A DNA stretch of 64,000 nt. Origin: Peptococcaceae bacterium BICA1-7. Its GTDB lineage: Bacteria > Bacillota > Desulfotomaculia > Desulfotomaculales > Desulfocucumaceae. This document shows, piece by piece, positions 1 to 64,000 of this stretch (positions within the stretch are counted from its first letter, which is position 1; each line of letters starts with the position of its first letter). Under the pieces are notes generated by a model. It did no database searches. It had not been told where the DNA came from and saw only the letters and a list, made by a program, of their open reading frames with translations. A program made the translations under genes and the position numbers. The stretch spans positions 62,001 through 126,000 of the forward strand of contig JUEB01000011.1 of NCBI GenBank assembly GCA_000802095.1. The letters are read 5' to 3'.

Positions 1-1446
1 ACGTTCCGCTCTTATTTTTTCGAGATGAACACTGGCGGGTTCATCGTTTGGGTCTTGGGGTATTAATTTACCCTCGAAAGCACGTTTTAGAATGGCTTGG
101 CGAAGCCGGGAGGAGCGTTGTATGCTTTTATCAATTAATTCTTCAATATTACTCACGAGTGATAACCTTTCTGTTATAATTTCCAAGATTTGTTTTTGTT
201 CATTTAAAGGACAAAATGGTATTGGCATTTCTCGGATATCTGTTCCCGAAATACCCGTCTGTCCAGCCGTTGTTCTTGCACGACTTACCATATGTTTACG
301 AGAGAAACCATTATTACTAGCAAATTCTACATAGGAAGAAATTGGATATCCCAAAAGGACTTTTATACGAATCAGCTTATCAGGATGAAGTGTTGGATGT
401 ATGCAATTACGCACCATTCCGCAAACCCCTAACAACTCAATGCTTCCGTTATATCGAGTAAATAAAAGGTCTCCGTCCTCAATAAAAAAACTCTTTATAT
501 CATCATTTGGATAATCATAATACCTAACCTCATTTAGATTAACGTACATAGGTCGAACGGCATTGATTCTAAGTATTCGATAACCAGGAGGTACTTGATT
601 TGGTTTCTTTGATAAACCATTATGCAGATAAAAAGCTATTTGGTCTATTGTTGCCCAACACCAATCTTCCGGCAATGTCGGTAGATTTGTTGTATCAGGC
701 TTAACTGGTTCCTTATATTTATCTCTCCAGCCCTTCGGAGGAGTCTGCCCTTTATCAGCAAACTTTTTTAGTTGTTCTTCTTCCCACTTTCTGCGACGCT
801 CAGTAAGAGTACGCTCCAATAATTTTGGAGCCGGTTCTCTCGGAGGATTCTTTGCACGCCACTCTTCCGTTAATTTACCCTCGACAGCGGCTTTTAATAT
901 AGATGCACGGTAACGTTTAAGATTGGCTTTCGCACGTTCCAAGGCATTAATGCCTGCATTTAGAAGAGAAAACAATTCCTCAATCTTAGAAACAATACGA
1001 TGTTGTTCTTGCATTGGAGCAATTGGAACGAAAGATTCTTTTAAAAACCTAAAATGTCTACTATACCCTTTATCAGGTAGTCTAATTGCATTAAGTGCCC
1101 AATAAACAAACTTTGAATTAAAGTGTGGTACAACAAGAACCTTCACTCCATCTGCACCTTGTATAAAATGGAAATCAACATATTTCAGACATTTTGTATG
1201 GTCCCCAAAAATTATAAAAGGTGGTGTCATTTGATGTAACAAACCATCATCATTTGAGTAACCAGAGATAAATTCTGCCCCCTGGTCAATAACTGGATAT
1301 AATCCTGTTCTCTCGTAATCCTTTTGTTGTAGTTTCCTTTTATTGTCGGTAACATTAATACAAACATCTACGAATTTACACCATGACCAGGAATTTGGTA
1401 AATTTTTAAACGACCAAGAACCTCTTTCAATAATTTTCTCCTTCAC
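1..1446 (-). CDS. hsdS: Type I restriction-modification specificity subunit HsdS (3' end outside window)
   Basis: The reading frame is open from a GTG at 1446 to the window edge (about 482 codons). The GTG overlaps the hsdR stop as GTGA, so the two genes are translationally coupled. The translation shows the layout of a two-domain HsdS: a first target-recognition domain, a conserved helical region (PIAPMQEQHRIVSKIEELF, then LKAAVEGKLTEEW), a second recognition domain, and a second conserved helix (CPLNEQKQILEIITERL, then LKRAFEGKLIPQ). HsdS chooses the DNA sequence that the complex methylates or cuts. The two helical repeats space the half-sites. HsdM is not in the window and would be expected left of position 1. 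The family assignment is clear; the recognition sequence cannot be read from the protein. Confidence 0.88.
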   Translation of the reverse strand, partial: MKEKIIERGSWSFKNLPNSWSWCKFVDVCINVTDNKRKLQQKDYERTGLYPVIDQGAEFISGYSNDDGLLHQMTPPFIIFGDHTKCLKYVDFHFIQGADGVKVLVVPHFNSKFVYWALNAIRLPDKGYSRHFRFLKESFVPIAPMQEQHRIVSKIEELFSLLNAGINALERAKANLKRYRASILKAAVEGKLTEEWRAKNPPREPAPKLLERTLTERRRKWEEEQLKKFADKGQTPPKGWRDKYKEPVKPDTTNLPTLPEDWCWATIDQIAFYLHNGLSKKPNQVPPGYRILRINAVRPMYVNLNEVRYYDYPNDDIKSFFIEDGDLLFTRYNGSIELLGVCGMVRNCIHPTLHPDKLIRIKVLLGYPISSYVEFASNNGFSRKHMVSRARTTAGQTGISGTDIREMPIPFCPLNEQKQILEIITERLSLVSNIEELIDKSIQRSSRLRQAILKRAFEGKLIPQDPNDEPASVHLEKIRAER

Positions 1447-4211
1447 GCTACTAACCTCTCATTAAGCTCGTAAATAATTGTCATCAATTTTTCTCCAAAC
1501 ACCTGATACACCTTTCCTAGACCACCCATCTGATTAAACGGAACTTCTTCAAAATCATCCTGGTCAATACTAAGACTATTTGCAATATGGTCTTTAATAG
1601 CATCGAGCCACTTACGCTGTTCAGGTGTAAAAACGTTACCCAACATCTCTTGCTCTGTCAACCACTGCTGATACTGCCCCTCAATGGTCATCGCAACCGG
1701 AACCAATGGTTGTACAGGGTCAATAGCATGACGAACAATGGCAATAAGGTCCACCAGTGACTTACCGCCCCTGCCTTTAACCTTGTCAGGCTCTATTGCC
1801 TCATATAGTCTCCAAAGATGCTGTTCAGGTTGTCTTATAGAAAGGTTCCGCTCAATTGCATTAGCCAGTTCCTTCACGTGTCGGTAACGAAGTCCTGCCC
1901 TGTATGGTCGGCTGTATAAAATCTTAATAGCCTCAATCTCGTCTTTGTTTTCTTCAATAAATTTACGAAAATCAGCCAATACAGAATGTGCCTTTTCCTT
2001 GGCGGCGGCGTCAAATCCTGCAGAAACCAATTCGTCCTGGTTTATTTCATCAATGACCTGTTCCAGAGATGACTTAATTTTAATAATTAAGTCTCGCAGT
2101 TTCGGATTATGAAATGGATTTATAGCCTCTGCCATACTTTCCTGTTCTATTTCATTTAGCTGTTCCTCTGTAGGCTCCTGCCCTACAGGGATCTGATATT
2201 TTTCGATTGCTTTTTGGGTATTATTGTCCGGGTCAAGACTAATCAATAGGTCAGCCGTAAGCCTCGTTAAGTCTTTGCCACCAGCTACTTCTGCGATCTC
2301 TATAGCCTGTTGTGCATTAATCTCCTGTGCCAGACGAGCAAGGCGTGAAGCAAGCGTTGAAACAATATCGGGATGCACCATACCCTGTGCTACTGATTGC
2401 AATATCTTCTCCAAAGGTACAGACGGCTTACGGTCAAGCGGTTTGGAAAATGTCTTGTCGTTCTCGCATACCCCAACGGCATCGACGATAACAAAATGGG
2501 TTTTATACTTGGTATCCGGTGTAACAGCCATAAGGTCATCAGAGCCGATAACACGGCTACCACGACCTTTCATCTGCTCAAAATACGAGGCCGATTTGAT
2601 GTTCCTCATAAAGAGCAGACACTCAAGTGGTTTAACATCCGTACCTGTAGCAATCATATCCACAGTAACGGCTATACGTGGGTTATAGCTATTACGAAAC
2701 TCATTCAACAAGTCTTCCGGCTTTTTACCTGTAGTCTTCGAAGTAATCTTCTGACAAAAGTCATTGCCCTTGCCGAACTCCTCACGAAATATTTTAACGA
2801 TATCTTCAGCGTGAAGGTCTATCTTGGCAAAAACAAGTGTCTTTGGAACTTCAGTACGTCCTGGGAAGATATCGGTAAAAAGCTTCTCTTTGAATGTACG
2901 GGCAACTAACCGTATTTGGGACACATTAACTACATCACGATCTAGCTGGTTCGCCGTATATGTAAGGTCATCATCCAATTCAGAAAGTCTTTTCCTGTGT
3001 GTCCTGCGGTCACGATGCGGAACATAACGACCAGGCTCACGGACAAGCATCGCCCCTTTTCCGGTAATCTCTGTCTGTATACGGTAAACTTCATAGCCAA
3101 CATTAACCCCATCGGCTACAGCTTTTTCGTGCGAATAAGTCTGTACAACGTTTCCATTAAAAAACCCAATTGTTTGAGCGGTAGGAGTTGCTGTCAAGCC
3201 AATGAGAAAAGCATCAAAGTACTCAAGCACTTGCCGCCAGATATTATAAATTGAGCGGTGGCATTCATCTATCACGATGAAGTCAAATGCTTCTATTGGG
3301 ATCTTGGTATTATAGACAACTGGCAACGGCTCACTAACCAGTGGCGATTCCGATTCAAACATAGATTGGTCTTCATTTTCTTCGTTGTATTCTTCTTCAC
3401 CCTTCAAAATAGAATAAAGCCGCTGAATCGTGGTTATAACAACCTTACTGGCAGGGTCGATTGTATTCTTTTGGAGATGCTGGACATTAAATTCTTCGGT
3501 AAATTTGTAATTTGTGTACGGGCTAATGTACTGCTGAAACTCGTTTAGTGTCTGCTTACCGAGGTTGTTGCGGTCTACCAGGAACAGTACCCGCTTGGCC
3601 CTGGCAAATTTAATTACTCGATAACAGAATGAACACGCAGTATATGTTTTTCCACTTCCCGTAGCCATCTGAATAAGAGCACGGGGTCGGTTTTCAGCCA
3701 ATGACACTTCTAACTTTTCAATAGTATTGGCCTGAACAGACCACAAACGGGAGTCATTCAAAGGAGGCATATTTCTTAAATCTCCCCGTAGCTGGCTGTC
3801 CAATTTTACTAGGCGAAGCAATTCTTCCGGTCTGTGGAAACTAAATACTTCCTGACTTCTGGGGTCAGGGTCAAGACTATTAGTAAACTGTGTTATAACC
3901 CCAGTTGACTCATAAGCAAATGGTATCGGCAGGCGGTAGTGAGGTATTCCATCGGGCAAACCATTAACATACTTTGCAGATTGCGTCTCCACGCCAGTTA
4001 GTGTATGACCTTCAGGCTTCGCCTCAACAACACCAATCACCTTACCTCCTACGTACAGCAGGTAATCAGCGAAACCAGTTTTCAAATGAAATTCCCGTAT
4101 TGCTACACCCGATCCCGCCGTTATATTCATACCTGAATAATCCTGCAAAATCCAACCGCACTGCTCAAGCTGACGGTCTATGTTTCTTCTGGCTTTTTGC
4201 TCAGGTGTCAT
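1443..4211 (-). CDS. hsdR: Type I restriction endonuclease subunit HsdR
   Basis: This is the motor and nuclease subunit of a type I restriction enzyme. Counting from the longest frame (ATG at 4259), the nuclease core is visible as Asp65 and EAK at 79-81. It is followed by a Walker A segment (MATGSGKT), a DECH box (VIDECHRS), GLTATP (motif III) and QMKGRGSR (motif VI), and then a long C-terminal helical domain. I prefer the ATG at 4211: GGAGG lies 8 bases ahead and the protein then begins MTPEQKARRN, as in relatives. The stop overlaps the hsdS start. The block is AT-rich relative to the genes beyond 7.1 kb, which fits transfer with the neighbouring recombinases. Confidence 0.93.
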   Translation of the reverse strand: MTPEQKARRNIDRQLEQCGWILQDYSGMNITAGSGVAIREFHLKTGFADYLLYVGGKVIGVVEAKPEGHTLTGVETQSAKYVNGLPDGIPHYRLPIPFAYESTGVITQFTNSLDPDPRSQEVFSFHRPEELLRLVKLDSQLRGDLRNMPPLNDSRLWSVQANTIEKLEVSLAENRPRALIQMATGSGKTYTACSFCYRVIKFARAKRVLFLVDRNNLGKQTLNEFQQYISPYTNYKFTEEFNVQHLQKNTIDPASKVVITTIQRLYSILKGEEEYNEENEDQSMFESESPLVSEPLPVVYNTKIPIEAFDFIVIDECHRSIYNIWRQVLEYFDAFLIGLTATPTAQTIGFFNGNVVQTYSHEKAVADGVNVGYEVYRIQTEITGKGAMLVREPGRYVPHRDRRTHRKRLSELDDDLTYTANQLDRDVVNVSQIRLVARTFKEKLFTDIFPGRTEVPKTLVFAKIDLHAEDIVKIFREEFGKGNDFCQKITSKTTGKKPEDLLNEFRNSYNPRIAVTVDMIATGTDVKPLECLLFMRNIKSASYFEQMKGRGSRVIGSDDLMAVTPDTKYKTHFVIVDAVGVCENDKTFSKPLDRKPSVPLEKILQSVAQGMVHPDIVSTLASRLARLAQEINAQQAIEIAEVAGGKDLTRLTADLLISLDPDNNTQKAIEKYQIPVGQEPTEEQLNEIEQESMAEAINPFHNPKLRDLIIKIKSSLEQVIDEINQDELVSAGFDAAAKEKAHSVLADFRKFIEENKDEIEAIKILYSRPYRAGLRYRHVKELANAIERNLSIRQPEQHLWRLYEAIEPDKVKGRGGKSLVDLIAIVRHAIDPVQPLVPVAMTIEGQYQQWLTEQEMLGNVFTPEQRKWLDAIKDHIANSLSIDQDDFEEVPFNQMGGLGKVYQVFGEKLMTIIYELNERLVA

Positions 4212-4592
4212 CTTTGGTAACCTCCGACCATAATTAACTAGCCATCCAGATGTTGCCAATTATTTTGTCGGGTGATGTGATATATAAATAATTCCATATT
4301 TATATTAGTATTTCCTGCCATTCATATTCTTTAACACTATCCAAATGAAGATGGCGATGAAAAATCCCTAATGCTCCACCCATAATCTTTCGTTCTTAAG
4401 GAATAACACATACTTTCGAAAAAAATTATATGTAAATTTTACCAATTATTAAAAACTATAATTACTTTTAAATATCACAAAACATGAACACTATCAATAG
4501 CTAGAGCAATTTTACATATTCACTAATGATATATTATAGTTTATATGATATTTACTGCGACTCATTACCATTAAACCCAGCCCTATATTCAC
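4212..4592. other. AT-rich gene-free spacer
   Basis: Upstream of hsdR there is an AT-rich stretch with no plausible coding frame on either strand. It probably carries the hsdR promoter, but I see no clear -35/-10 pair on the minus strand. Confidence 0.4.
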
Positions 4593-4621
4593 TTGACATG
4601 AGCTTTCTCTTTTTATATAAT
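4593..4621 (+). promoter_or_regulatory. Consensus sigma-A promoter of the small ORF/integrase unit
   Basis: TTGACA (4593-4598) and TATAAT (4616-4621) are both perfect hexamers separated by exactly 17 bases. This faces the 34-codon ORF at 4685 and the recombinase at 4918. A fully consensus promoter is unusual in front of an integrase, which is normally weakly expressed. Confidence 0.75.
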
Positions 4622-4684
4622 TTCATTGCTCACACCAAACAATAAACGTGTAGCATCAACCATATCATAAAGGAGGAATAAACA

Positions 4685-4789
4685 ATGATTTCTGGGAAGT
4701 ATAAATTAAACCCCAAAAAGTTCAGGAGCAAAGCTGTCGATCAATACATAGAAAGTCGCAGAGCACTTTTGAATGGCTCAAACAAATAA
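4685..4789 (+). CDS. 34-residue basic peptide upstream of integrase
   Basis: A short frame begins at an ATG preceded by AAAGGAGGAATAAACA, a strong ribosome-binding site 9 bases upstream, and lies 64 bases behind a consensus promoter. The peptide (start MISGKYKLNPKKFRSK) is Lys/Arg-rich and ends at a TAA. Its translation-initiation region closely resembles that of the integrase 230 bases downstream (AGGAGGAATARACRATG), and both proteins contain an LNPK segment near the start. It could be a leader peptide, a directionality factor, or the decayed 5' end of a second integrase copy. I do not recognise a family. Confidence 0.45.
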   Translation: MISGKYKLNPKKFRSKAVDQYIESRRALLNGSNK

Positions 4790-4917
4790 GACCGCTTTAA
4801 GATTAAAGACAATCCACAATAAAACCATGAATATCTTTGATTTATGGTTGCTAAAGAGTGATAGCCTACGCATAAAAGAGGTGTAGTTTAAGTTACTAAA
4901 ATTAGGAGGAATAGACG

Positions 4918-5844
4918 ATGAATTTCGATGAAGCAATTACAGCATTTTTGGACGAGTACAGGCTAAACCCCAAAGTAGGCAGTGAAAGAACTCGAGCTTT
5001 TCATAAGGAAAACTTTAAAGCACTTTATAAATACTTTGAGCAATATGAACCCGAAATGCTTCACAATGTAAGAATGATTACTGACAAAACCATAAGAAAA
5101 TATCTCGAATTTATGGTTGTAGAAAAAGGATACTCTAAACACACTATATCTGGACGCATTAAATCAATGAGAGTGTTTTTCTCAACCATGTCAAAGGCAG
5201 GCTACTTACCTGATACATGTCGCAATGTGTACTACTCATGTGAACCTAATTCGTATATTGTGCCCTTTTCAATTAGCCAGGTTGAGGCTTTATTCAATGC
5301 ACTTAATCCTAAGAAAAAAATTGACCTGAGATTAGGGGCAGTAATAAGGTTGTTGTTGGATACGGGCATAAGGATCAGTGAGTTAAATAGTCTTAATGTA
5401 GGAGATGTTGACTTCAAGGGCAAGACACTCCTTGTTAGAAGGGGTAAGGGGTCAAAAACAAGAATGGTGTGCTACGGAATTGAGACAAGAAAATACCTGC
5501 TAAAGTATCTTGATGCATTTGATATTAACCACCTCCACCTTAACGAACCATTGTTCCAAACAGACGATGGCGAAAGGTGGAAAATAAGGTCAATACAGGA
5601 TGCAATGACTAACCTGGGCAAGAAAGCTGGATTAGCTAATGTTAGGTGTAGTCCACACACATGTAGACACTACTTTGCCATCCAATTCCTGTTAAACGGA
5701 GGAGATTCATTTTCGTTACAGGCTATGCTTGGTCACAAGACGCTGGAGACAGTCAAGGTATATGTATCCATTGTCAGAGAAAAATTAAAGCATACATATA
5801 TTAGCTGTATCGATATGAGAAAACCAAATAGTCCCTTACTTTAG
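4918..5844 (+). CDS. Tyrosine recombinase (XerC/D-like integrase), copy 1
   Basis: This is a site-specific recombinase of 308 residues, a normal length for a XerC/D-type integrase. The N-terminal SAM-like core-binding domain (about 1-100) precedes the catalytic domain. The expected residues are present: Arg152 (TGIRISEL), a Lys in RGKGSK (177-180), His247 and Arg250 (HTCR), His273 (LGHKTLE) and the nucleophile Tyr282 (KVYVSI). The ATG at 4918 follows AGGAGGAATAGACG. It converges on a second recombinase across a shared hairpin terminator. The intact catalytic set implies an active enzyme. Whether it serves this element, an inversion switch or a neighbouring phage is unknown. Confidence 0.9.
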   Translation: MNFDEAITAFLDEYRLNPKVGSERTRAFHKENFKALYKYFEQYEPEMLHNVRMITDKTIRKYLEFMVVEKGYSKHTISGRIKSMRVFFSTMSKAGYLPDTCRNVYYSCEPNSYIVPFSISQVEALFNALNPKKKIDLRLGAVIRLLLDTGIRISELNSLNVGDVDFKGKTLLVRRGKGSKTRMVCYGIETRKYLLKYLDAFDINHLHLNEPLFQTDDGERWKIRSIQDAMTNLGKKAGLANVRCSPHTCRHYFAIQFLLNGGDSFSLQAMLGHKTLETVKVYVSIVREKLKHTYISCIDMRKPNSPLL

Positions 5845-5848
5845 TCAT

Positions 5849-5887
5849 AAAAAATAGGCGGGTAAACATTTACCCGCCTATTTTTTA
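5849..5887. terminator. Bidirectional hairpin terminator between convergent recombinases
   Basis: An inverted repeat (AATAGGCGGGTAAA / TTTACCCGCCTATT) with a tiny loop is flanked by an A-run on the left and a T-run on the right, so it can stop transcription from both sides. Confidence 0.85.
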
Positions 5888-5889
5888 TT

Positions 5890-6834
5890 CTACAAATTTT
5901 TTAAGGGACTAGCTTTTTCATGCTGTGTTATAAGTTCTGAAGAAAACATGTCAACATAACGATGCACCATAGCCCAATCGCTGTAACCAAGTATTTTTTT
6001 TAAAGTAAACGGGTCTCCTCCGTTTATAACGTACAATTTAGCAAAGGTATGCCTCCATACGTGTGGGGAAGATTGTTTTGTTAAGTTGGCTTTCTTTGAA
6101 ATTATTTCAATCCTCTCTTGAACAGTTCTTCTCGATAGGGGTTTATTATCAAGAGTAACAAACAGCTCCTCAACATCTATCCCCCCTCTTTCAGCAATAT
6201 AGTCTTTTAAGGTTTTTTTCAACTCGTTACTAAGCGGAATAAGGCGTTCTTTTTGCCCTTTCCCATCTGCTTTTAAAAGATTATCCTTCCAATAAATATC
6301 ACAAATTTTTAGTAATACAGTTTCTCTCAAACGCAACCCAGTATCGAGAAGTGTTTTCATGATTGTCAAATCCCTTTGCCCAGTATATGTCTTTTTGTTA
6401 CATACCTTAAACATTTTATTAATATCGTTTTCGTCTAAAGTAGGTATAATTTTTTTCTTTTCTGTCATTTTAACAATGTTTTTTGCAATATCATGCTTTA
6501 AGTATCCACTATTTACCATATAACACCAAAAAGACTTATATGTTTTTAGTCTGTTATTAATTGTAGATGGGATATTGCCTTTTTGCTCTAATGAGTATAA
6601 AATAAAGTTATCTTTTAAATGTTTGGAGGTAATGTTATATAGATCTAAAGGTACGTTTTGTTCTATAAAAAACTTTTTTAATGTATTAAAATTCTCCACG
6701 TGCCATTGTATTGTTCTGTGTGTTCGGTTTTTAATTTTTTGTTCTTTTAAATAAATTTCAATGGCCTCATCAAAACTAATCCTTGGTAATAAGCCTGGTT
6801 TTGTCTCCGTAACGATGTTTTTTCTCCTTGCCAA
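5890..6834 (-). CDS. Tyrosine recombinase/phage-type integrase, copy 2
   Basis: A 314-residue recombinase with a Lys-rich N-terminus, a SAM-like core-binding domain (about 20-115) and a catalytic domain. Arg168 (TGLRLRE), the GKGQKER loop (191-197), His258 and Arg261 (HVWR), and Tyr293 (HRYVDM) are present. The position usually filled by His or Trp is Tyr284 (LGYSDW), which is unusual. The gene starts 148 bases past the 3' end of tRNA-Leu and reads away from it, the standard place for an integrase that uses a tRNA 3' end as its attachment site. It differs clearly in sequence from copy 1 (4918-5844). Confidence 0.88.
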   Translation of the reverse strand: MARRKNIVTETKPGLLPRISFDEAIEIYLKEQKIKNRTHRTIQWHVENFNTLKKFFIEQNVPLDLYNITSKHLKDNFILYSLEQKGNIPSTINNRLKTYKSFWCYMVNSGYLKHDIAKNIVKMTEKKKIIPTLDENDINKMFKVCNKKTYTGQRDLTIMKTLLDTGLRLRETVLLKICDIYWKDNLLKADGKGQKERLIPLSNELKKTLKDYIAERGGIDVEELFVTLDNKPLSRRTVQERIEIISKKANLTKQSSPHVWRHTFAKLYVINGGDPFTLKKILGYSDWAMVHRYVDMFSSELITQHEKASPLKNL

Positions 6835-6848
6835 ATGTATGCAATCCT

Positions 6849-6911
6849 CATACTAGTTGTATGCGAAAGCACTGCAATACCGCATTACGACCGGACAAAT
6901 ATGCTAGCATA
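6849..6911. repeat. Short palindromes between tRNA-Leu and integrase
   Basis: CATAC-N5-GTATG (6849-6863) and the perfect 12-bp palindrome TATGCTAGCATA (6900-6911) share a GTATGC/GCATAC core within 65 bases. The location, in the integrase promoter next to the presumed att site, suits integrase arm sites or an autorepressor operator. This is positional inference only. Confidence 0.4.
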
Positions 6912-6981
6912 CGACTTAACCCAAAAATACACAAAAAAAATTTCAGCCTTTCGACTGAAATCCTTGAAAATAAAGCATTTT

Positions 6982-7064
6982 TGGTGTCGGAGGCGGGACT
7001 TGAACCCGCACCCTCACGGATACGCCCCTCAAACGTACGCGTCTGCCTATTCCGCCACTCCGAC
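6982..7064 (-). tRNA. tRNA-Leu (GAG)
   Basis: A complete class II tRNA reads right to left. The acceptor stem GTCGGAG pairs with CTCCGAC, the T-arm is GCGGG-TTCAAGT-CCCGC, there is a long variable arm, the anticodon loop is TTGAGGG (anticodon GAG), and the 3' CCA is encoded. Its 3' end borders the integrase-bearing AT-rich block, so it is the likely integration target. Confidence 0.93.
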
Positions 7065-7156
7065 GTGTCCGCATATCAGCGAAGTTTATGATATCATAGT
7101 TTCCCGATGACCGTCAAGGGTGTTTGAGAAGGAAATGATTGCCCGTACTGAAATTA

Positions 7157-8098
7157 TTAGGCGCTCAATCCTTTATGCCGCCAGTATGCCTCAAAAAGGC
7201 GGCAGATGTCTTCTATATCTTCGCTGTCCCTGATGGCCTTTAGCCAGCGCTGGGGGATGGCTTCAAAGCCGTAGTAGGTTCCGGCCAGGCCGCCGGTGAT
7301 GCAGCCTGCGGTGTCGGTGTCTTCACCCCGGCTAACTACGTCCACAAGGGTGTCCTCGAAATTTTGGTTATTTAGGAAGGCCTGTACCGAGGCTGCCAGG
7401 GTGTCCAGTGAATTTCCCCGGGGCGCTACCGGTCTGGCCCCCTTCTGCACGCTTCTGATGATGTGCCAGAAGAACTTTGAGGGGAGTATGCTCATCTCAC
7501 TGCAGTACCCATCGGTGAGCTCCAGGGCGCGGCTGACCATCTGCCGCTTGTCTCCGCCATTACCGGCCAACCTGACCAACAGGTTGTAGAAGATACAGCA
7601 GGTGGCGCTGTCGTAGCTGTAGTGCGTCATAAGGCAAATCTCAGCCGCCCATTTGGCGATTTTCTGCATGTCCTGCCAGTACCCCAGGGATACCGGCAGG
7701 GTACGCATAAGTCCGCCGTTGCTGTCCATCTTATTTAGGGTCTGGGCTGTCTTACGGGAGGCCTCCCTCCAGTTGCCTGTTTTCATATAGTTGCCGATAG
7801 ACTCCCTGGTGGTTGTGCCAATATCCCTGGGGCCTGACTGGTACCAGCGCAGGAAGTTGTGGCCGATCTCCTCCAGGGGGTAGGCCGGGTTGGCAAGTAT
7901 GCCCCTGGCTACGTCCAACGTCATCCTGGTGTCATCTGTCCACTCTCCAGGCTCCAGGCCCTGACGGCCTCCCCCGGTTATTTCTTTAAAAACACCATAT
8001 TTACCTTTTATTTCCTCTGCAGTCATGGACTCCACCGGCCCGCCCAGGGCATCTCCCACAACCACTCCGAAAAAGGCTCCCCGCAAAATTCTGTTCAC
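7157..8098 (-). CDS. ADP-ribosylglycohydrolase family protein
   Basis: A DraG-type hydrolase that removes ADP-ribose from modified proteins or small molecules using two Mg/Mn ions. The metal-binding signatures are present: GDALGGPVE near the start, WTDDTRMTL (about 55-65), and GEDTDTAGCITGG near residue 265. The ORF opens at GTG 8107, but GGGAG lies 8 bases before a second GTG at 8098, giving the N-terminus MNRILRGAFFG that I prefer. No ADP-ribosyltransferase or nitrogenase gene is nearby, so the substrate is unknown. It lies downstream of the coaE/transglycosylase pair on the same strand, 25 bases from the latter. Confidence 0.88.
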   Translation of the reverse strand: MNRILRGAFFGVVVGDALGGPVESMTAEEIKGKYGVFKEITGGGRQGLEPGEWTDDTRMTLDVARGILANPAYPLEEIGHNFLRWYQSGPRDIGTTTRESIGNYMKTGNWREASRKTAQTLNKMDSNGGLMRTLPVSLGYWQDMQKIAKWAAEICLMTHYSYDSATCCIFYNLLVRLAGNGGDKRQMVSRALELTDGYCSEMSILPSKFFWHIIRSVQKGARPVAPRGNSLDTLAASVQAFLNNQNFEDTLVDVVSRGEDTDTAGCITGGLAGTYYGFEAIPQRWLKAIRDSEDIEDICRLFEAYWRHKGLSA

Positions 8099-8122
8099 TC
8101 TATACACTCCCTTAGAAAAAGG

Positions 8123-8710
8123 TTATTTGTCTGTGATGGGCTGGTCCCTGTACAAGTAGCTGTACACCTGCTGGTAGAAAAGTACTTTACGTATAAACTG
8201 TCGGGTCTCGGGGTAAGGAATGCGGTCCACTCTGCTCTTTTCGCCATTCCACTGCCCCTGTTCAACCCATTTTTTAACATTCCCGGTTCCCGCGTTATAC
8301 GCCCCCAGCATCATTACAGTGTTGCCCTTATAGTTTTCAAGTAGGTGACCAACGTAGTAGGCGCCTATTTGTATATTTTTTTCCGGGATGAAAAGAAGAT
8401 CATGGCTGTAGTTATTTACACCCTTCTGCCCGGCCACCCACCTTCCGGTTTCGGGCATGACCTGCATAAGCCCCCGGGCTCCCTTTATGGAAACAGCCCC
8501 CGGGTTGAAATTGCTCTCGGTCTTGACCATGGCGGCCAGCAAATAGGGGTCTAAACCGGTCCCGGCAGCCTGACTAAAAATAATCTGGCGGTAGGGGACG
8601 GGAAATACCATACGGCCTATGTTATCAGCATTAAGAAAAAGGAGGATCAGCAGGGCTACTATAAGGAGCCTTGTCACTTTAAATTTTCTGCGCTTATGGT
8701 TTATGATCAA
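8123..8710 (-). CDS. Membrane-anchored lytic transglycosylase (SLT domain)
   Basis: A peptidoglycan lytic transglycosylase of about 195 residues. A hydrophobic N-terminal segment (TRLLIVALLILLFL) acts as signal or anchor. The SLT fold follows, with catalytic Glu in VKTESNFNPGA and the motifs GARGLMQVMPET and MLGAYNAGTGNV. The frame opens at a TTG at 8710 overlapping the end of coaE by 17 bases. No good ribosome-binding site precedes it, so translation may depend on coupling to coaE, or may begin at a GTG 11 codons in. It cleaves the MurNAc-GlcNAc bond from outside the membrane. Confidence 0.88.
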   Translation of the reverse strand: MIINHKRRKFKVTRLLIVALLILLFLNADNIGRMVFPVPYRQIIFSQAAGTGLDPYLLAAMVKTESNFNPGAVSIKGARGLMQVMPETGRWVAGQKGVNNYSHDLLFIPEKNIQIGAYYVGHLLENYKGNTVMMLGAYNAGTGNVKKWVEQGQWNGEKSRVDRIPYPETRQFIRKVLFYQQVYSYLYRDQPITDK

Positions 8711-9305
8711 AAAGAATCAGCTCATTCCATATGTTGTCAACCTGGGCCAGGGTCCTCTCTATGGAACCCCCATTATCTATTATTCTGTCAGCATACCTGC
8801 ACTTTTCTTCCTGGGGCATCTGGGCCGATATGCGCTTTTTTACGTCTTCCCGGGACAGGCCGCTCCTGGACATCACCCTTTCAAGCTGAACCTCCGGGCT
8901 TACGGTAACCACCCAGGTTTCATCCATCATAGCGTTCCAGCCCGATTCTATAAGAAGAGGCACCTCCACCACCAGTGCCGGCGCTTTGCCATGCCCGCTC
9001 CTGTATTCTGAGATTATCTCTGCCACCTTCCGGTGAATCTCCGGGTGTATAATACCCTCTAGCTTTGCCCTGGCCCCGGGATCGTCAAAAACAACGGCGG
9101 CCATCCCGGCCCGGTCAAGCTCTCCCTTTTCATCAAGCATACCGGCGCCAAACTCTCTGATGATCCTCTCAAGCCCGGGGGTGCCCGGAGCCACTACTTC
9201 CCTGGCCAGCGCATCGGTATCTATAATCTCTGCTCCCAACTGGGCAAGCCGGCGTGATACAGTACTTTTACCACTCCCTATGTTGCCCGTAAGGCCAATA
9301 ATCAT
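8694..9305 (-). CDS. coaE: Dephospho-CoA kinase
   Basis: Catalyses the last step of coenzyme A synthesis, ATP-dependent phosphorylation of the 3'-OH of dephospho-CoA. The P-loop GLTGNIGSGKST is at residues 4-15, followed by DTDALAREV and the lid region with SRSGLSREDVKKRI. The length (203 residues) is typical. The ATG at 9305 has a G-rich sequence ahead. The overlap with the downstream transglycosylase gene indicates one transcript. Confidence 0.95.
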   Translation of the reverse strand: MIIGLTGNIGSGKSTVSRRLAQLGAEIIDTDALAREVVAPGTPGLERIIREFGAGMLDEKGELDRAGMAAVVFDDPGARAKLEGIIHPEIHRKVAEIISEYRSGHGKAPALVVEVPLLIESGWNAMMDETWVVTVSPEVQLERVMSRSGLSREDVKKRISAQMPQEEKCRYADRIIDNGGSIERTLAQVDNIWNELILFDHKP

Positions 9306-9495
9306 AGTACTTACCCCATCAATTCTTTCTCTTTCTTCGTTGCCGCTGCCCTGGTATCCTTCCTGGCGGCCTTCTAAAAAAAGAAGTAAGTTTTTTTCCT
9401 TTAATGTACAAAAAATTGCTCAACGCTGTTATATTAGTAATAACAAGGCATACATACCGGTAATAATTATAAACTCACACGGGAGAGTGGTGATC

Positions 9496-10296
9496 ATGGT
9501 AAGTCTGAAAAAGCTGATTTTTGCTGTACCCCCCCCAATTCGCCAGAGGCTGTTTGCCGGGGAATGCGAACGGACGGGAGGAGTAATAAGAGAAAAATAT
9601 TCCGGTAAAATTGTATATCTCCTTGCTGAGGAGCTAAGCGAAGAGAAAAGAATTTCCAGTGTGAGTGTTACCATACCGGAGATACTGGGCAGCACGTTGA
9701 AATATCTATCGACCGACAGAGTAAAAGGCCAGATTGAGCTGCTGGAGAAAGAACTGGATGCCAATAATACACAAATCAATCCAGGGGACCTTTCAATAAT
9801 AAATAGCGCCGCAGGCCTGATTAGCATGAACCTCCCCGGCACGGAAGAGCTGCGGAGCTTAACAGAAAATATGTCCAGGCTTTATGACCGCTATCAGGAC
9901 ATATCCGCAAAATATCTCAGGGACCTTGACAAACCCAGGGATTACCAGAGCTTTCCTTTTATTAAAATTACTATCCTATCGTCCGCAGTGGCAGCCAGGC
10001 TATGCATGCAGTCAGGTGACCGCGCCGGGGCGGATGAATGGGTGAGCAGGGCCTATTCAGACGTTGTGAAGGCTATAAAGTGGTACTGCCTGATAAACAG
10101 CACCACTGACAAGGATAAGGACCACTTCACCAGAATCTCAGGCTATCCCGCCGCTGAATTCTTCGAGGAGCTGAAGGAGGTGCTGGCCAGCCCGGCCACC
10201 AAGCCCAAGTACAGGTTTCCCCCCATGGAGGCGGTCTACCTCTGGAGCTGCGCCGAGTACCTGAGAGGCTACCAGCTGGAGCTGGAGAGCATTTAA
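9496..10296 (+). CDS. Hypothetical protein, mostly helical (267 aa)
   Basis: Function not recognised. The frame remains open back to 9160, antisense to coaE, but the ATG at 9496 follows GGGAGAGTGGTG and gives a protein-like N-terminus (MVSLKKLIFAVPPP). The product appears soluble and largely alpha-helical, with no signal peptide, zinc motif or nucleotide-binding loop. It stands alone between coaE and a convergent small gene whose stop lies 5 bases beyond its own. Confidence 0.6.
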   Translation: MVSLKKLIFAVPPPIRQRLFAGECERTGGVIREKYSGKIVYLLAEELSEEKRISSVSVTIPEILGSTLKYLSTDRVKGQIELLEKELDANNTQINPGDLSIINSAAGLISMNLPGTEELRSLTENMSRLYDRYQDISAKYLRDLDKPRDYQSFPFIKITILSSAVAARLCMQSGDRAGADEWVSRAYSDVVKAIKWYCLINSTTDKDKDHFTRISGYPAAEFFEELKEVLASPATKPKYRFPPMEAVYLWSCAEYLRGYQLELESI

Positions 10297-10300
10297 CAGG

Positions 10301-10693
10301 CTATTTCAGCTTTACAATTTCCCCGTACAGGTCCCGGTCAAATTGGACATCATATTGTATTTCACCAAAATGATCCGGATATGTTTCCTGAAAATAAAGC
10401 AGCAGTGGTATCATCACCTGCTTTATTCCGGCCTGGGCAGCAGGCATGGCGCAGGTCTCCAGCAGCTCACTCCACTGTTCCGGGCTATAGCTGTACACCA
10501 GCCTTGTTTTTGTTGTCCCCTCGGTTATTTCCGTAGGAAACCTGAATCTCTCCCGGCCATCAAATATCCTCTGGGTGGCCACTGAAATAGGAGCCTCTCC
10601 GCTGTATACGGCAATGACGGTGATTGTCCCCTCATTTTTTAGCTCATCTCTAACCTCCGGAGGCTCCACCAGCACTATTGGCTTAATCTGCAT
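10301..10693 (-). CDS. Hypothetical protein (130 aa)
   Basis: A small acidic protein beginning MQIKPIVLVEPPEV, preceded by GGGGGTGG at suitable spacing. No recognisable domain. It resembles predicted beta-sandwich plus helix proteins and has no transmembrane segment or Cys motif. It converges on the preceding gene with 4 bases between stops. Confidence 0.5.
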   Translation of the reverse strand: MQIKPIVLVEPPEVRDELKNEGTITVIAVYSGEAPISVATQRIFDGRERFRFPTEITEGTTKTRLVYSYSPEQWSELLETCAMPAAQAGIKQVMIPLLLYFQETYPDHFGEIQYDVQFDRDLYGEIVKLK

Positions 10694-10770
10694 CTATACC
10701 ACCCCCATTATATTTATGTTATTATATATTTTTTACTACCTTATATAAAGTTTTACTAAAGGCGCATATC

Positions 10771-10811
10771 AAAAAGAGGCCTGAAATTATTAATAATAAT
10801 TTCAGTACCTC
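10771..10811 (-). terminator. Terminator overlapping the end of the XRE gene
   Basis: On the minus strand GAGG-TA-CTGAAATTATT pairs with AATAATTTCAG-G-CCTC and runs into TTTTT. The left arm includes the last codons of the regulator gene. Confidence 0.65.
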
Positions 10812-11107
10812 CTTAATTCACTTTCTATTGTCCTGGATACCTGCCCGCCTCTTATACTATCATTGTATTTTTCCCTATCCAAATCTTCACCGAGAAGAAA
10901 GGTGGTCTCTACACCGCAGGTGTCAGCCAGAAGAACCAATGAATCCCAGTCTGGGTAGAACTCTCCTTTTTCCAGTTTTCTTACCCATTTTAGGGTCTCA
11001 CCTATTTTTGCCGCCAGCATCTGCTGGGTAAACTGCTTTCCACTCCTTCGGCTTCGGTTGTCCCTTGCTTCCCGCACCTTTACCCCCAGGGTTTTCGTAT
11101 CATTCAT
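10802..11107 (-). CDS. XRE-family HTH transcriptional regulator
   Basis: A small DNA-binding protein with a lambda-repressor-like helix-turn-helix: KQFTQQMLAAKIGETLKWVRKLEKGEFYPDWDSLVLLADTCGV is the HTH region, and the helix-1 to helix-5 pattern is clear. The frame extends to 11179, but a G-run (GGGGG) ahead of the ATG at 11107 favours the start MNDTKTLGVKVREARDN. The C-terminal tail (about 30 residues) has no ligand domain. Nothing adjacent suggests a target. Confidence 0.75.
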   Translation of the reverse strand: MNDTKTLGVKVREARDNRSRRSGKQFTQQMLAAKIGETLKWVRKLEKGEFYPDWDSLVLLADTCGVETTFLLGEDLDREKYNDSIRGGQVSRTIESELRRY

Positions 11108-11210
11108 CCATTCCATACCCCCAGTAATATATCTTAATCTTCCCGGGCTTTTCGTGTTTAGATAGTCTTCCCACAACAAATAAAACTTATATACATAATA
11201 ATAGCCCTGC

Positions 11211-11370
11211 CGAAGGCGGGAGACAGGAGACAGGAGACAGAATTCAGAATATTACAGCCTTCCCAGCAGCAAATATCTCATAAAAAATATGCAGTCCTTT
11301 GGAAGAAACTGCATAAATGGAATGCTTTCACCATTCTGACTCCTGTATTCTGTCTCCTGTCTCCCGACCG
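11211..11370. repeat. Heptad-armed intergenic hairpin, copy 1
   Basis: The left arm is built of GGAGACA-type 7-bp units followed by GAATTCAGAAT. The right arm is the approximate reverse complement (ATTCTG..TGTCTCCTGTCTCC) and ends CCCGACCG. The core of about 85 bases between the arms is not shared with the other copies. There is no coding frame. See copies at 21397, 23404 and 27001. Confidence 0.7.
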
Positions 11371-11390
11371 GAAGTCCCTACCATTGAGAT

Positions 11391-12932
11391 TTACTGTTCC
11401 ACCCTCTCCCAGACCCGGCTGGTCTTAAATAGCTCGTAGAGCCCGGAGTCTAGTTTTCCGTCCTTGACCATGAACCCCAGTATCCTGAGGGCGTCCTCCA
11501 CCGGCATGGCCTTTTTATAGGGGCGGTCCCCGGCGGTAAGTGCATCGTAAACATCCACCAGTGCCAATATCCTGGCCTCCAGCGGTATGCTGTCTCCGGC
11601 CAGCCCATTAGGGTAGCCCTTGCCGTCCAGGTGCTCGTGGTGCATAGCCGAAAATTCGGGCACCCGGGAATATTTCCTTATAAATGGTATTTTTTCCAGC
11701 ATTCTGGCGGTTATGATGACATGGTCCTCCATCACCCCGCGCTCTTTATCGGTAAGGGTACCCTTCTTCACTGTCAGTGCATCCAGCTCCTCCCGGGAAA
11801 GGAAGGGCTGCTCCCTGCCGGCAGTATCCAGGTATGTCCTGGAGGCTATGGCGAACAGCTGTCCGGCCAGTTGATCATCTATGAAGGTGGACGGGTCGTT
11901 GGCCTTTATAATTAGTGCCCGGGCCTCATCTATCTCACCCATTTCCCTGCCGCAGCGCTGATCAAGCTCCTCCAGAGACTGAGTGCGGCCGCCTTCCAGG
12001 AGGGTGAAGCGCTTCCGGTGCCAGTCAGTGGCACTGGTCTGGTATATGTATTCTAACCTCTGCAGCACCAGCTCCAGCCTACTGTCAAGCCTGGTGGCCT
12101 TGTTCATGACCTCCAGGGGGGTGGCCACCTTTCCTATGTCGTGCAGCCACCCGGCCATTACCAGTTGCTCCAGTTCCTCCTGGCTGAATTCCACTCCCTG
12201 CCAGGCCCCCTCGTTTGACTGGCTGATGGCCCGGGCCAACTCCCCGGCCAGAAGGGCCACCCTCCGGGAGTGGTTGGCGTTATATGGAGTACGGGCGTCA
12301 ATGGCCGTGGTGATAGTCTGTACAAAGGAGTCAAACAGCTGCTCAATATCATTGATCAGCTTAGCGTTGGTGAGGGCTATGGCGGCCTGGGAGGCCAGCG
12401 CCTCAATAACCCTCTGGTGGGCCGGGTCAAAGGGTATTATTTCATCTGTGCCAACATCTACCGCATTGATAAGCTGCAGCACGCCTATTTTCTGTGACTC
12501 GTGGTTTTCCATGGGCACCACCAGCATGGATCTGGTGCGGTAGCCTGTTATTTTGTCGTAGTTACGGGGCCCGGAAAAATCAAAGTCCTCGGCGTTATAT
12601 ACATCCGGGATATTGACTGTTTTACCGGTGAGGGCCACAAAGGCTGAAACATTTTCCTTCACCATTTTCACCGGGGGAATGTCAATGGGCTCTCCCCTTC
12701 CCCCCTTAAAAGTATTCATGGTTTTGTTATGCATAATTTTAAATAGCAGCCTGTCCTTTTCGCATAGGTAAAGGGTCCCGGCATCGGCATTGGTTATCTT
12801 ACGGGCGCCGGCCAGTATCCTTTCCAGTAGACGGTTATGGTCTTTTTCCGCCGAAAGGGCAATCCCTATGCTGAGAAGATCTTCCACCAGGCTGACATCG
12901 GGTGTGCTGCTTTTCAAATCAATCACCGCCAA
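11391..12932 (-). CDS. GAF and HD-GYP domain protein, probable cyclic-di-GMP phosphodiesterase
   Basis: A two-domain signalling protein of 513 residues. An N-terminal GAF sensor (about 30-195) precedes an HD-GYP-type hydrolase. The metal site reads [16 protein letters not shown], then after an insertion of over 100 residues [14 protein letters not shown] and [22 protein letters not shown] proteins cleave cyclic di-GMP. The insertion between HDIGK and HHE is longer than usual. The frame begins at a TTG, with an in-frame GTG two codons on, so the start is uncertain. No diguanylate cyclase is nearby. Confidence 0.87.
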
Positions 12933-12994
12933 AAATATTACCCACTACAAATAAAGCCGCCGGCAGTACCGGGCAGCTTCATCACACCGGGCAT

Positions 12995-13399
12995 TTACTT
13001 TTCTTCTATGATCCTCCTGCCGGCTGACCAGTCCAGCCATTCCTGAGAGTAGCACATGGGGCACGGAACCATATGGCTTTTGATCCTGTCCCACTCCTGT
13101 GTATACACCTTTATTTCCCCTGAATTACTGCAGCACTGGCAGGAAATATTTTCCTCAATCTCCGGAAACGGAGTATGACTTTCGACCAGCTCAATTCTGG
13201 GGTTTTCTGTTTTTACCTTCTTGTGGCTGTTCTTTTTCTTCGGCACTTTTTTGAACACGCCCCCGCAGTCAAGGCAACGGGCGTTGAGCGGCGCAATTGT
13301 CCCTACCACCGTACAGCCGCATGACCACGAATCCACGCTATCGCCTGAGAGGTCCCAGCTGCCGGCAGATTTTTTATCCGCTCCAGTATGCATAAACAT
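12995..13399 (-). CDS. Cys-rich zinc-ribbon-like hypothetical protein
   Basis: A 134-residue protein with four Cys clusters: CGC, CLDCGG, CQCC and CPMC. The pairs could form two zinc ribbons, one in each half, separated by a very basic linker (KKVPKKKNSHKKVK). No family recognised. The layout resembles small nucleic-acid-binding or chaperone-like proteins, but this is only an analogy. The ATG at 13399 follows GCGGGGTGC, and a second ATG two codons later is equally possible. Confidence 0.55.
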   Translation of the reverse strand: MFMHTGADKKSAGSWDLSGDSVDSWSCGCTVVGTIAPLNARCLDCGGVFKKVPKKKNSHKKVKTENPRIELVESHTPFPEIEENISCQCCSNSGEIKVYTQEWDRIKSHMVPCPMCYSQEWLDWSAGRRIIEEK

Positions 13400-13553
13400 G
13401 CACCCCGCTTCACTCCATATAGTGACATATTAGCATGATTAGCTATATTATAACATATTTTTCATTTCATTTTTTATTAAAAAATATTGCAAAGGAATTT
13501 CCCCCCCCGATGGCTAACTTAATGTAATAAAATTTTTTTAAGGAGAGATTTTA

Positions 13554-14210
13554 ATGTCTGATACACCTAAAGGAGCGTTTATCCAGAGAGACAAGTTAAC
13601 ATACGCTGTAGTTCCCAGGACGCCCATGGGTATGGTGACACCTGAGATTCTTGAAAATATTGCCCGGGTGACAAAAAAATACGGCATACCCATAATTAAA
13701 ATTACTTCAGGACAGCGTTTCGCGCTGGTGGGCATGAATCCCGAGATTGTAGACAGCGTGTGGAATGATCTGGGGCTGGAAGTAGGACCGGCGGTGGAGC
13801 TTTGTGTCCACTACGTACAGGCCTGCCCGGGAACCGCAGTTTGTAAGTTCGGCATTCAGGACTCCCTGGGGCTGGCAGACAAGATTGAAAAAATGTTCGT
13901 AGGCAAAGACATGCCTGCCAAGGTAAAATTCGGGTTTTCCGGATGTCCCAACAACTGTGGGGAAGGCTATGTAAGAGATTTCGGAGCCTTCGGCAAAAAA
14001 GCCGGCTGGACCGTTACCTTCGGCGGCAATTCAGGGTCCAGGCCAAGGATTGGCACTGTTCTGGCCGAGGGATTAAATGAAGATCAGGTAATCGAACTGG
14101 CTCAAAAATGTTTTGACTTTTATGCCGCCAACGGTAAACCAAAGGAAAGAACAGCAAGGTTTATCGACAGGATAGGCATCGAAGAGTTTAAAAAGGCGGT
14201 GCTGGGTTAA
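13554..14210 (+). CDS. Small siroheme/4Fe-4S sulfite (nitrite) reductase-like protein
   Basis: A 218-residue protein matching the compact sulfite reductases of anaerobes, similar in size to the low-spin assimilatory-type enzyme described from Desulfovibrio. An N-terminal ferredoxin-like half domain (about 10-70) is followed by the cofactor site: CPGTAVC (C-x5-C) and CPNNC (C-x3-C) bind the 4Fe-4S cluster bridged to siroheme. An AAGGAG ribosome-binding site lies ahead of the ATG. No siroheme-synthesis or electron-donor gene is adjacent. The likely role is sulfite reduction or detoxification. Nitrite cannot be excluded. Confidence 0.85.
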   Translation: MSDTPKGAFIQRDKLTYAVVPRTPMGMVTPEILENIARVTKKYGIPIIKITSGQRFALVGMNPEIVDSVWNDLGLEVGPAVELCVHYVQACPGTAVCKFGIQDSLGLADKIEKMFVGKDMPAKVKFGFSGCPNNCGEGYVRDFGAFGKKAGWTVTFGGNSGSRPRIGTVLAEGLNEDQVIELAQKCFDFYAANGKPKERTARFIDRIGIEEFKKAVLG

Positions 14211-14316
14211 GAATAAAAGCTGCGGAATGAAGGTTTTTGTCTGGATATAGCGAAACAATACGAAAGTCCTTTAAAAGAAAAAGCACTGCATTTAAAGGAG
14301 GCTTTCGGATAAGCAT

Positions 14317-14916
14317 ATGGAATGCAGAACAACCAAAACAAAAAAGTGCGCCTTCCTGGGCGGGCCGGGCACCGGTAAAACCACACTAATTAAGCAGCTG
14401 GATGTAGATTACAGCATGGCTGGCTATGCCTCTTCAGTCTGTCTGGAATTTGCCCGCACCTATATTATCCGCTACGGCCCCCCCACCTCAATATTTGAGC
14501 AGTTTTTGCTGTATGAGGGCCAAAAGCAGGTAGAGGACGAGCTTGCCCACTGCGACATCATATTTGGCGACAATGCCACCATTATGAGTTATGTGTACGG
14601 GCTCATGCTTTGCAACTACCAGGACCCCAAGGAAGTTTACGCGCTTATGAAGCTGTATGAATGGGCTATGAAGGATATATCAGAGTATGACATCTTTTAT
14701 ATACCCAGGGAATTTGCCTTCCATACCGACGGGGTAATCTATCAGGACGAGGATATGGCCATCCAGGTGGACAACAAGATTCGGGATTTCCTTGACATAA
14801 TGAATGTTCCGTACACTGTCGTGGGCGGCGATATGGAAGCAAGGCTTAAAATTGTCAAGGAAAAGATAGGCTTTGTTCCCAAAAGAGAGTGCGCCTATAT
14901 TCCTCCGGAGGCCTGA
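14317..14916 (+). CDS. P-loop ATPase of the NadR/AAA_28 type
   Basis: A 199-residue P-loop protein. Walker A is GGPGTGKTTL (about 15-24), with FARTYI, then a possible Walker B (CDIIFGDN), and a lid-like stretch further on. The overall pattern resembles the kinase half of NadR (AAA_28), which phosphorylates nicotinamide riboside, but no NMN adenylyltransferase domain is present and the substrate is unproven. It lies 106 bases downstream of the sulfite reductase gene and is probably co-transcribed. Confidence 0.7.
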   Translation: MECRTTKTKKCAFLGGPGTGKTTLIKQLDVDYSMAGYASSVCLEFARTYIIRYGPPTSIFEQFLLYEGQKQVEDELAHCDIIFGDNATIMSYVYGLMLCNYQDPKEVYALMKLYEWAMKDISEYDIFYIPREFAFHTDGVIYQDEDMAIQVDNKIRDFLDIMNVPYTVVGGDMEARLKIVKEKIGFVPKRECAYIPPEA

Positions 14917-14939
14917 GTAATTTTTCAGGGATCAATCTT

Positions 14940-14980
14940 AAAGAAAGGTAATCTCCATGTAAGATTACCTTTCTTTTTTT
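14940..14980. terminator. Hairpin terminator
   Basis: AAAGAAAGGTAATCT and AGATTACCTTTCTTT form a 15-bp stem with a 7-base loop followed by a T-run. It separates the plus-strand ATPase gene from the convergent minus-strand gene and can serve both. Confidence 0.88.
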
Positions 14981-15027
14981 CCGCTCCAAACTGAAATTGA
15001 CGTAATAATTTCCATAAATACCTCCCA

Positions 15028-16059
15028 CTAATCACTCAAATCGTATTTATCCCTTAATACTGCCGACACTTCTCTAAGGGTGCTATAGGATCTTTCCACC
15101 GTAGCGTGCCCGTCGGCGTTGATCAGGCAGCACCTGGCCGGGGCAAGCCAGGCCTGCTTTAAAATTTGTTTTAAACCTATTCCCCTGCCCACCAGGTTGG
15201 ACCAGAGGCCCTCCAGCCTCAGCGCCAGTTTTTCCACCGACTCTTGGCCCAATTCATCGGTAAGGGTGGGCACTATACCCCAGGAAATTATATTACCGGC
15301 ATCCAGAAAGGCCCTCACCTCATCGGAGTACCTGGTAAATATCTCCCCACAGCCATAGGCGTCAATGGAAAGTATTTCAAGTCCGATCCCGCTTAAAAGG
15401 AATGACCAGTCCGGGTTGCCGCACAGGTGTACCCCCCTGGGTCCCTCTATTCTGTTGAGAAATTCCCCAAAATCATTTTTTGCCCGACCGCTGGGGTATC
15501 CGGTAAAAGATCCGAATATTATCTCCAGTCCGGGCTCATCCAGCCACACAAAGGTATTTGGATGTTTATCAGCCAGCTGCCTGTACTGGACGCTGGTTTT
15601 TTTGGCGATAAATTCATAGAGGAATTCCCTTATATCATCCTGGTAAATTATTGGTTTAAGGTTCTCATCCACTATCTTAAGCCCAAAGCTCACCGGGCCT
15701 ATGCTCTGGCCCCGTATAATTTCATACCCGGAGAGGTCCCTGCCCATAAAAGCGTCAAAGGCTGCGGAGTACTGAGGCGACAGCTTGAATATCTGGTCAT
15801 CGTCGCTTTTTAGAGCATATTCCTCCAGTTCCTGATAAAACCTGGCAGTATCAAGGGTTATCCTCTTCTGAACGGTATCTACAAATATGCCCGGGAAATT
15901 TTCACTCACCTGAACGTACATATCCTCGTAATAGCTGTAGTGTGGCAGTTGGGGCCAGAATGGTATGTCCAGGGTCAGGGCCAGGTCTATAGCCTCCTCA
16001 ATGGCTGTATGCGGCAGTATTCCCATGGCCGTTGTCCGGCAGTTACCTTTCAAATCCAT
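15028..16059 (-). CDS. MetE C-terminal/UroD-like methyltransferase family protein
   Basis: A TIM-barrel protein of the cobalamin-independent methionine synthase/uroporphyrinogen decarboxylase superfamily. Signs are the start KGNCRTTAMGILPH, the central GQSIGPVSFG, the DEPGLEII segment and the presumed zinc site HLCG plus a later Cys in DAYGCGE. The ORF extends to 16191, but GAGGAGATACAGTC before the ATG at 16059 supports a 343-residue protein. Relatives in anaerobes lack the N-terminal half of MetE and are thought to transfer methyl groups to or from corrinoid proteins or thiols. No corrinoid protein is adjacent, so the substrate is open. Confidence 0.7.
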   Translation of the reverse strand: MDLKGNCRTTAMGILPHTAIEEAIDLALTLDIPFWPQLPHYSYYEDMYVQVSENFPGIFVDTVQKRITLDTARFYQELEEYALKSDDDQIFKLSPQYSAAFDAFMGRDLSGYEIIRGQSIGPVSFGLKIVDENLKPIIYQDDIREFLYEFIAKKTSVQYRQLADKHPNTFVWLDEPGLEIIFGSFTGYPSGRAKNDFGEFLNRIEGPRGVHLCGNPDWSFLLSGIGLEILSIDAYGCGEIFTRYSDEVRAFLDAGNIISWGIVPTLTDELGQESVEKLALRLEGLWSNLVGRGIGLKQILKQAWLAPARCCLINADGHATVERSYSTLREVSAVLRDKYDLSD

Positions 16060-16565
16060 GACTGTATCTCCTCTGTGTATATAGAATAATTTTACCTGTA
16101 GTGCCATTTTAATGCTTCCGGGGGGAAAATAATATGAAATTCTCACTTCCGGAGTGTGATTTGCATCACTATTAAGGCTGGTAACTGACAACTGCAGAAA
16201 GAGATAAATAAAATTTGACAGGACAGCCTGCGCTAATCTCTAAGGTTTTAAGTTAGGTCTTAATTACTAATTATTTCAGCGTTTTTTGTACTGATAAGAA
16301 GTAGTGAAAAAACCAGTTGCTATTTAGCAAGCTAATTAGTATAATATTTCTCAAAGGCAATGACAAATATTTCACAAGGGACTGGCTGCATACAGCAGTT
16401 TACCTGAGAAAAGCCCCCGGTACATTGGTGACAAAAGAATTAAGGGCCGGCTCCTGTAGGGTGGTTCCACCTGTAAAAAATACTGGTCCGGCAGAGCTTT
16501 AAGAACTGATCGGGCGGCAAAAATACCACCGGACAGAACACAATAGAGGAGGTGGTGACCAATAG
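16060..16565. other. Gene-free spacer with possible promoter and structured leader
   Basis: No coding frame is convincing. On the plus strand TTGCTA-17-TATAAT (16318-16346) could start a transcript of about 200 bases ahead of the next gene. That stretch contains complementary segments (GGCCGG with CCGG near 16446-16493, and ACCACC with GGTGGT near 16526-16556). I compared it mentally with T-box, SAM, cobalamin and c-di-GMP aptamer signatures and found no match. Confidence 0.35.
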
Positions 16566-16694
16566 CCGGGTAAAGGGGGGTGCAAACTTCTGTTTTACAG
16601 GGTAGTAAACACCAGCTATAAGGATAAAGAATATTTATACCTGAAGCTCCTGGAAAGCCGCAGGGAAGCCGGTAAAATAAAGCATATACAGCTG

Positions 16695-17516
16695 GTGAAC
16701 CTTTCCGGAAACCTCCAGCTGCGACCGGATAAAATAAAGCCTCTTATTGAAGACCTTAATAAAACCCTTGTATTCTATAAGGGGATTAGAGATTCCGGCA
16801 TTACCTGGTCTAAATACCTGAAGGCTGCTTACATAATGGCGCTGGAAAACTCATTTAAGGTGGAACGCCGCTGTGGGGAACAGGACTTCAGGGATATACT
16901 GCTCCGGGACAGCAAAAGTAAAAATTCCGGCATCTACCATGAAGCCCTGTTTAATGAACTAATTTTAAAAAAAACATCTCAGTGGGGCGAACCCAGTGGG
17001 CTGGTCTGTTGGATTGAAAAAGATAATGCACTGATACTGGATAACAGGGGATTTCCCTTAAGACTCCTGACGCTGAAGGAAAAGAGAGAAAAGGAAGCAG
17101 CGGAATTACTGCTGGGACTGGAAATAGGGGATTGCAGACCGGAATTTTTTTTAGGAACTTCTTGTGAATTACTATACAATACCTTTCTCCTTATGACCCG
17201 CCTGGAAAGGAGAAGGAGCTATACCGTCAGGGATGTTTTCTTATTTAAACAGCTGGCTGATTATTACGGAAATCCGGCCTCACATATAGACAAGGTGCTG
17301 TTAATGGCAACAGGTGAGCCGGGAGATGAAGACCTGCTTAAATATGCAATGGTTTCGGTTATCGATATAAAGAGCCACTGTGAATTTATAGGCAGGCGCA
17401 TAGGATCAGCCGCCGCAGTAATTGATATACCGGAAAAAGACCTAAATGGAGTTAACTTTATATCTTCCTTATTTAAGAAAATATTTGATTACTTAAAAAA
17501 CAAGCACAGTGTTTGA
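16695..17516 (+). CDS. Hypothetical protein with transposase-like N-terminus; start uncertain
   Basis: The usual-start frame begins at a GTG at 16695. The same frame is open and protein-like back to 16566, though without ATG, GTG or TTG. It reads FYRVVNTSYKDKEYLYLKL and then LESRREAGKIKHIQLVNL. That stretch resembles the N-terminal end of IS1634-type transposases (a Y-YL-LVESYREGGKVKQ pattern). The rest has no visible DDE triad and I recognise no family. A one-base loss in the G-run at 16575-16580 would join this frame to a GTG start at 16552 or 16555 behind GAGGAGG. It may be a domesticated or decayed transposase-derived gene. It overlaps the upstream extension of the next ORF only. Confidence 0.5.
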   Translation: MNLSGNLQLRPDKIKPLIEDLNKTLVFYKGIRDSGITWSKYLKAAYIMALENSFKVERRCGEQDFRDILLRDSKSKNSGIYHEALFNELILKKTSQWGEPSGLVCWIEKDNALILDNRGFPLRLLTLKEKREKEAAELLLGLEIGDCRPEFFLGTSCELLYNTFLLMTRLERRRSYTVRDVFLFKQLADYYGNPASHIDKVLLMATGEPGDEDLLKYAMVSVIDIKSHCEFIGRRIGSAAAVIDIPEKDLNGVNFISSLFKKIFDYLKNKHSV

Positions 17517-17557
17517 ACCTGAAAATTGCCTGTATTCAAAGAGGGGAGGTCGTAAAA

Positions 17558-19012
17558 ATGACACTTGATAAGAAGAATATATTCTTTCTGCTCCTGGGAG
17601 TAGGGCTGCTGTTTTTATTCCACTTTCTGCCGCCCTTTACCCCGGCCGTTGACCCCGCCGGCAAGTCCTTTGCCCTCTCGGCCGCAGGGAAGTCGGCCAT
17701 CGGGTTGTTCCTCCTGGCCGGGGTATGGTGGGTTTTTGAGGTCATACCCATCGGTGTTACCAGTATAGCCATAGGCATTCTTCAGCCGCTTTTCATGATC
17801 AGGCCCGCCAAGGATGCCATGAGAGACTTTATGGACCCCACGGTTCTGTTCATTCTGGGATCGCTGCTGGTGGGACTTACCTTTACCAAGGTGGGACTGA
17901 CCAAGCGCCTGGCCTATAAAATGCTACTTATAGTGGGTGAAAAAACCAGCATGATACTGCTGGGAAGCTTTGTGGTCACTGCGCTCCTCACCCATATTAT
18001 GGCCCATACCGCGGTGGCGGCCACGGTAATCCCCATCTTCCTGACCATACTGGCGCTGTATAACGAGGGCGAGGGGAGCGGCAAGCCCACCAAGTTCGGC
18101 AAGGCCCTTTTTATAGGCATGGCCTACACCGCCGGGGCCGGCAGCATTTGCACACTGCTGGGTGGCGCCCGCAACCCCGCTGCGGTCGGCTTTTTTAAGG
18201 AGTTTACCGGAGTAGATGTTACTTTTATAGATTTTTCCCTGCACCTGCTGCCCTTCGGCTGGGTTATGGTGGGACTGCTCTGGCTGATGATGCTCATATT
18301 CTTCAAGCCTGAGAAAAAGACCATTCCGGGCCTGCGGGCAAAAGCTGCAGACCTGTACAGACAGCTGGGCCCTATGTCTAAAGAAGAGCTCTTTGTATTG
18401 GCTATTGTAGGCGGCGCACTGGCAATGCTGGTACTGCAGGCTATAATACCGTCACTTAAAGGCATTGACCGCTCCATTCCTCTTCTGCTGGCCGGACTGC
18501 TGTTTTTTGCCACCGGAATACTGGATGTGCAGGACCTTGAGAAAAAGATTCCCTGGAATATTGTACTTCTCTTCAGCGGGGCCATGAGCATAGGCTTTGC
18601 GCTGTGGCAGACCGGAGCCGCCCAGTGGATGGCCATCAAGTGGCTGTCACTGCTGCAGGGCGCCCCCTGGCTGTTCTTTGTGATTGGTGTAACCATACTG
18701 GTTTCTATTATGACCAACTTTATTATGAATGTGGCCGCCATCGCCATAACCCTGCCGGTGGCCCTGGTTATTGCCCAGTATATGGGCGTAAACCCCCAGC
18801 TTATACTGTACACGGCAACGGCCGCCGCAGGAATGCCCTTCCTACTTCTCATCGGGGCGGCACCCAACGCCATGGCCTACGAGTCCAAGCAATTCACCAC
18901 AGGGGAGTTTTTTACGGTCGGTATACCCGCTACCCTGGTCCTGCTGGCGGTGCTGACGGTATTCATGTTCACCTACTGGCCCCTAATAGGCCTTACTCCG
19001 ATGGGTAACTAA
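17558..19012 (+). CDS. SLC13/DASS-family sodium:anion symporter
   Basis: An integral membrane carrier with about 11-12 hydrophobic helices. It belongs to the divalent anion:Na+ symporter group (sulfate, succinate, citrate and similar). Family features are the repeated Asn-rich hairpins, here GARNPAAVG and GAAPNAMAYESK in two inverted halves, and the helix FEVIPIGVTSIAIG. The ORF is open from 17513, but GGGGAGG 8 bases before the ATG at 17558 fixes the start (485 residues). It is followed after 17 bases by a second, related carrier, so the two are probably co-expressed. The anion is not deducible. A dicarboxylate or sulfate would fit a syntroph or sulfate-reducer relative. Confidence 0.85.
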   Translation: MTLDKKNIFFLLLGVGLLFLFHFLPPFTPAVDPAGKSFALSAAGKSAIGLFLLAGVWWVFEVIPIGVTSIAIGILQPLFMIRPAKDAMRDFMDPTVLFILGSLLVGLTFTKVGLTKRLAYKMLLIVGEKTSMILLGSFVVTALLTHIMAHTAVAATVIPIFLTILALYNEGEGSGKPTKFGKALFIGMAYTAGAGSICTLLGGARNPAAVGFFKEFTGVDVTFIDFSLHLLPFGWVMVGLLWLMMLIFFKPEKKTIPGLRAKAADLYRQLGPMSKEELFVLAIVGGALAMLVLQAIIPSLKGIDRSIPLLLAGLLFFATGILDVQDLEKKIPWNIVLLFSGAMSIGFALWQTGAAQWMAIKWLSLLQGAPWLFFVIGVTILVSIMTNFIMNVAAIAITLPVALVIAQYMGVNPQLILYTATAAAGMPFLLLIGAAPNAMAYESKQFTTGEFFTVGIPATLVLLAVLTVFMFTYWPLIGLTPMGN

Positions 19013-19029
19013 GAAGAGGGGGATTAAGA

Positions 19030-20310
19030 ATGTCTGAACAAGCCCAGGTGATTTTTACCGGAGGTCTATTCCTCCTCACCTACGCCATGATTATCGCGGA
19101 AAAAATACACCGCACGGTGGTGGCCCTGGCCGGGGCGCTGATTGTCATACTGGCGGGAGTAATCAGCCAGGAAAGGGCTATCGAGGCAATAGACTTCAAC
19201 ACCATAGGTCTGCTTATAGGAATGATGATCATCGTGGGCATCACCCGGCACACCGGTGTATTTGAGTACATGGCGGTGATGGCAGCCAGAAAGTCCAAGG
19301 GCGACCCCCTGACCATAATGCTTTCGCTGTCTGTCATCACAGCGGTTGCCTCGGCCCTCCTGGACAATGTGACCACCGTGCTGCTGGTGGTACCGGTGAC
19401 CTTTGCCATAGCTGAAAGACTCCAGGTAAATGTTATACCCATGCTTATTGCCGAGGTGGTGGCCTCCAATGTAGGCGGCACCTCCACTCTAATTGGCGAC
19501 CCGCCCAATATAATGATAGGCAGCGCCACCGGGCTGGGCTTCATGGACTTTGTCATCAACCTGGGGCCGGTAATAGTGGTGGTGCTCATCGCCACCCTGG
19601 TTTGGCTTAAGGTGCTTTATCGAAAGGACCTGATTACCACGCCTGAGTTAAAGGCTGAAATAATGGAAATGGACCCCGAAAAACAAATAAAAGATAAGCC
19701 ACTACTCAAAAAGTGCCTTATTGTGATAGGACTTACCATACTGGGCTTCATGCTGCACCAGTACCTGCACCTGGAGTCGGCCACCGTGGCACTGGGCGGA
19801 GCAATACTGCTGCTGCTTCTGACCAGGGAGGAGCCGGAGCACGCCCTGCACTCGGTGGAGTGGCCGGTAATATTCTTCTTTGCCGGACTGTTCATGATAG
19901 TGGGAGCACTGGAAGAGGTGGGCATAATAGAGGCGGTGGCCCAAAAGTCCCTGGAGATTACCGGCGGGGAAATAAGGTCCACAGGTCTACTGATACTCTG
20001 GCTGTCGGCCATAGCCTCGGCCTTCGTTGACAACATACCCTTCGTGGCCACCATGATCCCTCTTATACAGGACATGGGGCGGCTGGGGGGCATAACCGAC
20101 CTGAACCCGCTGTGGTGGTCACTGTCCCTGGGGGCCTGCCTGGGGGGCAACGGCACCCTCATCGGCGCCTCGGCAAACGTGGTGGTGGCCGGGATGGCGG
20201 AAAAAAGGGGCGTTCATCTTACTTTTATTCACTTCACTAAAATAGCCTTCCCGATGATGATCATGTCCATAATAATTTCCACCGGATACCTGCTGCTGTT
20301 CTTCCTCTAA
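19030..20310 (+). CDS. ArsB/NhaD-type ion transporter permease
   Basis: A 426-residue, 11-12 helix permease of the ion transporter superfamily, related to ArsB and NhaD. It carries the two inverted-repeat motifs VASNVGGTSTLIGDPPNIM (about residues 142-160) and LGGNGTLIGASANVV, plus the paired ALLDNVTTVLL and AFVDNIPFVA helices. These are signature sequences for this superfamily. The ATG follows GAGGGGGATTAAG. Substrate prediction within the family is poor: sodium/proton exchange, arsenite or carboxylates are all possible. It forms a tandem unit with the SLC13 carrier. Confidence 0.85.
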   Translation: MSEQAQVIFTGGLFLLTYAMIIAEKIHRTVVALAGALIVILAGVISQERAIEAIDFNTIGLLIGMMIIVGITRHTGVFEYMAVMAARKSKGDPLTIMLSLSVITAVASALLDNVTTVLLVVPVTFAIAERLQVNVIPMLIAEVVASNVGGTSTLIGDPPNIMIGSATGLGFMDFVINLGPVIVVVLIATLVWLKVLYRKDLITTPELKAEIMEMDPEKQIKDKPLLKKCLIVIGLTILGFMLHQYLHLESATVALGGAILLLLLTREEPEHALHSVEWPVIFFFAGLFMIVGALEEVGIIEAVAQKSLEITGGEIRSTGLLILWLSAIASAFVDNIPFVATMIPLIQDMGRLGGITDLNPLWWSLSLGACLGGNGTLIGASANVVVAGMAEKRGVHLTFIHFTKIAFPMMIMSIIISTGYLLLFFL

Positions 20311-20325
20311 TTACAACTCCACTCT

Positions 20326-20361
20326 AAGAGCCTGGATTGGCAAATCCCGGCTCTTATTTTT
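20326..20361 (+). terminator. Terminator after the transporter pair
   Basis: AAGAGCC-T-GGATT and AATCC-C-GGCTCTT form a stem with a 4-base loop followed by ATTTTTG. Confidence 0.85.
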
Positions 20362-20418
20362 GTCACAAACTCTACGCCTGTTCAATAATATTTAATAATA
20401 TGCTTGGGGGGTGTAGGT

Positions 20419-21375
20419 GTGCCTTTGACAATAGTAATAGACCCCGGGCACGGCGGCGCAGATCCCGGGGCAATGGGCTTTGACCTTAAGGAAAAGGATC
20501 TTAATCTTAAAATATGTAAAAGGATTGTCAGCGAACTGCTCTGTTATCAATGCACCGTGAAGCTGACCAGAAAAAATGACTCCTCCCTGAGCCTGGAAGC
20601 CAGGGCTAAGTTGGCCAACTCCTTAAATGCAGACTTTTTTCTGTCCATACATATAAATTCCGGTGGAGGAACAGGATTTGAAAGCTATGTCTACCGGCAG
20701 CCAGCGGAATTGACTGTACGTTACCGGAGCGCAATACACAGCGAGGTTGTAGCCTACCTCAGCCAGCACGGAGTAATGGACAGAGGCCGTAAAAGTGCGG
20801 GATTCGCAGTGTTAAGACTTACCAAAATGCCGGCAGTCCTCCTGGAAAACCTTTTTATCGACAACCGCCGGGATGTTCATCTGCTGACTGATGAGCCTTT
20901 TATAGCCGGACTTTCCCACTCCATTGCCCTGGGCATAGCGAAAGCCCTCTCCCTCCCCCTTAAAGATAACCCATGGGACCCTGAATGGGAGATTGAGCAG
21001 CTTCTGGCCGATAAAATAATAAATACCCCCAAGACGCCTGACTCCCAGGCCAGTTGGGGGGAAACCGCCACCACCCTGAACAGGCTGAGGGGAGTAAGCC
21101 CGCCCTCAGCCACATGGAACCCGGAGGAGGAAATAAGCCTGCTCTTAAAAGATAATATAATAAATACCCCCAGGCAGCCCGGGGATCAGCTGCTGTGGGG
21201 AGAATTTGCCACCGCTTTAAACCGCCTGAGAGGGCGGGAGGTCACCTCCGGTCCGTGGGACCCGGTGGCGGAAATAAACGCCCTGTTGGCCGACAGGCTG
21301 CTTTTCTCCCCCAGAGATACCTCAGCGCCTGTATTGTGGGGCGAATTTGCCACCGTACTGAACAGGTACAGGTGA
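20419..21375 (+). CDS. N-acetylmuramoyl-L-alanine amidase with three C-terminal repeats
   Basis: An Amidase_3-type zinc hydrolase that cuts the amide between MurNAc and the stem peptide. The zinc and catalytic residues are His in PGHGGADPGA, Glu in SLEARAKLAN, His in SIHINS and Glu in LLENLFID. After about residue 180 come three tandem repeats of about 43 residues with the shared pattern W-[DN]P-x3-EI-x2-LL-x-D-x2-[IL]-[NF][TS]P, a variable stretch, then WGE-x-AT-x-LNR. The GTG at 20419 follows GGGGGGTGTAG; the TTG at 20404 is an upstream alternative. No classical signal peptide is visible, so export or release is unclear. The repeats may bind cell wall. Confidence 0.88.
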   Translation: MPLTIVIDPGHGGADPGAMGFDLKEKDLNLKICKRIVSELLCYQCTVKLTRKNDSSLSLEARAKLANSLNADFFLSIHINSGGGTGFESYVYRQPAELTVRYRSAIHSEVVAYLSQHGVMDRGRKSAGFAVLRLTKMPAVLLENLFIDNRRDVHLLTDEPFIAGLSHSIALGIAKALSLPLKDNPWDPEWEIEQLLADKIINTPKTPDSQASWGETATTLNRLRGVSPPSATWNPEEEISLLLKDNIINTPRQPGDQLLWGEFATALNRLRGREVTSGPWDPVAEINALLADRLLFSPRDTSAPVLWGEFATVLNRYR

Positions 21376-21396
21376 GTTGCTAATAGGCAATATCTC

Positions 21397-21555
<159 letters not shown>

Positions 21556-21563
21556 GAAAACTG

Positions 21564-22682
21564 TCAGTATATGTATTCAAAGGGTTCCCCGTTTACCCCG
21601 GAAACAACAATATCCAGATCTATGCCTTTTTTCCGGCAGCCTTCCCCCAGGTATCCGGCCAGAGCCTCCAGAACAACCCTCTCGGTTCCGTAGTGCCCTG
21701 CGTCGATGAAACTCAAACCTGCGGCCAGCATGTCCCTGGCCGCGTGGTAACCTATATCGCCGGTGACCAGTAAATCAGCCCCGGCGCTCTGGGCCAGGGG
21801 CCAGAAATCTCCTCCGGACCCTCCGCATACCGCCACAGTGCTGATCTGCCTGCTGCCTGATCCCCCCCGGCGAATTGCCCGAAGGTCAAGGGACTCTTTC
21901 ACCCTGGCGGTGAATTGTTCCAGGGTGAGGGCTTTTTTTAGCCTGCCCACCCTGCCTAAGCCGCTGTCAGCAGCTTTGTTCTCCAGGGGGTACAGATCAT
22001 AAGCCACTTCCTCATAGGGGTGGGCTGCCAGCATGGCCTTTACCGCACTCCCTGCCATCCGGGCCGGGATTATTGTTTCCAGCCTTATTTCCTCCACCCT
22101 TTCCAATTTCCCGGCACTGCCTGTGTAGGGGTTTGTCCCCTCCAACGGCAGAAATGCGCCTGTTCCCTTTAGCATGAAAGAGCAGTCGCTGTAGTTGCCA
22201 ATGCTCCCAGCCCCGGCCCCGGCCAGGGCTTCCCGCACAGCCTCTGCCCTTTCCGGGGGAACAAATACCACCAGCTTTAAGTACTTTTCATTAGAGGGCC
22301 TGAGAACCCTTATACCGGTAAGCCCCAGCCTTTCCGCCAATACGGCGTTAACCCCTCCCCGGGCGCTGTCAAGGTTTGTATGGGCGGAGTATACCGTTAT
22401 CCCGGCCCTGATTATTTCTGCCAGAAGTTTGCCGGGCTGCCGGTCTTCCCTGATCTGCCGTATACCTTTGAAAATAAAAGGGTGGTGTGTTACCACCAGT
22501 CCCGCTCCCCTGTCCAGGGCCTCCAAAAGAACTTCCTCATCCATGTCCAGGGCCAGCAGCACCCTGTCCACCGGCCTGTTGGGGTCTCCCACCTGAATAC
22601 CGCAGTTATCCCACTCCTCGGCCAGATCCAGGGGAGAAAATTGCTCTATCAATTCAAAAATCAGACCGCACCTTGCCTGCAC
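21564..22682 (-). CDS. Nif3-like dinuclear metal centre protein
   Basis: A 372-residue member of the Nif3/YqfO family, conserved in bacteria and of unclear enzymatic role (annotated as GTP cyclohydrolase type 2 homologue). It has the N-terminal metal site (VVTHHPFIFKG, then YSAHTNLDSARGG), the central insert domain of about 100 residues found in Firmicute forms, and the C-terminal DAGHYGTE motif. The GTG start overlaps trmK by 22 bases and no clear ribosome-binding site is seen, which suggests coupled translation. The trmK-nif3 pair is conserved in Firmicutes. Confidence 0.92.
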   Translation of the reverse strand: MQARCGLIFELIEQFSPLDLAEEWDNCGIQVGDPNRPVDRVLLALDMDEEVLLEALDRGAGLVVTHHPFIFKGIRQIREDRQPGKLLAEIIRAGITVYSAHTNLDSARGGVNAVLAERLGLTGIRVLRPSNEKYLKLVVFVPPERAEAVREALAGAGAGSIGNYSDCSFMLKGTGAFLPLEGTNPYTGSAGKLERVEEIRLETIIPARMAGSAVKAMLAAHPYEEVAYDLYPLENKAADSGLGRVGRLKKALTLEQFTARVKESLDLRAIRRGGSGSRQISTVAVCGGSGGDFWPLAQSAGADLLVTGDIGYHAARDMLAAGLSFIDAGHYGTERVVLEALAGYLGEGCRKKGIDLDIVVSGVNGEPFEYIY

Positions 22683-23368
22683 CGGCTAATCACCTCCGTT
22701 ATTCTGGCCAGCCTGGAGGTTAGGGCTATGGCCTTATCCATGGCCTCATCGCTCCTGCTCCTGGCCAGCCCGCTTAAAACCCTCTGGTAGTCACCCTTTA
22801 TCTTTTCCAGGTACTCTACCAGATAGGGGCTGCACTTTTCCAGCAGAACAGGCCCTATCTCCAGCATAAAGCCGTCCCGGCACGGCTCCTCTCCCGGCTC
22901 GGCCGCTATAATAATATAAAATTTGCCGTCATCCCTGACAAGCTCTTCATCGGCCAATCTCCACCCGCTGTGGACCAGCCACAGCCTGAGGTCTCCAGGG
23001 TCGGACATAGGCTGCAAAACCAGGCGTGTGACACCGGCCAGCACCTCCGGGGACCTTTCCAGCACCCCGGCCATGGTATTGCCCCCCATGCCGGCTATAA
23101 CCACCACGTCAACCTCTCCTGGACGAAGGGGTTCCAGCCCGTCCCCCCTCCTTACCTCCACCTGGCCGTTAACCCCCGCCTCCAGTACATGGTGTAACGC
23201 CGTTTGATAGGGCTTCTCATTGAGATCTGTGGCCACCACCAGGGACGCCCTGCCTGTTTTAACAAGGCTTACTGGCAAAAGGGCATGATCGGTGCCTATA
23301 TCGGCCACCCTGGAGCCGAAAGGAATAAGCCCGGCTATAGCAGCCAGCCTGGGATCCAGTTCCGACAT
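22661..23368 (-). CDS. trmK: tRNA (adenine(22)-N1)-methyltransferase TrmK
   Basis: A 235-residue SAM-dependent methyltransferase that methylates A22 in the D-loop of some tRNAs. The Rossmann motif GSRVADIGTDHALLPV (about 18-33) and IAGMGGNTMAGVLE are typical of TrmK. A helical C-terminal domain follows. The ATG at 23368 is preceded by GGAGGTTTCTG. In many Firmicutes it follows rpoD directly. Here rpoD is 32 kb away on the same strand. Confidence 0.92.
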   Translation of the reverse strand: MSELDPRLAAIAGLIPFGSRVADIGTDHALLPVSLVKTGRASLVVATDLNEKPYQTALHHVLEAGVNGQVEVRRGDGLEPLRPGEVDVVVIAGMGGNTMAGVLERSPEVLAGVTRLVLQPMSDPGDLRLWLVHSGWRLADEELVRDDGKFYIIIAAEPGEEPCRDGFMLEIGPVLLEKCSPYLVEYLEKIKGDYQRVLSGLARSRSDEAMDKAIALTSRLARITEVISRCRQGAV

Positions 23369-23403
23369 CAGAAACCTCCATATTTCTTATAAGTAATCCT
23401 CTC

Positions 23404-23599
23404 CAGTCGGAATACAGGAGTCAGAAGTCAGAATTCAGAATCCGGGGCGCAAAAGTAGCCACCAAGAAGGATGAAAATTCAGGCCCTTTTTTAACTGTAG
23501 AGGACACTGAGATTTATGAGCCCGGCTAATCCTTATATAGCTATAAAGGAATGCCCAATCCATTCTGAATTCTGTCTCCTGACTTCTGAATTCCGACCG
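23404..23599. repeat. Heptad-armed intergenic hairpin, copy 3
   Basis: The left end CAGTCGGAATACAGGAGTC, followed by more 7-bp steps, mirrors a right arm ending TTCCGACCG. The core of about 115 bases is unique. Confidence 0.7.
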
Positions 23600-23622
23600 A
23601 AAAGCAATACCTGTAAGAAAAT

Positions 23623-24201
23623 TTAAATCCTTCCGGTTGCTATTTCTTCAAAATCCATTACATCGTCCCACCCTACCCCTGACCCCACCCTGGCCATCAG
23701 AACATTGGCCGGGTGCTCAAGTATATCAGGGTCATTGGTGGATACCGGCATGAAGCCCGCCCTGCCGAAGAAGCCGTCCAGCATCTTCCTGTATCCCCAT
23801 ATATCAAGACCGGTGCCGGCAGTATCCCAATGTCTGAAATACTCGGTAGATATTACTATATAGTCTTCCCAGCAGTCATCATTAAAAATATGCAGAAGCA
23901 GTCCCGAGCCCACTCCTCTTCCCCGCCATCCGGGAGACACCTCCACCCCCCCCAACTCCAGGACCCGGGGGTGCCTGTGCCAGCGGCTGTACTCATCCGG
24001 CCTGTGAAAGGTAACATAGCCCACTATTTCTTTTTCGGACCGGGCAACATAAACCCTTCCCGCGTCAAAGCCGCAAATAACCGCCAGCGCCTGCTGCTGC
24101 TTTTCAAAAGGACGAAAGTTGTTCAGCCCTGCACTCATTTGCAAAGAAAGCAAACAGTCCCCACTGACCGGCCCTTCCATTACAATTTCCACTGCCGACA
24201 T
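23623..24201 (-). CDS. acuA: AcuA-like GNAT acetyltransferase
   Basis: A GNAT-fold N-acetyltransferase that strongly resembles AcuA, which in Bacillus acetylates and switches off acetyl-CoA synthetase. Matching blocks are EGPVS near the start, NNFRPFEKQQQALA, GYVTFHRPD, LGGVEVSPGWRGRGVGSGLL (the acetyl-CoA loop), STEYFRHWD and HPANVLMARVG. GGTGGG before the ATG at 24201 supports that start (192 residues); the frame opens at 24240. The usual partners acuB and acuC are absent, and no acetyl-CoA synthetase gene is in the window. Confidence 0.82.
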   Translation of the reverse strand: MSAVEIVMEGPVSGDCLLSLQMSAGLNNFRPFEKQQQALAVICGFDAGRVYVARSEKEIVGYVTFHRPDEYSRWHRHPRVLELGGVEVSPGWRGRGVGSGLLLHIFNDDCWEDYIVISTEYFRHWDTAGTGLDIWGYRKMLDGFFGRAGFMPVSTNDPDILEHPANVLMARVGSGVGWDDVMDFEEIATGRI

Positions 24202-24305
24202 TAAAATCCCACCACCCGGGCCAAAATAATATATTTTCAATACCTTAAAGGTAGAGTAAACTGTATTATACAGCCTATTCCCCCTAAACGAAAGGAAAGC
24301 GGCTA

Positions 24306-25430
24306 ATGCTCTTTTTTTTAAGACGTATATTTATAATTATATCATTGTCCACCTTTTTTTTAACTTACTGCCTTATCTACCCTTCCGGGGCGGCCCCGGA
24401 CTACCGGGAAAGGCTTATACTGCATCAGGCCATTTCCGGCCTTCAATCAGATGCTGATGTTCTTGCCCAGGAATTACTGGCACTTGACCTGAAATTGAAA
24501 AAAGCTGAACAAAAAAGTGAGTTACTAAAAAAAGAGCTGGCCATTACAGGGAAAAAAAGAAACGAAGCCCTAATTCAGTATAACAAAGCACTGGAGGCCA
24601 AACAACACACCCTGGCAAAAATAAGGCCCTGGATAAATTTCCAGTACAGGTGTGGCTACTGGAGCCTTATTGACAGCCTGCTGGGAGCCTCCAGCCTTTC
24701 GGATCTGATGGACAGAACCATGCTGGTGTCTTTAATGTTGGGCAGGCAGGTAAAGGATTACCGGGCGGCCGAAAATGCACGGGAGGTTTCACTCCTTAAG
24801 GAGCAAGCTTTAAAAGAGGCCATAGACCAGTTGGCCCGGCAAGATTCAGAACTGGAAGGCCAGATAGAGGAAATAAAAATTGTTACCGGCCTCCGCAAAG
24901 ACTATCTGGACGGGATAAAGAGCAATTCCTCAGAACTGGCCCAAAAGGTTATGGTCATTGAAGCCAGGCTGTTGTACTCGCTGGAACTTTACAGTTTCCT
25001 GACCGGGGCTCTGGCTAAAATACCCTGGGAGAATATAAAGCCGGACAGAATAGACATCGGACTGGGAGGAATAACACTGGAAATGTCCGAAAACAGTCTC
25101 AACCAATCCATTCATTCCTCCGGGGACGGGGATTTAAACAGGCTTTCCGTGGACCTGCAAAAGGGTGTTTTCTCCCTTTTGGGAAAAGACAATAAATCTC
25201 CTTCCACCTTCCTGCTTAGCGGGTCTCTGACCCCGGACGGGAGCGCCGGGGCGGTAAGGCTAAACCTGCAAAGCTTTAGTTTGGACGGGATACCGGTTTC
25301 AGGTAAGGCATTGGAAGAACTGGCCGGCAATTCAATACTGCAGATGCCTTTGCCGGAAGACATGAGGCCTTTTAAGGTGTCCAGCATGGATATAACAGAG
25401 GATAATTTTATAGTTAAATTAAAAAGATGA
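24306..25430 (+). CDS. Exported coiled-coil protein, function unknown
   Basis: A 374-residue protein with a signal peptide or N-terminal anchor (two arginines, then a long hydrophobic run ending near GAAPD). A long heptad-rich coiled coil of about 170 residues resembles the N-terminal half of CwlO/PcsB-type cell-wall proteins, including SLIDSLLGASSLSDLMDRTMLV. The C-terminal half is beta-rich and unrelated to NlpC/P60 or LytM enzymes. Likely extracytoplasmic and structural or regulatory. AAAGGAAAG precedes the ATG. It is first of three plus-strand genes for membrane-associated unknown proteins. Confidence 0.65.
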   Translation: MLFFLRRIFIIISLSTFFLTYCLIYPSGAAPDYRERLILHQAISGLQSDADVLAQELLALDLKLKKAEQKSELLKKELAITGKKRNEALIQYNKALEAKQHTLAKIRPWINFQYRCGYWSLIDSLLGASSLSDLMDRTMLVSLMLGRQVKDYRAAENAREVSLLKEQALKEAIDQLARQDSELEGQIEEIKIVTGLRKDYLDGIKSNSSELAQKVMVIEARLLYSLELYSFLTGALAKIPWENIKPDRIDIGLGGITLEMSENSLNQSIHSSGDGDLNRLSVDLQKGVFSLLGKDNKSPSTFLLSGSLTPDGSAGAVRLNLQSFSLDGIPVSGKALEELAGNSILQMPLPEDMRPFKVSSMDITEDNFIVKLKR

Positions 25431-25535
25431 AGGCAGTCATTAATTTTTTTACCGGACTAAAGGTTATCACCTTTAAGGGGGCGAATAAAAATTATTATAA
25501 TACGTTAAACACGCTTATTACGGAGGTTTTTGAGT

Positions 25536-26039
25536 ATGACCTTCGACCCCGGTGAATGGATTTTTAAGATTATGGCTATCTATGCATCTATAATTTCCAC
25601 CGCTACCCTGTACTATATAATGTCTAAGGGCAGGATTAGCGTCAGGGTAACAGCACAGCACGGGGAAGAAGCGGGACTCAACAAGAACATACTGGTCATA
25701 ACAGCGGTAAACAACGGGAAAAAACCCCTGACGGTCACCGTTTTCGGGATTATAACCCCCGCCGGGGAAAGGATAATAGTTCCCAGCAGGGAAGGAGCCT
25801 TATCCAGACCTGAGCTGCCCACCAGGCTCAAGGAGGGCCAGGCCTGCACCGGCTATTTTGATCTTGAAAAAAACTTTTCTTACCTTTATCAGTACGGAAA
25901 AACCGTTATTCTGCAAGGGTTTTTTATAGACGCTGAAAAAAGAGACTATTTAAGTGAGCCTATCAAGGTAGTTCTCCCAACCCTGCCTGACAATGTCAAG
26001 GTGCTTGTTAGACCGGGAGAATTAAGATATGACAGGTAA
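25536..26039 (+). CDS. Membrane-anchored hypothetical protein (about 167 aa)
   Basis: One N-terminal transmembrane segment (IMAIYASIISTATLYYIM) is followed by a predicted beta-sandwich of about 135 residues. The ATG at 25536 sits 9 bases after GGAGG; an in-frame TTG at 25530 is too close to it. No family recognised. Similar anchored beta domains occur in phage-resistance and host-interaction loci, but nothing here supports such a role. Confidence 0.6.
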   Translation: MTFDPGEWIFKIMAIYASIISTATLYYIMSKGRISVRVTAQHGEEAGLNKNILVITAVNNGKKPLTVTVFGIITPAGERIIVPSREGALSRPELPTRLKEGQACTGYFDLEKNFSYLYQYGKTVILQGFFIDAEKRDYLSEPIKVVLPTLPDNVKVLVRPGELRYDR

Positions 26040-26052
26040 TATAAGCTTAACC

Positions 26053-26082
26053 GGAGGGCAGTACTGGCTGGCCCTCCTTTTT
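26053..26082 (+). terminator. Hairpin terminator
   Basis: GGAGGGCAG pairs with CTG-G-CCCTCC and is followed by TTTTT, directly after the anchored protein gene. Confidence 0.8.
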
Positions 26083-26174
26083 AAACCCTTGACTTGAAGC
26101 CATGTTATGCTTTATTTTTAAATGGGCCGCAAAGCATGTAGAATTATAAAGAGAAATGGGAGAACACTTAAAAA

Positions 26175-26921
26175 ATGGCAAGAGTACTATTCCTACCGGC
26201 ACTTCTAATTGTACTGGCAATAATGATTTTCCTGGCCCTGCGGGTCAGGTCTATGTTTATCATGAGCAGGAGCAGGGACATTGTTCTCTCCAGAGCAGTG
26301 CCCTATGAGGGAGACCTTCCCGGGCTGATGGGACAAATGCTGGACTCTGTGAAGGCACTGCCCCGTATTGAATACCAGTCTGATATGATAGTAAATTTTC
26401 GCAAACTAACCTCCTATTCCCGGACCGAGTCCAATTCAGGGTACAGCAGGATAAAAGACCGGTCCAAAGTTGTGGAGATTAACCGTGACAATGCAAAAAT
26501 AGCCATCAAAGGCGGCAAAGCGGATATTGCTCTGGATGCGGGGGAAAACCAGTGGTTTTATTACTGGTGTGGGGTCAGCCCTCTGGATGAATTCCTGAAG
26601 CTTTTCTATGAAAGCGGTATAAAGATAAAGGCCGGCGATACCGGGCTGCACACTGAGAGAAAGTACATTGAGCTGCTGATGCTGTCCCATGCCCTGCCGG
26701 ACAGTGCCAATGAATCCTTTGAAAAGTGTTTTCCGGCCATGTCGGCTGTTTACGGTAAGGACCTCTCCAGGCCTGACGCCAGGGTAAGAAACCTTATGGT
26801 GAGGATTCTGGTAAACAGCCTCACCTCCATGCCGGACTATATAGAGACAAAATTTAATGTATTCAACGGGGAAAATGAGTTTGTCTGCGACTACATGCAG
26901 AATTCCAGGCTGCTGTACTAA
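26175..26921 (+). CDS. Hypothetical protein with N-terminal membrane anchor
   Basis: A 248-residue protein with one hydrophobic N-terminal helix (LFLPALLIVLAIMIFLALRV) and a soluble remainder. No motif recognised. It has its own spacer and upstream terminator, so it is probably transcribed separately from the gene before it. The ATG follows GGGAGAACACTTAAAA, a somewhat long spacing. Confidence 0.55.
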   Translation: MARVLFLPALLIVLAIMIFLALRVRSMFIMSRSRDIVLSRAVPYEGDLPGLMGQMLDSVKALPRIEYQSDMIVNFRKLTSYSRTESNSGYSRIKDRSKVVEINRDNAKIAIKGGKADIALDAGENQWFYYWCGVSPLDEFLKLFYESGIKIKAGDTGLHTERKYIELLMLSHALPDSANESFEKCFPAMSAVYGKDLSRPDARVRNLMVRILVNSLTSMPDYIETKFNVFNGENEFVCDYMQNSRLLY

Positions 26922-26960
26922 AAAACCGCCCTGTGGGCGGTGCCGTCCTTACAGACGGCA
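26921..26960 (-). terminator. Double hairpin, terminator on the minus strand
   Basis: CCGTC/GACGG and CCGCC/GGCGG hairpins lie side by side, and on the minus strand they run into TTTTTT. They probably end the transcript of the hotdog thioesterase gene after it passes the repeat. Confidence 0.6.
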
Positions 26961-27000
26961 GGGAGACAGTAGACAGGAGACTGCTCAATAGTATAACCCC

Positions 27001-27120
27001 CGGTCGGGAGACAGGAGGACCAGGTATTCCTTAAAAGAACCCAGAATAAACAAGTATTTCTCTCCGCTCCTTACACCTCAAAGCAGGGCAAAAAACTTCT
27101 GTCTCCTGTCTCCCGACCGG
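27001..27120. repeat. Heptad-armed intergenic hairpin, copy 4
   Basis: The cleanest copy: left end CGGTCGGGAGACAGGAGGAC and right arm TCTGTCTCCTGTCTCCCGACCG, around a unique core of about 75 bases. Extra heptads (GGGAGACAGTAGACAGGAGA) lie just left at 26961-26980. Confidence 0.72.
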
Positions 27121-27142
27121 CAAGTAGTACCCATAAGCATGT

Positions 27143-27559
27143 CTACTCCTTATCCCGGTTGACCCTGGCCGCGTCAATAATGGCCATGGTGCAGCGGGAG
27201 ACGCAGATAAGCTTTTCATCTTCATCGGTAATTTTTATTTCCCACAGCATGGTGGTACGCCCCTTGTAGATAGGCACCGCCCTGGCCCTGACCGTTCCGG
27301 ACCGCTTTGACCTCAGGTGGTTGGCGTTTATTTCAAGCCCCACCACCAGTTGCTTCGAGGGATCTACATTAAGAAATGCCCCTGTGGAGGCAGCAGTTTC
27401 CGCCAGGGCCACCGAGGCCCCCCCGTGCAGCAGCCCGTAGGGCTGGTGTGTCCTCTCATCCACCGGCATGGTCATCACCACCAGATCCGGCCCGGCCTCC
27501 TCCAACTCTATTCCCAGTACATTCATCAGTGTTTTGCTGGTGTCCAGTCTGACAGTCAT
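27143..27559 (-). CDS. PaaI-type hotdog thioesterase
   Basis: A 138-residue acyl-CoA thioesterase of the hotdog fold. The hallmark GLLHGGASVALAETAAS (active-site HGG region) and GLEINANHLR are present. AAAGGAG sits directly against the first ATG, so the second ATG at 27559 with 9-base spacing is the better start. It may hydrolyse aromatic or short-chain acyl-CoA esters and so prevent CoA sequestration. No phenylacetate genes are nearby. Confidence 0.85.
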   Translation of the reverse strand: MTVRLDTSKTLMNVLGIELEEAGPDLVVMTMPVDERTHQPYGLLHGGASVALAETAASTGAFLNVDPSKQLVVGLEINANHLRSKRSGTVRARAVPIYKGRTTMLWEIKITDEDEKLICVSRCTMAIIDAARVNRDKE

Positions 27560-27747
27560 AATATACATCTCCTTTATAAAGCATAACCCGGGCCTCTTCC
27601 CCTTTTTTTACACTTCGGCAAAATATGTAGTCATTCCTCCCTTTTACAAGGCAAGGCATTTCTAACCTACATAAAACAAAAACATATTTGGCATTTTGTT
27701 GACAAATCCACAGCCAACTTCAACCTGCAAGGAAAAGTACATCTACC

Positions 27748-28641
27748 TCAGGTAACTCCCCTCAGGTCGAAATCAGGCACATATTCCTCCGAGGCAGCTG
27801 TCAGTTCCTGAATAAAGCCCTTTTCCAAACCCAACTCCCAGAGGCCGTCCATCACCTGCTGGTATTCAACGGCCGTTAGACGCCGGTTTAAAGGAGGTAT
27901 CCCTACAGCGAGGTGGGTAGGAAAATATTGGGCCATCAGGCTTATGTAAACATCCTTTGGAAGGTTGGCAGCAATCCAGCGCAGCACCCGCAGGGAATCC
28001 GGTACATGGCCGGGCAGGACCAGGTGGCGGATGATCATTCCCCGGCGGGCCAGGCCGTTTTCGTCCAGGACGGGGGCGCCCACCTGGCGGTACATCTCTT
28101 TTACGGCCGCCGCAGCCGCAGTGAAATAGTCAGGTGCAGCAGAATAGAGCCGGGCTGGCTCCTGGCTGCCATACTTCAGGTCCGGCAGGTAGATGTCCAC
28201 CAGCCCCTCCAGCAGTCTTAAAACTTCCACGGTTTCATAGCCGTGGGTATTATAGACCACCGGGACGGAGAGTCCCTGGCCCCTGGCGCTCCTGATGGCC
28301 TGGATTACAGCCGGCACGTAGGGTGTGGGAGAAACCAGGTTTATGTTATGGGCGCCCAGATCCTGCAGGTCTATGAATATCTGTGCCAGATGATCCACAT
28401 CCACCGTCCGGCCAAAGCCACCCTGGCTGATCTGGTGGTTCTGGCAAAAGACACATCTCAGGTTGCAGTGGGAAAAGAAAACCGTCCCGGATCCGTCCTT
28501 CCCGCTGATGCAGGGCTCCTCTCCGAAGTGGAGGTCGGCCAGGGCCACCCTGGGCAGCGCCGGGGCACTGCAATACCCGGTTTCCCCCTCCTGGCGGTTG
28601 ACTCCGCAGCACCGGGGGCACAGGGAGCAGCACGTTAACAA
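27748..28641 (-). CDS. Radical SAM protein, PflA-like (COG1313 type)
   Basis: A radical SAM enzyme with the cluster motif SHCNLRCVFCQNHQIS (C-x3-C-x2-C). An N-terminal Cys pair region (CCSLCPRCCGVNR) and YCSAP are typical of the putative pyruvate-formate-lyase activating enzyme group. Such proteins generate a 5'-deoxyadenosyl radical, probably to activate a glycyl radical enzyme, but no glycyl radical enzyme is in the window. The frame starts at a TTG; an alternative CTG behind GAGGGGG lies three codons upstream, so the exact start is uncertain. Confidence 0.82.
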   Translation of the reverse strand: MLTCCSLCPRCCGVNRQEGETGYCSAPALPRVALADLHFGEEPCISGKDGSGTVFFSHCNLRCVFCQNHQISQGGFGRTVDVDHLAQIFIDLQDLGAHNINLVSPTPYVPAVIQAIRSARGQGLSVPVVYNTHGYETVEVLRLLEGLVDIYLPDLKYGSQEPARLYSAAPDYFTAAAAAVKEMYRQVGAPVLDENGLARRGMIIRHLVLPGHVPDSLRVLRWIAANLPKDVYISLMAQYFPTHLAVGIPPLNRRLTAVEYQQVMDGLWELGLEKGFIQELTAASEEYVPDFDLRGVT

Positions 28642-28806
28642 GTTATCCAGTACTAATCCCCCTCAGCATCAAAGCGGCCGGCGGATCGAACCGCTGCCAT
28701 GTCTGGCTTCGCTTCGGCCACAACATCTCACAAATTCTTCCACGATTAGCTTATCATAAAACCAGGTATAAAAATACCGGGGATAACCCCGGCAGCATTG
28801 CAGAGA

Positions 28807-28844
28807 AAAGTTAGAGACCTCCGTTACCGGAGGTCTCTAACTTT
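28807..28844 (-). terminator. Hairpin directly behind an orphan tRNA 3' end
   Basis: AAAGTTAGAGACCTCCG pairs with the complementary half around a loop of about 4 bases. Read on the minus strand it follows the tRNA-Val fragment after two bases and runs into TTTTCTC, as tRNA terminators do. Confidence 0.65.
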
Positions 28845-28846
28845 AA

Positions 28847-28874
28847 TGGTGGGCGATGACGGGCTTGAACCGCC
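28847..28874 (-). repeat. Orphan 3' end of tRNA-Val (probable att site)
   Basis: These 28 bases are identical to 55143-55170, the T-arm and acceptor 3' strand including CCA of tRNA-Val(TAC), in the same orientation. Identity stops abruptly on both sides and no tRNA body follows. A copied tRNA 3' end is the usual attR mark of an integrated island. Confidence 0.75.
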
Positions 28875-28986
28875 TATGGATGAGCCATGTAATACAACCA
28901 TAAAGCAGTGTCAATTTGAAAGAGCTTGTTTATTAAAATCACTGTCCAAGCTCTGCTATAACAATAACGCAAGATTTCGCTAACGA

Positions 28987-29760
28987 TTATTTGCCCTTAA
29001 AAACAGGTGGTCTCTTCTGAAAGAATGCCATTGCTCCTTCTCTTGCATCATCGCTGCTGAACACCCTGGCTACTCCTTCAAACTCGATTTTATATACACC
29101 TTCATCAAGTGGAGCATTTAAACCCCTATTAACTGCCCTGATTATTTCCCTCTGGGCTATAGGGGCGCCGGTGGCCAGTCCGGCAGCAAAGGTTTTAGCT
29201 TCGTTTACTATAGAATTTTGCGGCACAACACGGTTTACCACCCCGAGGTTTAATGCCTCCCGGGCTGTAAGCGGATCACCTGTGAGCATTAATTCCATGG
29301 CCTTTGTTTTGCCGATATATCTGGGCAGGCGCTGGGTTCCACCCCACCCCGGCATTATTCCCAATTTAACCTCCGGAAGACCAATTTTGGCGTTGTCTGC
29401 GATAAACCTCATGTGGCACGACATGGCCAGTTCCAGCCCTCCGCCATATGCGCTTCCCTGCATCGCAGCTATAATTATCTTGGGATAGTTCTCGATCTTA
29501 AAATAGACGTCATTGCCGTTAATTCTTTCTGTATCGGCCTGCAAACCGGAGAATTCACTTATATCGGCCCCCGCCGAAAACAGTTTTTCGCCCGTTCCGG
29601 TTATTATTATTACGCGGATGCTGTCGTCGTTAAGGCTCTCATCCAGCAGCCGGTCAAGGTCTTTAAGCACCCCCTGGCCCATGGCGTTGGCAGGAGGATT
29701 ATTAATGGCCGCCACCAGCACATTGTTTTCTTTTTCCACTATAAGTTTTTGGTAATCCAT
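28987..29760 (-). CDS. Enoyl-CoA hydratase (crotonase family)
   Basis: Hydrates crotonyl-CoA or similar enoyl-CoA to 3-hydroxyacyl-CoA in beta-oxidation. The oxyanion-hole motifs are SAGADISEF and GSAYGGGLELAMSCHMRF. The catalytic pair sits in LPEVKLGIMPGWGGTQRLPR. GGGAGGG ahead of the ATG at 29760 fixes a 257-residue protein. It is last in a minus-strand operon after acyl-CoA dehydrogenase and hydroxyacyl-CoA dehydrogenase. Confidence 0.92.
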   Translation of the reverse strand: MDYQKLIVEKENNVLVAAINNPPANAMGQGVLKDLDRLLDESLNDDSIRVIIITGTGEKLFSAGADISEFSGLQADTERINGNDVYFKIENYPKIIIAAMQGSAYGGGLELAMSCHMRFIADNAKIGLPEVKLGIMPGWGGTQRLPRYIGKTKAMELMLTGDPLTAREALNLGVVNRVVPQNSIVNEAKTFAAGLATGAPIAQREIIRAVNRGLNAPLDEGVYKIEFEGVARVFSSDDAREGAMAFFQKRPPVFKGK

Positions 29761-29804
29761 CTTAAGCTTCCCTCCCAACAACTAATTTCTATCTTGAACA
29801 GCGG

Positions 29805-30668
29805 CTACTTTTTGGTGTAATCATACCAGCCCTTACCGGTTTTTTGTCCCCACTCCCCCTTGACATATTTTTCCACCACATAAGGGGAGGGCTTGTACTG
29901 GGGATCACCGGTTGCTTTGTATTTCTCCATGTTAAGGATATATGTGAGGTCGATTCCCGTCAGGTCCATCAGCCGGAACGCCCCCATGGGGTGGCCCAGC
30001 CCGTACATCAGCGCTTTATCTATTTCTTCAAAGGATGATACTCCCATGTCGTAGATATGCAGCGCTTCAGTGCAGATGGCAGCCATTATGCGGTTAACCA
30101 AAAAGCCTTCTATTTCTTTTTTAAGAAGGACCGGCTCCTTGCCAAGGGCAAGGCTTACTTCCATGATCGAGGCTGCGGTTTCATCAGAGGTATGCGCTCC
30201 CTGCACAACCTCCACCAGCTTCATGACCAAGGCGGGGTTGAAATAGTGCATGTTGCAGACCTTGTCCGGTCTGTTGGTGACATCTGCAATCTTAGAGCTT
30301 ACGATAAAGGAGCTGTTGGTGGCCAGGATGGTATGAGGGGGACATATTTCATCCAGCTGTTTGAAAATCTTCCTCTTTAAATCCAGAATTTCCAGCACGG
30401 CCTCGATAACCAAGTCGACATCTCTGGCCGCTTCCTTCAGATTAGCGGTAAAGGATATGTTAGCTCTGACTGCTTTGGCCTTTTCTTCAGTCATTTTGCC
30501 CTTGGCCACCCTTTGGGGAAGATAGGTGTTAACAAAGTCTTCCGCCTTTTTCAAAATGTCAGGGTTAACATCGGTACACTTTACTGTAAAGCCGGATATT
30601 GCAGCATTAAGGGCAATCTGGTGCCCCATGTTGCCGGCGCCCACAACACAGATTTTTTTAATATCCAT
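29805..30668 (-). CDS. 3-hydroxyacyl/3-hydroxybutyryl-CoA dehydrogenase
   Basis: NAD-dependent oxidation of 3-hydroxyacyl-CoA to 3-oxoacyl-CoA. The Rossmann motif VVGAGNMGHQIAL is at the start. FATNSS-like ILATNSSFIVSS, MHYFNPALVMKLVEVV with the catalytic His, and GFLVNRIM follow. The length (287) is normal. GAGGAGG lies ahead of the ATG. It sits 44 bases upstream of the crotonase gene. Confidence 0.93.
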   Translation of the reverse strand: MDIKKICVVGAGNMGHQIALNAAISGFTVKCTDVNPDILKKAEDFVNTYLPQRVAKGKMTEEKAKAVRANISFTANLKEAARDVDLVIEAVLEILDLKRKIFKQLDEICPPHTILATNSSFIVSSKIADVTNRPDKVCNMHYFNPALVMKLVEVVQGAHTSDETAASIMEVSLALGKEPVLLKKEIEGFLVNRIMAAICTEALHIYDMGVSSFEEIDKALMYGLGHPMGAFRLMDLTGIDLTYILNMEKYKATGDPQYKPSPYVVEKYVKGEWGQKTGKGWYDYTKK

Positions 30669-30698
30669 TATTTAACCTCCTCATATTTTAATGATAAA

Positions 30699-32528
30699 TT
30701 ATTTCTCCAGGGCTTCTTCCGGTATCTCGATGGCCGAAGTATCGCAGTCTTTGATGATTTCAGCAATATTAAATATTTGGGGAACGATGTTCCTGATGTA
30801 GAACCTGGCAGTCTGCACCTTGCCCAGGTAGAAGTTGTAATCAAAATGACCTTCCCCCAATTCCTTCATCTTTCCAATGGCCACCGAGGCCTGCTCCAGC
30901 AGCAGGGAACCGCCCCAAAGCATGGAGGTGGCGTGTAATATCCTGGTTGAGTACAGGGGGACCACCTTAATGTTCTTCATGAAAACGCCGGCGATAAACA
31001 TCTGTATTTCCTTGTAAGTTGCCATTGCCTTTTTCATTATATTGACTTCCCGGTCCATTCCTTCCAGATCACTATTGCCTTCGATGGCGGATTCCACTTC
31101 GGCCAGCCATTCCGCAAAAACCTTGCCCCCATCCTGCATCCACTTTCTGCCAACGAGGTCCATGGACTGGATGAAATTAGTACCCTCCCATATGGACAGA
31201 ATTTTACTGTCCCGGGCACACTGCGCCACCGGATACTCCTCGGTGAAGCCATAGCCCCCATGCACCTGGATGGCTTCGGCTGTGGTCTGCCACACCATGT
31301 CCGATGGATAAGCCTTGACCATAGGATTGTTCACGTCAACTCGCCTTTCGGCCATTTTCCTTTCCCCGGGATCCGGACTGAAACTGGAAAGGTCCAAATA
31401 ATAGGAATTCTTGGCGATCATGGCCCGGCAGGCCTCAGCTATGGATTTCTGGTACATAAGCATTTTTCTGATGTCCGGGTGCTGGATGATGGGCACCCGG
31501 GGTCCCTTGGGATTGTCAATGGCCTTACCCTGGACCCGCTCTTTGGCATACTGCAGGGAATGATAGTAGGCTGCCTGCATTATGGAAAGGGCGGTAAGCC
31601 CTGTATCCTGCCTGGCCCCGTTCATCATCACAAACATCTGGGCCATGCCCTCGGCAACACCCTTTTCATTCGGAGGGCTCCCCAGCAGGATGCCGCGGCA
31701 GCTGTCATCCTCGCCGAAGCTGAGCATGGCGGTGGGGGATCCGTGAATGCCCATCTTATGCTCCAGGGCCACGGTGTGTACGTCGTTTAGTTCTCCCAGG
31801 GTGCCGTCGTCGTTAACCCAGAACTTGGGCACGATGAAAAGGGATATTCCCTTGGTGCCGGGCGCCGATCCCTCACACTTGGCCAACAGCAGGTGAACAA
31901 TATTTTCGGTAATGTCTTGATCTCCGCAGGTGATAAAGCACTTGGTCCCCTTTATTTTATAAATACTGGGGTCATCGGTGGCATAGGCCCTGGTGGTTAT
32001 GTCACCCACATCGGAACCGCAACAGGGCTCGGTAAGACACATGGTGCCCGCCCACCGGCCGCTGTACATGTTGGGAAGAAATTTTTTCCTGTCCTCTTCC
32101 CTGCCATAGTTGTGAATAAGGCTGGCAGCTCCCCCGGTCAGCCCGATGTATGGGTGAAAGGCCGGATTGGCGGCATTTAACATTTCCCATAGCAAAGTAT
32201 GAACTAAAACAGGTATTTTCCCTTCCTCTTCAGGGTCAAACTGAGAATTCCCGTACCCATTTTCCTGCATAAACCTATACAGCCTGTGAAAGGATTCCGG
32301 GGCATAAGCCTTTCCGTTCTCAAGCCTTACCCCTATTCTGTCACCGTCAATGTTGGTGGGGGCCACCATTTCCCTGGCCACCTTTAAGCCCTGATCCAAA
32401 ATCATGTCCACATCTTCAAGGCTGTAATATTCCTTAAAGGTGTCGAAGCTGAATATTTTTTCCGAATTCAGCCACTCTTTGATGACAAACTTATGATCCC
32501 TATTCGAGTAGTAAAAATTACCAGACAA
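30699..32528 (-). CDS. Long-type acyl-CoA dehydrogenase
   Basis: An FAD-dependent acyl-CoA dehydrogenase of about 610 residues, the long form with an extra C-terminal helical domain. Signatures are MCLTEPCCGSDVG (FAD/substrate site), IQVHGGYGFTEEYPVAQCARDSKI and the catalytic Glu in SIWEGTN. The ORF reaches ATG 32552, but CGGGAGG lies 8 bases before a TTG at 32528, giving the start SGNFYYSNRDHKF, which I prefer. A sigma-54-type promoter lies upstream at 32612-32627. No etfAB is in the window, so the electron acceptor is encoded elsewhere. Confidence 0.92.
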   Translation of the reverse strand: MSGNFYYSNRDHKFVIKEWLNSEKIFSFDTFKEYYSLEDVDMILDQGLKVAREMVAPTNIDGDRIGVRLENGKAYAPESFHRLYRFMQENGYGNSQFDPEEEGKIPVLVHTLLWEMLNAANPAFHPYIGLTGGAASLIHNYGREEDRKKFLPNMYSGRWAGTMCLTEPCCGSDVGDITTRAYATDDPSIYKIKGTKCFITCGDQDITENIVHLLLAKCEGSAPGTKGISLFIVPKFWVNDDGTLGELNDVHTVALEHKMGIHGSPTAMLSFGEDDSCRGILLGSPPNEKGVAEGMAQMFVMMNGARQDTGLTALSIMQAAYYHSLQYAKERVQGKAIDNPKGPRVPIIQHPDIRKMLMYQKSIAEACRAMIAKNSYYLDLSSFSPDPGERKMAERRVDVNNPMVKAYPSDMVWQTTAEAIQVHGGYGFTEEYPVAQCARDSKILSIWEGTNFIQSMDLVGRKWMQDGGKVFAEWLAEVESAIEGNSDLEGMDREVNIMKKAMATYKEIQMFIAGVFMKNIKVVPLYSTRILHATSMLWGGSLLLEQASVAIGKMKELGEGHFDYNFYLGKVQTARFYIRNIVPQIFNIAEIIKDCDTSAIEIPEEALEK

Positions 32529-32611
32529 TGCTTTAACCTCCCGAATTCTCATATGTCCAACTTACCAATATCCACAATGTAAGGCGCCTACATCGTTATG
32601 TTAATTCTTAT

Positions 32612-32627
32612 AGCAATTCTTGTTCCC
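32612..32627 (-). promoter_or_regulatory. Probable sigma-54 promoter of the acyl-CoA dehydrogenase operon
   Basis: On the minus strand GGGAACAAGAATTGCT has the GG and GC doublets at the correct -24/-12 spacing, differing from the consensus TGGCAC-N5-TTGCT at two positions. It faces the three-gene beta-oxidation operon next to an enhancer-binding regulator gene. Confidence 0.6.
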
Positions 32628-32643
32628 ATATATTTAGGAACCA

Positions 32644-32676
32644 TAAAAAAAAACCGGTTTTTTACCGGTTTTTTAA
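32644..32676 (-). terminator. Terminator of the sigma-54 regulator gene
   Basis: AAAACCGGT and ACCGGTTTT form a stem; on the minus strand it ends in a long T-run just past the regulator stop. Confidence 0.8.
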
Positions 32677-32697
32677 ATATGACTTATTTTGACAGTG

Positions 32698-34632
32698 TTA
32701 AATAAGACTGTATTCCTTCAAACGCCTGTATAGTGTTTTACGCGAGATTCCCAGGGACTTCGCTGTCTTGGATTTATTATAGTTGTTTTTTTGCAAAGTG
32801 CTTTCAATAGCCTGTTTTTTTATATCAGACATGGTTATATCCCCAATCGTGGCAGATTTCAGGCTGTCAACGCCTTCGTCGACAGGGGAAAAGTACTCCT
32901 GTATCAGGTCGTAAGTGATTATCTGGCCAGACGAAAGCTGTATAGCACCCTCCAGAGCATTTTGCAATTCCCTTATATTTCCCGGCCAGCCATATCTCAG
33001 AAAAGCCTCGGATACTTCAGGGGAAAGTGACATCTCAGGCTTTCCAATCCTCTGGCATATCCTGCTTATAAATTGTCTGGCCAGTATGATGATGTCGTCG
33101 GACCTTTCTCTAAGCGGCGGCAGGTTTATGCGTATCACTCCCAGCCGGTAATAGAGGTCACGCCTGAACCTGTTCCTGACCACCTCATCCTCCAGGCTCT
33201 TATTGGTGGCAGCAATAATCCTTACATTTACCGGTATTAATTTGCCTCCCCCAAGGCGCATGACACTTTTCTCTTCGATCACTCTTAAAAGTGAAGCCTG
33301 CAGGTCCAGGGGCATATCGCCGATTTCGTCCAGAAACAGAGTACCCTGGTCGGCCAGCTCAAATTTCCCCAAATTGCCGCCTTTTTTGGCCCCGGTAAAG
33401 GCTCCGTCTTCATAACCGAACAGCTCGCTGGCAATCAGCTCCCTGGGAAGAGCGGCGCAGTTTATGGCCAGAAAGGGGTTGTTCATTCTTGAGCTGGCAT
33501 TATGCATTGACTGGGCAATTATATCCTTGCCTGTCCCGCTTTCTCCCAGGAGCAGCACGTTTGAATCGGAAGAAGCAGCCGCCTTGGCTATTTTAATCAC
33601 CTGCAGAAATCTGGGGTTGCTTCCTATTATATCGGAGAAAGACATCTTTGCGTTACGGGCAATATATTTTCTTATCAACCTGTTAATACGCTCGGATTCC
33701 TGTATAACTATTACGTTACCCACCAGATTCATTTCCGGAATATCATAATAGGTGATGTTAACATTGAGACTTACTTTTTCTTTTCCCACAACCAGCACCA
33801 GAGTTTCATCGGACATGGACCGGGCCTGGGTCAACACCTCTAAAAAGTGGTGATTTTCTTGAGTATATTCTATCAGGTCAAAAAGAGTCAGACCGCAAAA
33901 AGGCTTGCACTCCTTTCTAAATATTCTGAAGCCGCTCTTGTTAATGTAAATTATCTTGCCCTGGAGGTCGACAATCAGTATTCCCTCGGATACCGAGTTG
34001 GTAATTGTCTCATTGTACCTGTCAAAGGCTATTTTGGATTCTATGTGCTTTGTTGCGGAGGTAACCATGCCTAATGAGAGATTGTTGGATATATCTGCGG
34101 GGCCGGCCAATATAAGGCCTCCGACTAATTTCTGAATGGCCTGATCTATTATGGGAGCAAAGGAACAGTTCATTTCAACCTGAATGCGGCTAAAGTTTTC
34201 ACACCCTTCCAGCGATATTGGCCTTGCCAGCTTCAGGCCAAGGGTGGCCGCATTTGTGCCCATAACATCTTCCGACCACTTTGCCCCTTCCACCAGTCCG
34301 ACCCCGGCAGCCCAATGGAGAGAAGACTCGTCCCCAAATGTTTTCAACACGACGGCATTAGTGTCAAATAGTCCCATTATAAAATCGGATCCTGCTAAAA
34401 ACTCCAGTGTATTTTCCAGTACAGGTACAGACGAATAAATTAGCAGACGAGAATTTCTACGATACTGGGATAATTCGGAATTTGTGCAGAGAACCGGCTT
34501 GGGTGTGGCGGGGGAGACGCCGTATTGCTGGCTGCGCTCCCATGAGTCCGCTATCTCCGGCCGCAACCCCTGTCTGGATATCGGATTGGAGTGATATTCT
34601 TCCCATCTGTCAAAAATCTTTCTGTTACCCAT
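32698..34632 (-). CDS. Sigma-54-dependent transcriptional activator (AcoR-like)
   Basis: An enhancer-binding protein of 644 residues. The N-terminal sensory half (about 1-190) has a GAF-like segment. A PAS domain follows (ILIVDLQGKIIYIN), then the AAA+ domain with GESGTGKDIIAQ (Walker A), the sigma-54 contact loop DGAFTGA and DQGTLFLDEIGDM (Walker B). A Fis-type HTH lies at the end (NKSKTAKSLGISRKTLYRRLKEY). GGAGG 7 bases before the ATG at 34632 sets the start. It sits between the beta-oxidation operon and the divergent thiolase gene, both with -24/-12 promoters, so it probably activates them in response to a CoA ester or acid. Confidence 0.93.
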   Translation of the reverse strand: MGNRKIFDRWEEYHSNPISRQGLRPEIADSWERSQQYGVSPATPKPVLCTNSELSQYRRNSRLLIYSSVPVLENTLEFLAGSDFIMGLFDTNAVVLKTFGDESSLHWAAGVGLVEGAKWSEDVMGTNAATLGLKLARPISLEGCENFSRIQVEMNCSFAPIIDQAIQKLVGGLILAGPADISNNLSLGMVTSATKHIESKIAFDRYNETITNSVSEGILIVDLQGKIIYINKSGFRIFRKECKPFCGLTLFDLIEYTQENHHFLEVLTQARSMSDETLVLVVGKEKVSLNVNITYYDIPEMNLVGNVIVIQESERINRLIRKYIARNAKMSFSDIIGSNPRFLQVIKIAKAAASSDSNVLLLGESGTGKDIIAQSMHNASSRMNNPFLAINCAALPRELIASELFGYEDGAFTGAKKGGNLGKFELADQGTLFLDEIGDMPLDLQASLLRVIEEKSVMRLGGGKLIPVNVRIIAATNKSLEDEVVRNRFRRDLYYRLGVIRINLPPLRERSDDIIILARQFISRICQRIGKPEMSLSPEVSEAFLRYGWPGNIRELQNALEGAIQLSSGQIITYDLIQEYFSPVDEGVDSLKSATIGDITMSDIKKQAIESTLQKNNYNKSKTAKSLGISRKTLYRRLKEYSLI

Positions 34633-34743
34633 TTTGTTACCTCCAGTAACAATTATCAAAGTTATGCAGTTATCGGGTTCTTAAAAAAACCCTTTAAAAC
34701 TTGTTGGTTTAAGCTTAACCAAGACTACGTGGATATGTCAATT

Positions 34744-34759
34744 AAAATGTATACATTTT
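34744..34759. promoter_or_regulatory. Palindromic upstream activator site 1
   Basis: AAAATGTATACATTTT is a perfect 16-bp palindrome about 170 bases upstream of the thiolase -24 element, a usual distance for an enhancer-binding activator. Confidence 0.6.
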
Positions 34760-34836
34760 GAGTGGCCGGTCAGAAACCTTTAACCCTGAAACAAAATGTC
34801 CCATAAAGAACCATTGTGCTTACCTGCAGGATACAC

Positions 34837-34850
34837 AATGTATACACATT
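34837..34850. promoter_or_regulatory. Palindromic upstream activator site 2
   Basis: AATGTATACACATT shares the TGTATACA core with the site at 34744 and lies about 80 bases ahead of the -24 element. Confidence 0.55.
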
Positions 34851-34916
34851 TAAGTAATGTCATTTTATAGCAGGCAACAAACAGCCCTCAAAATGTTTTT
34901 GCCGAAAAAGACATTG

Positions 34917-34932
34917 TGGCATTTAAATTGCT
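34917..34932 (+). promoter_or_regulatory. Sigma-54 promoter of the thiolase gene
   Basis: TGGCATTTAAATTGCT matches the -24/-12 consensus TGGCAY-N5-TTGCW with exact spacing, 85 bases before the thiolase start. Confidence 0.8.
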
Positions 34933-35016
34933 TGATAAAGTTAATGGCCTCGTTATGTATGCCAGGAGTCTGGAGGATTATTAAAACAAAGTCTAGAAAG
35001 GGGAAAAGGAAAAAAA

Positions 35017-36192
35017 ATGAAGGAATGCGTTATCGTAGATGGTGTTAGAACACCTAACGGCAGGGCCCACAAGGATAAGGGCTGGTTCAGGAACAAACGG
35101 CCTGATGAGCTGATGACCGCGGTCTACACCGCCCTTTTTGAGAGAAACAAACAGGTTAGGCCCGAGGATGTGGAGGCTGTATTTGTAGGCACCGCCGCCC
35201 AGGTGGGCATGCAAAACGACATTGGCAGACTGGCCTGGCTGGCCGGAGGATTCCCTGAGTCTGTAGCCACAAACACCATCTGCCAGCAGTGCCCATCCGG
35301 CATGGCTGCAGTGGAGCACGCCGCCAGGGCTATAATGTGCGGTGAGGGTGACATATATATCGCCGGCGGAGTAGAGGACATGCTACATGTGCCCATGGGA
35401 TACGCCATGGATTTCCCACCCAGGCTTTCGGAAAGATACAGTATGGCTGACATTCCCATGGGCGCCACGGCTGAAAAAGTAGCTCAACTTTACAATATCT
35501 CGCGTGAAGACATGGATAATATGGCCTTTTACAGTAACAAGAAGGCAGCTGCCGCCAGGGACCAGGGGAAATTTAACAATGAGATAGTTCCCGTGGAAGG
35601 GGAGCAGGAAGACGGAACAAAATTCACAGTTGACCGGGATCAGTGGATCAGGGACAACGTCTCAATGGAAGCCATGGCCACCATAAAGTCTCCCTTTAAA
35701 GAAGACGGAGTGGTAACTGCCGCCACCTCTTCCCCCCTAACCCAGGGAGCCTGCGCTTTAATCCTGATGAGCAGGGAAAAGGCCGATGAACTGGGGTGTC
35801 AATATCACCTTAAATACAAGGGAGGGGTAATGGCCGGGTGCGATCCGACTGTGATGGGCATAGGTCCTATTTATGCTGTCAAAAGACTTTTGGAGAGAAC
35901 CTGCGTCGGCGTAGACCAAATAGACGTGGTGGAAATAAACGAGGCCTTTGCCAGCCAGTCCCTGGCCTGCCTGAGAGAATTGGGCCTGGAGAAAAACGCT
36001 CCCTTTGAAAAGACAAACCTTTGGGGTGGCGCCCTGGCACTGGGACATCCCCTGGGAGAGTCCGGCGCCAGGATTATTATCACCCTCAATAATATAATGA
36101 AAACAGAAAGACCCAATGCCAGGTTCGGCCTGGCCACACTCTGCGGGGGATTCGGCAACGGCAACGCCAGCCTGTGGGAACGGGTAAATTAA
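35017..36192 (+). CDS. Acetyl-CoA C-acyltransferase (thiolase)
   Basis: Cleaves 3-oxoacyl-CoA to acetyl-CoA plus a shortened acyl-CoA, the last step of beta-oxidation. The nucleophilic Cys lies in CPSGMAAVEHA, the catalytic His in GGALALGHPLGESG, and the second Cys in CGGFGNGNAS. The 391-residue length is standard. GAAAGGGG precedes the ATG. With the divergent operon it completes a full spiral, lacking only the CoA ligase or transferase and the ETF. Confidence 0.94.
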   Translation: MKECVIVDGVRTPNGRAHKDKGWFRNKRPDELMTAVYTALFERNKQVRPEDVEAVFVGTAAQVGMQNDIGRLAWLAGGFPESVATNTICQQCPSGMAAVEHAARAIMCGEGDIYIAGGVEDMLHVPMGYAMDFPPRLSERYSMADIPMGATAEKVAQLYNISREDMDNMAFYSNKKAAAARDQGKFNNEIVPVEGEQEDGTKFTVDRDQWIRDNVSMEAMATIKSPFKEDGVVTAATSSPLTQGACALILMSREKADELGCQYHLKYKGGVMAGCDPTVMGIGPIYAVKRLLERTCVGVDQIDVVEINEAFASQSLACLRELGLEKNAPFEKTNLWGGALALGHPLGESGARIIITLNNIMKTERPNARFGLATLCGGFGNGNASLWERVN

Positions 36193-36247
36193 ATTCAGAA
36201 AATGTGATGTTAAGGATAAAAAATTAACCTAAATAAACTGCTTTTAT

Positions 36248-36273
36248 ACCCCCTGTTCGGGGGTTTATTTTTA
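36248..36273 (+). terminator. Terminator after thiolase
   Basis: ACCCCC-TGTTC-GGGGGT followed by TTATTTTT. Confidence 0.82.
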
Positions 36274-36298
36274 ATGCTATACCAAGGAGGGACTCATA

Positions 36299-37600
36299 AT
36301 GGTCCGGCCTGTTGTTTCTCTGGTAAAGTTTACTGATCCCTACAATACTATTAGAGAGGCCCTGGAACTTTGCGGCGGCTTAAATAGTTTCCGGCCCGAC
36401 GATAAAATTCTGATCAAGCCTAATCTTGTAGGATGGGACTTTGATCTTCCATTCCCTCCCTATGGCATGGTCACCACCAGTGCGGTGATATTCGCGCTGG
36501 TAAGGATACTGGCTGAGCAAGGCTTTAAAAAGATAACCATTGGGGAAGGCCCCCTGATGATTCCTCATACAATAGGACACGCCATGTATAATGTGCTGGG
36601 GTATGAAAAATTGAAAGAACGGTATGGGGTTAAGCTGGTTGATTTTAACGAGGATAAATTTTTAGCGGTGAATTACGAGGACTTTAAATTTTCCATTTCC
36701 AGGAAGGCCTTCAAGGCCGACAAGATAATCAATGTCCCGGTATTGAAAACCCACAGCCAAGGCAAGGTGTCCCTGGGTATTAAAAATCTCAAAGGGTGCC
36801 TCAACAGGAGATCAAAGACTATTAGCCGTGGGAAGGACGCTAATCTCGACCATATATTCCCCCTTGTGGCAGAGCAATTGACTGTGGCGCTAACAATTAT
36901 TGACGGAATATATACCCTGAACAGGGGACCCAGTTTTACAGGAAAATCTTATCGTAAGGATGTGGTATTAGCCTCCACCGACCTGCTGGCCTGTGACGTG
37001 GCAGGTGCGGAAATAATGGGATATAGCGCCAGAGATGTTGAGCATATAAGCTATTTTGCCGGGAGGCAGGGAAGAAGCCCTGATCTGAAAGACATTGAGT
37101 TGGTGGGTGAGGAAATAGAAAAACACCGCCGATTTGTCGACTACGATTGGAAATGGACTCCTGAAGACACCATGCCGCTAGCCTTCGCCAAAAGGGGAAT
37201 GACCGGGCTGGCTGTCAGAAAATACGACAGCTCTTTGTGTGCAGGCTGCTCCACCCTATACAACCCCATGCTGATTTTGCTTATGTCGTCTTTCAGGGGG
37301 GAACCCTTCCCCAACCTGGAAATAGTGAGTGGCAAGAGGCAATATGCCTCGTCCGGCTTTGATAAAACCATTTTGTTCGGGAAATGCGCCTGCGCTGTCA
37401 ACAAAGGCAACCCCGCCATTAAAAGGGCCGTTGAGCTCAAAAGCTGCCCGCCGTCCGCAGAGGAAATAATAACTAAATTTAAAGAAGAGGGTATCGACTG
37501 TAACATTGAGGCCTATATGGCATTCCGACATCACCTTTTTAACCGCTACAAATTGGAGGACGGCTTTAAAATGGATTTTTACAAGGAACAGGCACTTTAA
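36299..37600 (+). CDS. DUF362 domain protein
   Basis: A 433-residue protein of the DUF362 group, common in anaerobes. Typical blocks are DKILIKPNLVGW, ITIGEGP, a central NVPVLKTHSQGKVSLGIKNLKG, and a C-terminal Cys-containing region (CAGCS, FGKCACAV, LKSCPPS) that could bind metal or an Fe-S cluster without a standard ferredoxin motif. The reaction is unknown. CCAAGGAGGGACTCATA precedes the ATG. It lies behind the thiolase terminator, so it is probably a separate transcript. Confidence 0.82.
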   Translation: MVRPVVSLVKFTDPYNTIREALELCGGLNSFRPDDKILIKPNLVGWDFDLPFPPYGMVTTSAVIFALVRILAEQGFKKITIGEGPLMIPHTIGHAMYNVLGYEKLKERYGVKLVDFNEDKFLAVNYEDFKFSISRKAFKADKIINVPVLKTHSQGKVSLGIKNLKGCLNRRSKTISRGKDANLDHIFPLVAEQLTVALTIIDGIYTLNRGPSFTGKSYRKDVVLASTDLLACDVAGAEIMGYSARDVEHISYFAGRQGRSPDLKDIELVGEEIEKHRRFVDYDWKWTPEDTMPLAFAKRGMTGLAVRKYDSSLCAGCSTLYNPMLILLMSSFRGEPFPNLEIVSGKRQYASSGFDKTILFGKCACAVNKGNPAIKRAVELKSCPPSAEEIITKFKEEGIDCNIEAYMAFRHHLFNRYKLEDGFKMDFYKEQAL

Positions 37601-37613
37601 TTGTCCCCGTCCA

Positions 37614-38354
37614 TCAGCTCATAAACATACCGCCGTCACAATTAATAACCTGTCCGGTTACATATGAGGAATCATCGCTGGACAAAAAGAGACATACACT
37701 GCTTACCTCTTCCGGTAACCCCGGCCGCTTAAGCGGTACGAGCAAATTAACCATTTGACGAATTTTCTCAGGCACTTGCATATACATTTCGGTTTCAATT
37801 GTACCCGGTGCCACTGCATTGACATTGATTCCCCTGGGACCCAGTTCCTTGGCCAGGGTTTGCGTCATTCCGATCAGACCGGCTTTCGACGCAGCATAGT
37901 TCGCCTGGCCGACATTACCGTTCCGGCTTGTGGAAGAAATGTTTACTATCTTCCCATAACCCTTTTCGCGCATTATGGGTATCACAGCCTGGCTAAAGCG
38001 AAAAGCGCCTTTAAGGTTTACATCAATCACTATGTCCCACTGCTCTTCGGTCATTTTATGCGACATTGCGTCTTGAGTGATCCCGGCGTTATTCACCAAA
38101 ATATCGACGGTGCTAAATATCTCAACTACCTTGTTCACCACATCCACGACCTGTGAGCTGTCTCTCACATTTACAACAAAGACTTCCGCCACGCCGCCTT
38201 CCCGCCGTATGTCACCGGCAACCCGGCATACATTTGCTTCATCAAGGTCACACAAAGCCACCTTAGCGCCTTCTGCTGCGAATCTGCGTGCAATGGCTTC
38301 TCCTATGCCTCTCCCTGCTCCTGTGATGATTGCCACTTTGTCCTTAATTCTCAT
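37614..38354 (-). CDS. Short-chain dehydrogenase/reductase (FabG-like)
   Basis: A classical 246-residue SDR. The cofactor motif is TGAGRGIGEAIA (about 12-23), NNAG is at the end of the fourth strand, and the catalytic Ser...YAASK. FabG-like enzymes interconvert 3-oxoacyl and 3-hydroxyacyl thioesters, but many SDRs of this type act on other alcohols or ketones. GGAGGG precedes the ATG. It converges with the DUF362 gene, 13 bases between stops. Confidence 0.9.
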   Translation of the reverse strand: MRIKDKVAIITGAGRGIGEAIARRFAAEGAKVALCDLDEANVCRVAGDIRREGGVAEVFVVNVRDSSQVVDVVNKVVEIFSTVDILVNNAGITQDAMSHKMTEEQWDIVIDVNLKGAFRFSQAVIPIMREKGYGKIVNISSTSRNGNVGQANYAASKAGLIGMTQTLAKELGPRGINVNAVAPGTIETEMYMQVPEKIRQMVNLLVPLKRPGLPEEVSSVCLFLSSDDSSYVTGQVINCDGGMFMS

Positions 38355-38468
38355 TACACATTGCCCTCCCGCCTGTTTTTACAAACGTCCGCCCATATTT
38401 TCTTACCATAAATCTCCTATACTTACCGCCAAATGGTTGGTGGTACTGCTCAAACTTGATACTCATGA

Positions 38469-39686
38469 TTATGAAAATAAGTTGAATTTCATTTTTTCTT
38501 TATCCATAGAAATCTCAAGATCTTTTATCTTTTCTCCCTTATCCAGAACTACTGCTGCGGGTATATCCTTTATATGATATTTCTTCGCAAGTGTCTTTTT
38601 GGTAGCTGTATCAACTCTTATAATTTCATACCTATCAGAGCATTCGCTAACGATTTCTTCCAACATTGCACCATATTGTAGACTCTCACTGACTGATGCA
38701 TTAAAAAATAGGAGTAAAACTTTTTTATCACTTTTAAGAACCTTGGCGTTAAAGTTTTCTATTTCTTCAATGTATCTTTCGGCTGCCACAGCTGCAGCGG
38801 CGCCATCTCCGGCTGCAGATACTACTTGTCTTAAATATTTAACTCTATTGTCACCTACTGCATAAACACCTTCAATGTTTGTTTCCATCAGGTCATTAAC
38901 CGGGATATATCCTTTTTGATCAATTTCCAGTCCACTATCTCTGAGAAAACTGGTTGATGGTATCATCCCCACAAAGAAAAACACACCTTGGCAATCTAGT
39001 ATTGAAGATGATCCTGTTTTTATATTCTTTAGTTTAACACCCTCAACATTTTCTTCCCCTAAAACCTCTTCAACAGTTGAATTCCAAATAAATTCCATTT
39101 TCTTATTATTGAAAGCTCTTTCAGCACTTGCTTTATTGCAATCCAGAACTCCCTCATCATGCAAAACTATCACTGTGACTTTGCGAGCAAACTTAGTAAT
39201 ATACATACCTTCTTCTATTGCCTGGTCACCACTTCCGACTACAACTACATCTTCCCCTTCAAAAAAATCTGCATCACAAGTAGCACAATATGCCACTCCC
39301 ATACCCCTAAGTCTTTTTTCACCAGGAATATTTAGCAGCCTTGGCTCACTACCACAGGCAATAATGACGGCTTTAGCGGATACTTGTTTTCCTTTTCTGG
39401 TAGTTAATGTTTTTAGAACTTGGTTATAGTCAACACTTATTACTTCGTCCTTTAAAAACTCTACACCAACATTCTCGGCATGCTTTTTGAAATCCTTCAT
39501 AAGATCTGGGCCGCTTACTTTTAAATATCCGGGATAATTAACAATTTCCCTGGTGGCATTAACTAAGCCGCCTACAGCACCCTTATTGATAATTAGTGTT
39601 TTAAGTTTGGCCCTGCCACCATAAATAGCAGCAGAAAGACCTGCAGGTCCACCACCGATTATTAATAAATCATAGCAGTTTTCCAT
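38469..39686 (-). CDS. Thioredoxin reductase with C-terminal thioredoxin-like domain lacking CxxC
   Basis: Residues 1 to about 310 form a complete thioredoxin reductase: FAD motif IIGGGPAGLSAA, redox pair CATC, NAD(P)H motif VVVGSGDQAIEEG, and AVGDNRVKYLRQVVSAAGDG. About 95 further residues look like a thioredoxin fold (KVLLLFFNAS, IIRVDTATKKTLAKKYHIKDIPAAVVL) but carry Ser where the CxxC should be, so this domain cannot do dithiol exchange and may dock a partner. The gene is clearly AT-rich compared with its neighbours. Next on the strand before it is a thioredoxin gene. Confidence 0.9.
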   Translation of the reverse strand: MENCYDLLIIGGGPAGLSAAIYGGRAKLKTLIINKGAVGGLVNATREIVNYPGYLKVSGPDLMKDFKKHAENVGVEFLKDEVISVDYNQVLKTLTTRKGKQVSAKAVIIACGSEPRLLNIPGEKRLRGMGVAYCATCDADFFEGEDVVVVGSGDQAIEEGMYITKFARKVTVIVLHDEGVLDCNKASAERAFNNKKMEFIWNSTVEEVLGEENVEGVKLKNIKTGSSSILDCQGVFFFVGMIPSTSFLRDSGLEIDQKGYIPVNDLMETNIEGVYAVGDNRVKYLRQVVSAAGDGAAAAVAAERYIEEIENFNAKVLKSDKKVLLLFFNASVSESLQYGAMLEEIVSECSDRYEIIRVDTATKKTLAKKYHIKDIPAAVVLDKGEKIKDLEISMDKEKMKFNLFS

Positions 39687-39711
39687 TATTTCACCTTTCC
39701 TTTATAATAGC

Positions 39712-40035
39712 TCAATCAAGAGTATTGGAAATCTTTTCCTCTACTTGTTCATCTTCAACTTTGCCAGACAATTTCCCCTGATACTCACCATTCTTAAAAA
39801 ATATAATTTGGGGGACACCTTTAAAAGAGAACCTTTGAAACAAAGTTTTCTGTTCTTCTATATCAACACGATAGAAACCAAATTTACCATGGTATTTATA
39901 CTCTAATTCTTCTAAAACAGGAACTACTTCCTGACATACGTGACAGCTCTTTCTTGAGAAAACAACCAGGCAAGCCTCACCATTATCATAAATAATCTCT
40001 TCAAAGCTATCATCATCTAATTGATGCAGAGGCAT
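39712..40035 (-). CDS. Thioredoxin-like protein with CHVC site
   Basis: A 107-residue thioredoxin fold with active site SCHVCQ in place of the usual WCGPC, and the cis-Pro in KGVPQIIFF. GAGGGAG 8 bases ahead favours the ATG at 40035 over 40077. With the reductase gene 25 bases downstream it forms a two-gene operon, so it is probably the dedicated substrate of that enzyme. AT-rich like its partner. Confidence 0.85.
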   Translation of the reverse strand: MPLHQLDDDSFEEIIYDNGEACLVVFSRKSCHVCQEVVPVLEELEYKYHGKFGFYRVDIEEQKTLFQRFSFKGVPQIIFFKNGEYQGKLSGKVEDEQVEEKISNTLD

Positions 40036-40085
40036 TTTATACACTCCCTCTATGATCATTTTTGTAAAAACCGGCATTAAATGAA

Positions 40086-40122
40086 CATACCCAAATCATT
40101 TATTGATAATGATTTGGGTATG
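40086..40122. repeat. Perfect 15-bp inverted repeat
   Basis: CATACCCAAATCATT and its exact complement enclose 7 bases. It lies between the stop of the phosphodiesterase-like gene and the thioredoxin start. There is no T-run on either strand, so an operator or mRNA-end structure is more likely than a classical terminator. Confidence 0.6.
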
Positions 40123-40137
40123 AACAAAGTTATAGAT

Positions 40138-42159
40138 CTAATCCTCCAATATTTGATAAACAGGCGCGCCTTCGCATTGTGCCGGCATTCGCAAACCGGC
40201 CAATACCGCCATGGTTGGCGTCAAATCAACTTCACGGATGACCCGGGTCGTGGTAAATCCTTCTTTCAAACCTTTCCCGGCCGCAATAAATATGGGTGAA
40301 ATTGAAGTATCAAAATAACATTCAGCGGTAGGCAAGCAGTCTCCATGGGTCCTGTTATTTCCTTCTTTCAGGAAAAATACAATATCGCCGGTTTCAGGAC
40401 CATCCAGCCCCAGTATCACCGCGTCTTTATTGCGCAGGGCCAGGCTCACTATGCCTTTGCCAGTTTTAGGATCACGATATCCATATAATGCATCAATTAT
40501 TTTTTCTTCCACTTCATACTTATCAGCCGGATCCACAATTCCATGGGGGTTCCTTCCCTTGAGATTCAGCCATATGTATGCGGAACGAGTGTTTACAGCA
40601 ATTGTTTTTTCCCAGTCAATTTCCGCCAGTTCGTTACCGGATTCATCCTTCTTCAATGCAGTAAACCCAAGTTCTTGCATAACTCTCACATTAACCCCGC
40701 CAGGATCCCCCAACAGCGGCGGCAAATCCTGACGGCATACCAATCCATGATCCGATGTAATAATAACAGTCCATTCTTCATCTAATAGGTGAAGAAAACT
40801 GCCTATGTATTCATCCGCATGTATATAACAGTTTTCTATTAACTTTTGATAGGCCAGTGGATCCGTGTCAGAATCCTCTCTTTCTTTGGCAAAACTCCAG
40901 ATAATATGCCCTTGTGCATCAATCATATGCAAATGTGAAAAGATAATCTCAAAACCATGCTTTTCAATAAGATAATTCAATGCATCGGCCTGCCATTGGG
41001 CATAATTTTGCCATACAGGCTGCAATACCCTGGCTGAAAACTCGTAATTTTTACCACCTAATTGGGAAAAGCAAGGCACATAACCTACATTATCAATTAC
41101 ATCCCTATACAATTGTTTGGGATGCCATCTTTCATCATTATTGATATCATAGGCCGTGCCCAGCCACATCCGCACTTCAGAACCATCCGGCGCAATCTCT
41201 AAAACTTTAAACGAGCGGGTGCTTGGCACCAGATTGCCGTTAACATTAACTTTATCTATAACATTAACGATCAACTTGTCCTCTTCTAATTCAAACAACG
41301 GCTCCTTTTCATTTTTTGATTGATAGATTGCAACACGATCATAGATGCCCTGCGCGTTCTTTAATACTAAAGCAGGTCTCCTTGTCAAACCGTTATCAGT
41401 AATAACACTAAACTCCTTAGCGCCTTCAGGAGCATTAACCCATCCTTCCGCCGGCTTAATAGGTGAATTAATTACATCATAGGGAGGCATTACCAGTGAT
41501 AATTCCCCCCTTGTATGATCCAGCTCAATATTAACAATGCTTGGCCGTTTGTGTCTTTCTAAAAGCGCTTTGGCGTCCTCAGCACTAAACTTATCTTCTT
41601 CCAACTCTTCAATGACGCATCCCGCACCTGTCTCATTAATATATTTCGGTTTATAAATAACCTTTTTTATTTTCTCGGAAGCAACAAGAAATTTTTCGGT
41701 ATCGACATTGGCGGCACTCATTTGCACCGCAGCCGGCTGTGCTCCGTCCACCACATATAAATTAGGATTAGTGGAAGATGGCGGCCACGCGCTGCCGGGC
41801 CAATGCCATACCAGCGTCTTTTTGCCTGCTTCAGCGGATACATTCCACAATGGCTCAGCTTTACTCATTCTGGAGTCCAAGTTATATACAATCCCTGACA
41901 AGTCATCATGATCCTGGTTCCAAAAGCAAGTAATACCATGTGTACCCGGGTATGCGCCAGTTGCCAAAGTAGTCCATAATGGCGGGGTGATTGTAGGTAA
42001 GCCGCCCAACATAACCAAATCCTCTCTTTGTGCTCCTCTTTCTACAAACTTCTTGATGTTGGGCAGCTTACCTTCATCCATAAACTTCTTAGTTAGACTT
42101 GGATCCATGCCATCAAGGCCTAACACAATAATTTTTTTTGTCTTGGCTTCACATTTCAT
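40138..42159 (-). CDS. Alkaline phosphatase-superfamily phosphodiesterase
   Basis: A 673-residue enzyme of the type I phosphodiesterase/nucleotide pyrophosphatase group. Metal ligands and nucleophile are visible as LGLDGMDPSL near the start, PTITPPLWTTLATG with the nucleophilic Thr, HLHMIDAQGH, and ITSDHG. No signal peptide, so probably cytoplasmic. GGAGG 8 bases before the ATG at 42159 sets the start. The substrate is unknown; relatives split phosphodiesters, phosphonates or sulfate esters. A ROK-type operator (42201-42221) lies 41 bases upstream. Confidence 0.85.
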   Translation of the reverse strand: MKCEAKTKKIIVLGLDGMDPSLTKKFMDEGKLPNIKKFVERGAQREDLVMLGGLPTITPPLWTTLATGAYPGTHGITCFWNQDHDDLSGIVYNLDSRMSKAEPLWNVSAEAGKKTLVWHWPGSAWPPSSTNPNLYVVDGAQPAAVQMSAANVDTEKFLVASEKIKKVIYKPKYINETGAGCVIEELEEDKFSAEDAKALLERHKRPSIVNIELDHTRGELSLVMPPYDVINSPIKPAEGWVNAPEGAKEFSVITDNGLTRRPALVLKNAQGIYDRVAIYQSKNEKEPLFELEEDKLIVNVIDKVNVNGNLVPSTRSFKVLEIAPDGSEVRMWLGTAYDINNDERWHPKQLYRDVIDNVGYVPCFSQLGGKNYEFSARVLQPVWQNYAQWQADALNYLIEKHGFEIIFSHLHMIDAQGHIIWSFAKEREDSDTDPLAYQKLIENCYIHADEYIGSFLHLLDEEWTVIITSDHGLVCRQDLPPLLGDPGGVNVRVMQELGFTALKKDESGNELAEIDWEKTIAVNTRSAYIWLNLKGRNPHGIVDPADKYEVEEKIIDALYGYRDPKTGKGIVSLALRNKDAVILGLDGPETGDIVFFLKEGNNRTHGDCLPTAECYFDTSISPIFIAAGKGLKEGFTTTRVIREVDLTPTMAVLAGLRMPAQCEGAPVYQILED

Positions 42160-42200
42160 GACATATCCCTCCATTTCTGATATATTTTAAAACAAGAATT

Positions 42201-42221
42201 AGTTAATATTAAAAAATAACT
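42201..42221. promoter_or_regulatory. Putative ROK operator 1
   Basis: A 21-bp imperfect palindrome, AGTTAATATT-A-AAAAATAACT, arms 8 of 10 symmetrical, directly upstream of the phosphodiesterase gene. Confidence 0.6.
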
Positions 42222-42289
42222 ATTCAATAATTATTGTAATTACAGTGGATAGATCTGTCAATAAGAATTTCTTTGAACCCATACGAAGT

Positions 42290-42505
42290 GGATTGACCAC
42301 GCCAGTACCACCACCACGGAGCCGCCAGGAATGCGAAGGGAGACAGTGCAGAAGCCGGTAAAGATAAACCGGGCTTGCCCGAGCCGACCACCACGGTTAA
42401 CAGCCATTATAATATGAAAGGGGACACACCAAACAAGGAATGGGGACACACCTGCTGAAGTTTGGGAATTCCTTTGGGGACAGGAATGTCCCCGATTGAT
42501 AGACA
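42290..42505. repeat. GC-rich spacer with GGGGACA repeats
   Basis: GGGGACACACC occurs twice (ending near 42430 and 42451), followed by GGGGACAGGAATGTCCCC, a short hairpin near 42475-42492. The stretch is non-coding and more GC-rich than its AT-rich flanks. It resembles extragenic palindromes moved by small REP-type transposases; no transposase is nearby. Confidence 0.4.
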
Positions 42506-42555
42506 AAAAGTCTATTGACTAAATCATTTATAATTTGTTAACATAGTAAAAAGTT

Positions 42556-42576
42556 AGTTATAATTTAGTATTAACT
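42556..42576. promoter_or_regulatory. Putative ROK operator 2
   Basis: A 21-bp imperfect palindrome starting AGTTATAATT and ending AGTATTAACT, 73 bases before the glcD-like start and downstream of a TTGACT element at 42515. Confidence 0.6.
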
Positions 42577-42649
42577 ATATAATTATACTTTTCTCTCTTC
42601 ACGTGTCTCTTACTTACATCATGACCGGCACGACAGTGACTCAATAAAT

Positions 42650-44071
42650 ATGGTAACGAAACGGTGGTTATTGATGAACGCATTGGCGAAAGATTTAAAC
42701 ACATTAATATCTTCAAACCGGGTTAGGACCGACCCGGAAGACTTGTTCGCATACTCAAACGATGCGACATTTTATTTCAAAAAGAGCATGCCCGATGCCG
42801 TTGTGCTGCCGGAAAGCTCCGAAGAGGTGGCCCACATATTAAAATATGCCTTTCACCGGGAAATTCCGGTAACCCCCAGGGGGGCTGGAAGCGGACTTTC
42901 AGGCGGCTGTACTCCGGTGCATGGCGGAATTGTAATAGATATGAAAAGGATGAGAAGAGTTCTTGAGTTAGATCGTAGCAATATGACCTCAGAGGTTGAA
43001 GCAGGGGTGGTATTGTCCAATTTTCACCGGACAGTGGAAAAGATGGGGCTTTTTTACCCTCCGGATCCCCAAAGCATGAGCGTGTGTACCATCGGAGGCA
43101 ATGTTGCTACCAGGGCCGGGGGACCCCGGGGGGTTAAATACGGGACCACTGAAAGGTACGTTCTCGGCCTTGAGGCTGTCCTTTCAGACGGATCGATAAT
43201 CAAATGCGGCAGTAAGAGTGTAAAAAATTCAGCAGGTTATGATATTACACACCTTATGACCGGGTCAGAAGGAACACTTGGGGTAATCACCAAAGCCACG
43301 CTAAGGCTCCTTTCCCTTCCGGCTGCCCGCAAGACTATGGTGGTAATCTGTGAAACAACGGATCAGGCAGCCGCCATAATATCTGAAATAATAGCCAGGG
43401 GGATGGTTCCGGCTGTGCTGGAATTCCTTCAGAGAGGGGCGGTAGGTTTAATGAATTACTACATATCCCCTCCTCTGGTTGCTGACGCGGAAGCATACCT
43501 GTTATTGCAGGTCGATGGGACAGCGGCCCAGGTGGAAGCGGAATCCGCCGGAATAAAGGATTTTTGCCTGCAGATGAAGGTCAGGGATGTACGTATAATA
43601 GAGGACGAAAGAGAGGCCGGGAGTTACTGGGAGGCCCGTTCCGCACTGCACCCGCTCATTATGAGGGTTTTCAAGAGAATCATCACTGAAGATGTTTCCG
43701 TGCCGAGAAACCTGTTACCCGAAATGGTCGGAAGCCTTACTGAATTATCCGCAGCATTGGGTATAAATATTGGATTTTCAGGACATGCCGGTGATGGTAA
43801 TGTTCATCCTTCTATACTGTTTGCGGAAGTAAGCCCGGAGATGGAGGAGAAGGCAAAGGCGGCGGTGGACTTGATAATTAAAAAAGCAATTGATTTGGGA
43901 GGAACGATTTCGGGTGAGCACGGCATTGGCATACACAAATCAGAATACCTGCCCTGGCAATTGGGGGATGTACAAATTGATTTAATGAAGAGGATAAAAA
44001 ACTCTTTTGATCCGAAAAACATAATGAATCCAGGTAAAATTTGGCCAGAGGGTGATGAGTTAAGGCAATGA
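42650..44071 (+). CDS. FAD-linked 2-hydroxyacid oxidase (GlcD family)
   Basis: A flavoprotein of the glycolate/D-lactate dehydrogenase family that oxidises a 2-hydroxy acid to the 2-keto acid. The FAD domain shows PESSEEVAHIL and PRGAGSGLSGG, with a C-terminal FAD-oxidase domain carrying GHAGDGNVHPS and SGEHGIG. The start is uncertain: neither ATG 42650 nor the in-frame ATG at 42674 has a strong ribosome-binding site. The stop overlaps the next start as ATGA. Its electrons probably pass to the GlcF-like partner. The substrate is inferred only by context. Confidence 0.9.
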   Translation: MVTKRWLLMNALAKDLNTLISSNRVRTDPEDLFAYSNDATFYFKKSMPDAVVLPESSEEVAHILKYAFHREIPVTPRGAGSGLSGGCTPVHGGIVIDMKRMRRVLELDRSNMTSEVEAGVVLSNFHRTVEKMGLFYPPDPQSMSVCTIGGNVATRAGGPRGVKYGTTERYVLGLEAVLSDGSIIKCGSKSVKNSAGYDITHLMTGSEGTLGVITKATLRLLSLPAARKTMVVICETTDQAAAIISEIIARGMVPAVLEFLQRGAVGLMNYYISPPLVADAEAYLLLQVDGTAAQVEAESAGIKDFCLQMKVRDVRIIEDEREAGSYWEARSALHPLIMRVFKRIITEDVSVPRNLLPEMVGSLTELSAALGINIGFSGHAGDGNVHPSILFAEVSPEMEEKAKAAVDLIIKKAIDLGGTISGEHGIGIHKSEYLPWQLGDVQIDLMKRIKNSFDPKNIMNPGKIWPEGDELRQ

Positions 44072-45270
44072 GATTAGAAAATTACGCAGAAGCTCTTGAG
44101 AAATGCTCCCACTGCGGTTTTTGCCAGGCGACCTGCCCTGTATACCTGGAGGACCTTCTGGAGACCCACCTGACACGCTCCCGCATCAACCTGATCAGGA
44201 GCGCCCTGATTGATAAATCATTGCCGGTTACCCGCCGGGTAAAGGAAATTATAAATCGCTGCCTGCTTTGCACCAACTGCACCCATACCTGCCCCGGCGG
44301 ATTGCCCTGTGATGAAATAATTGCCGCCGCCAGAGCGGAATTGGGTGGAAAATCAGGCAGTGCAGGGGCCGTAAAAAAATTTATTTTACGCAGGGTTTTA
44401 AACAAAAGAGGTCTGGCTGGAATAATGAGCAGGGTCGGGTCTACGATTCAGAAATTAAACATTGTCAAGGCCGAGGTTCCTACCCTGGCCGCAAAACCCT
44501 TCGACAGTATATACAGTGGAACTATTTCCCCAAAAGGAAAGATACGGTCACGGGTAGCTTATTTTGTGGGATGCGCCTCCAACTATATTTACCCTGATAC
44601 CGGTGAAGCCGTTGTTAAGGTGTTGGTCCACAATGGCGTTGAGGTTATTATCCCGCAGGGACAAGTATGCTGCGGTTTGCCTGCTATGGCCGAAGGAGAC
44701 CTGGAAACGGCAAGGAATTCGGTAAGCGTCAATATGAAAATTTTGGCGGGAATGCAGGTCGACGCCATTGTCACCGACTGCACGTCATGCGGTATGATGC
44801 TCAAGGTAAAGGCGGCGAAGGTGTTGCCGGGGGACGACCCTCTGCAGAATCAGGTCAAGGCAGTGTCGGAAAAAATATGGGAAGCTGCAGATTATCTCAA
44901 CACCCTGGGATTACAGGACCAGCCGGGGCCTCTAAATGAAAGGTACACTTATCATGTGCCCTGCCACCGGGCCTGGGCGCCGACAATTGTGGATTCACCC
45001 CGTCACCTGCTGTCAGCGGTTTCAGGGTCTGAGCTGGTGGAAATGGAGAATCCCGGAAAGTGCTGCGGCGCAGGAGGTAGTTTTTTTATGGAAAACCGCC
45101 AGCTCTCTGAGAGGATACGCTCTCACAAACTGGAGGATATAGCGGCAACCGGTGCCGGTACTGTGATAACCCAGTGCCCGTCATGCCGTTTTTACCTGGG
45201 TGTAAAGTTGAAGGACAGGAAAGTAATGCACCCTCTATTTTTTTTGGCAAAGTCTTACGGTCTTGTTTAA
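44068..45270 (+). CDS. GlcF-like iron-sulfur subunit
   Basis: An electron-transfer partner of GlcD-type oxidases. Two 4Fe-4S motifs (CSHCGFCQATCP and CLLCTNCTHTCP) lie in the first 80 residues. Two CCG domains follow, with CCGLPAMAEGD and CCGAGGSFF plus CTSCGMML and CPSCRFYL. CCG proteins hold non-cubane clusters and occur in heterodisulfide reductase-like complexes. Length 400. Translational coupling to the flavoprotein (4-base overlap) supports a 1:1 complex. The acceptor may be menaquinone or another Fe-S protein. Confidence 0.9.
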   Translation: MRLENYAEALEKCSHCGFCQATCPVYLEDLLETHLTRSRINLIRSALIDKSLPVTRRVKEIINRCLLCTNCTHTCPGGLPCDEIIAAARAELGGKSGSAGAVKKFILRRVLNKRGLAGIMSRVGSTIQKLNIVKAEVPTLAAKPFDSIYSGTISPKGKIRSRVAYFVGCASNYIYPDTGEAVVKVLVHNGVEVIIPQGQVCCGLPAMAEGDLETARNSVSVNMKILAGMQVDAIVTDCTSCGMMLKVKAAKVLPGDDPLQNQVKAVSEKIWEAADYLNTLGLQDQPGPLNERYTYHVPCHRAWAPTIVDSPRHLLSAVSGSELVEMENPGKCCGAGGSFFMENRQLSERIRSHKLEDIAATGAGTVITQCPSCRFYLGVKLKDRKVMHPLFFLAKSYGLV

Positions 45271-45340
45271 GAATATGTCAGCCCGGCAAACTTATTGAAC
45301 AATCAGTTAGGGAGTGAGACACAAGAGGAGGGATACTACA

Positions 45341-46453
45341 GTGAATCAGGCAGTAAAAGGTCCCGGGGATCTGATAAGGGAAGTATTGGAACAAAACCAG
45401 TGCACAGTTTGCGGCTTATGCGTCGGTATGTGCCCTTACATCAAGACTGTAAGCCAAAAGGTTGCCATAATCCATTCCTGCGGTTTAAAGGAGGGCAATT
45501 GCTACAAGGCCTGTCCCCGCACCGGGATAAATCTTCCGGAATTGGACGATATGGTCTTCGGGCAGGAAAGAAAGGATCAGGCGCTGGGATTTAACCGGGG
45601 TATTTATTTCGCCAGGGCAACCGACACGGCAATCACCCAGGCGGCACAGTATGGAGGAGTAACCACCGCCCTGATGGCCTTTGCAGTCGACCAGGGTATG
45701 GTAAGCGGCGCCGCCCTGTCCGGAGGGACTTCCCTGAGCCCCAGGCCGGTAATAGCTAGAACAGCAAGGGAAGTAATATCGTGCGCAGGCTCAAAGTATA
45801 CCGCAGTCCCTACCCTGACAGCCCTGAACAAGGCGGTTGGTGAGGGACTTCAGTGCGTTGGCGTGGTGGGCAGACCCTGCCAGATTGCGGCGGTAAGGAA
45901 AGGGCAGGCGCTAAGCCGGACAGATCCAAGTGCCAGAATACCGGCCTCTAGAGCAGGCCTGGTTATCGGCCTGTTCTGCTTCTGGTCCCTAGGGTTCGAC
46001 TTTTACCGCTACCTGGAGGAAAAGGCCGGAGGAGATGAAATAGTCAAGGTGGACATCCCCGTAGAAGGGCTGGCTGTAACCACTGCAAAAGGGACCGGGG
46101 TCTGGCCGGTGGACGAAATCAGGCCATACATAAGAGAGGTCTGCAACACCTGTGCAGACTGTACGTCAGAGTGGGCCGACGTATCGGTGGGATCTACAGA
46201 ATACGACCCGGCCTGGAACACCCTGGTTGTCAGGAGCGATGCAGGCCAGTCGTTGGTGAATAGGGCACTGGAAAAGGCAGTCATTGAAATTAAGCCTTAT
46301 CCGGAGGAAAGGCTTAAAATCCTCAGGAAGGCTGCCCTGAATAAAAAAATGAGAGTACTGCAAAACCTTGATCGGCCCGGGCCGGAATACCTTACGGTAC
46401 CCGCTGAATACCTCAGTGAGATAAAACAACAGTGGGAGGAATTGCAGTCATGA
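45341..46453 (+). CDS. FrhB/FdhB-like flavin iron-sulfur protein
   Basis: A member of the coenzyme F420 hydrogenase/dehydrogenase beta-subunit family. Fe-S ligands are CTVCGLCVGMCP, CYKACP and CNTCADC. The central flavin domain has GRPCQIAAVRK. These proteins move electrons between ferredoxin-type clusters and flavin or F420; in Firmicutes the partner is usually ferredoxin or NAD. GAGGAGGG 8-9 bases before the GTG at 45341 makes that start better than the in-frame GTG at 45314. The stop overlaps iorA as ATGA. Confidence 0.85.
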   Translation: MNQAVKGPGDLIREVLEQNQCTVCGLCVGMCPYIKTVSQKVAIIHSCGLKEGNCYKACPRTGINLPELDDMVFGQERKDQALGFNRGIYFARATDTAITQAAQYGGVTTALMAFAVDQGMVSGAALSGGTSLSPRPVIARTAREVISCAGSKYTAVPTLTALNKAVGEGLQCVGVVGRPCQIAAVRKGQALSRTDPSARIPASRAGLVIGLFCFWSLGFDFYRYLEEKAGGDEIVKVDIPVEGLAVTTAKGTGVWPVDEIRPYIREVCNTCADCTSEWADVSVGSTEYDPAWNTLVVRSDAGQSLVNRALEKAVIEIKPYPEERLKILRKAALNKKMRVLQNLDRPGPEYLTVPAEYLSEIKQQWEELQS

Positions 46454-48372
46454 GTATTTTTGGAGTAGGACTGGATCAACCCGGCCGCAGCGTGTTGCTG
46501 ACCGGGAACGAAGCGGTGGCCAGGGGCGCCATCGAGGCCGGAGTAGCCTTTGCAGCATGTTATCCCGGCTCACCCACGGCCGAGGTGCTGCCCACTTTGG
46601 CTCAATTGGGGGAGAAATTCAACATATATACTGAATTCAGCACCAACGAAAAAGTGGCCATAGAGGCTGCTGCGGCAGCCTCTTTCGCGGGATTAAGGTC
46701 ACTTACCATCTGTAAGGTTGACGGATTCAATGTTGCCCTGGATTTTGCCACAGCCATCAGCCTTTCCGGCAACAAAGGCGGCATGGTTATTATGGTTGGG
46801 GACGACCCCAACGCGCACTCCAGTATTAAGGAGGAGGATTGCCGGTTCCTGGCCAGGACGGCCAGCCTGCCGCTGCTGGAACCTGCGACGGTCATGGAGG
46901 CCAAGGAAATAACCAAATTCGCCTTTGAATTGTCAGAGAAAATAATGCTGCCGGTGGTAGTACGCTGCACCACCAGGATTTGCCATGCCAGCGGGGATGT
47001 TAAGCTGGGTGAACTGCCCACAGCAGAAAAAAAGGCGAGCCTGACAAGGGATCAAAAATTCGTCACCACCCCCCTTTTTAGTCAATTCATGAAAAGCAAG
47101 ATCAAAAACGCCGCAGACATGGCCGAATGTTCTCCCTTCAACTATTATACCGGACCGGAGAATGCCGAAAAGATAGTGATAGCCTGCGGGCCAAGTTACA
47201 ATTACGCTCTGGAGGCTGTTGAAATACTGGGCCTGAAGGATAGCGTGGGTGTCCTGAAAATATCTACCACCTGGCCTCTCCCGGAGAATTTAATTTTGAG
47301 GTACCTAAAGTCAGCCCGGGAAGTGGTTTTTGTCGAGGAGATTGACTCTTTTCTGGAGGACGGGGTGATGACCCTTGCTGCCAAATATTGGGATGAGGTC
47401 GGCAAGGTTAAATTTTATGGCAAGAATTCGGGACACGTGGCCAGTCCCAAGGGACCATTTGCAGGGGAGCTGGACCCGGACGTGGTGACCGGCTGCCTGG
47501 GAAAAATATTCAATGCACACTATGAATCTCCGGGCCTGCCTAATATCAAAGAGGCCAGGGATCTTCTAAACAATAACCTGCCTGGCAGGGAACTGGCACT
47601 TTGTGCTGGCTGTCCCCACCGGGCGTCCTACTGGGCCATAAAGACTGCGGTGGAGTTGGACGGCCGCAACGCCATAGTGCTGGGCGACATCGGCTGCTAC
47701 AGCCTTGGGCTGGTACGCACAGGTTATAGCCTCCTTCAGAGTGTGCACTGCATGGGTGCAGGTATTGGCATAGCCAGTGGTCTGGGCAAGCTGGACCGTT
47801 TTCAGTTTAAACAGCCGGTAATTGCCGTGCTGGGGGATTCTACCTTCTACCATGCTGCCCCCCAGGCGCTAATCAACGCACGCTACAACCAGTCCAGTAT
47901 GCTCTGTATCATATTGGACAACGAGACCACCGCTATGACCGGCCACCAACCACATCCCGGACGGGGCATAAGCGCTACAGGGCAACCCCTGGGCAAAGTA
48001 GAAATTGAGGCTATCCTGGCCGGTATGGGGATACCCGTAACGGTGCATGACCCATACGATGTGGAGGGAACTACCGAGGTTGTCTACAAGATATTACAGG
48101 AAACCGGCCCCCGGGCTTTGGTGCTCAGAAGGGCTTGTGCGCTGATGGCCGTAAAGGGCAGAAAGAAGAATCGTGTGTACGTGGATCAGGACAAGTGCAT
48201 TGGTGATGACTGCGGCTGCGCCAGATTCTGCAGCCGGGTCTTCGCCTGCCCGGCCAACATCTGGGATGCGCAGCGGGGTAGAGCCAGCATTGACGAGGCG
48301 GTCTGCAACGGCTGCGGCGTATGCGCCAGCCTCTGCCCGCAGCAGGCTATCGTCGTAGAAAGGACGGTATGA
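46450..48372 (+). CDS. iorA: Indolepyruvate ferredoxin oxidoreductase alpha subunit-like
   Basis: The thiamine-diphosphate subunit of an oxidoreductase that decarboxylates a 2-keto acid to acyl-CoA while reducing ferredoxin. The N-terminal domain has LLTGNEAVARGA and CYPGSPTAEV. The ThDP site is LGDIGCYSLG, GDSTFYHAAP, DNETTAMTGHQPHPG. The C-terminal ferredoxin domain is atypical: CIGDDCGCARFC comes first, then a regular CNGCGVCASLCP. The ATG at 46450 overlaps the previous gene by 4 bases. Known enzymes act on aryl pyruvates, but this family is broad and the true substrate may be different. Confidence 0.9.
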   Translation: MSIFGVGLDQPGRSVLLTGNEAVARGAIEAGVAFAACYPGSPTAEVLPTLAQLGEKFNIYTEFSTNEKVAIEAAAAASFAGLRSLTICKVDGFNVALDFATAISLSGNKGGMVIMVGDDPNAHSSIKEEDCRFLARTASLPLLEPATVMEAKEITKFAFELSEKIMLPVVVRCTTRICHASGDVKLGELPTAEKKASLTRDQKFVTTPLFSQFMKSKIKNAADMAECSPFNYYTGPENAEKIVIACGPSYNYALEAVEILGLKDSVGVLKISTTWPLPENLILRYLKSAREVVFVEEIDSFLEDGVMTLAAKYWDEVGKVKFYGKNSGHVASPKGPFAGELDPDVVTGCLGKIFNAHYESPGLPNIKEARDLLNNNLPGRELALCAGCPHRASYWAIKTAVELDGRNAIVLGDIGCYSLGLVRTGYSLLQSVHCMGAGIGIASGLGKLDRFQFKQPVIAVLGDSTFYHAAPQALINARYNQSSMLCIILDNETTAMTGHQPHPGRGISATGQPLGKVEIEAILAGMGIPVTVHDPYDVEGTTEVVYKILQETGPRALVLRRACALMAVKGRKKNRVYVDQDKCIGDDCGCARFCSRVFACPANIWDAQRGRASIDEAVCNGCGVCASLCPQQAIVVERTV

Positions 48373-48989
48373 GTAACATGTTTGTATTATTTAAGCCCCT
48401 TAATGTTATCGTAACCGGAGTGGGCGGCCAGGGCAATGTGCTGGCCTCCCAGGTTTTAGCTGCTGCGGCCATAGAGGCGGGTTACCGGGTGTCCGTGGGG
48501 GAAACCTTTGGGGCCTCCCAGAGAGGAGGGTCTGTGATGAGTCACGTTCGCATCAGCCGGGACAGGACCTGCGGTCCCCTAATCCCCAAAGGCGGAGCAC
48601 ACCTGATCGTAGGCTTCGAGCCCCTGGAAACACTGCGTATACTTATGGATTACGGCAATCCGGAAACTGTGGTGGTGATGAACGACCGTCCCAACTATCC
48701 CATCGGATGCCTTTTAGGTGAGGAAAAGTACCCGGAGCCGGATTTGATTATTAAGGCAATCAACAAGCTCGTTGTCAAAATCCACGTTCTGCCGGCCACC
48801 GATTTGGCCAGGGAGGCCGGCAATGCCATGGCCGCCAATATGGTGCTCACCGGCGCGCTGTCCGGGTGCAGCCTCCTGCCCTTTGACAGCCGCTTCTTCA
48901 CCGGGGTTATAGATACTCTATTTAGCGGTGATGTGCGGGCTCTCAATATGAAGGCCTTTGAAAAGGGTAGGGAAACAGTGCAAGGTTAA
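48369..48989 (+). CDS. iorB: Indolepyruvate ferredoxin oxidoreductase beta subunit-like
   Basis: The gamma-type subunit that pairs with IorA. VTGVGGQGNVLASQVLAAAA near the start and GETFGASQRGGSVMSHVRIS are the family motifs. The ATG at 48369 overlaps the iorA stop as ATGA; the longer frame from 48321 is antisense-free but unsupported. Last gene of the coupled cluster, followed by a strong terminator. Confidence 0.92.
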   Translation: MSNMFVLFKPLNVIVTGVGGQGNVLASQVLAAAAIEAGYRVSVGETFGASQRGGSVMSHVRISRDRTCGPLIPKGGAHLIVGFEPLETLRILMDYGNPETVVVMNDRPNYPIGCLLGEEKYPEPDLIIKAINKLVVKIHVLPATDLAREAGNAMAANMVLTGALSGCSLLPFDSRFFTGVIDTLFSGDVRALNMKAFEKGRETVQG

Positions 48990-49031
48990 AAAAAATAAGC
49001 CCGTATCCCTTGATACGGGCTTATTTTTTTT
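48987..49031. terminator. Strong bidirectional terminator
   Basis: AATAAGCCCGTATC pairs with GATACGGGCTTATT around a short loop, with an A-run before and a T-run after. It ends the iorB transcript and lies past the MFS gene stop. Confidence 0.92.
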
Positions 49032-49108
49032 ACAAAATCACTTCTGTTATCTTTTTACGCAACTCCCCATCCAGTTCCAGACCCACGTGGTTATCCGCCT
49101 TTTTCAAA

Positions 49109-50407
49109 CTAAGGGGTTTCAAGCTCTGCAATCCTCTTATCATCCCGGTCATAGAATCTGCTGGAGATATAGGCAAAGATCAGCATGAGAACAACGGCTA
49201 CCCAGCTTACAACTATAAGGGCACTGGTAAGCCCAAATTTGTCAGACACAGCGCCGGTGAAGGCGGGCGCCCAGAAACCGGTCAGCAGTTGGTTGCACAG
49301 AGGAATGAAAGCAAAGGCCATGGCTCTGAAAAAAGATGCCGACAGGTCCTGGGTAACACCATAGAGAGCCGGGAACACACCGCCCAGGAAAAAGCCCCCA
49401 AGGCACCAAAATACCACAACGGCATTAAAATTCTTTGATTGCATGGCAACCAGCAACGAAATGGTTGAAAATATGCCGAATAGAGTACCATTTAAGGCTG
49501 CGGACATCAGCCTGCCCTTTTTAGATTTCTTCAGGAACATATCACCCAGCCAGCCTCCAAAGATTGACCCGGGGAATGTCAATAACCCGATTATCCCGAT
49601 GATATAGGCGGCCTCTTTAATATTCATACCAAATGTCCTGACATAGAACATGGGACCCCAGGTGCCAAAGGTTTGAAGGGCTATCATCGCAGAGGCGGAT
49701 GCCAGGTATACGCAAAGAAGTGACGGTGAGGTCAATATGTACTTCAAGGTTGCAACTATACTGGGGGTAGTGGTTCTCTTGGCGTCCACATCTTCTTTTA
49801 CGGTTTTGTAGTCAGGCATAAACCAGGCCAATATGGCTAAAAAGACACCCGGTACGGCTAAAACCCCAAAACAGGCTCTCCATCCATATTTATAAGCTAT
49901 GGCGCCTGCCGCCATGATGCCAAGGGCGCTCCCCAACGGTATTGCCGTTTGGAAAATACCGTTCATGGTCCCCCTTATTCTTTTAGGATACCATGCGCTC
50001 ATAAGGGCATAAGCAGCTGAGTTGTAGCCCGCCTCACCGGTACCGACACCGAGGCGCGCCACAAGGAGTGTTACATATCCTTTAGCCTGCCCGGTGAAGT
50101 AGGTAGCCAGGCTCCAAATAAACACCATGATGGAAACCATTTTTCTACGGCTCCACCTGTCCACCAAAGTGGCCACGGGAATGGCCAGCAGGGCAATGCT
50201 AAGTCCGATGATGCCGCTCACAAGTCCCACCTGGGCGTCCGATAAGCTAAATGTTTTCTTTAATACCGGCAGGACGGCGTTTACAGCGCTTCTGTCCGCA
50301 ATATCCAGCATCATCATCAACCATACCACTGCAAACCACAGGTTGGCTTTCCACAGGGGAAGCTCTAATTTAGCTGGCCCATTACTAATTTTAAATTGTT
50401 CAGACAT
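49109..50407 (-). CDS. MFS transporter (anion:cation symporter type)
   Basis: A 432-residue major facilitator protein with 12 hydrophobic helices. The loop between helices 2 and 3 reads VATLVDRWSRRKM (the MFS D-R-R signature), and the second repeat has GGWLGDMFLKKSKKGR. The pattern DIADRSAVNAVLPVLKKTFSLSDAQVGL is typical of the ACS family, which imports organic acids such as hexuronates, tartrate or phthalate-type anions. ATATGGAGGCAG precedes the ATG. A degenerate ROK-type palindrome lies 30 bases upstream. Presumably imports the island's substrate. Confidence 0.87.
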   Translation of the reverse strand: MSEQFKISNGPAKLELPLWKANLWFAVVWLMMMLDIADRSAVNAVLPVLKKTFSLSDAQVGLVSGIIGLSIALLAIPVATLVDRWSRRKMVSIMVFIWSLATYFTGQAKGYVTLLVARLGVGTGEAGYNSAAYALMSAWYPKRIRGTMNGIFQTAIPLGSALGIMAAGAIAYKYGWRACFGVLAVPGVFLAILAWFMPDYKTVKEDVDAKRTTTPSIVATLKYILTSPSLLCVYLASASAMIALQTFGTWGPMFYVRTFGMNIKEAAYIIGIIGLLTFPGSIFGGWLGDMFLKKSKKGRLMSAALNGTLFGIFSTISLLVAMQSKNFNAVVVFWCLGGFFLGGVFPALYGVTQDLSASFFRAMAFAFIPLCNQLLTGFWAPAFTGAVSDKFGLTSALIVVSWVAVVLMLIFAYISSRFYDRDDKRIAELETP

Positions 50408-50436
50408 AAAACTGCCTCCATATTTGAAATTTTAAC

Positions 50437-50458
50437 AGTAAGCATAAAAGTGCTAACT
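50437..50458. promoter_or_regulatory. Putative ROK operator 3 (degenerate)
   Basis: A 22-bp weak palindrome beginning AGTAAGCAT and ending GTGCTAACT, arms 7 of 11 symmetrical, in the leader of the MFS gene. Confidence 0.35.
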
Positions 50459-50463
50459 ACTTT

Positions 50464-51453
50464 TCATGATACAGGGGCATCACGTACGATCAGAGTATTT
50501 ACAGGTGTTCCATCGCTCCAGTTGCCCATAAAGGTCATGTCGGTGCCGCCATCCAGGCAGTAACTGCGGTCGGTACCGAAGAAGGCATAATTGGTCAGGG
50601 CGGTAGACAGCTTCCAGAAGCCGTAATAGTCAAGAGTATTGGGATTACTTGCACAGCCCGGGGAGCTATGGTTGGCCACCAGGTCGGGATCGCCGTAATA
50701 ATCCGACCTGAACTCCACATGGTCTTTTCTGTTATTGGAGATCTGAGTGGTCATGTTAATCGCGTCTTTTGACCTTTGCTGTCCCGCCGTGGTATCTTCA
50801 TTACCACAAAGACTGAGAAAATATGTATCTGAAGGGATATTTGTTTCATTGTAAGTCCATATATCATGGTTAGCTGTATCTGCCCCGTAAAATGTCGGCA
50901 TAATGGCTTTTGGTTTGGGTATTCCGTTACCGGGATAATTTGCCGCCATGGCGACAGTCATGTTGCCGCCCAGAGAATGGCCCATTATGGCAAAGTTCAT
51001 TAAGCCGTCAGACCCGATTTGCGGACGCACATGTTCAGAACCGTTCTGCAGGTGAGTGATGGCGTCTTTAAGTCCGGTAGTGCCGTAACCAAGCATAGCT
51101 GATTGTGGAGTGAGAATTGATCCCTGGTACACGGGGTAAATAACAACATTACCTTTCTTCACCAGGTGCTCTATCCAAAGTATATAATTATCAAAAGGGT
51201 TCGTCGCAGACCATCCGTGAAGGAAACAGATCACGGGGGCGTTTTCCGGTTTTGGCGTGGGTTCAAAAAGATAATATGCAGTTCCAGCGCTCCCGTTCTT
51301 TTCCCAAACGTAACCGGTATACGTGTAGTTGCTTCCACCCGGACCGGACGCCGGTTGTCCGGGCGGAGTAGCCGCAAATACTATAGTTGAATAAATCAAA
51401 GAAAGCAAAAAGACACAAGATACAATCAGGATGATTTTTTTGAAATTTCTCAT
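50464..51453 (-). CDS. Secreted alpha/beta hydrolase
   Basis: A 329-residue exported hydrolase. A clear signal peptide (basic start, hydrophobic run, cleavage probably after VFAA) is followed by an alpha/beta hydrolase domain with oxyanion region LHGWSATNP, nucleophile elbow GHSLGGN, an acidic residue in CGNEDTT and a catalytic His candidate in LVANHSSPG. Four Cys in the mature part could form disulfides. It likely acts outside the cell on an ester or amide, akin to esterases and cutinase-like enzymes; the exact substrate is not deducible. It lies 56 bases upstream of the MFS gene on the same strand. Confidence 0.82.
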   Translation of the reverse strand: MRNFKKIILIVSCVFLLSLIYSTIVFAATPPGQPASGPGGSNYTYTGYVWEKNGSAGTAYYLFEPTPKPENAPVICFLHGWSATNPFDNYILWIEHLVKKGNVVIYPVYQGSILTPQSAMLGYGTTGLKDAITHLQNGSEHVRPQIGSDGLMNFAIMGHSLGGNMTVAMAANYPGNGIPKPKAIMPTFYGADTANHDIWTYNETNIPSDTYFLSLCGNEDTTAGQQRSKDAINMTTQISNNRKDHVEFRSDYYGDPDLVANHSSPGCASNPNTLDYYGFWKLSTALTNYAFFGTDRSYCLDGGTDMTFMGNWSDGTPVNTLIVRDAPVS

Positions 51454-51591
51454 TTTAAAACCACCACTTCCCTTTTATTCATGTAAAAACCCCATTTCAC
51501 CTCCTTTGTTAGTCAATCCGAATCACAGGATAATACGACTTACCGACCCTGCTTCCTCATTGGACGGCGATTTTTTCATATTATCCATGAT

Positions 51592-51612
51592 TGTTAATGT
51601 TTAATAATAACT
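51592..51612. promoter_or_regulatory. Putative ROK operator 4
   Basis: A 21-bp imperfect palindrome starting TGTTAATGTT and ending ATAATAACT, about 140 bases before the hydrolase gene. Confidence 0.5.
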
Positions 51613-51633
51613 ATTGTCTCAGGAAATATCGGG

Positions 51634-52482
51634 CTAAGTAGTAAAATTATAATCAATTTTAATTTCCTTAGCCTTTTCTGAACAGTGACCAACCACTTTA
51701 TTGACGTTTTCCATCCAGTTGGTAACCGTGATGGTGGAAGATTCCTGGTCCTTTACCATTCCAATAAAATTTTCCACTTTCGATGAGATGACAGAAACAT
51801 TTTTCTTGATTAATGCCAACTCCTGTTTTACCTGCTTCAGCGATTCGGCTGAATCCCCGGCAAGACTGGTTATTTCGTTGGCTACCACCTTGAATGTAAA
51901 GCCGTGGCTCCCCGCCCGGGCTGCTTCAATAAGTGCATTAAAGCCTATAAGCTTTGTATTGCCGGCTAGTTTGCCAACAAATTCGGCTATTTCTTCGGTT
52001 TCTCCGACCTTCATCATAATATCATTGATCAGTTCCATCGACTTGCCGGAGTGTTCTGTTAAAGTCTCTGCGGTTGCCGTCAGCTCTTCCACCGCTGCCA
52101 TGGTTCTCTGAGCAGTGCTGCTTAATACATCCACTGTATGCAGTAAGACGCTTGGCAGGGTATATATCATCAAACCAAAGGCACCCACTATTACACCTTT
52201 GTCTTCAATTGGTATCGCTGCATTAAACACTTCCACCAGGTTATATCTTATAGCAGACTTTGGCACACCAGTTTTCATTGCCTGAGTCGCAATACTCTTT
52301 TCCGTCAGTCTGTGACCCAGTGAAAAATCTTTATCAGTGGCGCTAGCTATGCCTTTTATAAAAATAACCTTTTCTGTGTCTGTGCGGTAAAAAAAGACCA
52401 CCTCGTAGCCGGTCAGAATAAGCAGCAGTTCGCATATATCACAAAGAAAATCAGCCTGTTCCGAAGTGAGTCTAATATTCAT
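51634..52482 (-). CDS. Soluble methyl-accepting chemotaxis-type protein A
   Basis: A 282-residue protein with no transmembrane segment and no HAMP domain. The N-terminal 110 residues look like a small sensory domain (SEQADFLCDICELLLILTGYEVVFFY). The C-terminal part is a shortened chemoreceptor signalling helix pair with tip sequence TKLIGFNALIEAARAGSHG, close to the canonical NLLALNAAIEAARAGE. It should bind CheA/CheW from the cytosol and sense an internal cue. Second gene after its paralogue (23 bases between), ribosome-binding site TTGGAGAG. Confidence 0.82.
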   Translation of the reverse strand: MNIRLTSEQADFLCDICELLLILTGYEVVFFYRTDTEKVIFIKGIASATDKDFSLGHRLTEKSIATQAMKTGVPKSAIRYNLVEVFNAAIPIEDKGVIVGAFGLMIYTLPSVLLHTVDVLSSTAQRTMAAVEELTATAETLTEHSGKSMELINDIMMKVGETEEIAEFVGKLAGNTKLIGFNALIEAARAGSHGFTFKVVANEITSLAGDSAESLKQVKQELALIKKNVSVISSKVENFIGMVKDQESSTITVTNWMENVNKVVGHCSEKAKEIKIDYNFTT

Positions 52483-52505
52483 ATAATCTCTCCAACATTA
52501 TTTAA

Positions 52506-53378
52506 TTAAGAATACCTTTTCGCAATTTTTCTCACATTTACCGGAAGTTCGCTAAACCTGTCAAAATACCTGATTATTGTTTCACCGCTGACTCTCAATT
52601 CATCCGATATTTTTTGCACATCCTCTGTCGCCGCCGTCTGCTCCTGGATCATAGCATTCAATTCAGTAAAATATTCAAGTATTTTAGATACAATACTCTT
52701 TACGGAATCAATAGAATTTTTAATCTCTGCCAATGAATCCCCCGAGTTCCTGGCCAACTTCATCACCTCGTTAGCCACCACGCCGAAGGTACTGCCGTGG
52801 TTTCCCGCTTTGGATGCTTGTATCATTGCGTTGAAGCCTATCAGCTCGGTGTCGCTGCTTAGCTTTAATATTATTCTTACTATCTCTTCCATCTTGACAA
52901 AATTCTTTAATACTTCCCTAAGATATATCAACATTTCGTCCGACTGTTCCGATAATACCGATGCGCTGGCTGTAAGTTCCCATACTGATGATGCCATACT
53001 CCTTACGATTGCTTCCAGGTCTTGAATAATTTCAATGATTTCTGCAAGCAAATGCCTGTGTTTGATAAAGCCAACAGTACCGATTACACCGCCGGCGGCG
53101 ACAATCGGAAAAGCGATATCTATAACTGTCAGACGGTCTTGTGTATGCGTGGTCACGCAAATCTTTCTTTCCTCAATCGCCCGCACAGCTGAACACGAGG
53201 GTTGAAGAGGGGCGTCCTTCCGGACTACCTCGTCCTCTTCAGCTTTATTGCTCTCACAAAACGTGTACACTTTAGTATTAGTGTTGTAGAATATAATCTT
53301 TTCATATCCGGAAGGAAGCATTAGCATTTTACGCAAAACAAGCAGTATTTCCGCCTGTTCCTGATTAAGGTGCTCCAC
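52506..53378 (-). CDS. Soluble methyl-accepting chemotaxis-type protein B
   Basis: A 290-residue paralogue of the next gene. Same layout: N-terminal sensory segment (EQAEILLVLRKMLMLPSGYEKIIFY), then a short receptor helix pair with tip TELIGFNAMIQASKAGNHG followed by FGVVANEVMKLARNSG. Divergence at the tip (MIQASKAG) suggests different coupling strength or a non-chemotactic partner. A GTG start follows GGAGGG. An operator-like palindrome lies 180 bases upstream. Confidence 0.82.
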   Translation of the reverse strand: MEHLNQEQAEILLVLRKMLMLPSGYEKIIFYNTNTKVYTFCESNKAEEDEVVRKDAPLQPSCSAVRAIEERKICVTTHTQDRLTVIDIAFPIVAAGGVIGTVGFIKHRHLLAEIIEIIQDLEAIVRSMASSVWELTASASVLSEQSDEMLIYLREVLKNFVKMEEIVRIILKLSSDTELIGFNAMIQASKAGNHGSTFGVVANEVMKLARNSGDSLAEIKNSIDSVKSIVSKILEYFTELNAMIQEQTAATEDVQKISDELRVSGETIIRYFDRFSELPVNVRKIAKRYS

Positions 53379-53559
53379 TTAATCCCTCCAATTGCTCTAA
53401 TAATGATTTTGGTATAGATCAGGAATCCCTTCAAAAGGACAATCAAGGCCACCGTTAGTTTTGATGAATAAGTGTAGTTTTTCGATTTTTTTGAAATTTC
53501 TCAGCCCAAACACTGTGTTATTGGGCGGGCCATTATGCAATTTCCTGTACCTATTATTT

Positions 53560-53580
53560 AGTTGTTATTTAATATTAACT
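53560..53580. promoter_or_regulatory. Putative ROK operator 5
   Basis: AGTTGTTATT-T-AATATTAACT: 21 bp, arms 8 of 10 symmetrical. On the minus strand a TATAAT lies next to it, in the spacer before the chemotaxis-type pair. Confidence 0.6.
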
Positions 53581-53645
53581 ATAATTATATTAGAACTTTT
53601 TCCCTCTGTCAATAATACAGAATAATTTTGCCAGTAACAAAAGTA

Positions 53646-54908
53646 TTATTTCCTTAATGAAACAGTAACTTCATCATTTATATTTTCTTCTATGCTTAAT
53701 TTTGGGGAGAACACTTGTTGTATTGCCAGTGATGCTGCAGCAATAATAAGCGACTCACCTATATTATGATCCCTTTTTATTACTGCAGGGCTACTGTCAG
53801 GATAAATTACATGTTCTTTGTAAACTCTGTTTATTATCTTAAATTCACTTTCAGAAAAATTACCTTCAAGTGCTAAAATCACTAAACTGGGATCAAAAAG
53901 ATTTACGATACCAGCGATTGCCTTACCAAGATGTTCCCCGCGGCGCACCAACATCTGCAGACACTCACTGTCTCCCGCATCTGCAGCTTTGACAATTAGA
54001 TCAATGGTAATTTGTTCGGAGGATTCAATATAGTTTTTTAATAAGCTGTTTTCCCCACTAATAAATAAATTCTTTGCCTCTTTTACTAAAGCCAGACTTG
54101 ATGTAAATATTTCCAGGCATCCATTATGCCCGCAAGAACAAACAGGTCCATTAATGTCAATGATATTATGGCCTATCTGCCCTACCAGATTTCTCTTACC
54201 ATTTAATATTTTTCCATCAATAACAATAGCGCTGCCTACTATACTTCCAACATAAACAAAGGCGAACTTATCAACATCCTTTCCTTTTCCGAACCATGCT
54301 TCGGCAAGAGCCATTGCTTGAACAATATTGTCAATAAAAACCGGTAAACCCAGATTTTGTTCCAAGAAAGTTTTAATGGGATAATTTCTTAAGGATTTTA
54401 AATTGTGCCATACAATTATGCCATTCTCAGAATGTACAATTCCTCCTATACTTACTCCAATAGCAAGTACGTCCCTCGATATATTTATATTTTGTTTACT
54501 TTCTATATTTTTCATTGATTTTTTAATATTAGTTATGAGTGATTCGAATTCCCAGTTCTCTTCAATTTGATGGAATTCGTTATCTATTATTTTAGCTTGC
54601 AAATTTACTAAACTAATCATTAATATCTTAACACCTATATTAATCGAAATAATATAAGGGGCACCACTATTAATGCTTAGCAAAATAGGATTCGGACCTC
54701 CTGAACGCTTTTGCGAAGTATCAACACCAATTTCCCGAACTATGCCACAACTAATTAATTCACCCACAAACCTACTCACTACGCCAGGTGTAAGTCCTGT
54801 TTGCAAAGCTACATCTTTCCGGCTTACAGGTTGCTTTTCAAAGATTTTATTTAAAATAATGCTACGGTTTAACCGCTTCAGGCTGTTATGGTTCATACCT
54901 TTGCTCAT
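53646..54908 (-). CDS. ROK-family transcriptional repressor
   Basis: A 420-residue NagC/XylR-type protein. An N-terminal winged HTH (SRKDVALQTGLTPGVVSRFVGEL) precedes the ROK sugar-kinase-like domain with IGVSIGGIV and zinc motif CSCGHNGCLEIF. ROK repressors release DNA when they bind a sugar or related ligand. The kinase-like domain is complete, but no kinase role is implied. AT-rich. The palindrome at 54921-54940 in its own leader and similar ones ahead of other island genes suggest it is the regulator of this half of the island. Confidence 0.9.
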   Translation of the reverse strand: MSKGMNHNSLKRLNRSIILNKIFEKQPVSRKDVALQTGLTPGVVSRFVGELISCGIVREIGVDTSQKRSGGPNPILLSINSGAPYIISINIGVKILMISLVNLQAKIIDNEFHQIEENWEFESLITNIKKSMKNIESKQNINISRDVLAIGVSIGGIVHSENGIIVWHNLKSLRNYPIKTFLEQNLGLPVFIDNIVQAMALAEAWFGKGKDVDKFAFVYVGSIVGSAIVIDGKILNGKRNLVGQIGHNIIDINGPVCSCGHNGCLEIFTSSLALVKEAKNLFISGENSLLKNYIESSEQITIDLIVKAADAGDSECLQMLVRRGEHLGKAIAGIVNLFDPSLVILALEGNFSESEFKIINRVYKEHVIYPDSSPAVIKRDHNIGESLIIAAASLAIQQVFSPKLSIEENINDEVTVSLRK

Positions 54909-54920
54909 AATATATCACCA

Positions 54921-54940
54921 AGTTTTTTTTAATAGTAACT
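54921..54940. promoter_or_regulatory. Putative ROK operator 6 (autoregulation)
   Basis: AGTTTTTTTTAATAGTAACT, 20 bp, lies 12 bases before the repressor start and has the same AGTT and AACT ends as operators 1, 2 and 5. Confidence 0.5.
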
Positions 54941-55093
54941 CCAATTAATATTAAATAATATATTCATTAATGTCAAGATCATTGACAGACTATGCCATAG
55001 TTACATATATACCCCATTTTCCAAAACCCCACCACACACCCAGTGATTTTCCAAAACCAAGGACTATACTTTCCCGTAAATTCGGAATTAAAA

Positions 55094-55135
55094 AGAAAAT
55101 AGCACCAAAGTTATCCTCTGATGCTACTCTCCTTT
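55094..55135 (-). terminator. Terminator behind tRNA-Val
   Basis: On the minus strand TAGCATCAGAG pairs (with G-U pairs) with CTTTGGTGCTA and is followed by TTTTCTTTTT, ending the tRNA cluster transcript. Confidence 0.75.
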
Positions 55136-55142
55136 TCTAGTT

Positions 55143-55218
<76 letters not shown>

Positions 55219-55227
55219 TCGTGTGTA

Positions 55228-55303
55228 TGGTGACCCCTACGGGATTCGAACCCGTGTTACCGCCGTGAAAGGGCGGTGTCTTAGACCGCTTGACCAAGGG
55301 GCC
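55228..55303 (-). tRNA. tRNA-Glu (TTC)
   Basis: Acceptor GGCCCCT/AGGGGTC, anticodon loop CTTTCAC (TTC), T-arm ACGGG-TTCGAAT-CCCGT, encoded CCA. Confidence 0.95.
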
Positions 55304-55307
55304 GTGC

Positions 55308-55409
<102 letters not shown>

Positions 55410-55410
55410 T

Positions 55411-55485
55411 TGGTGGGCCCACTAGGATTCGAACCTAGAACCAGCCGGTTATGAGCCGGATGCTCCACCGTTGAGCTATGGGCCC
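55411..55485 (-). tRNA. tRNA-Met or tRNA-Ile2 (CAT)
   Basis: Acceptor GGGCCCA/TGGGCCC, anticodon loop CTCATAA (CAT), encoded CCA. CAT can be elongator Met or Ile with lysidine-modified C34; the loop alone does not decide. Confidence 0.9.
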
Positions 55486-55488
55486 GTT

Positions 55489-55563
55489 TGGCTCCTCGAG
55501 TAGGATTCGAACCTACAACCTACCGGTTAACAGCCGGTTGCTCTACCGTTGAGCTATCGAGGA
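55489..55563 (-). tRNA. tRNA-Asn (GTT)
   Basis: Acceptor TCCTCGA/TCGAGGA, anticodon loop CTGTTAA (GTT), T-arm GTAGG-TTCGAAT-CCTAC, encoded CCA. First tRNA of the cluster. Confidence 0.95.
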
Positions 55564-55579
55564 CCGCAACGCAATATTT

Positions 55580-55608
55580 ATTATACATAAAAGAACTGCC
55601 CCGGTCAA
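55580..55608 (-). promoter_or_regulatory. tRNA cluster promoter
   Basis: On the minus strand TTGACC-17-TATAAT lies 16 bases before tRNA-Asn. The -35 element is within the stem-loop of the rpoD terminator. Confidence 0.75.
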
Positions 55609-55640
55609 CCCTAATTGTCTAGCAATTAGTCCCGGGGCAG
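55589..55640 (-). terminator. rpoD terminator
   Basis: On the minus strand ACTGCCCCGG and CTAATTG pair with CAATTAG and CCGGGGCAGT, with a small bulge, followed by TCTTTT. Confidence 0.85.
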
Positions 55641-55645
55641 TCTTT

Positions 55646-56740
55646 TTAATCCAGGTAGTCCTTCAGCTTCTTGCTGCGGCTTGGATGCCTCAGCTTGCGA
55701 AGGGTTTTGGCCTCAATCTGCCTGATTCGCTCCCTGGTAACCCCGAATTTCTGCCCCACTTCTTCCAGGGTCCGCGCCCTGCCGTCATCCAGCCCGAACC
55801 TCAGTCTCAAGACCTTCTGCTCGCGGTCGGTTAGAGTTTTTAAAACCTCGTCCAGCTGCTCCCTCAGCAGGGTGAAGGATGCTTCTTCGGCTGGCGCCCT
55901 GGCGTCGTGGTCCTCGATAAAGTCTCCCAGATGGGAGTCCTCCTCCTCGCCTATGGGAGTTTCGAGGGATACCGGCTCCTGGGCTATTTTCATTATTTCC
56001 CTTACTTTTTCCTCGGTGATATTCATTTCCTTGGCTATTTCATCGGGGCTCGGCTCCCTCCCATATTCCTGGAGCAGCTGCCGGGACACCCTAATCAGCT
56101 TATTGATGGTCTCCACCATGTGCACCGGAATGCGGATGGTCCTTGCCTGGTCGGCTATGGCCCTGGTTATGGCCTGCCTTATCCACCAGGTGGCATAGGT
56201 GCTGAATTTAAAGCCCTTGCGGAAGTCAAATTTCTCAACAGCCTTTATAAGGCCAAGATTGCCCTCCTGTATGAGGTCCAAAAAGAGCATGCCTCTCCCC
56301 ACGTAGCGCTTGGCAATGCTGACAACAAGCCGCAGGTTGGCCTCGGCCAGCTTCCGCTTGGCCTCCTCGTCACCTTGCTCCATGCGCTTGGCCAGCTTAA
56401 TTTCCTCCTCAGAGGAAAGCAGGGGAACACGTCCAATTTCCTTAAGGTACATACGGACAGGATCGTCAATACCCACACCCTCGGGTATGGTGAGGTCAAT
56501 ATCTACCTCTTCCGGCTGAGCTTCCAGCGTAGTGCCGTCATCTATGGGCTCTATCTCGGCCACTTCAGGAACTACCTCGATACCCATCCCGCTGAGCTTT
56601 TCGTATATTTCATCTATCTGTTCCGGCGTCAGATCGGTGCCCTGCAATATGTCCATTATTTCGGTATAGGTCAGCACACCATTTTTCTTGCCTTTTTCTA
56701 TCAGATCTTTGACGCCATCGGCCTTCAAATGCTCGCTCAT
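55646..56740 (-). CDS. rpoD: RNA polymerase primary sigma factor (SigA/RpoD)
   Basis: The housekeeping sigma factor. It has a short region 1.1, no large non-conserved insert (as usual in Firmicutes), region 2 with [18 protein letters not shown] and [13 protein letters not shown] (promoter -10 recognition), region 3, and region 4.2 with [20 protein letters not shown]. The frame opens at GTG 56749; the ATG three codons on (56740) has AAAGGGTGAAGG ahead and is preferred. It lies 40 bases downstream of dnaG, as in other Firmicutes. Confidence 0.97.
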
Positions 56741-56780
56741 CGCCTTCACCCTTTCCCGGGCCGTGAATATTTTGCCAGGA

Positions 56781-58544
56781 TTATACTTCCTGAAGCTGTT
56801 TTAGAATCATATTAACTTGATCAATATCATTATTCTTTTCTGCTGTGGCAAGCTCCTGCATAAGAATCATTCTTTTTCTTGCCTGCCGATTCTTTTTGAT
56901 AACATTTATATAGTCGTTTACAACCCTGTCCGGGTCCTGGATGCCTTCGTTCTTTTCCATCAGCAGTCTGCTTAAAAAGCCAGCGGCCGGCTCCTCCAAC
57001 TGGTCCAGCAACCGGGCAGGATTATATTCGCCACTGTCCATGTGCCCGGATACTACCCGGTATATCTCGCAGCATAACGGCTCCTGCAGAAAATCATCCC
57101 CCAGGACAGACCTTATATTGCTAAGCTTTTCCGGATTCTCCACCAGAATTTTTAGTATTCCCAATTCAGCCCTGGACAAAGCGTCTTTAGGTTTACCGCT
57201 TTTTAATATATTATGCGTATTTTTAGTAATTTTATCCGGTTTTGCCCAAATCTTTGGCATATGTTCTTTATATCGCCTGATTTCTCCCCATACTGCCTCC
57301 CAGCTCAGGCTCAATCTGGAAGCCACTGTTTTTACTCCATCTTCAAATTCTATAGAGCTCTTCATCTCGGCAAGGTTGGGGAGCACTTCCTCGATTATAT
57401 CGGATACATCTTTTTTGCTGCTCAAAGCTACATCAAGTTTATATTCCAGAAGGGACCGGGCGCCTGCAACAGCTCTATGCCATCCATCCAGCCCTTTTTC
57501 TCTTAGAAACTCATCGGGGTCGGTCCCCTTCGGCATACTTATTACCTTTAGCCGGCACCCTATCTGCTGCAATATATCCAGTCCCCTGGAGGCGGCCTTA
57601 ATCCCTGCAGAGTCGGCATCATAAGCAATGTATACATCCCGGGAATATCTAAGCAGAAGTTTTCCCTGATCGGCGGTCAGGCTGGTGCCCATGGAGGCCA
57701 GCGCGTTCCTGACATCAAACTGGTGAGCTGTAACTACATCCATGTACCCTTCCATTATGACCGCATACCCTGCCTCCTTTATGGCCTTCCGGGCCTGTTC
57801 CAGCCCGAACAGAATCCTGCTCTTGTTAAAAAATTGGGTTTCCGGGGTATTTAAGTATTTGGGCTGGTTTTCAGCCGGCCCAAATACCCTTCCTCCAAAG
57901 GCCACAACCCTTCCCTGGGGGTTAGTAACCGGAAAAACTATTCTTTTTCTGAACCTGTCAAAGCTCCTGCTGCTGTCTCCGGTCAGCAGGCCATAGTCTA
58001 TAAGCTCCCCCGGGCTGTATCCCAGCCCCCTCATGTATACAGCCAGCGAATCCCATGAAGCCGGGGCATAGCCTATCTTGAAGGACTTTATGATCTCTTC
58101 CGACAGCCCCCGCCCCTTCAGGTATTCCCTGGCACCGGATGCCTCGGGGCTGTTAAGGAGGTAATCGTGGTAGAAATCTCTGGCCTGGGCATTGGCCTTC
58201 CAGGCCTTTTCCTCCCTGGCCGCCCTTTTATTATCGGCGCCACTTTCAACGTCCGGTATATAAATACCGGCCCGGTCTGCCAGCCTCCTTACCGATTCTA
58301 CAAAGGTAAGGCTCTCTGCCAGCATTAGAAATTTAATAGCATTACCACCGGTCTGGCAGCCGAAGCAGTAAAAAATCTGCTTTTCGGGGCTGACCGAAAA
58401 AGAAGGATCTCTCTCCTGGTGAAAGGGGCAGTTCCCTGTATAGTTCTTTCCCCTTTTCTCAAGTCTTACATATTCACTCACCAGACCGACTATATCGGTT
58501 TGTATGCGGACATCCTCAATGATTTCAGGAGGTATTAATCCCAA
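56781..58544 (-). CDS. dnaG: DNA primase
   Basis: Makes RNA primers for replication. The N-terminal zinc finger (CPFH, then FYCFGC), the RNA polymerase domain with TOPRIM ([19 protein letters not shown]), and the C-terminal DnaB-binding helical domain are all present. The ORF extends to 58646, but homologues begin with a short MG-x-IPPEI start; the TTG at 58544 (behind AGGGTG) gives exactly that. ATG 58565 is the alternative. Upstream of rpoD in the macromolecular synthesis operon. Confidence 0.95.
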
Positions 58545-58712
58545 TAGTTTCACCCTGAATAGCATTTTTGTATTACAGTGTATCGATATGATTATTAAAT
58601 TTTCTACAATTAATGGATTTTTCCTTCTACATTTAAGATTATGCAAAAATTATATTTATAAAGATATATAATCCGTATTGATAATGTTCTTTACATAGTC
58701 TCATTAAAAATA

Positions 58713-59717
58713 TCAGTCTATAGTAAATGCCCTGGGTACAAAAAGACGTGTAAACTGGGTTATAGCATAACGATCGGTCATTCCGGCAATATAATCGCAG
58801 ACAACCCTTTCCACACCACCGGCGGAATCAATCCTTCTTAAGTACTCATAGGGCAAAGCCTCCTGGTTTTCCACCATGTAACGGTATAGATATTTTATTA
58901 CATGTCTGGCCTTTTCTTCCTCTCTCTTAGCCTCGGAACCTATATATACATTCTTGAACATGAACTCCCTAAGCATGTTGGTAGCCCTTTTGACATCATC
59001 GCTCATACTTATTTCCTGCCGGCCCCGGCTGGCGATAATCAGGTCGATAACCATATTATTTATTCTTTCCCGGTGTGAAAACCCCAGTATTTTTAGACAT
59101 TCCCCCGGCAGGTGCTCCTCTTTCAGTATCCCCGCCCTAAGCGCGTCATCTATATCATGATTTATATACGCTATACGGTCAGATATCTTTACTATCTGGC
59201 CCTCCAGGGTGAAGGGAGCGGTCTTCCCGGTGTGGTTTAAAATGCCGTCCCTGACCTCGTGAGAAAGGTTAAGCCCCTGCCAGCCCTCAAGCTCATCCAC
59301 CTGCCTGAGGCTTTGCTCATTGTGTCTGAAGCCCGGGGAAAACACTTCATTAAGGGCTTCCTCACCGGTGTGGCCGAAGGGAGTATGCCCCAGGTCGTGG
59401 CCCAGCGCAATGGCCTCGGTAAGGTCCTCGTTAAGCCTGAGCGCCCTGGACACCGTTCTGGAGATCTGGGCCACCTCCAGGGTATGGGTAAGCCTCGTCC
59501 TGAAATGGTCCCCCTCAGGAATTATAAACACCTGGGTTTTATACTTCAGCCGTCGAAAGCCCTTTGAATGGATTATCCTGTCCCTGTCTCTCTGAAATAC
59601 CGTGCGGACGCTGCACGGCTCCTCAGGATAAAGCCTGCCCCTGGAGGAGTTACTAAAGCAGGCTTTTGGGGACAGTGTCATCCTTTCAATATTTTCATAT
59701 TCCACTCTCAAGTTCAT
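58713..59717 (-). CDS. dgt: dGTPase-like HD triphosphohydrolase
   Basis: A deoxynucleotide triphosphohydrolase of the Dgt family. HD metal ligands lie in TRLTHTLEVAQI, ALGHDLGHTPFGHTGEEAL and the later Asp in KISDRIAYINHDIDDA. Start MNLRVEYENIERM at 59717 follows GGTGGGAGATATA; the frame itself opens at 59807. Upstream of dnaG-rpoD, the usual order in this clostridial group. Confidence 0.92.
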   Translation of the reverse strand: MNLRVEYENIERMTLSPKACFSNSSRGRLYPEEPCSVRTVFQRDRDRIIHSKGFRRLKYKTQVFIIPEGDHFRTRLTHTLEVAQISRTVSRALRLNEDLTEAIALGHDLGHTPFGHTGEEALNEVFSPGFRHNEQSLRQVDELEGWQGLNLSHEVRDGILNHTGKTAPFTLEGQIVKISDRIAYINHDIDDALRAGILKEEHLPGECLKILGFSHRERINNMVIDLIIASRGRQEISMSDDVKRATNMLREFMFKNVYIGSEAKREEEKARHVIKYLYRYMVENQEALPYEYLRRIDSAGGVERVVCDYIAGMTDRYAITQFTRLFVPRAFTID

Positions 59718-59775
59718 TATATCTCCCACCCGGCAAAAAATTATCCCCGGCAGGAATGGCACCGGGGGATGGTAA

Positions 59776-60387
59776 TTACTCTTCCGGGAACTTCCTCCTG
59801 ATTCCACTGGTTGCCCCAGCCACCTCGAATATCCTCCTGCCCAGTATGGCCGCCCTCTTCAATCCCTCGGCGTCTTCTGAGGAGGGTCTCTGGGCGCACC
59901 CTCCATTATGACCGCAGTCCGCCTCGTAATAACCGTCACCCACCACAGTCATCCCATGGCAGAGCATAATATCCTGCAAGGCCCGCACAGTTGATTCCTG
60001 TCCGCCGAAACGGGCCGCCCCCACCGTAAATGCCCCGCCCACGGTATTTAAAAGGTCTTTCCTTGTGCGGAGGAGCCTGGTTTTATCCCAAAAGGACTTC
60101 ATCTGTCCTGAAACTGTGCAAAAGTACACCGGGCTGCCCATAAGAATGCCGTCCGCCCTGGAAAGAAGCTGGTACACCTCCTCCAGCTTTGTACCGGCAT
60201 AGCAACGGCCACTGCAGGGATTTGAGCAGGCCATGCAGTAGGGCTGTTTGGCATCCCCGATCACCTCAGACACATTAACAAATATGCATTCTCCCCCCAA
60301 GGACTCGATGGCCTCACAGGCAGCCTCCAGTAAAGCAGCGGTATTCCCTTTTTTATTGGGACTTCCATTTAAAGCTACAAACAGCAT
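59776..60387 (-). CDS. NADPH-dependent FMN reductase/flavodoxin-like protein
   Basis: A 203-residue flavoprotein with the FMN loop NGSPNKKGNTAALLEA and SPVYFCTVSGQMKSFWDK, the standard pattern of the iron-sulfur flavoprotein/NADPH-dependent FMN reductase group. A Cys-rich segment (CMACSNPCSGRC) between them is reminiscent of iron-sulfur flavoproteins from anaerobes and may hold a 4Fe-4S cluster. ATG 60387 has AGAGG at 8 bases. Its end precedes the dgt start by 58 bases. Confidence 0.82.
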   Translation of the reverse strand: MLFVALNGSPNKKGNTAALLEAACEAIESLGGECIFVNVSEVIGDAKQPYCMACSNPCSGRCYAGTKLEEVYQLLSRADGILMGSPVYFCTVSGQMKSFWDKTRLLRTRKDLLNTVGGAFTVGAARFGGQESTVRALQDIMLCHGMTVVGDGYYEADCGHNGGCAQRPSSEDAEGLKRAAILGRRIFEVAGATSGIRRKFPEE

Positions 60388-60485
60388 AAGCAAAACCTCT
60401 TCCCCAATATATTCAAAGTATAATTATGCGTGAGATAATTAAATATACAGAAAAAAACTAAAAAAAGTCATTTGCTGTAATCATA

Positions 60486-61061
60486 TCAGTCAACAAGCCT
60501 CACCCGGGCCACGGCCCGGTAAATCGAACCGCTTCTGGTAAGCGTGCTGGACATAAGGGCCAACTCACGCACTTCAAAACCCCCCAGGCCCGCAATACCT
60601 GCGGACTCGTCACGCACCATTCCGGCAAGCCTCTCCACATTCCTGGGAGACCTTATCCTGGACAGAGTCAGGTGAGGCGAAAATCTTCGTCCCTCCCGGG
60701 GAAAGCCCAGTTCCTCCATGGCATCCTCCACCGCCAGGGCCACTTTGCCCAGTGTGCCGACATCACCTCCCAGGCCCACCCAGAGCACTCTCGGGCTGTG
60801 GGCTCCCGGAAAAAATCCCATCCCCTGAGGCTCAAGCATGAAGCTCCCCAGATCCTTTAGCCGGCTGGAAACACTTTCAGTAATTTCGGATACCCTGCCG
60901 GGGTCGGTGTCTCCCAGAAATTTAACGGTTACATGCAGATTTTCCTCCTCAACCCACTTGGCATCGGCCCCGGCCTCACCAAGCCGGTCCTTTATATAAC
61001 AAAGCTTTTTTCTGATATCCAAAGGAAGGTTAACTGCCCAGAAAAGCCTTATTTTCTGCAT
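60486..61061 (-). CDS. thpR: RNA 2',3'-cyclic phosphodiesterase
   Basis: A 2H-phosphoesterase of 191 residues. The two catalytic motifs are HVTVKFLG and HLTLSRIR. It opens 2',3'-cyclic phosphate ends of RNA. CCAGGTGGTGACTAA precedes the ATG. Confidence 0.92.
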   Translation of the reverse strand: MQKIRLFWAVNLPLDIRKKLCYIKDRLGEAGADAKWVEEENLHVTVKFLGDTDPGRVSEITESVSSRLKDLGSFMLEPQGMGFFPGAHSPRVLWVGLGGDVGTLGKVALAVEDAMEELGFPREGRRFSPHLTLSRIRSPRNVERLAGMVRDESAGIAGLGGFEVRELALMSSTLTRSGSIYRAVARVRLVD

Positions 61062-61224
61062 TTAGTCACCACCTGGCGCCTATAATTTTATATATCATGC
61101 CCATTGGTGCACCAATGTACTTGCATTACCATTATCTGCGTAATTCGCTCCTTTTTTCCGATTTCCTGTTATTTATAATATTTTCACACTTAAAAAATAT
61201 CAAAATTTACTTGTGCTGCCACAT

Positions 61225-61263
61225 AAAATGTTAAAACCCCTTTTCAGGGGTTTTAACATTTTA
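61225..61263. terminator. ppdK terminator
   Basis: AAAATGTTAAAACCCC and its complement form a 16-bp stem around 6 bases, with T-rich flanks on both strands, 21 bases past the ppdK stop. Confidence 0.9.
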
Positions 61264-61283
61264 TTTAACTGCCTATTAATCAA

Positions 61284-63929
61284 TTATTTATTCTTTATCC
61301 GGGCCTGAGCAGCCGCCAGTCTGGCAACCGGAACTCTGAAGGGGGAGCAGCTTACATAGTTAAGGCCGATAAGGTGACAGAACTCTATGGACTCGGGCTC
61401 TCCTCCGTGCTCTCCACATATGCCTATGAGCAGGTCGGGCCTGACCTTCCTCCCCAGCTCTACGGCCATCCTCATAAGCTTGCCCACTCCTTTGCGGTCC
61501 AGCACCACGAAGGGATTTTCCTTTAATATCTTTTTGCCCAGGTATTCAGTCATAAACTTGCCCTCGGCATCATCCCTGGAGAAGCCAAGGGTGGTCTGGG
61601 TAAGGTCGTTGGTTCCGAAGGAGAAGAAGTCTGCCTCTTTGGCAATCTCATCGGCCAAAAGGGCTGCCCTGGGAACTTCTATCATGGTTCCCACGGTGTA
61701 TTCAAATTCAATACCCTTTTCCTTCATCACATCACTGGCCACCCCAATAACCATTTCTTTGAGGTAAGTTAGTTCGTTGACATCTATAATAAGAGGTATT
61801 TCCACTTCCGGTATCACCGTGCACCCTTCCTTCACCAACATGGCGCTGGCTTCAAAGATAGCCCTGGCCTGCATGGCGTACACCTCGGGGAAGGAGATGC
61901 CCAAACGGCAGCCCCTGTGGCCCAGCATAGGATTGAATTCCGACAACGCCCTGACCTTGCGCAGCAGATCTTCTTTTTCGGCCAGCTCTGAGGCACTGCC
62001 GCCAGTGAGGCGCAGGCGGGTTATTTCTACGGCCAACTCCTCGGCGTTGGGCAGGAATTCATGCAGGGGAGGGTCTAAAAGCCTTATGGTTACCGGCAGC
62101 CCTTCCATGGCCAGGAGTATTCCATAAAAATCTCCCCTCTGCACGGGAAGAAGCTTATCAAGGGCTTCCTGGCGCTCCTCCACTGTGGAGGCCAGTATCA
62201 TCTCCTGCACTATAGGCAGGCGGTCCTGAGCCATGAACATATGCTCGGTCCTGGTAAGGCCTATGCCTTCAGCGCCGAATTCCCTGGCCTTGGCCGAGTC
62301 CTCGGGGTTGTCGGCGTTGGCCCTGACCCCCAGGGTGCGCACATCATCGGCCCATTGCAGAAGGGTCCTGAATTCGTCGGAAAGCTCCGGGTCGATCATG
62401 GGCACTTCACCTCTGATAACCTGGCCGGTGGCGCCGTCTATGGAAATCTGGTCACCTTCTTTAAATACAAGATTCCCCACCGCAAAATTTTGGGCCTCAT
62501 AATTAATGCGCAGGGACTCACAGCCGCACACGCAGGGCTTGCCCATACCCCTGGCCACCACCGCGGCGTGGCTGGTCATGCCGCCGCGGGAGGTCAGTAT
62601 CCCCTGAGCAGCCACAATTCCATGGATATCATCCGGAGTGGTCTCAGTCCGTACCAAAATTACCTTTTCTCCATCCCTGGCCACCTTTTCGGCCTCGTCG
62701 GAATCAAAGATAACCTTGCCGGAAGCTGCCCCCGGTGAAGCCGGCAGGCCCACGGCTATTACGTCGAGCCTGGCGCTGGAATCTATTCTCCTGTGCAGCA
62801 GCTGGTCCAACTGGGAGGCCTCCACCCTGACCAGGGCCTCTTCTTTGGTAATAAGCCCCTGGTTGACCATGTCTACCGCTATCTTGATGGCAGCGGCGGC
62901 AGTACGCTTACCGTTCCTGGTCTGAAGCATGTAAAGCTTGTTCCGCTCGATGGTAAACTCTATATCCTGCATGTTCCTGTAGTGTTTTTCCAGAAGCTCA
63001 CAGGTTTCCACAAACTGCCTGTATACCTCGGGCATATCCTTTTCCAGGGTGGCAATGGGCTGGGGTGTTCTTATCCCGGCCACCACATCCTCGCCCTGGG
63101 CGTTGATCAGATACTCGCCGTATAGCTGGTCAGATCCCGTTGACGGGCTTCTGGTGAAGGCCACGCCGGTTCCGCAGTCATTGCCCATATTACCGAAGAC
63201 CATGGTCTGCACGTTTACAGCAGTGCCCAGTTCATCTGAAATTTTGTTTATTCTCCTGTAAATAATAGCCCGGTCATTATTCCACGAGTTAAAGACGGCA
63301 TATATGGCCATGAACATCTGCTCAACGGGATCCTGGGGAAATTTGGTATGTGTTTCACGCTCGATCAGCTTTTTATACTCTTCTATGACCTCGGCCCAGT
63401 CGGAGGCCTCTAGCTGGTTATCAAAGGAAACTCCCTTTTTATCCTTCTGCGCATCCAGTATACGCTCAAATTTATGGTGATCTATGCCCATCACCACATC
63501 CCCGAACATATTTAGAAGACGCCTGTAACAGTCGTAGGCAAATCTGGGATTACCGGTTATCCTGGCCAGTCCCTCCACTGTATTGTCGTTAAGCCCCAGG
63601 TTGAGCACCGTATCCATCATGCCCGGCATGGAGATGGGCGCTCCGGATCTTATGCTTACCAGAAGCGGCTTCTCAAGGTCACCGAATTTTTTGCCGGTCT
63701 TTTCCTCGATGACGGCCAGGGCATCCTGGACCTGATCCTTCAAACCCGGGGGAAACTTCCTGTCTTCTATGTAAAACTCCTTACAGGTTTCGGTGGTGAT
63801 GCAAAAGCCCGGCGGGACGGGAATGCCCAGGTTGGTCATCTCGGCCAGGTTGGCGCCCTTCCCTCCTAAGAGGTCCTTCATGTCGGCCTTCCCCTCTTCG
63901 AACAGGTAGACATACTTCTTATTTGCCAT
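61284..63929 (-). CDS. ppdK: Pyruvate phosphate dikinase
   Basis: Interconverts pyruvate, ATP and phosphate with PEP, AMP and PPi. The nucleotide-binding domain starts with LLGGKGANLAEM, the phosphohistidine domain has GGMTSHAAVVARGMGKPCVCG with the catalytic His, and the PEP domain has FGTNDLTQTTLGFSRDDA and CGEHGG. ATG 63929 follows GGGGTGAAAGAT; the frame opens at 63980. Length 881 is normal. It overlaps its regulator gene by 11 bases. Confidence 0.97.
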   Translation of the reverse strand: MANKKYVYLFEEGKADMKDLLGGKGANLAEMTNLGIPVPPGFCITTETCKEFYIEDRKFPPGLKDQVQDALAVIEEKTGKKFGDLEKPLLVSIRSGAPISMPGMMDTVLNLGLNDNTVEGLARITGNPRFAYDCYRRLLNMFGDVVMGIDHHKFERILDAQKDKKGVSFDNQLEASDWAEVIEEYKKLIERETHTKFPQDPVEQMFMAIYAVFNSWNNDRAIIYRRINKISDELGTAVNVQTMVFGNMGNDCGTGVAFTRSPSTGSDQLYGEYLINAQGEDVVAGIRTPQPIATLEKDMPEVYRQFVETCELLEKHYRNMQDIEFTIERNKLYMLQTRNGKRTAAAAIKIAVDMVNQGLITKEEALVRVEASQLDQLLHRRIDSSARLDVIAVGLPASPGAASGKVIFDSDEAEKVARDGEKVILVRTETTPDDIHGIVAAQGILTSRGGMTSHAAVVARGMGKPCVCGCESLRINYEAQNFAVGNLVFKEGDQISIDGATGQVIRGEVPMIDPELSDEFRTLLQWADDVRTLGVRANADNPEDSAKAREFGAEGIGLTRTEHMFMAQDRLPIVQEMILASTVEERQEALDKLLPVQRGDFYGILLAMEGLPVTIRLLDPPLHEFLPNAEELAVEITRLRLTGGSASELAEKEDLLRKVRALSEFNPMLGHRGCRLGISFPEVYAMQARAIFEASAMLVKEGCTVIPEVEIPLIIDVNELTYLKEMVIGVASDVMKEKGIEFEYTVGTMIEVPRAALLADEIAKEADFFSFGTNDLTQTTLGFSRDDAEGKFMTEYLGKKILKENPFVVLDRKGVGKLMRMAVELGRKVRPDLLIGICGEHGGEPESIEFCHLIGLNYVSCSPFRVPVARLAAAQARIKNK

Positions 63930-64000
63930 ATCTTTCACCCCTGTAATAGATTTCCAGGACCCTGCTTGCGGTTTCCTCAACAGCCTTACTGGTAACGTCA
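63919..64000 (-). CDS. PPDK regulatory protein (PSRP/DUF299), C-terminal end only
   Basis: Reading in from the right edge, one frame encodes DVTSKAVEETASRVLEIYYR and a stop at 63919. The DVT-K-VEETA pattern is the C-terminal motif of the bifunctional kinase/phosphorylase that switches PPDK by ADP-dependent phosphorylation. The stop lies inside the ppdK start region, so the pair is coupled. Confidence 0.7.
   Translation of the reverse strand, partial: DVTSKAVEETASRVLEIYYRGERYGK

Follow-up and report, generated by a model that had tools for sequence, protein, structure and literature searches.

The nearest known analogue of the locus described here is the luo operon of Desulfovibrio vulgaris (DVU3025-3033). 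In this operon a D-lactate dehydrogenase of the GlcD/GlcF type and an L-lactate dehydrogenase of the LUD type occur together with PFOR, and their products co-migrate in native gels (PMC4481167). The operon also holds a lactate permease, pta and ackA.

Further described systems resemble parts of the locus. Indolepyruvate:ferredoxin oxidoreductase (IorAB) consists of two subunits with the same domains as a pair encoded here. The electron-bifurcating lactate dehydrogenase LctBCD of Acetobacterium woodii (7qh2) contains a GlcD-type flavoprotein and uses EtfAB, but has no GlcF. In Ca. Ethanoperedens thermophilum, F420-reductase subunits wire CODH (zeta subunit, 8RIU) and formylmethanofuran dehydrogenase, Fwd (FwdI, 8RJA), directly to F420 (PMC11493965).

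The window analysed here is a stretch of 64,000 nucleotides on contig 11 of the 4.75-Mb genome of Peptococcaceae bacterium BICA1-7. Its ORF list contains five ORFs at 42674-48989, all on the plus strand, in the order glcD, glcF, frhB, iorA and iorB. Together with the candidate signals around them the features are:

42535..42564, + strand: candidate sigma-70-like promoter, TTGTTA-18-TATAAT (consensus scan, 10/12 matches)
42674..44071, + strand: glcD-like FAD-linked 2-hydroxyacid dehydrogenase subunit, 465 aa (Pfam PF01565 and PF02913)
44068..45270, + strand: glcF-like iron-sulfur subunit, 400 aa, with two [4Fe-4S] motifs and two CCG domains (Pfam Fer4_8, CCG x2)
45341..46453, + strand: frhB-like flavin/iron-sulfur electron-transfer subunit, 370 aa (Pfam PF04422/PF04432)
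46450..48372, + strand: iorA-like ThDP-binding 2-oxoacid:acceptor oxidoreductase large subunit, 640 aa (POR_N/TPP_C/Fer4; TIGR03336)
48369..48989, + strand: iorB-like small subunit, 206 aa (Pfam PF01558, POR)
48994..49032, + strand: intrinsic terminator with a perfect 14-bp stem AATAAGCCCGTATC/GATACGGGCTTATT, a 4-nt loop and a T run (direct sequence reading)

The window operon resembles luo in clustering genes of the lactate dehydrogenase type with those for a 2-oxoacid oxidoreductase, but here IorAB takes the place of PFOR and FrhB is added. The window operon contains no lactate permease, pta or ackA: the terminator hairpin follows immediately 3' of iorB, and the flanking genes are a type I phosphodiesterase-family gene and an MFS transporter, both on the opposite strand. 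In contrast to LctBCD, the operon has GlcF and no EtfAB. We found no publication describing an frhB-iorAB/GlcDF module in the open-access literature. The initial annotation states that no standard operon has exactly this composition; taken literally, this agrees with what we found, although luo comes close.

We read the five genes as a catabolic module leading from a 2-hydroxyacid to an acyl-CoA, in which FrhB would be the flavin electron outlet of IorAB to an acceptor other than F420. We consider this reading probable, though well short of certain.

The five ORFs of the initial annotation and its three 4-base overlaps are present in the sequence. Each overlap is an ATGA: the GlcF ATG (44068) overlaps the GlcD stop (44071), the IorA ATG (46450) overlaps the FrhB stop (46453), and the IorB ATG (48369) overlaps the IorA stop (48372). 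For GlcD we prefer the start at 42674, although the ORF itself opens at 42650. FrhB most likely starts at the GTG at 45341, which is preceded by AGGAGG, and this start leaves a 70-bp gap between glcF and frhB. A scan of this gap found no promoter-like or terminator-like sites. Given the promoter-like site upstream, the hairpin after iorB and the lack of a signal in the gap, a single transcript for all five genes is plausible. The gap nevertheless leaves room for separate control, which counts against reading the five genes as one module.

Pfam domains uphold the family assignments of all five proteins. GlcD has FAD_binding_4 and FAD-oxidase_C, and it adjoins a GlcF with Fer4 and two CCG domains, as expected for a GlcD-GlcF pair; the translation contains the motifs GEHG and HAGDGN. 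FrhB carries FrhB_FdhB_N/C (PF04422, PF04432). IorA carries POR_N, the ThDP C-terminal domain (TPP_C) and a C-terminal Fer4. The closest solved chain to GlcD is 7qh2_C, LctD of lactate dehydrogenase (NAD+, ferredoxin), with an E value of 6e-97.

The names hold at the family level only, because all five proteins score below the NCBIfam equivalog cut-offs, and substrate names cannot be transferred. GlcD reaches 437 of 568 bits, GlcF 154 of 333 and FrhB 157 of 332 (TIGR03289). A canonical indolepyruvate:ferredoxin oxidoreductase is rejected since both of its subunits score too low: 559 of 651 bits for IorA (TIGR03336, IOR alpha) and 161 of 206 for IorB (TIGR03334, IOR beta).

The solid unit of the locus is frhB-iorA-iorB. 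This cassette occurs in dozens of genomes of Desulfotomaculales, Desulfosporosinus, Pelotomaculum and Syntrophomonas. FrhB matches were found in 64 of 150 relatives. After the close matches, with 43-72% identity, IorA and IorB nearly always come next. A named scan yielded 68 loci, which span Bacillota to Rokubacteria, deltaproteobacterial MAGs and Poribacteria. An FrhB ORF was called at 69 loci, of which 58 have IorA and 54 have IorB; several of the gaps are due to a contig end or to an ORF lost in calling. In nearly every locus frhB lies directly 5' of iorA, and the two often overlap. The host itself has a second cassette (C33:510008 onward; FrhB 58%, IorA 74% and IorB 73% identical) without GlcDF. 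A further, more distant host IorAB (IorA 37% identical) lacks an FrhB and adjoins a phenylacetate-CoA-ligase-like gene.

A GlcDF or LUD dehydrogenase neighbours about 20 of the frhB-iorAB loci. Most loci have no neighbouring hydroxyacid dehydrogenase. Hence the cassette can act alone, which counts against our reading. The gene-neighbourhood survey called for in the initial annotation did not find glcDF and frhB-iorAB occurring independently in all relatives, although most frhB-iorAB loci lack GlcDF.

GlcDF adjoins frhB-iorAB in 15 genomes; 13 of them were detected by script, and the other two are Ammonifex (L053 in G010) and G065 (L143). We therefore reject the idea that the linkage is an accident of the window alone. 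The pair lies upstream of the cassette in the window and in the Syntrophomonadaceae loci L124, L125 and L128. It lies downstream in Desulfosporosinus, Desulfallas, Ammonifex and Syntrophomonas. The order in Ammonifex is LdhH-LUD-FrhB-IorA-IorB-GlcD-GlcF, and the G065 contig starts inside IorA and continues with IorB-LdhH-LUD-GlcD-GlcF. As a rough chance level, a GlcD lies within 8 kb of ~2% of random points, compared to about a fifth of the cassettes; this level rests on the five GlcD-like loci in the 4.75 Mb of the host, and the compared loci are related, so that it serves as a yardstick only. The gene positions support a linkage of hydroxyacid dehydrogenase and 2-oxoacid oxidoreductase genes beyond chance.

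Other hydroxyacid dehydrogenases join the same cassette. Its neighbours include LUD-domain dehydrogenases, relatives of LdhH/LutB, in L075, L077, L084, L086, L088, L093, L124, L125, L128, L134, L143 and L053; those that were scored fall under the lactate equivalog cut-offs. In L075, LdhH-LutC occupies the place of GlcDF, next to the IorA most closely related to that of the window (83% identity). In L088, LUD, Fer4 and FrhB are fused in a single protein of 715 aa, and in L053, L077 and L094 a LUD-Fer4 domain adjoins FrhB. L077 also carries a LarA-family nickel-pincer isomerase and an IlvD-type dehydratase. An ADP-forming acyl-CoA synthetase is found 5' of FrhB in L048/L086 and L052/L133. Taken together, the LUD neighbours, the LUD-FrhB fusion, the LarA-family isomerase and the acyl-CoA synthetase favour the catabolism of a lactate-like acid to an acyl-CoA. 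The repeated joining of differing hydroxyacid dehydrogenases to one cassette is our strongest argument for the suggested function.

The pathway might also run in the synthetic direction, from reductive carboxylation of an acyl-CoA via a 2-oxoacid to a 2-hydroxyacid, or IorAB might act in amino-acid turnover unrelated to GlcDF. Enzymes of the 2-oxoacid oxidoreductase superfamily are reversible, and many cassettes have PFOR or other genes as neighbours but no hydroxyacid dehydrogenase. However, among the neighbours in relatives, the ADP-forming acyl-CoA synthetases, AdhE, dehydratases and TRAP transport suggest catabolism, and we regard a synthetic or turnover role as very improbable.

The coupling of hydroxyacid oxidation to acyl-CoA formation, proposed in the initial annotation, gains support from linkage: GlcDF stands in either order in the 15 genomes, LUD dehydrogenases substitute for it, a LUD-Fer4-FrhB fusion exists, and the linked GlcDs fall into one clade. 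In the GlcD tree this clade (support 100/100) takes in all 15 GlcDs linked to the cassette, plus a single unlinked one from a 5.2-kb contig (G015). The other sampled GlcDs, including three host paralogues, fall outside, and a search of 398 genomes across the phylum found no further member at E 1e-137.

The IorA tree tells a different story. The GlcDF label needs four changes on this tree, and L075 is the sister of the window IorA. The window GlcD is closest to Syntrophomonadaceae (67%), the window IorA to a Peptococcaceae MAG. Because the two trees disagree, the pairing of GlcDF with the cassette must have arisen more than once, and inheritance of the five-gene operon as one unit is rejected; this, too, counts against our reading.

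FrhB consists of an N-terminal two-cluster ferredoxin-like domain followed by the FrhB domain, and the cysteines of both are conserved in the alignment. As in the beta subunit of F420 hydrogenase and in F420 reductases, the FrhB N and C domains and the FAD/[4Fe-4S] fold are present. The best solved relatives by sequence, 8riu_B (E 3e-78) and 8rja_E, match over the full length, and the AlphaFold model (pLDDT 88.6) has TM scores of 0.86 and 0.81 to them, respectively. The zeta and FwdI subunits of Ca. Ethanoperedens thus have the same length and layout and are the best match in sequence and fold. They serve low-potential CO2-releasing oxidoreductases (CODH and Fwd), whereas the putative partner of the window FrhB is a 2-oxoacid oxidoreductase, in a host without detectable CofD.

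The F420 pathway was searched through CofD and CofH only. CofD has no match in the host genome and none above the cut-off in 150 relatives or in 15 Bacillota genomes with the module; among 19 other module genomes tested it exceeds the cut-off only in two Rokubacteria. All CofH matches in the host are under the cut-off. With no CofD match and CofH below the cut-off, F420 is rejected for the host as an unlikely acceptor. Where F420 users have L/T/I, x-G and D/N, the window FrhB has R178, T286-E287 and Y104, respectively. The conservation of R178 and T286-E287 is taken from an unbiased 30-sequence alignment, because the named loci were fetched with motifs containing these residues and are biased. 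The lack of CofD and conserved sites unlike those of F420 users suggest that FrhB probably passes its electrons to an acceptor other than F420. There is no recognisable NAD(P)-binding domain in FrhB, which counts against our reading.

The proposed module rests on gene composition, conserved linkage, the architecture and fold of FrhB, and the absence of detectable CofD. From these we infer the direction, the substrate class, a physical complex and the path of the electrons. GlcDF would oxidise a lactate-like 2-hydroxyacid to the 2-oxoacid, and IorAB would decarboxylate it oxidatively to acyl-CoA and CO2, a coupling of two oxidation steps that the gene linkage supports. Among lactate, phenyllactate, indolelactate and 2-hydroxyglutarate, the candidate substrates of the initial annotation, the results favour none. 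FrhB would act for IorAB as a dedicated flavin outlet for electrons, as the precedent of the Ca. Ethanoperedens structures suggests. Electrons from the ThDP centre could then cross the ferredoxin domain of IorA, enter FrhB at its two N-terminal [4Fe-4S] clusters and move on to its FAD. The FAD may in turn reduce the non-F420 acceptor, for which NAD(P)+ is our first guess. The recycling of ferredoxin by FrhB, put forward in the initial annotation as a possibility, stays conjectural.

Alternatively, the operon could encode two independent enzymes. GlcDF would then deliver electrons to menaquinone or another carrier and IorAB to ferredoxin, FrhB would merely be a ferredoxin-linked reductase, and the genes would be clustered through their shared substrate and product, as in luo. 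The luo operon indeed joins GlcDF, a LUD-type lactate dehydrogenase and PFOR in a single transcript. The CofH-like matches of the host fit the futalosine pathway of menaquinone, and the host has DsrA (590 bits), which makes sulfate or sulfite reduction a likely electron sink. In contrast, frhB directly precedes iorA nearly everywhere, often overlapping it, and the two-cluster ferredoxin domain of FrhB suggests direct wiring to IorAB. Together with the LUD-FrhB fusion in L088, this speaks against two separate enzymes, which we consider unlikely.

By textbook potentials, electrons would leave IorAB at about -500 mV and a hydroxyacid dehydrogenase at about -190 mV. FrhB could join both kinds of electrons and pass them to NAD(P)+, so that the low-potential electrons of IorAB drive the unfavourable step from hydroxyacid to NAD. 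Such confurcation would fit with LctD as the solved chain nearest to GlcD, and with LUD-Fer4 fused to FrhB in L088 or adjoining it in L053, L077 and L094, so that both electron sources may converge there. However, no Etf domain was found among the scanned operon and flanking proteins, and the operon thus lacks EtfAB. FrhB also has a single FAD, those of its relatives with solved structures simply conduct electrons, and we know of no bifurcating FrhB. We judge electron confurcation to be rather improbable. Slightly less probable again is the specific form in which FrhB is an F420-independent flavin hub that confurcates electrons from the hydroxyacid dehydrogenase and the 2-oxoacid oxidoreductase to NAD(P)+. 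If true, this hub would mean an Etf-free strategy for lactate-type oxidation and, for the FrhB family, a new role in bacteria.

The fate of hydroxyacid electrons in sulfate-reducing and syntrophic Bacillota is an old energetic puzzle. The module with FrhB as the outlet of IorAB provides a defined and testable unit for this problem. In it, organisms that lack F420 seem to use a flavoprotein of the F420 type as the partner of a 2-oxoacid oxidoreductase. Should this hold, many genes whose annotation in these bacteria reads coenzyme F420 hydrogenase beta subunit would carry the wrong name.

The host genome carries a second frhB-iorA-iorB cassette, coding for an FrhB-like flavin/iron-sulfur subunit and the 2-oxoacid oxidoreductase IorAB, on another contig (C33:510008-513600; locus L035). 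This copy is without glcDF, the FAD-linked 2-hydroxyacid dehydrogenase genes, and its neighbours code for a GGDEF protein and a member of the U32 peptidase family. Its IorA is 74% identical to the IorA of the window.

Upstream of glcD in the window, GGGGACAGGAATGTCCCC (42476-42493) forms a perfect palindrome, with more copies of GGGGACA nearby. The palindrome may be an operator or a small repeat element. Elsewhere in the window (38469-40077), a thioredoxin reductase-like protein has a thioredoxin domain at its C-terminal end, and a separate thioredoxin gene adjoins it.

In the Peptococcaceae MAG BRH_c4a the cassette and its neighbours occur twice, as nearly identical copies on two contigs (L078 and L080), reflecting either an assembly artefact or a duplication. 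Two ORFs make up IorA in two Pelotomaculum MAGs (L106 and L119), a split due to either a sequencing error or a frameshift.

FrhB also occurs together with LUD, a lactate-dehydrogenase-type domain family. At locus L088 (7927-10071) a single ORF fuses LUD, Fer4 and FrhB, clustered with genes for enoyl-CoA hydratase, BKACE and a protein of the NMO family. At locus L094 of Desulfallas sp. Bu1-1, which lacks IorAB at this site, FrhB is followed by a LUD protein, and the pair adjoins an HpaB-type (4-hydroxybutyryl-CoA dehydratase-like) gene.
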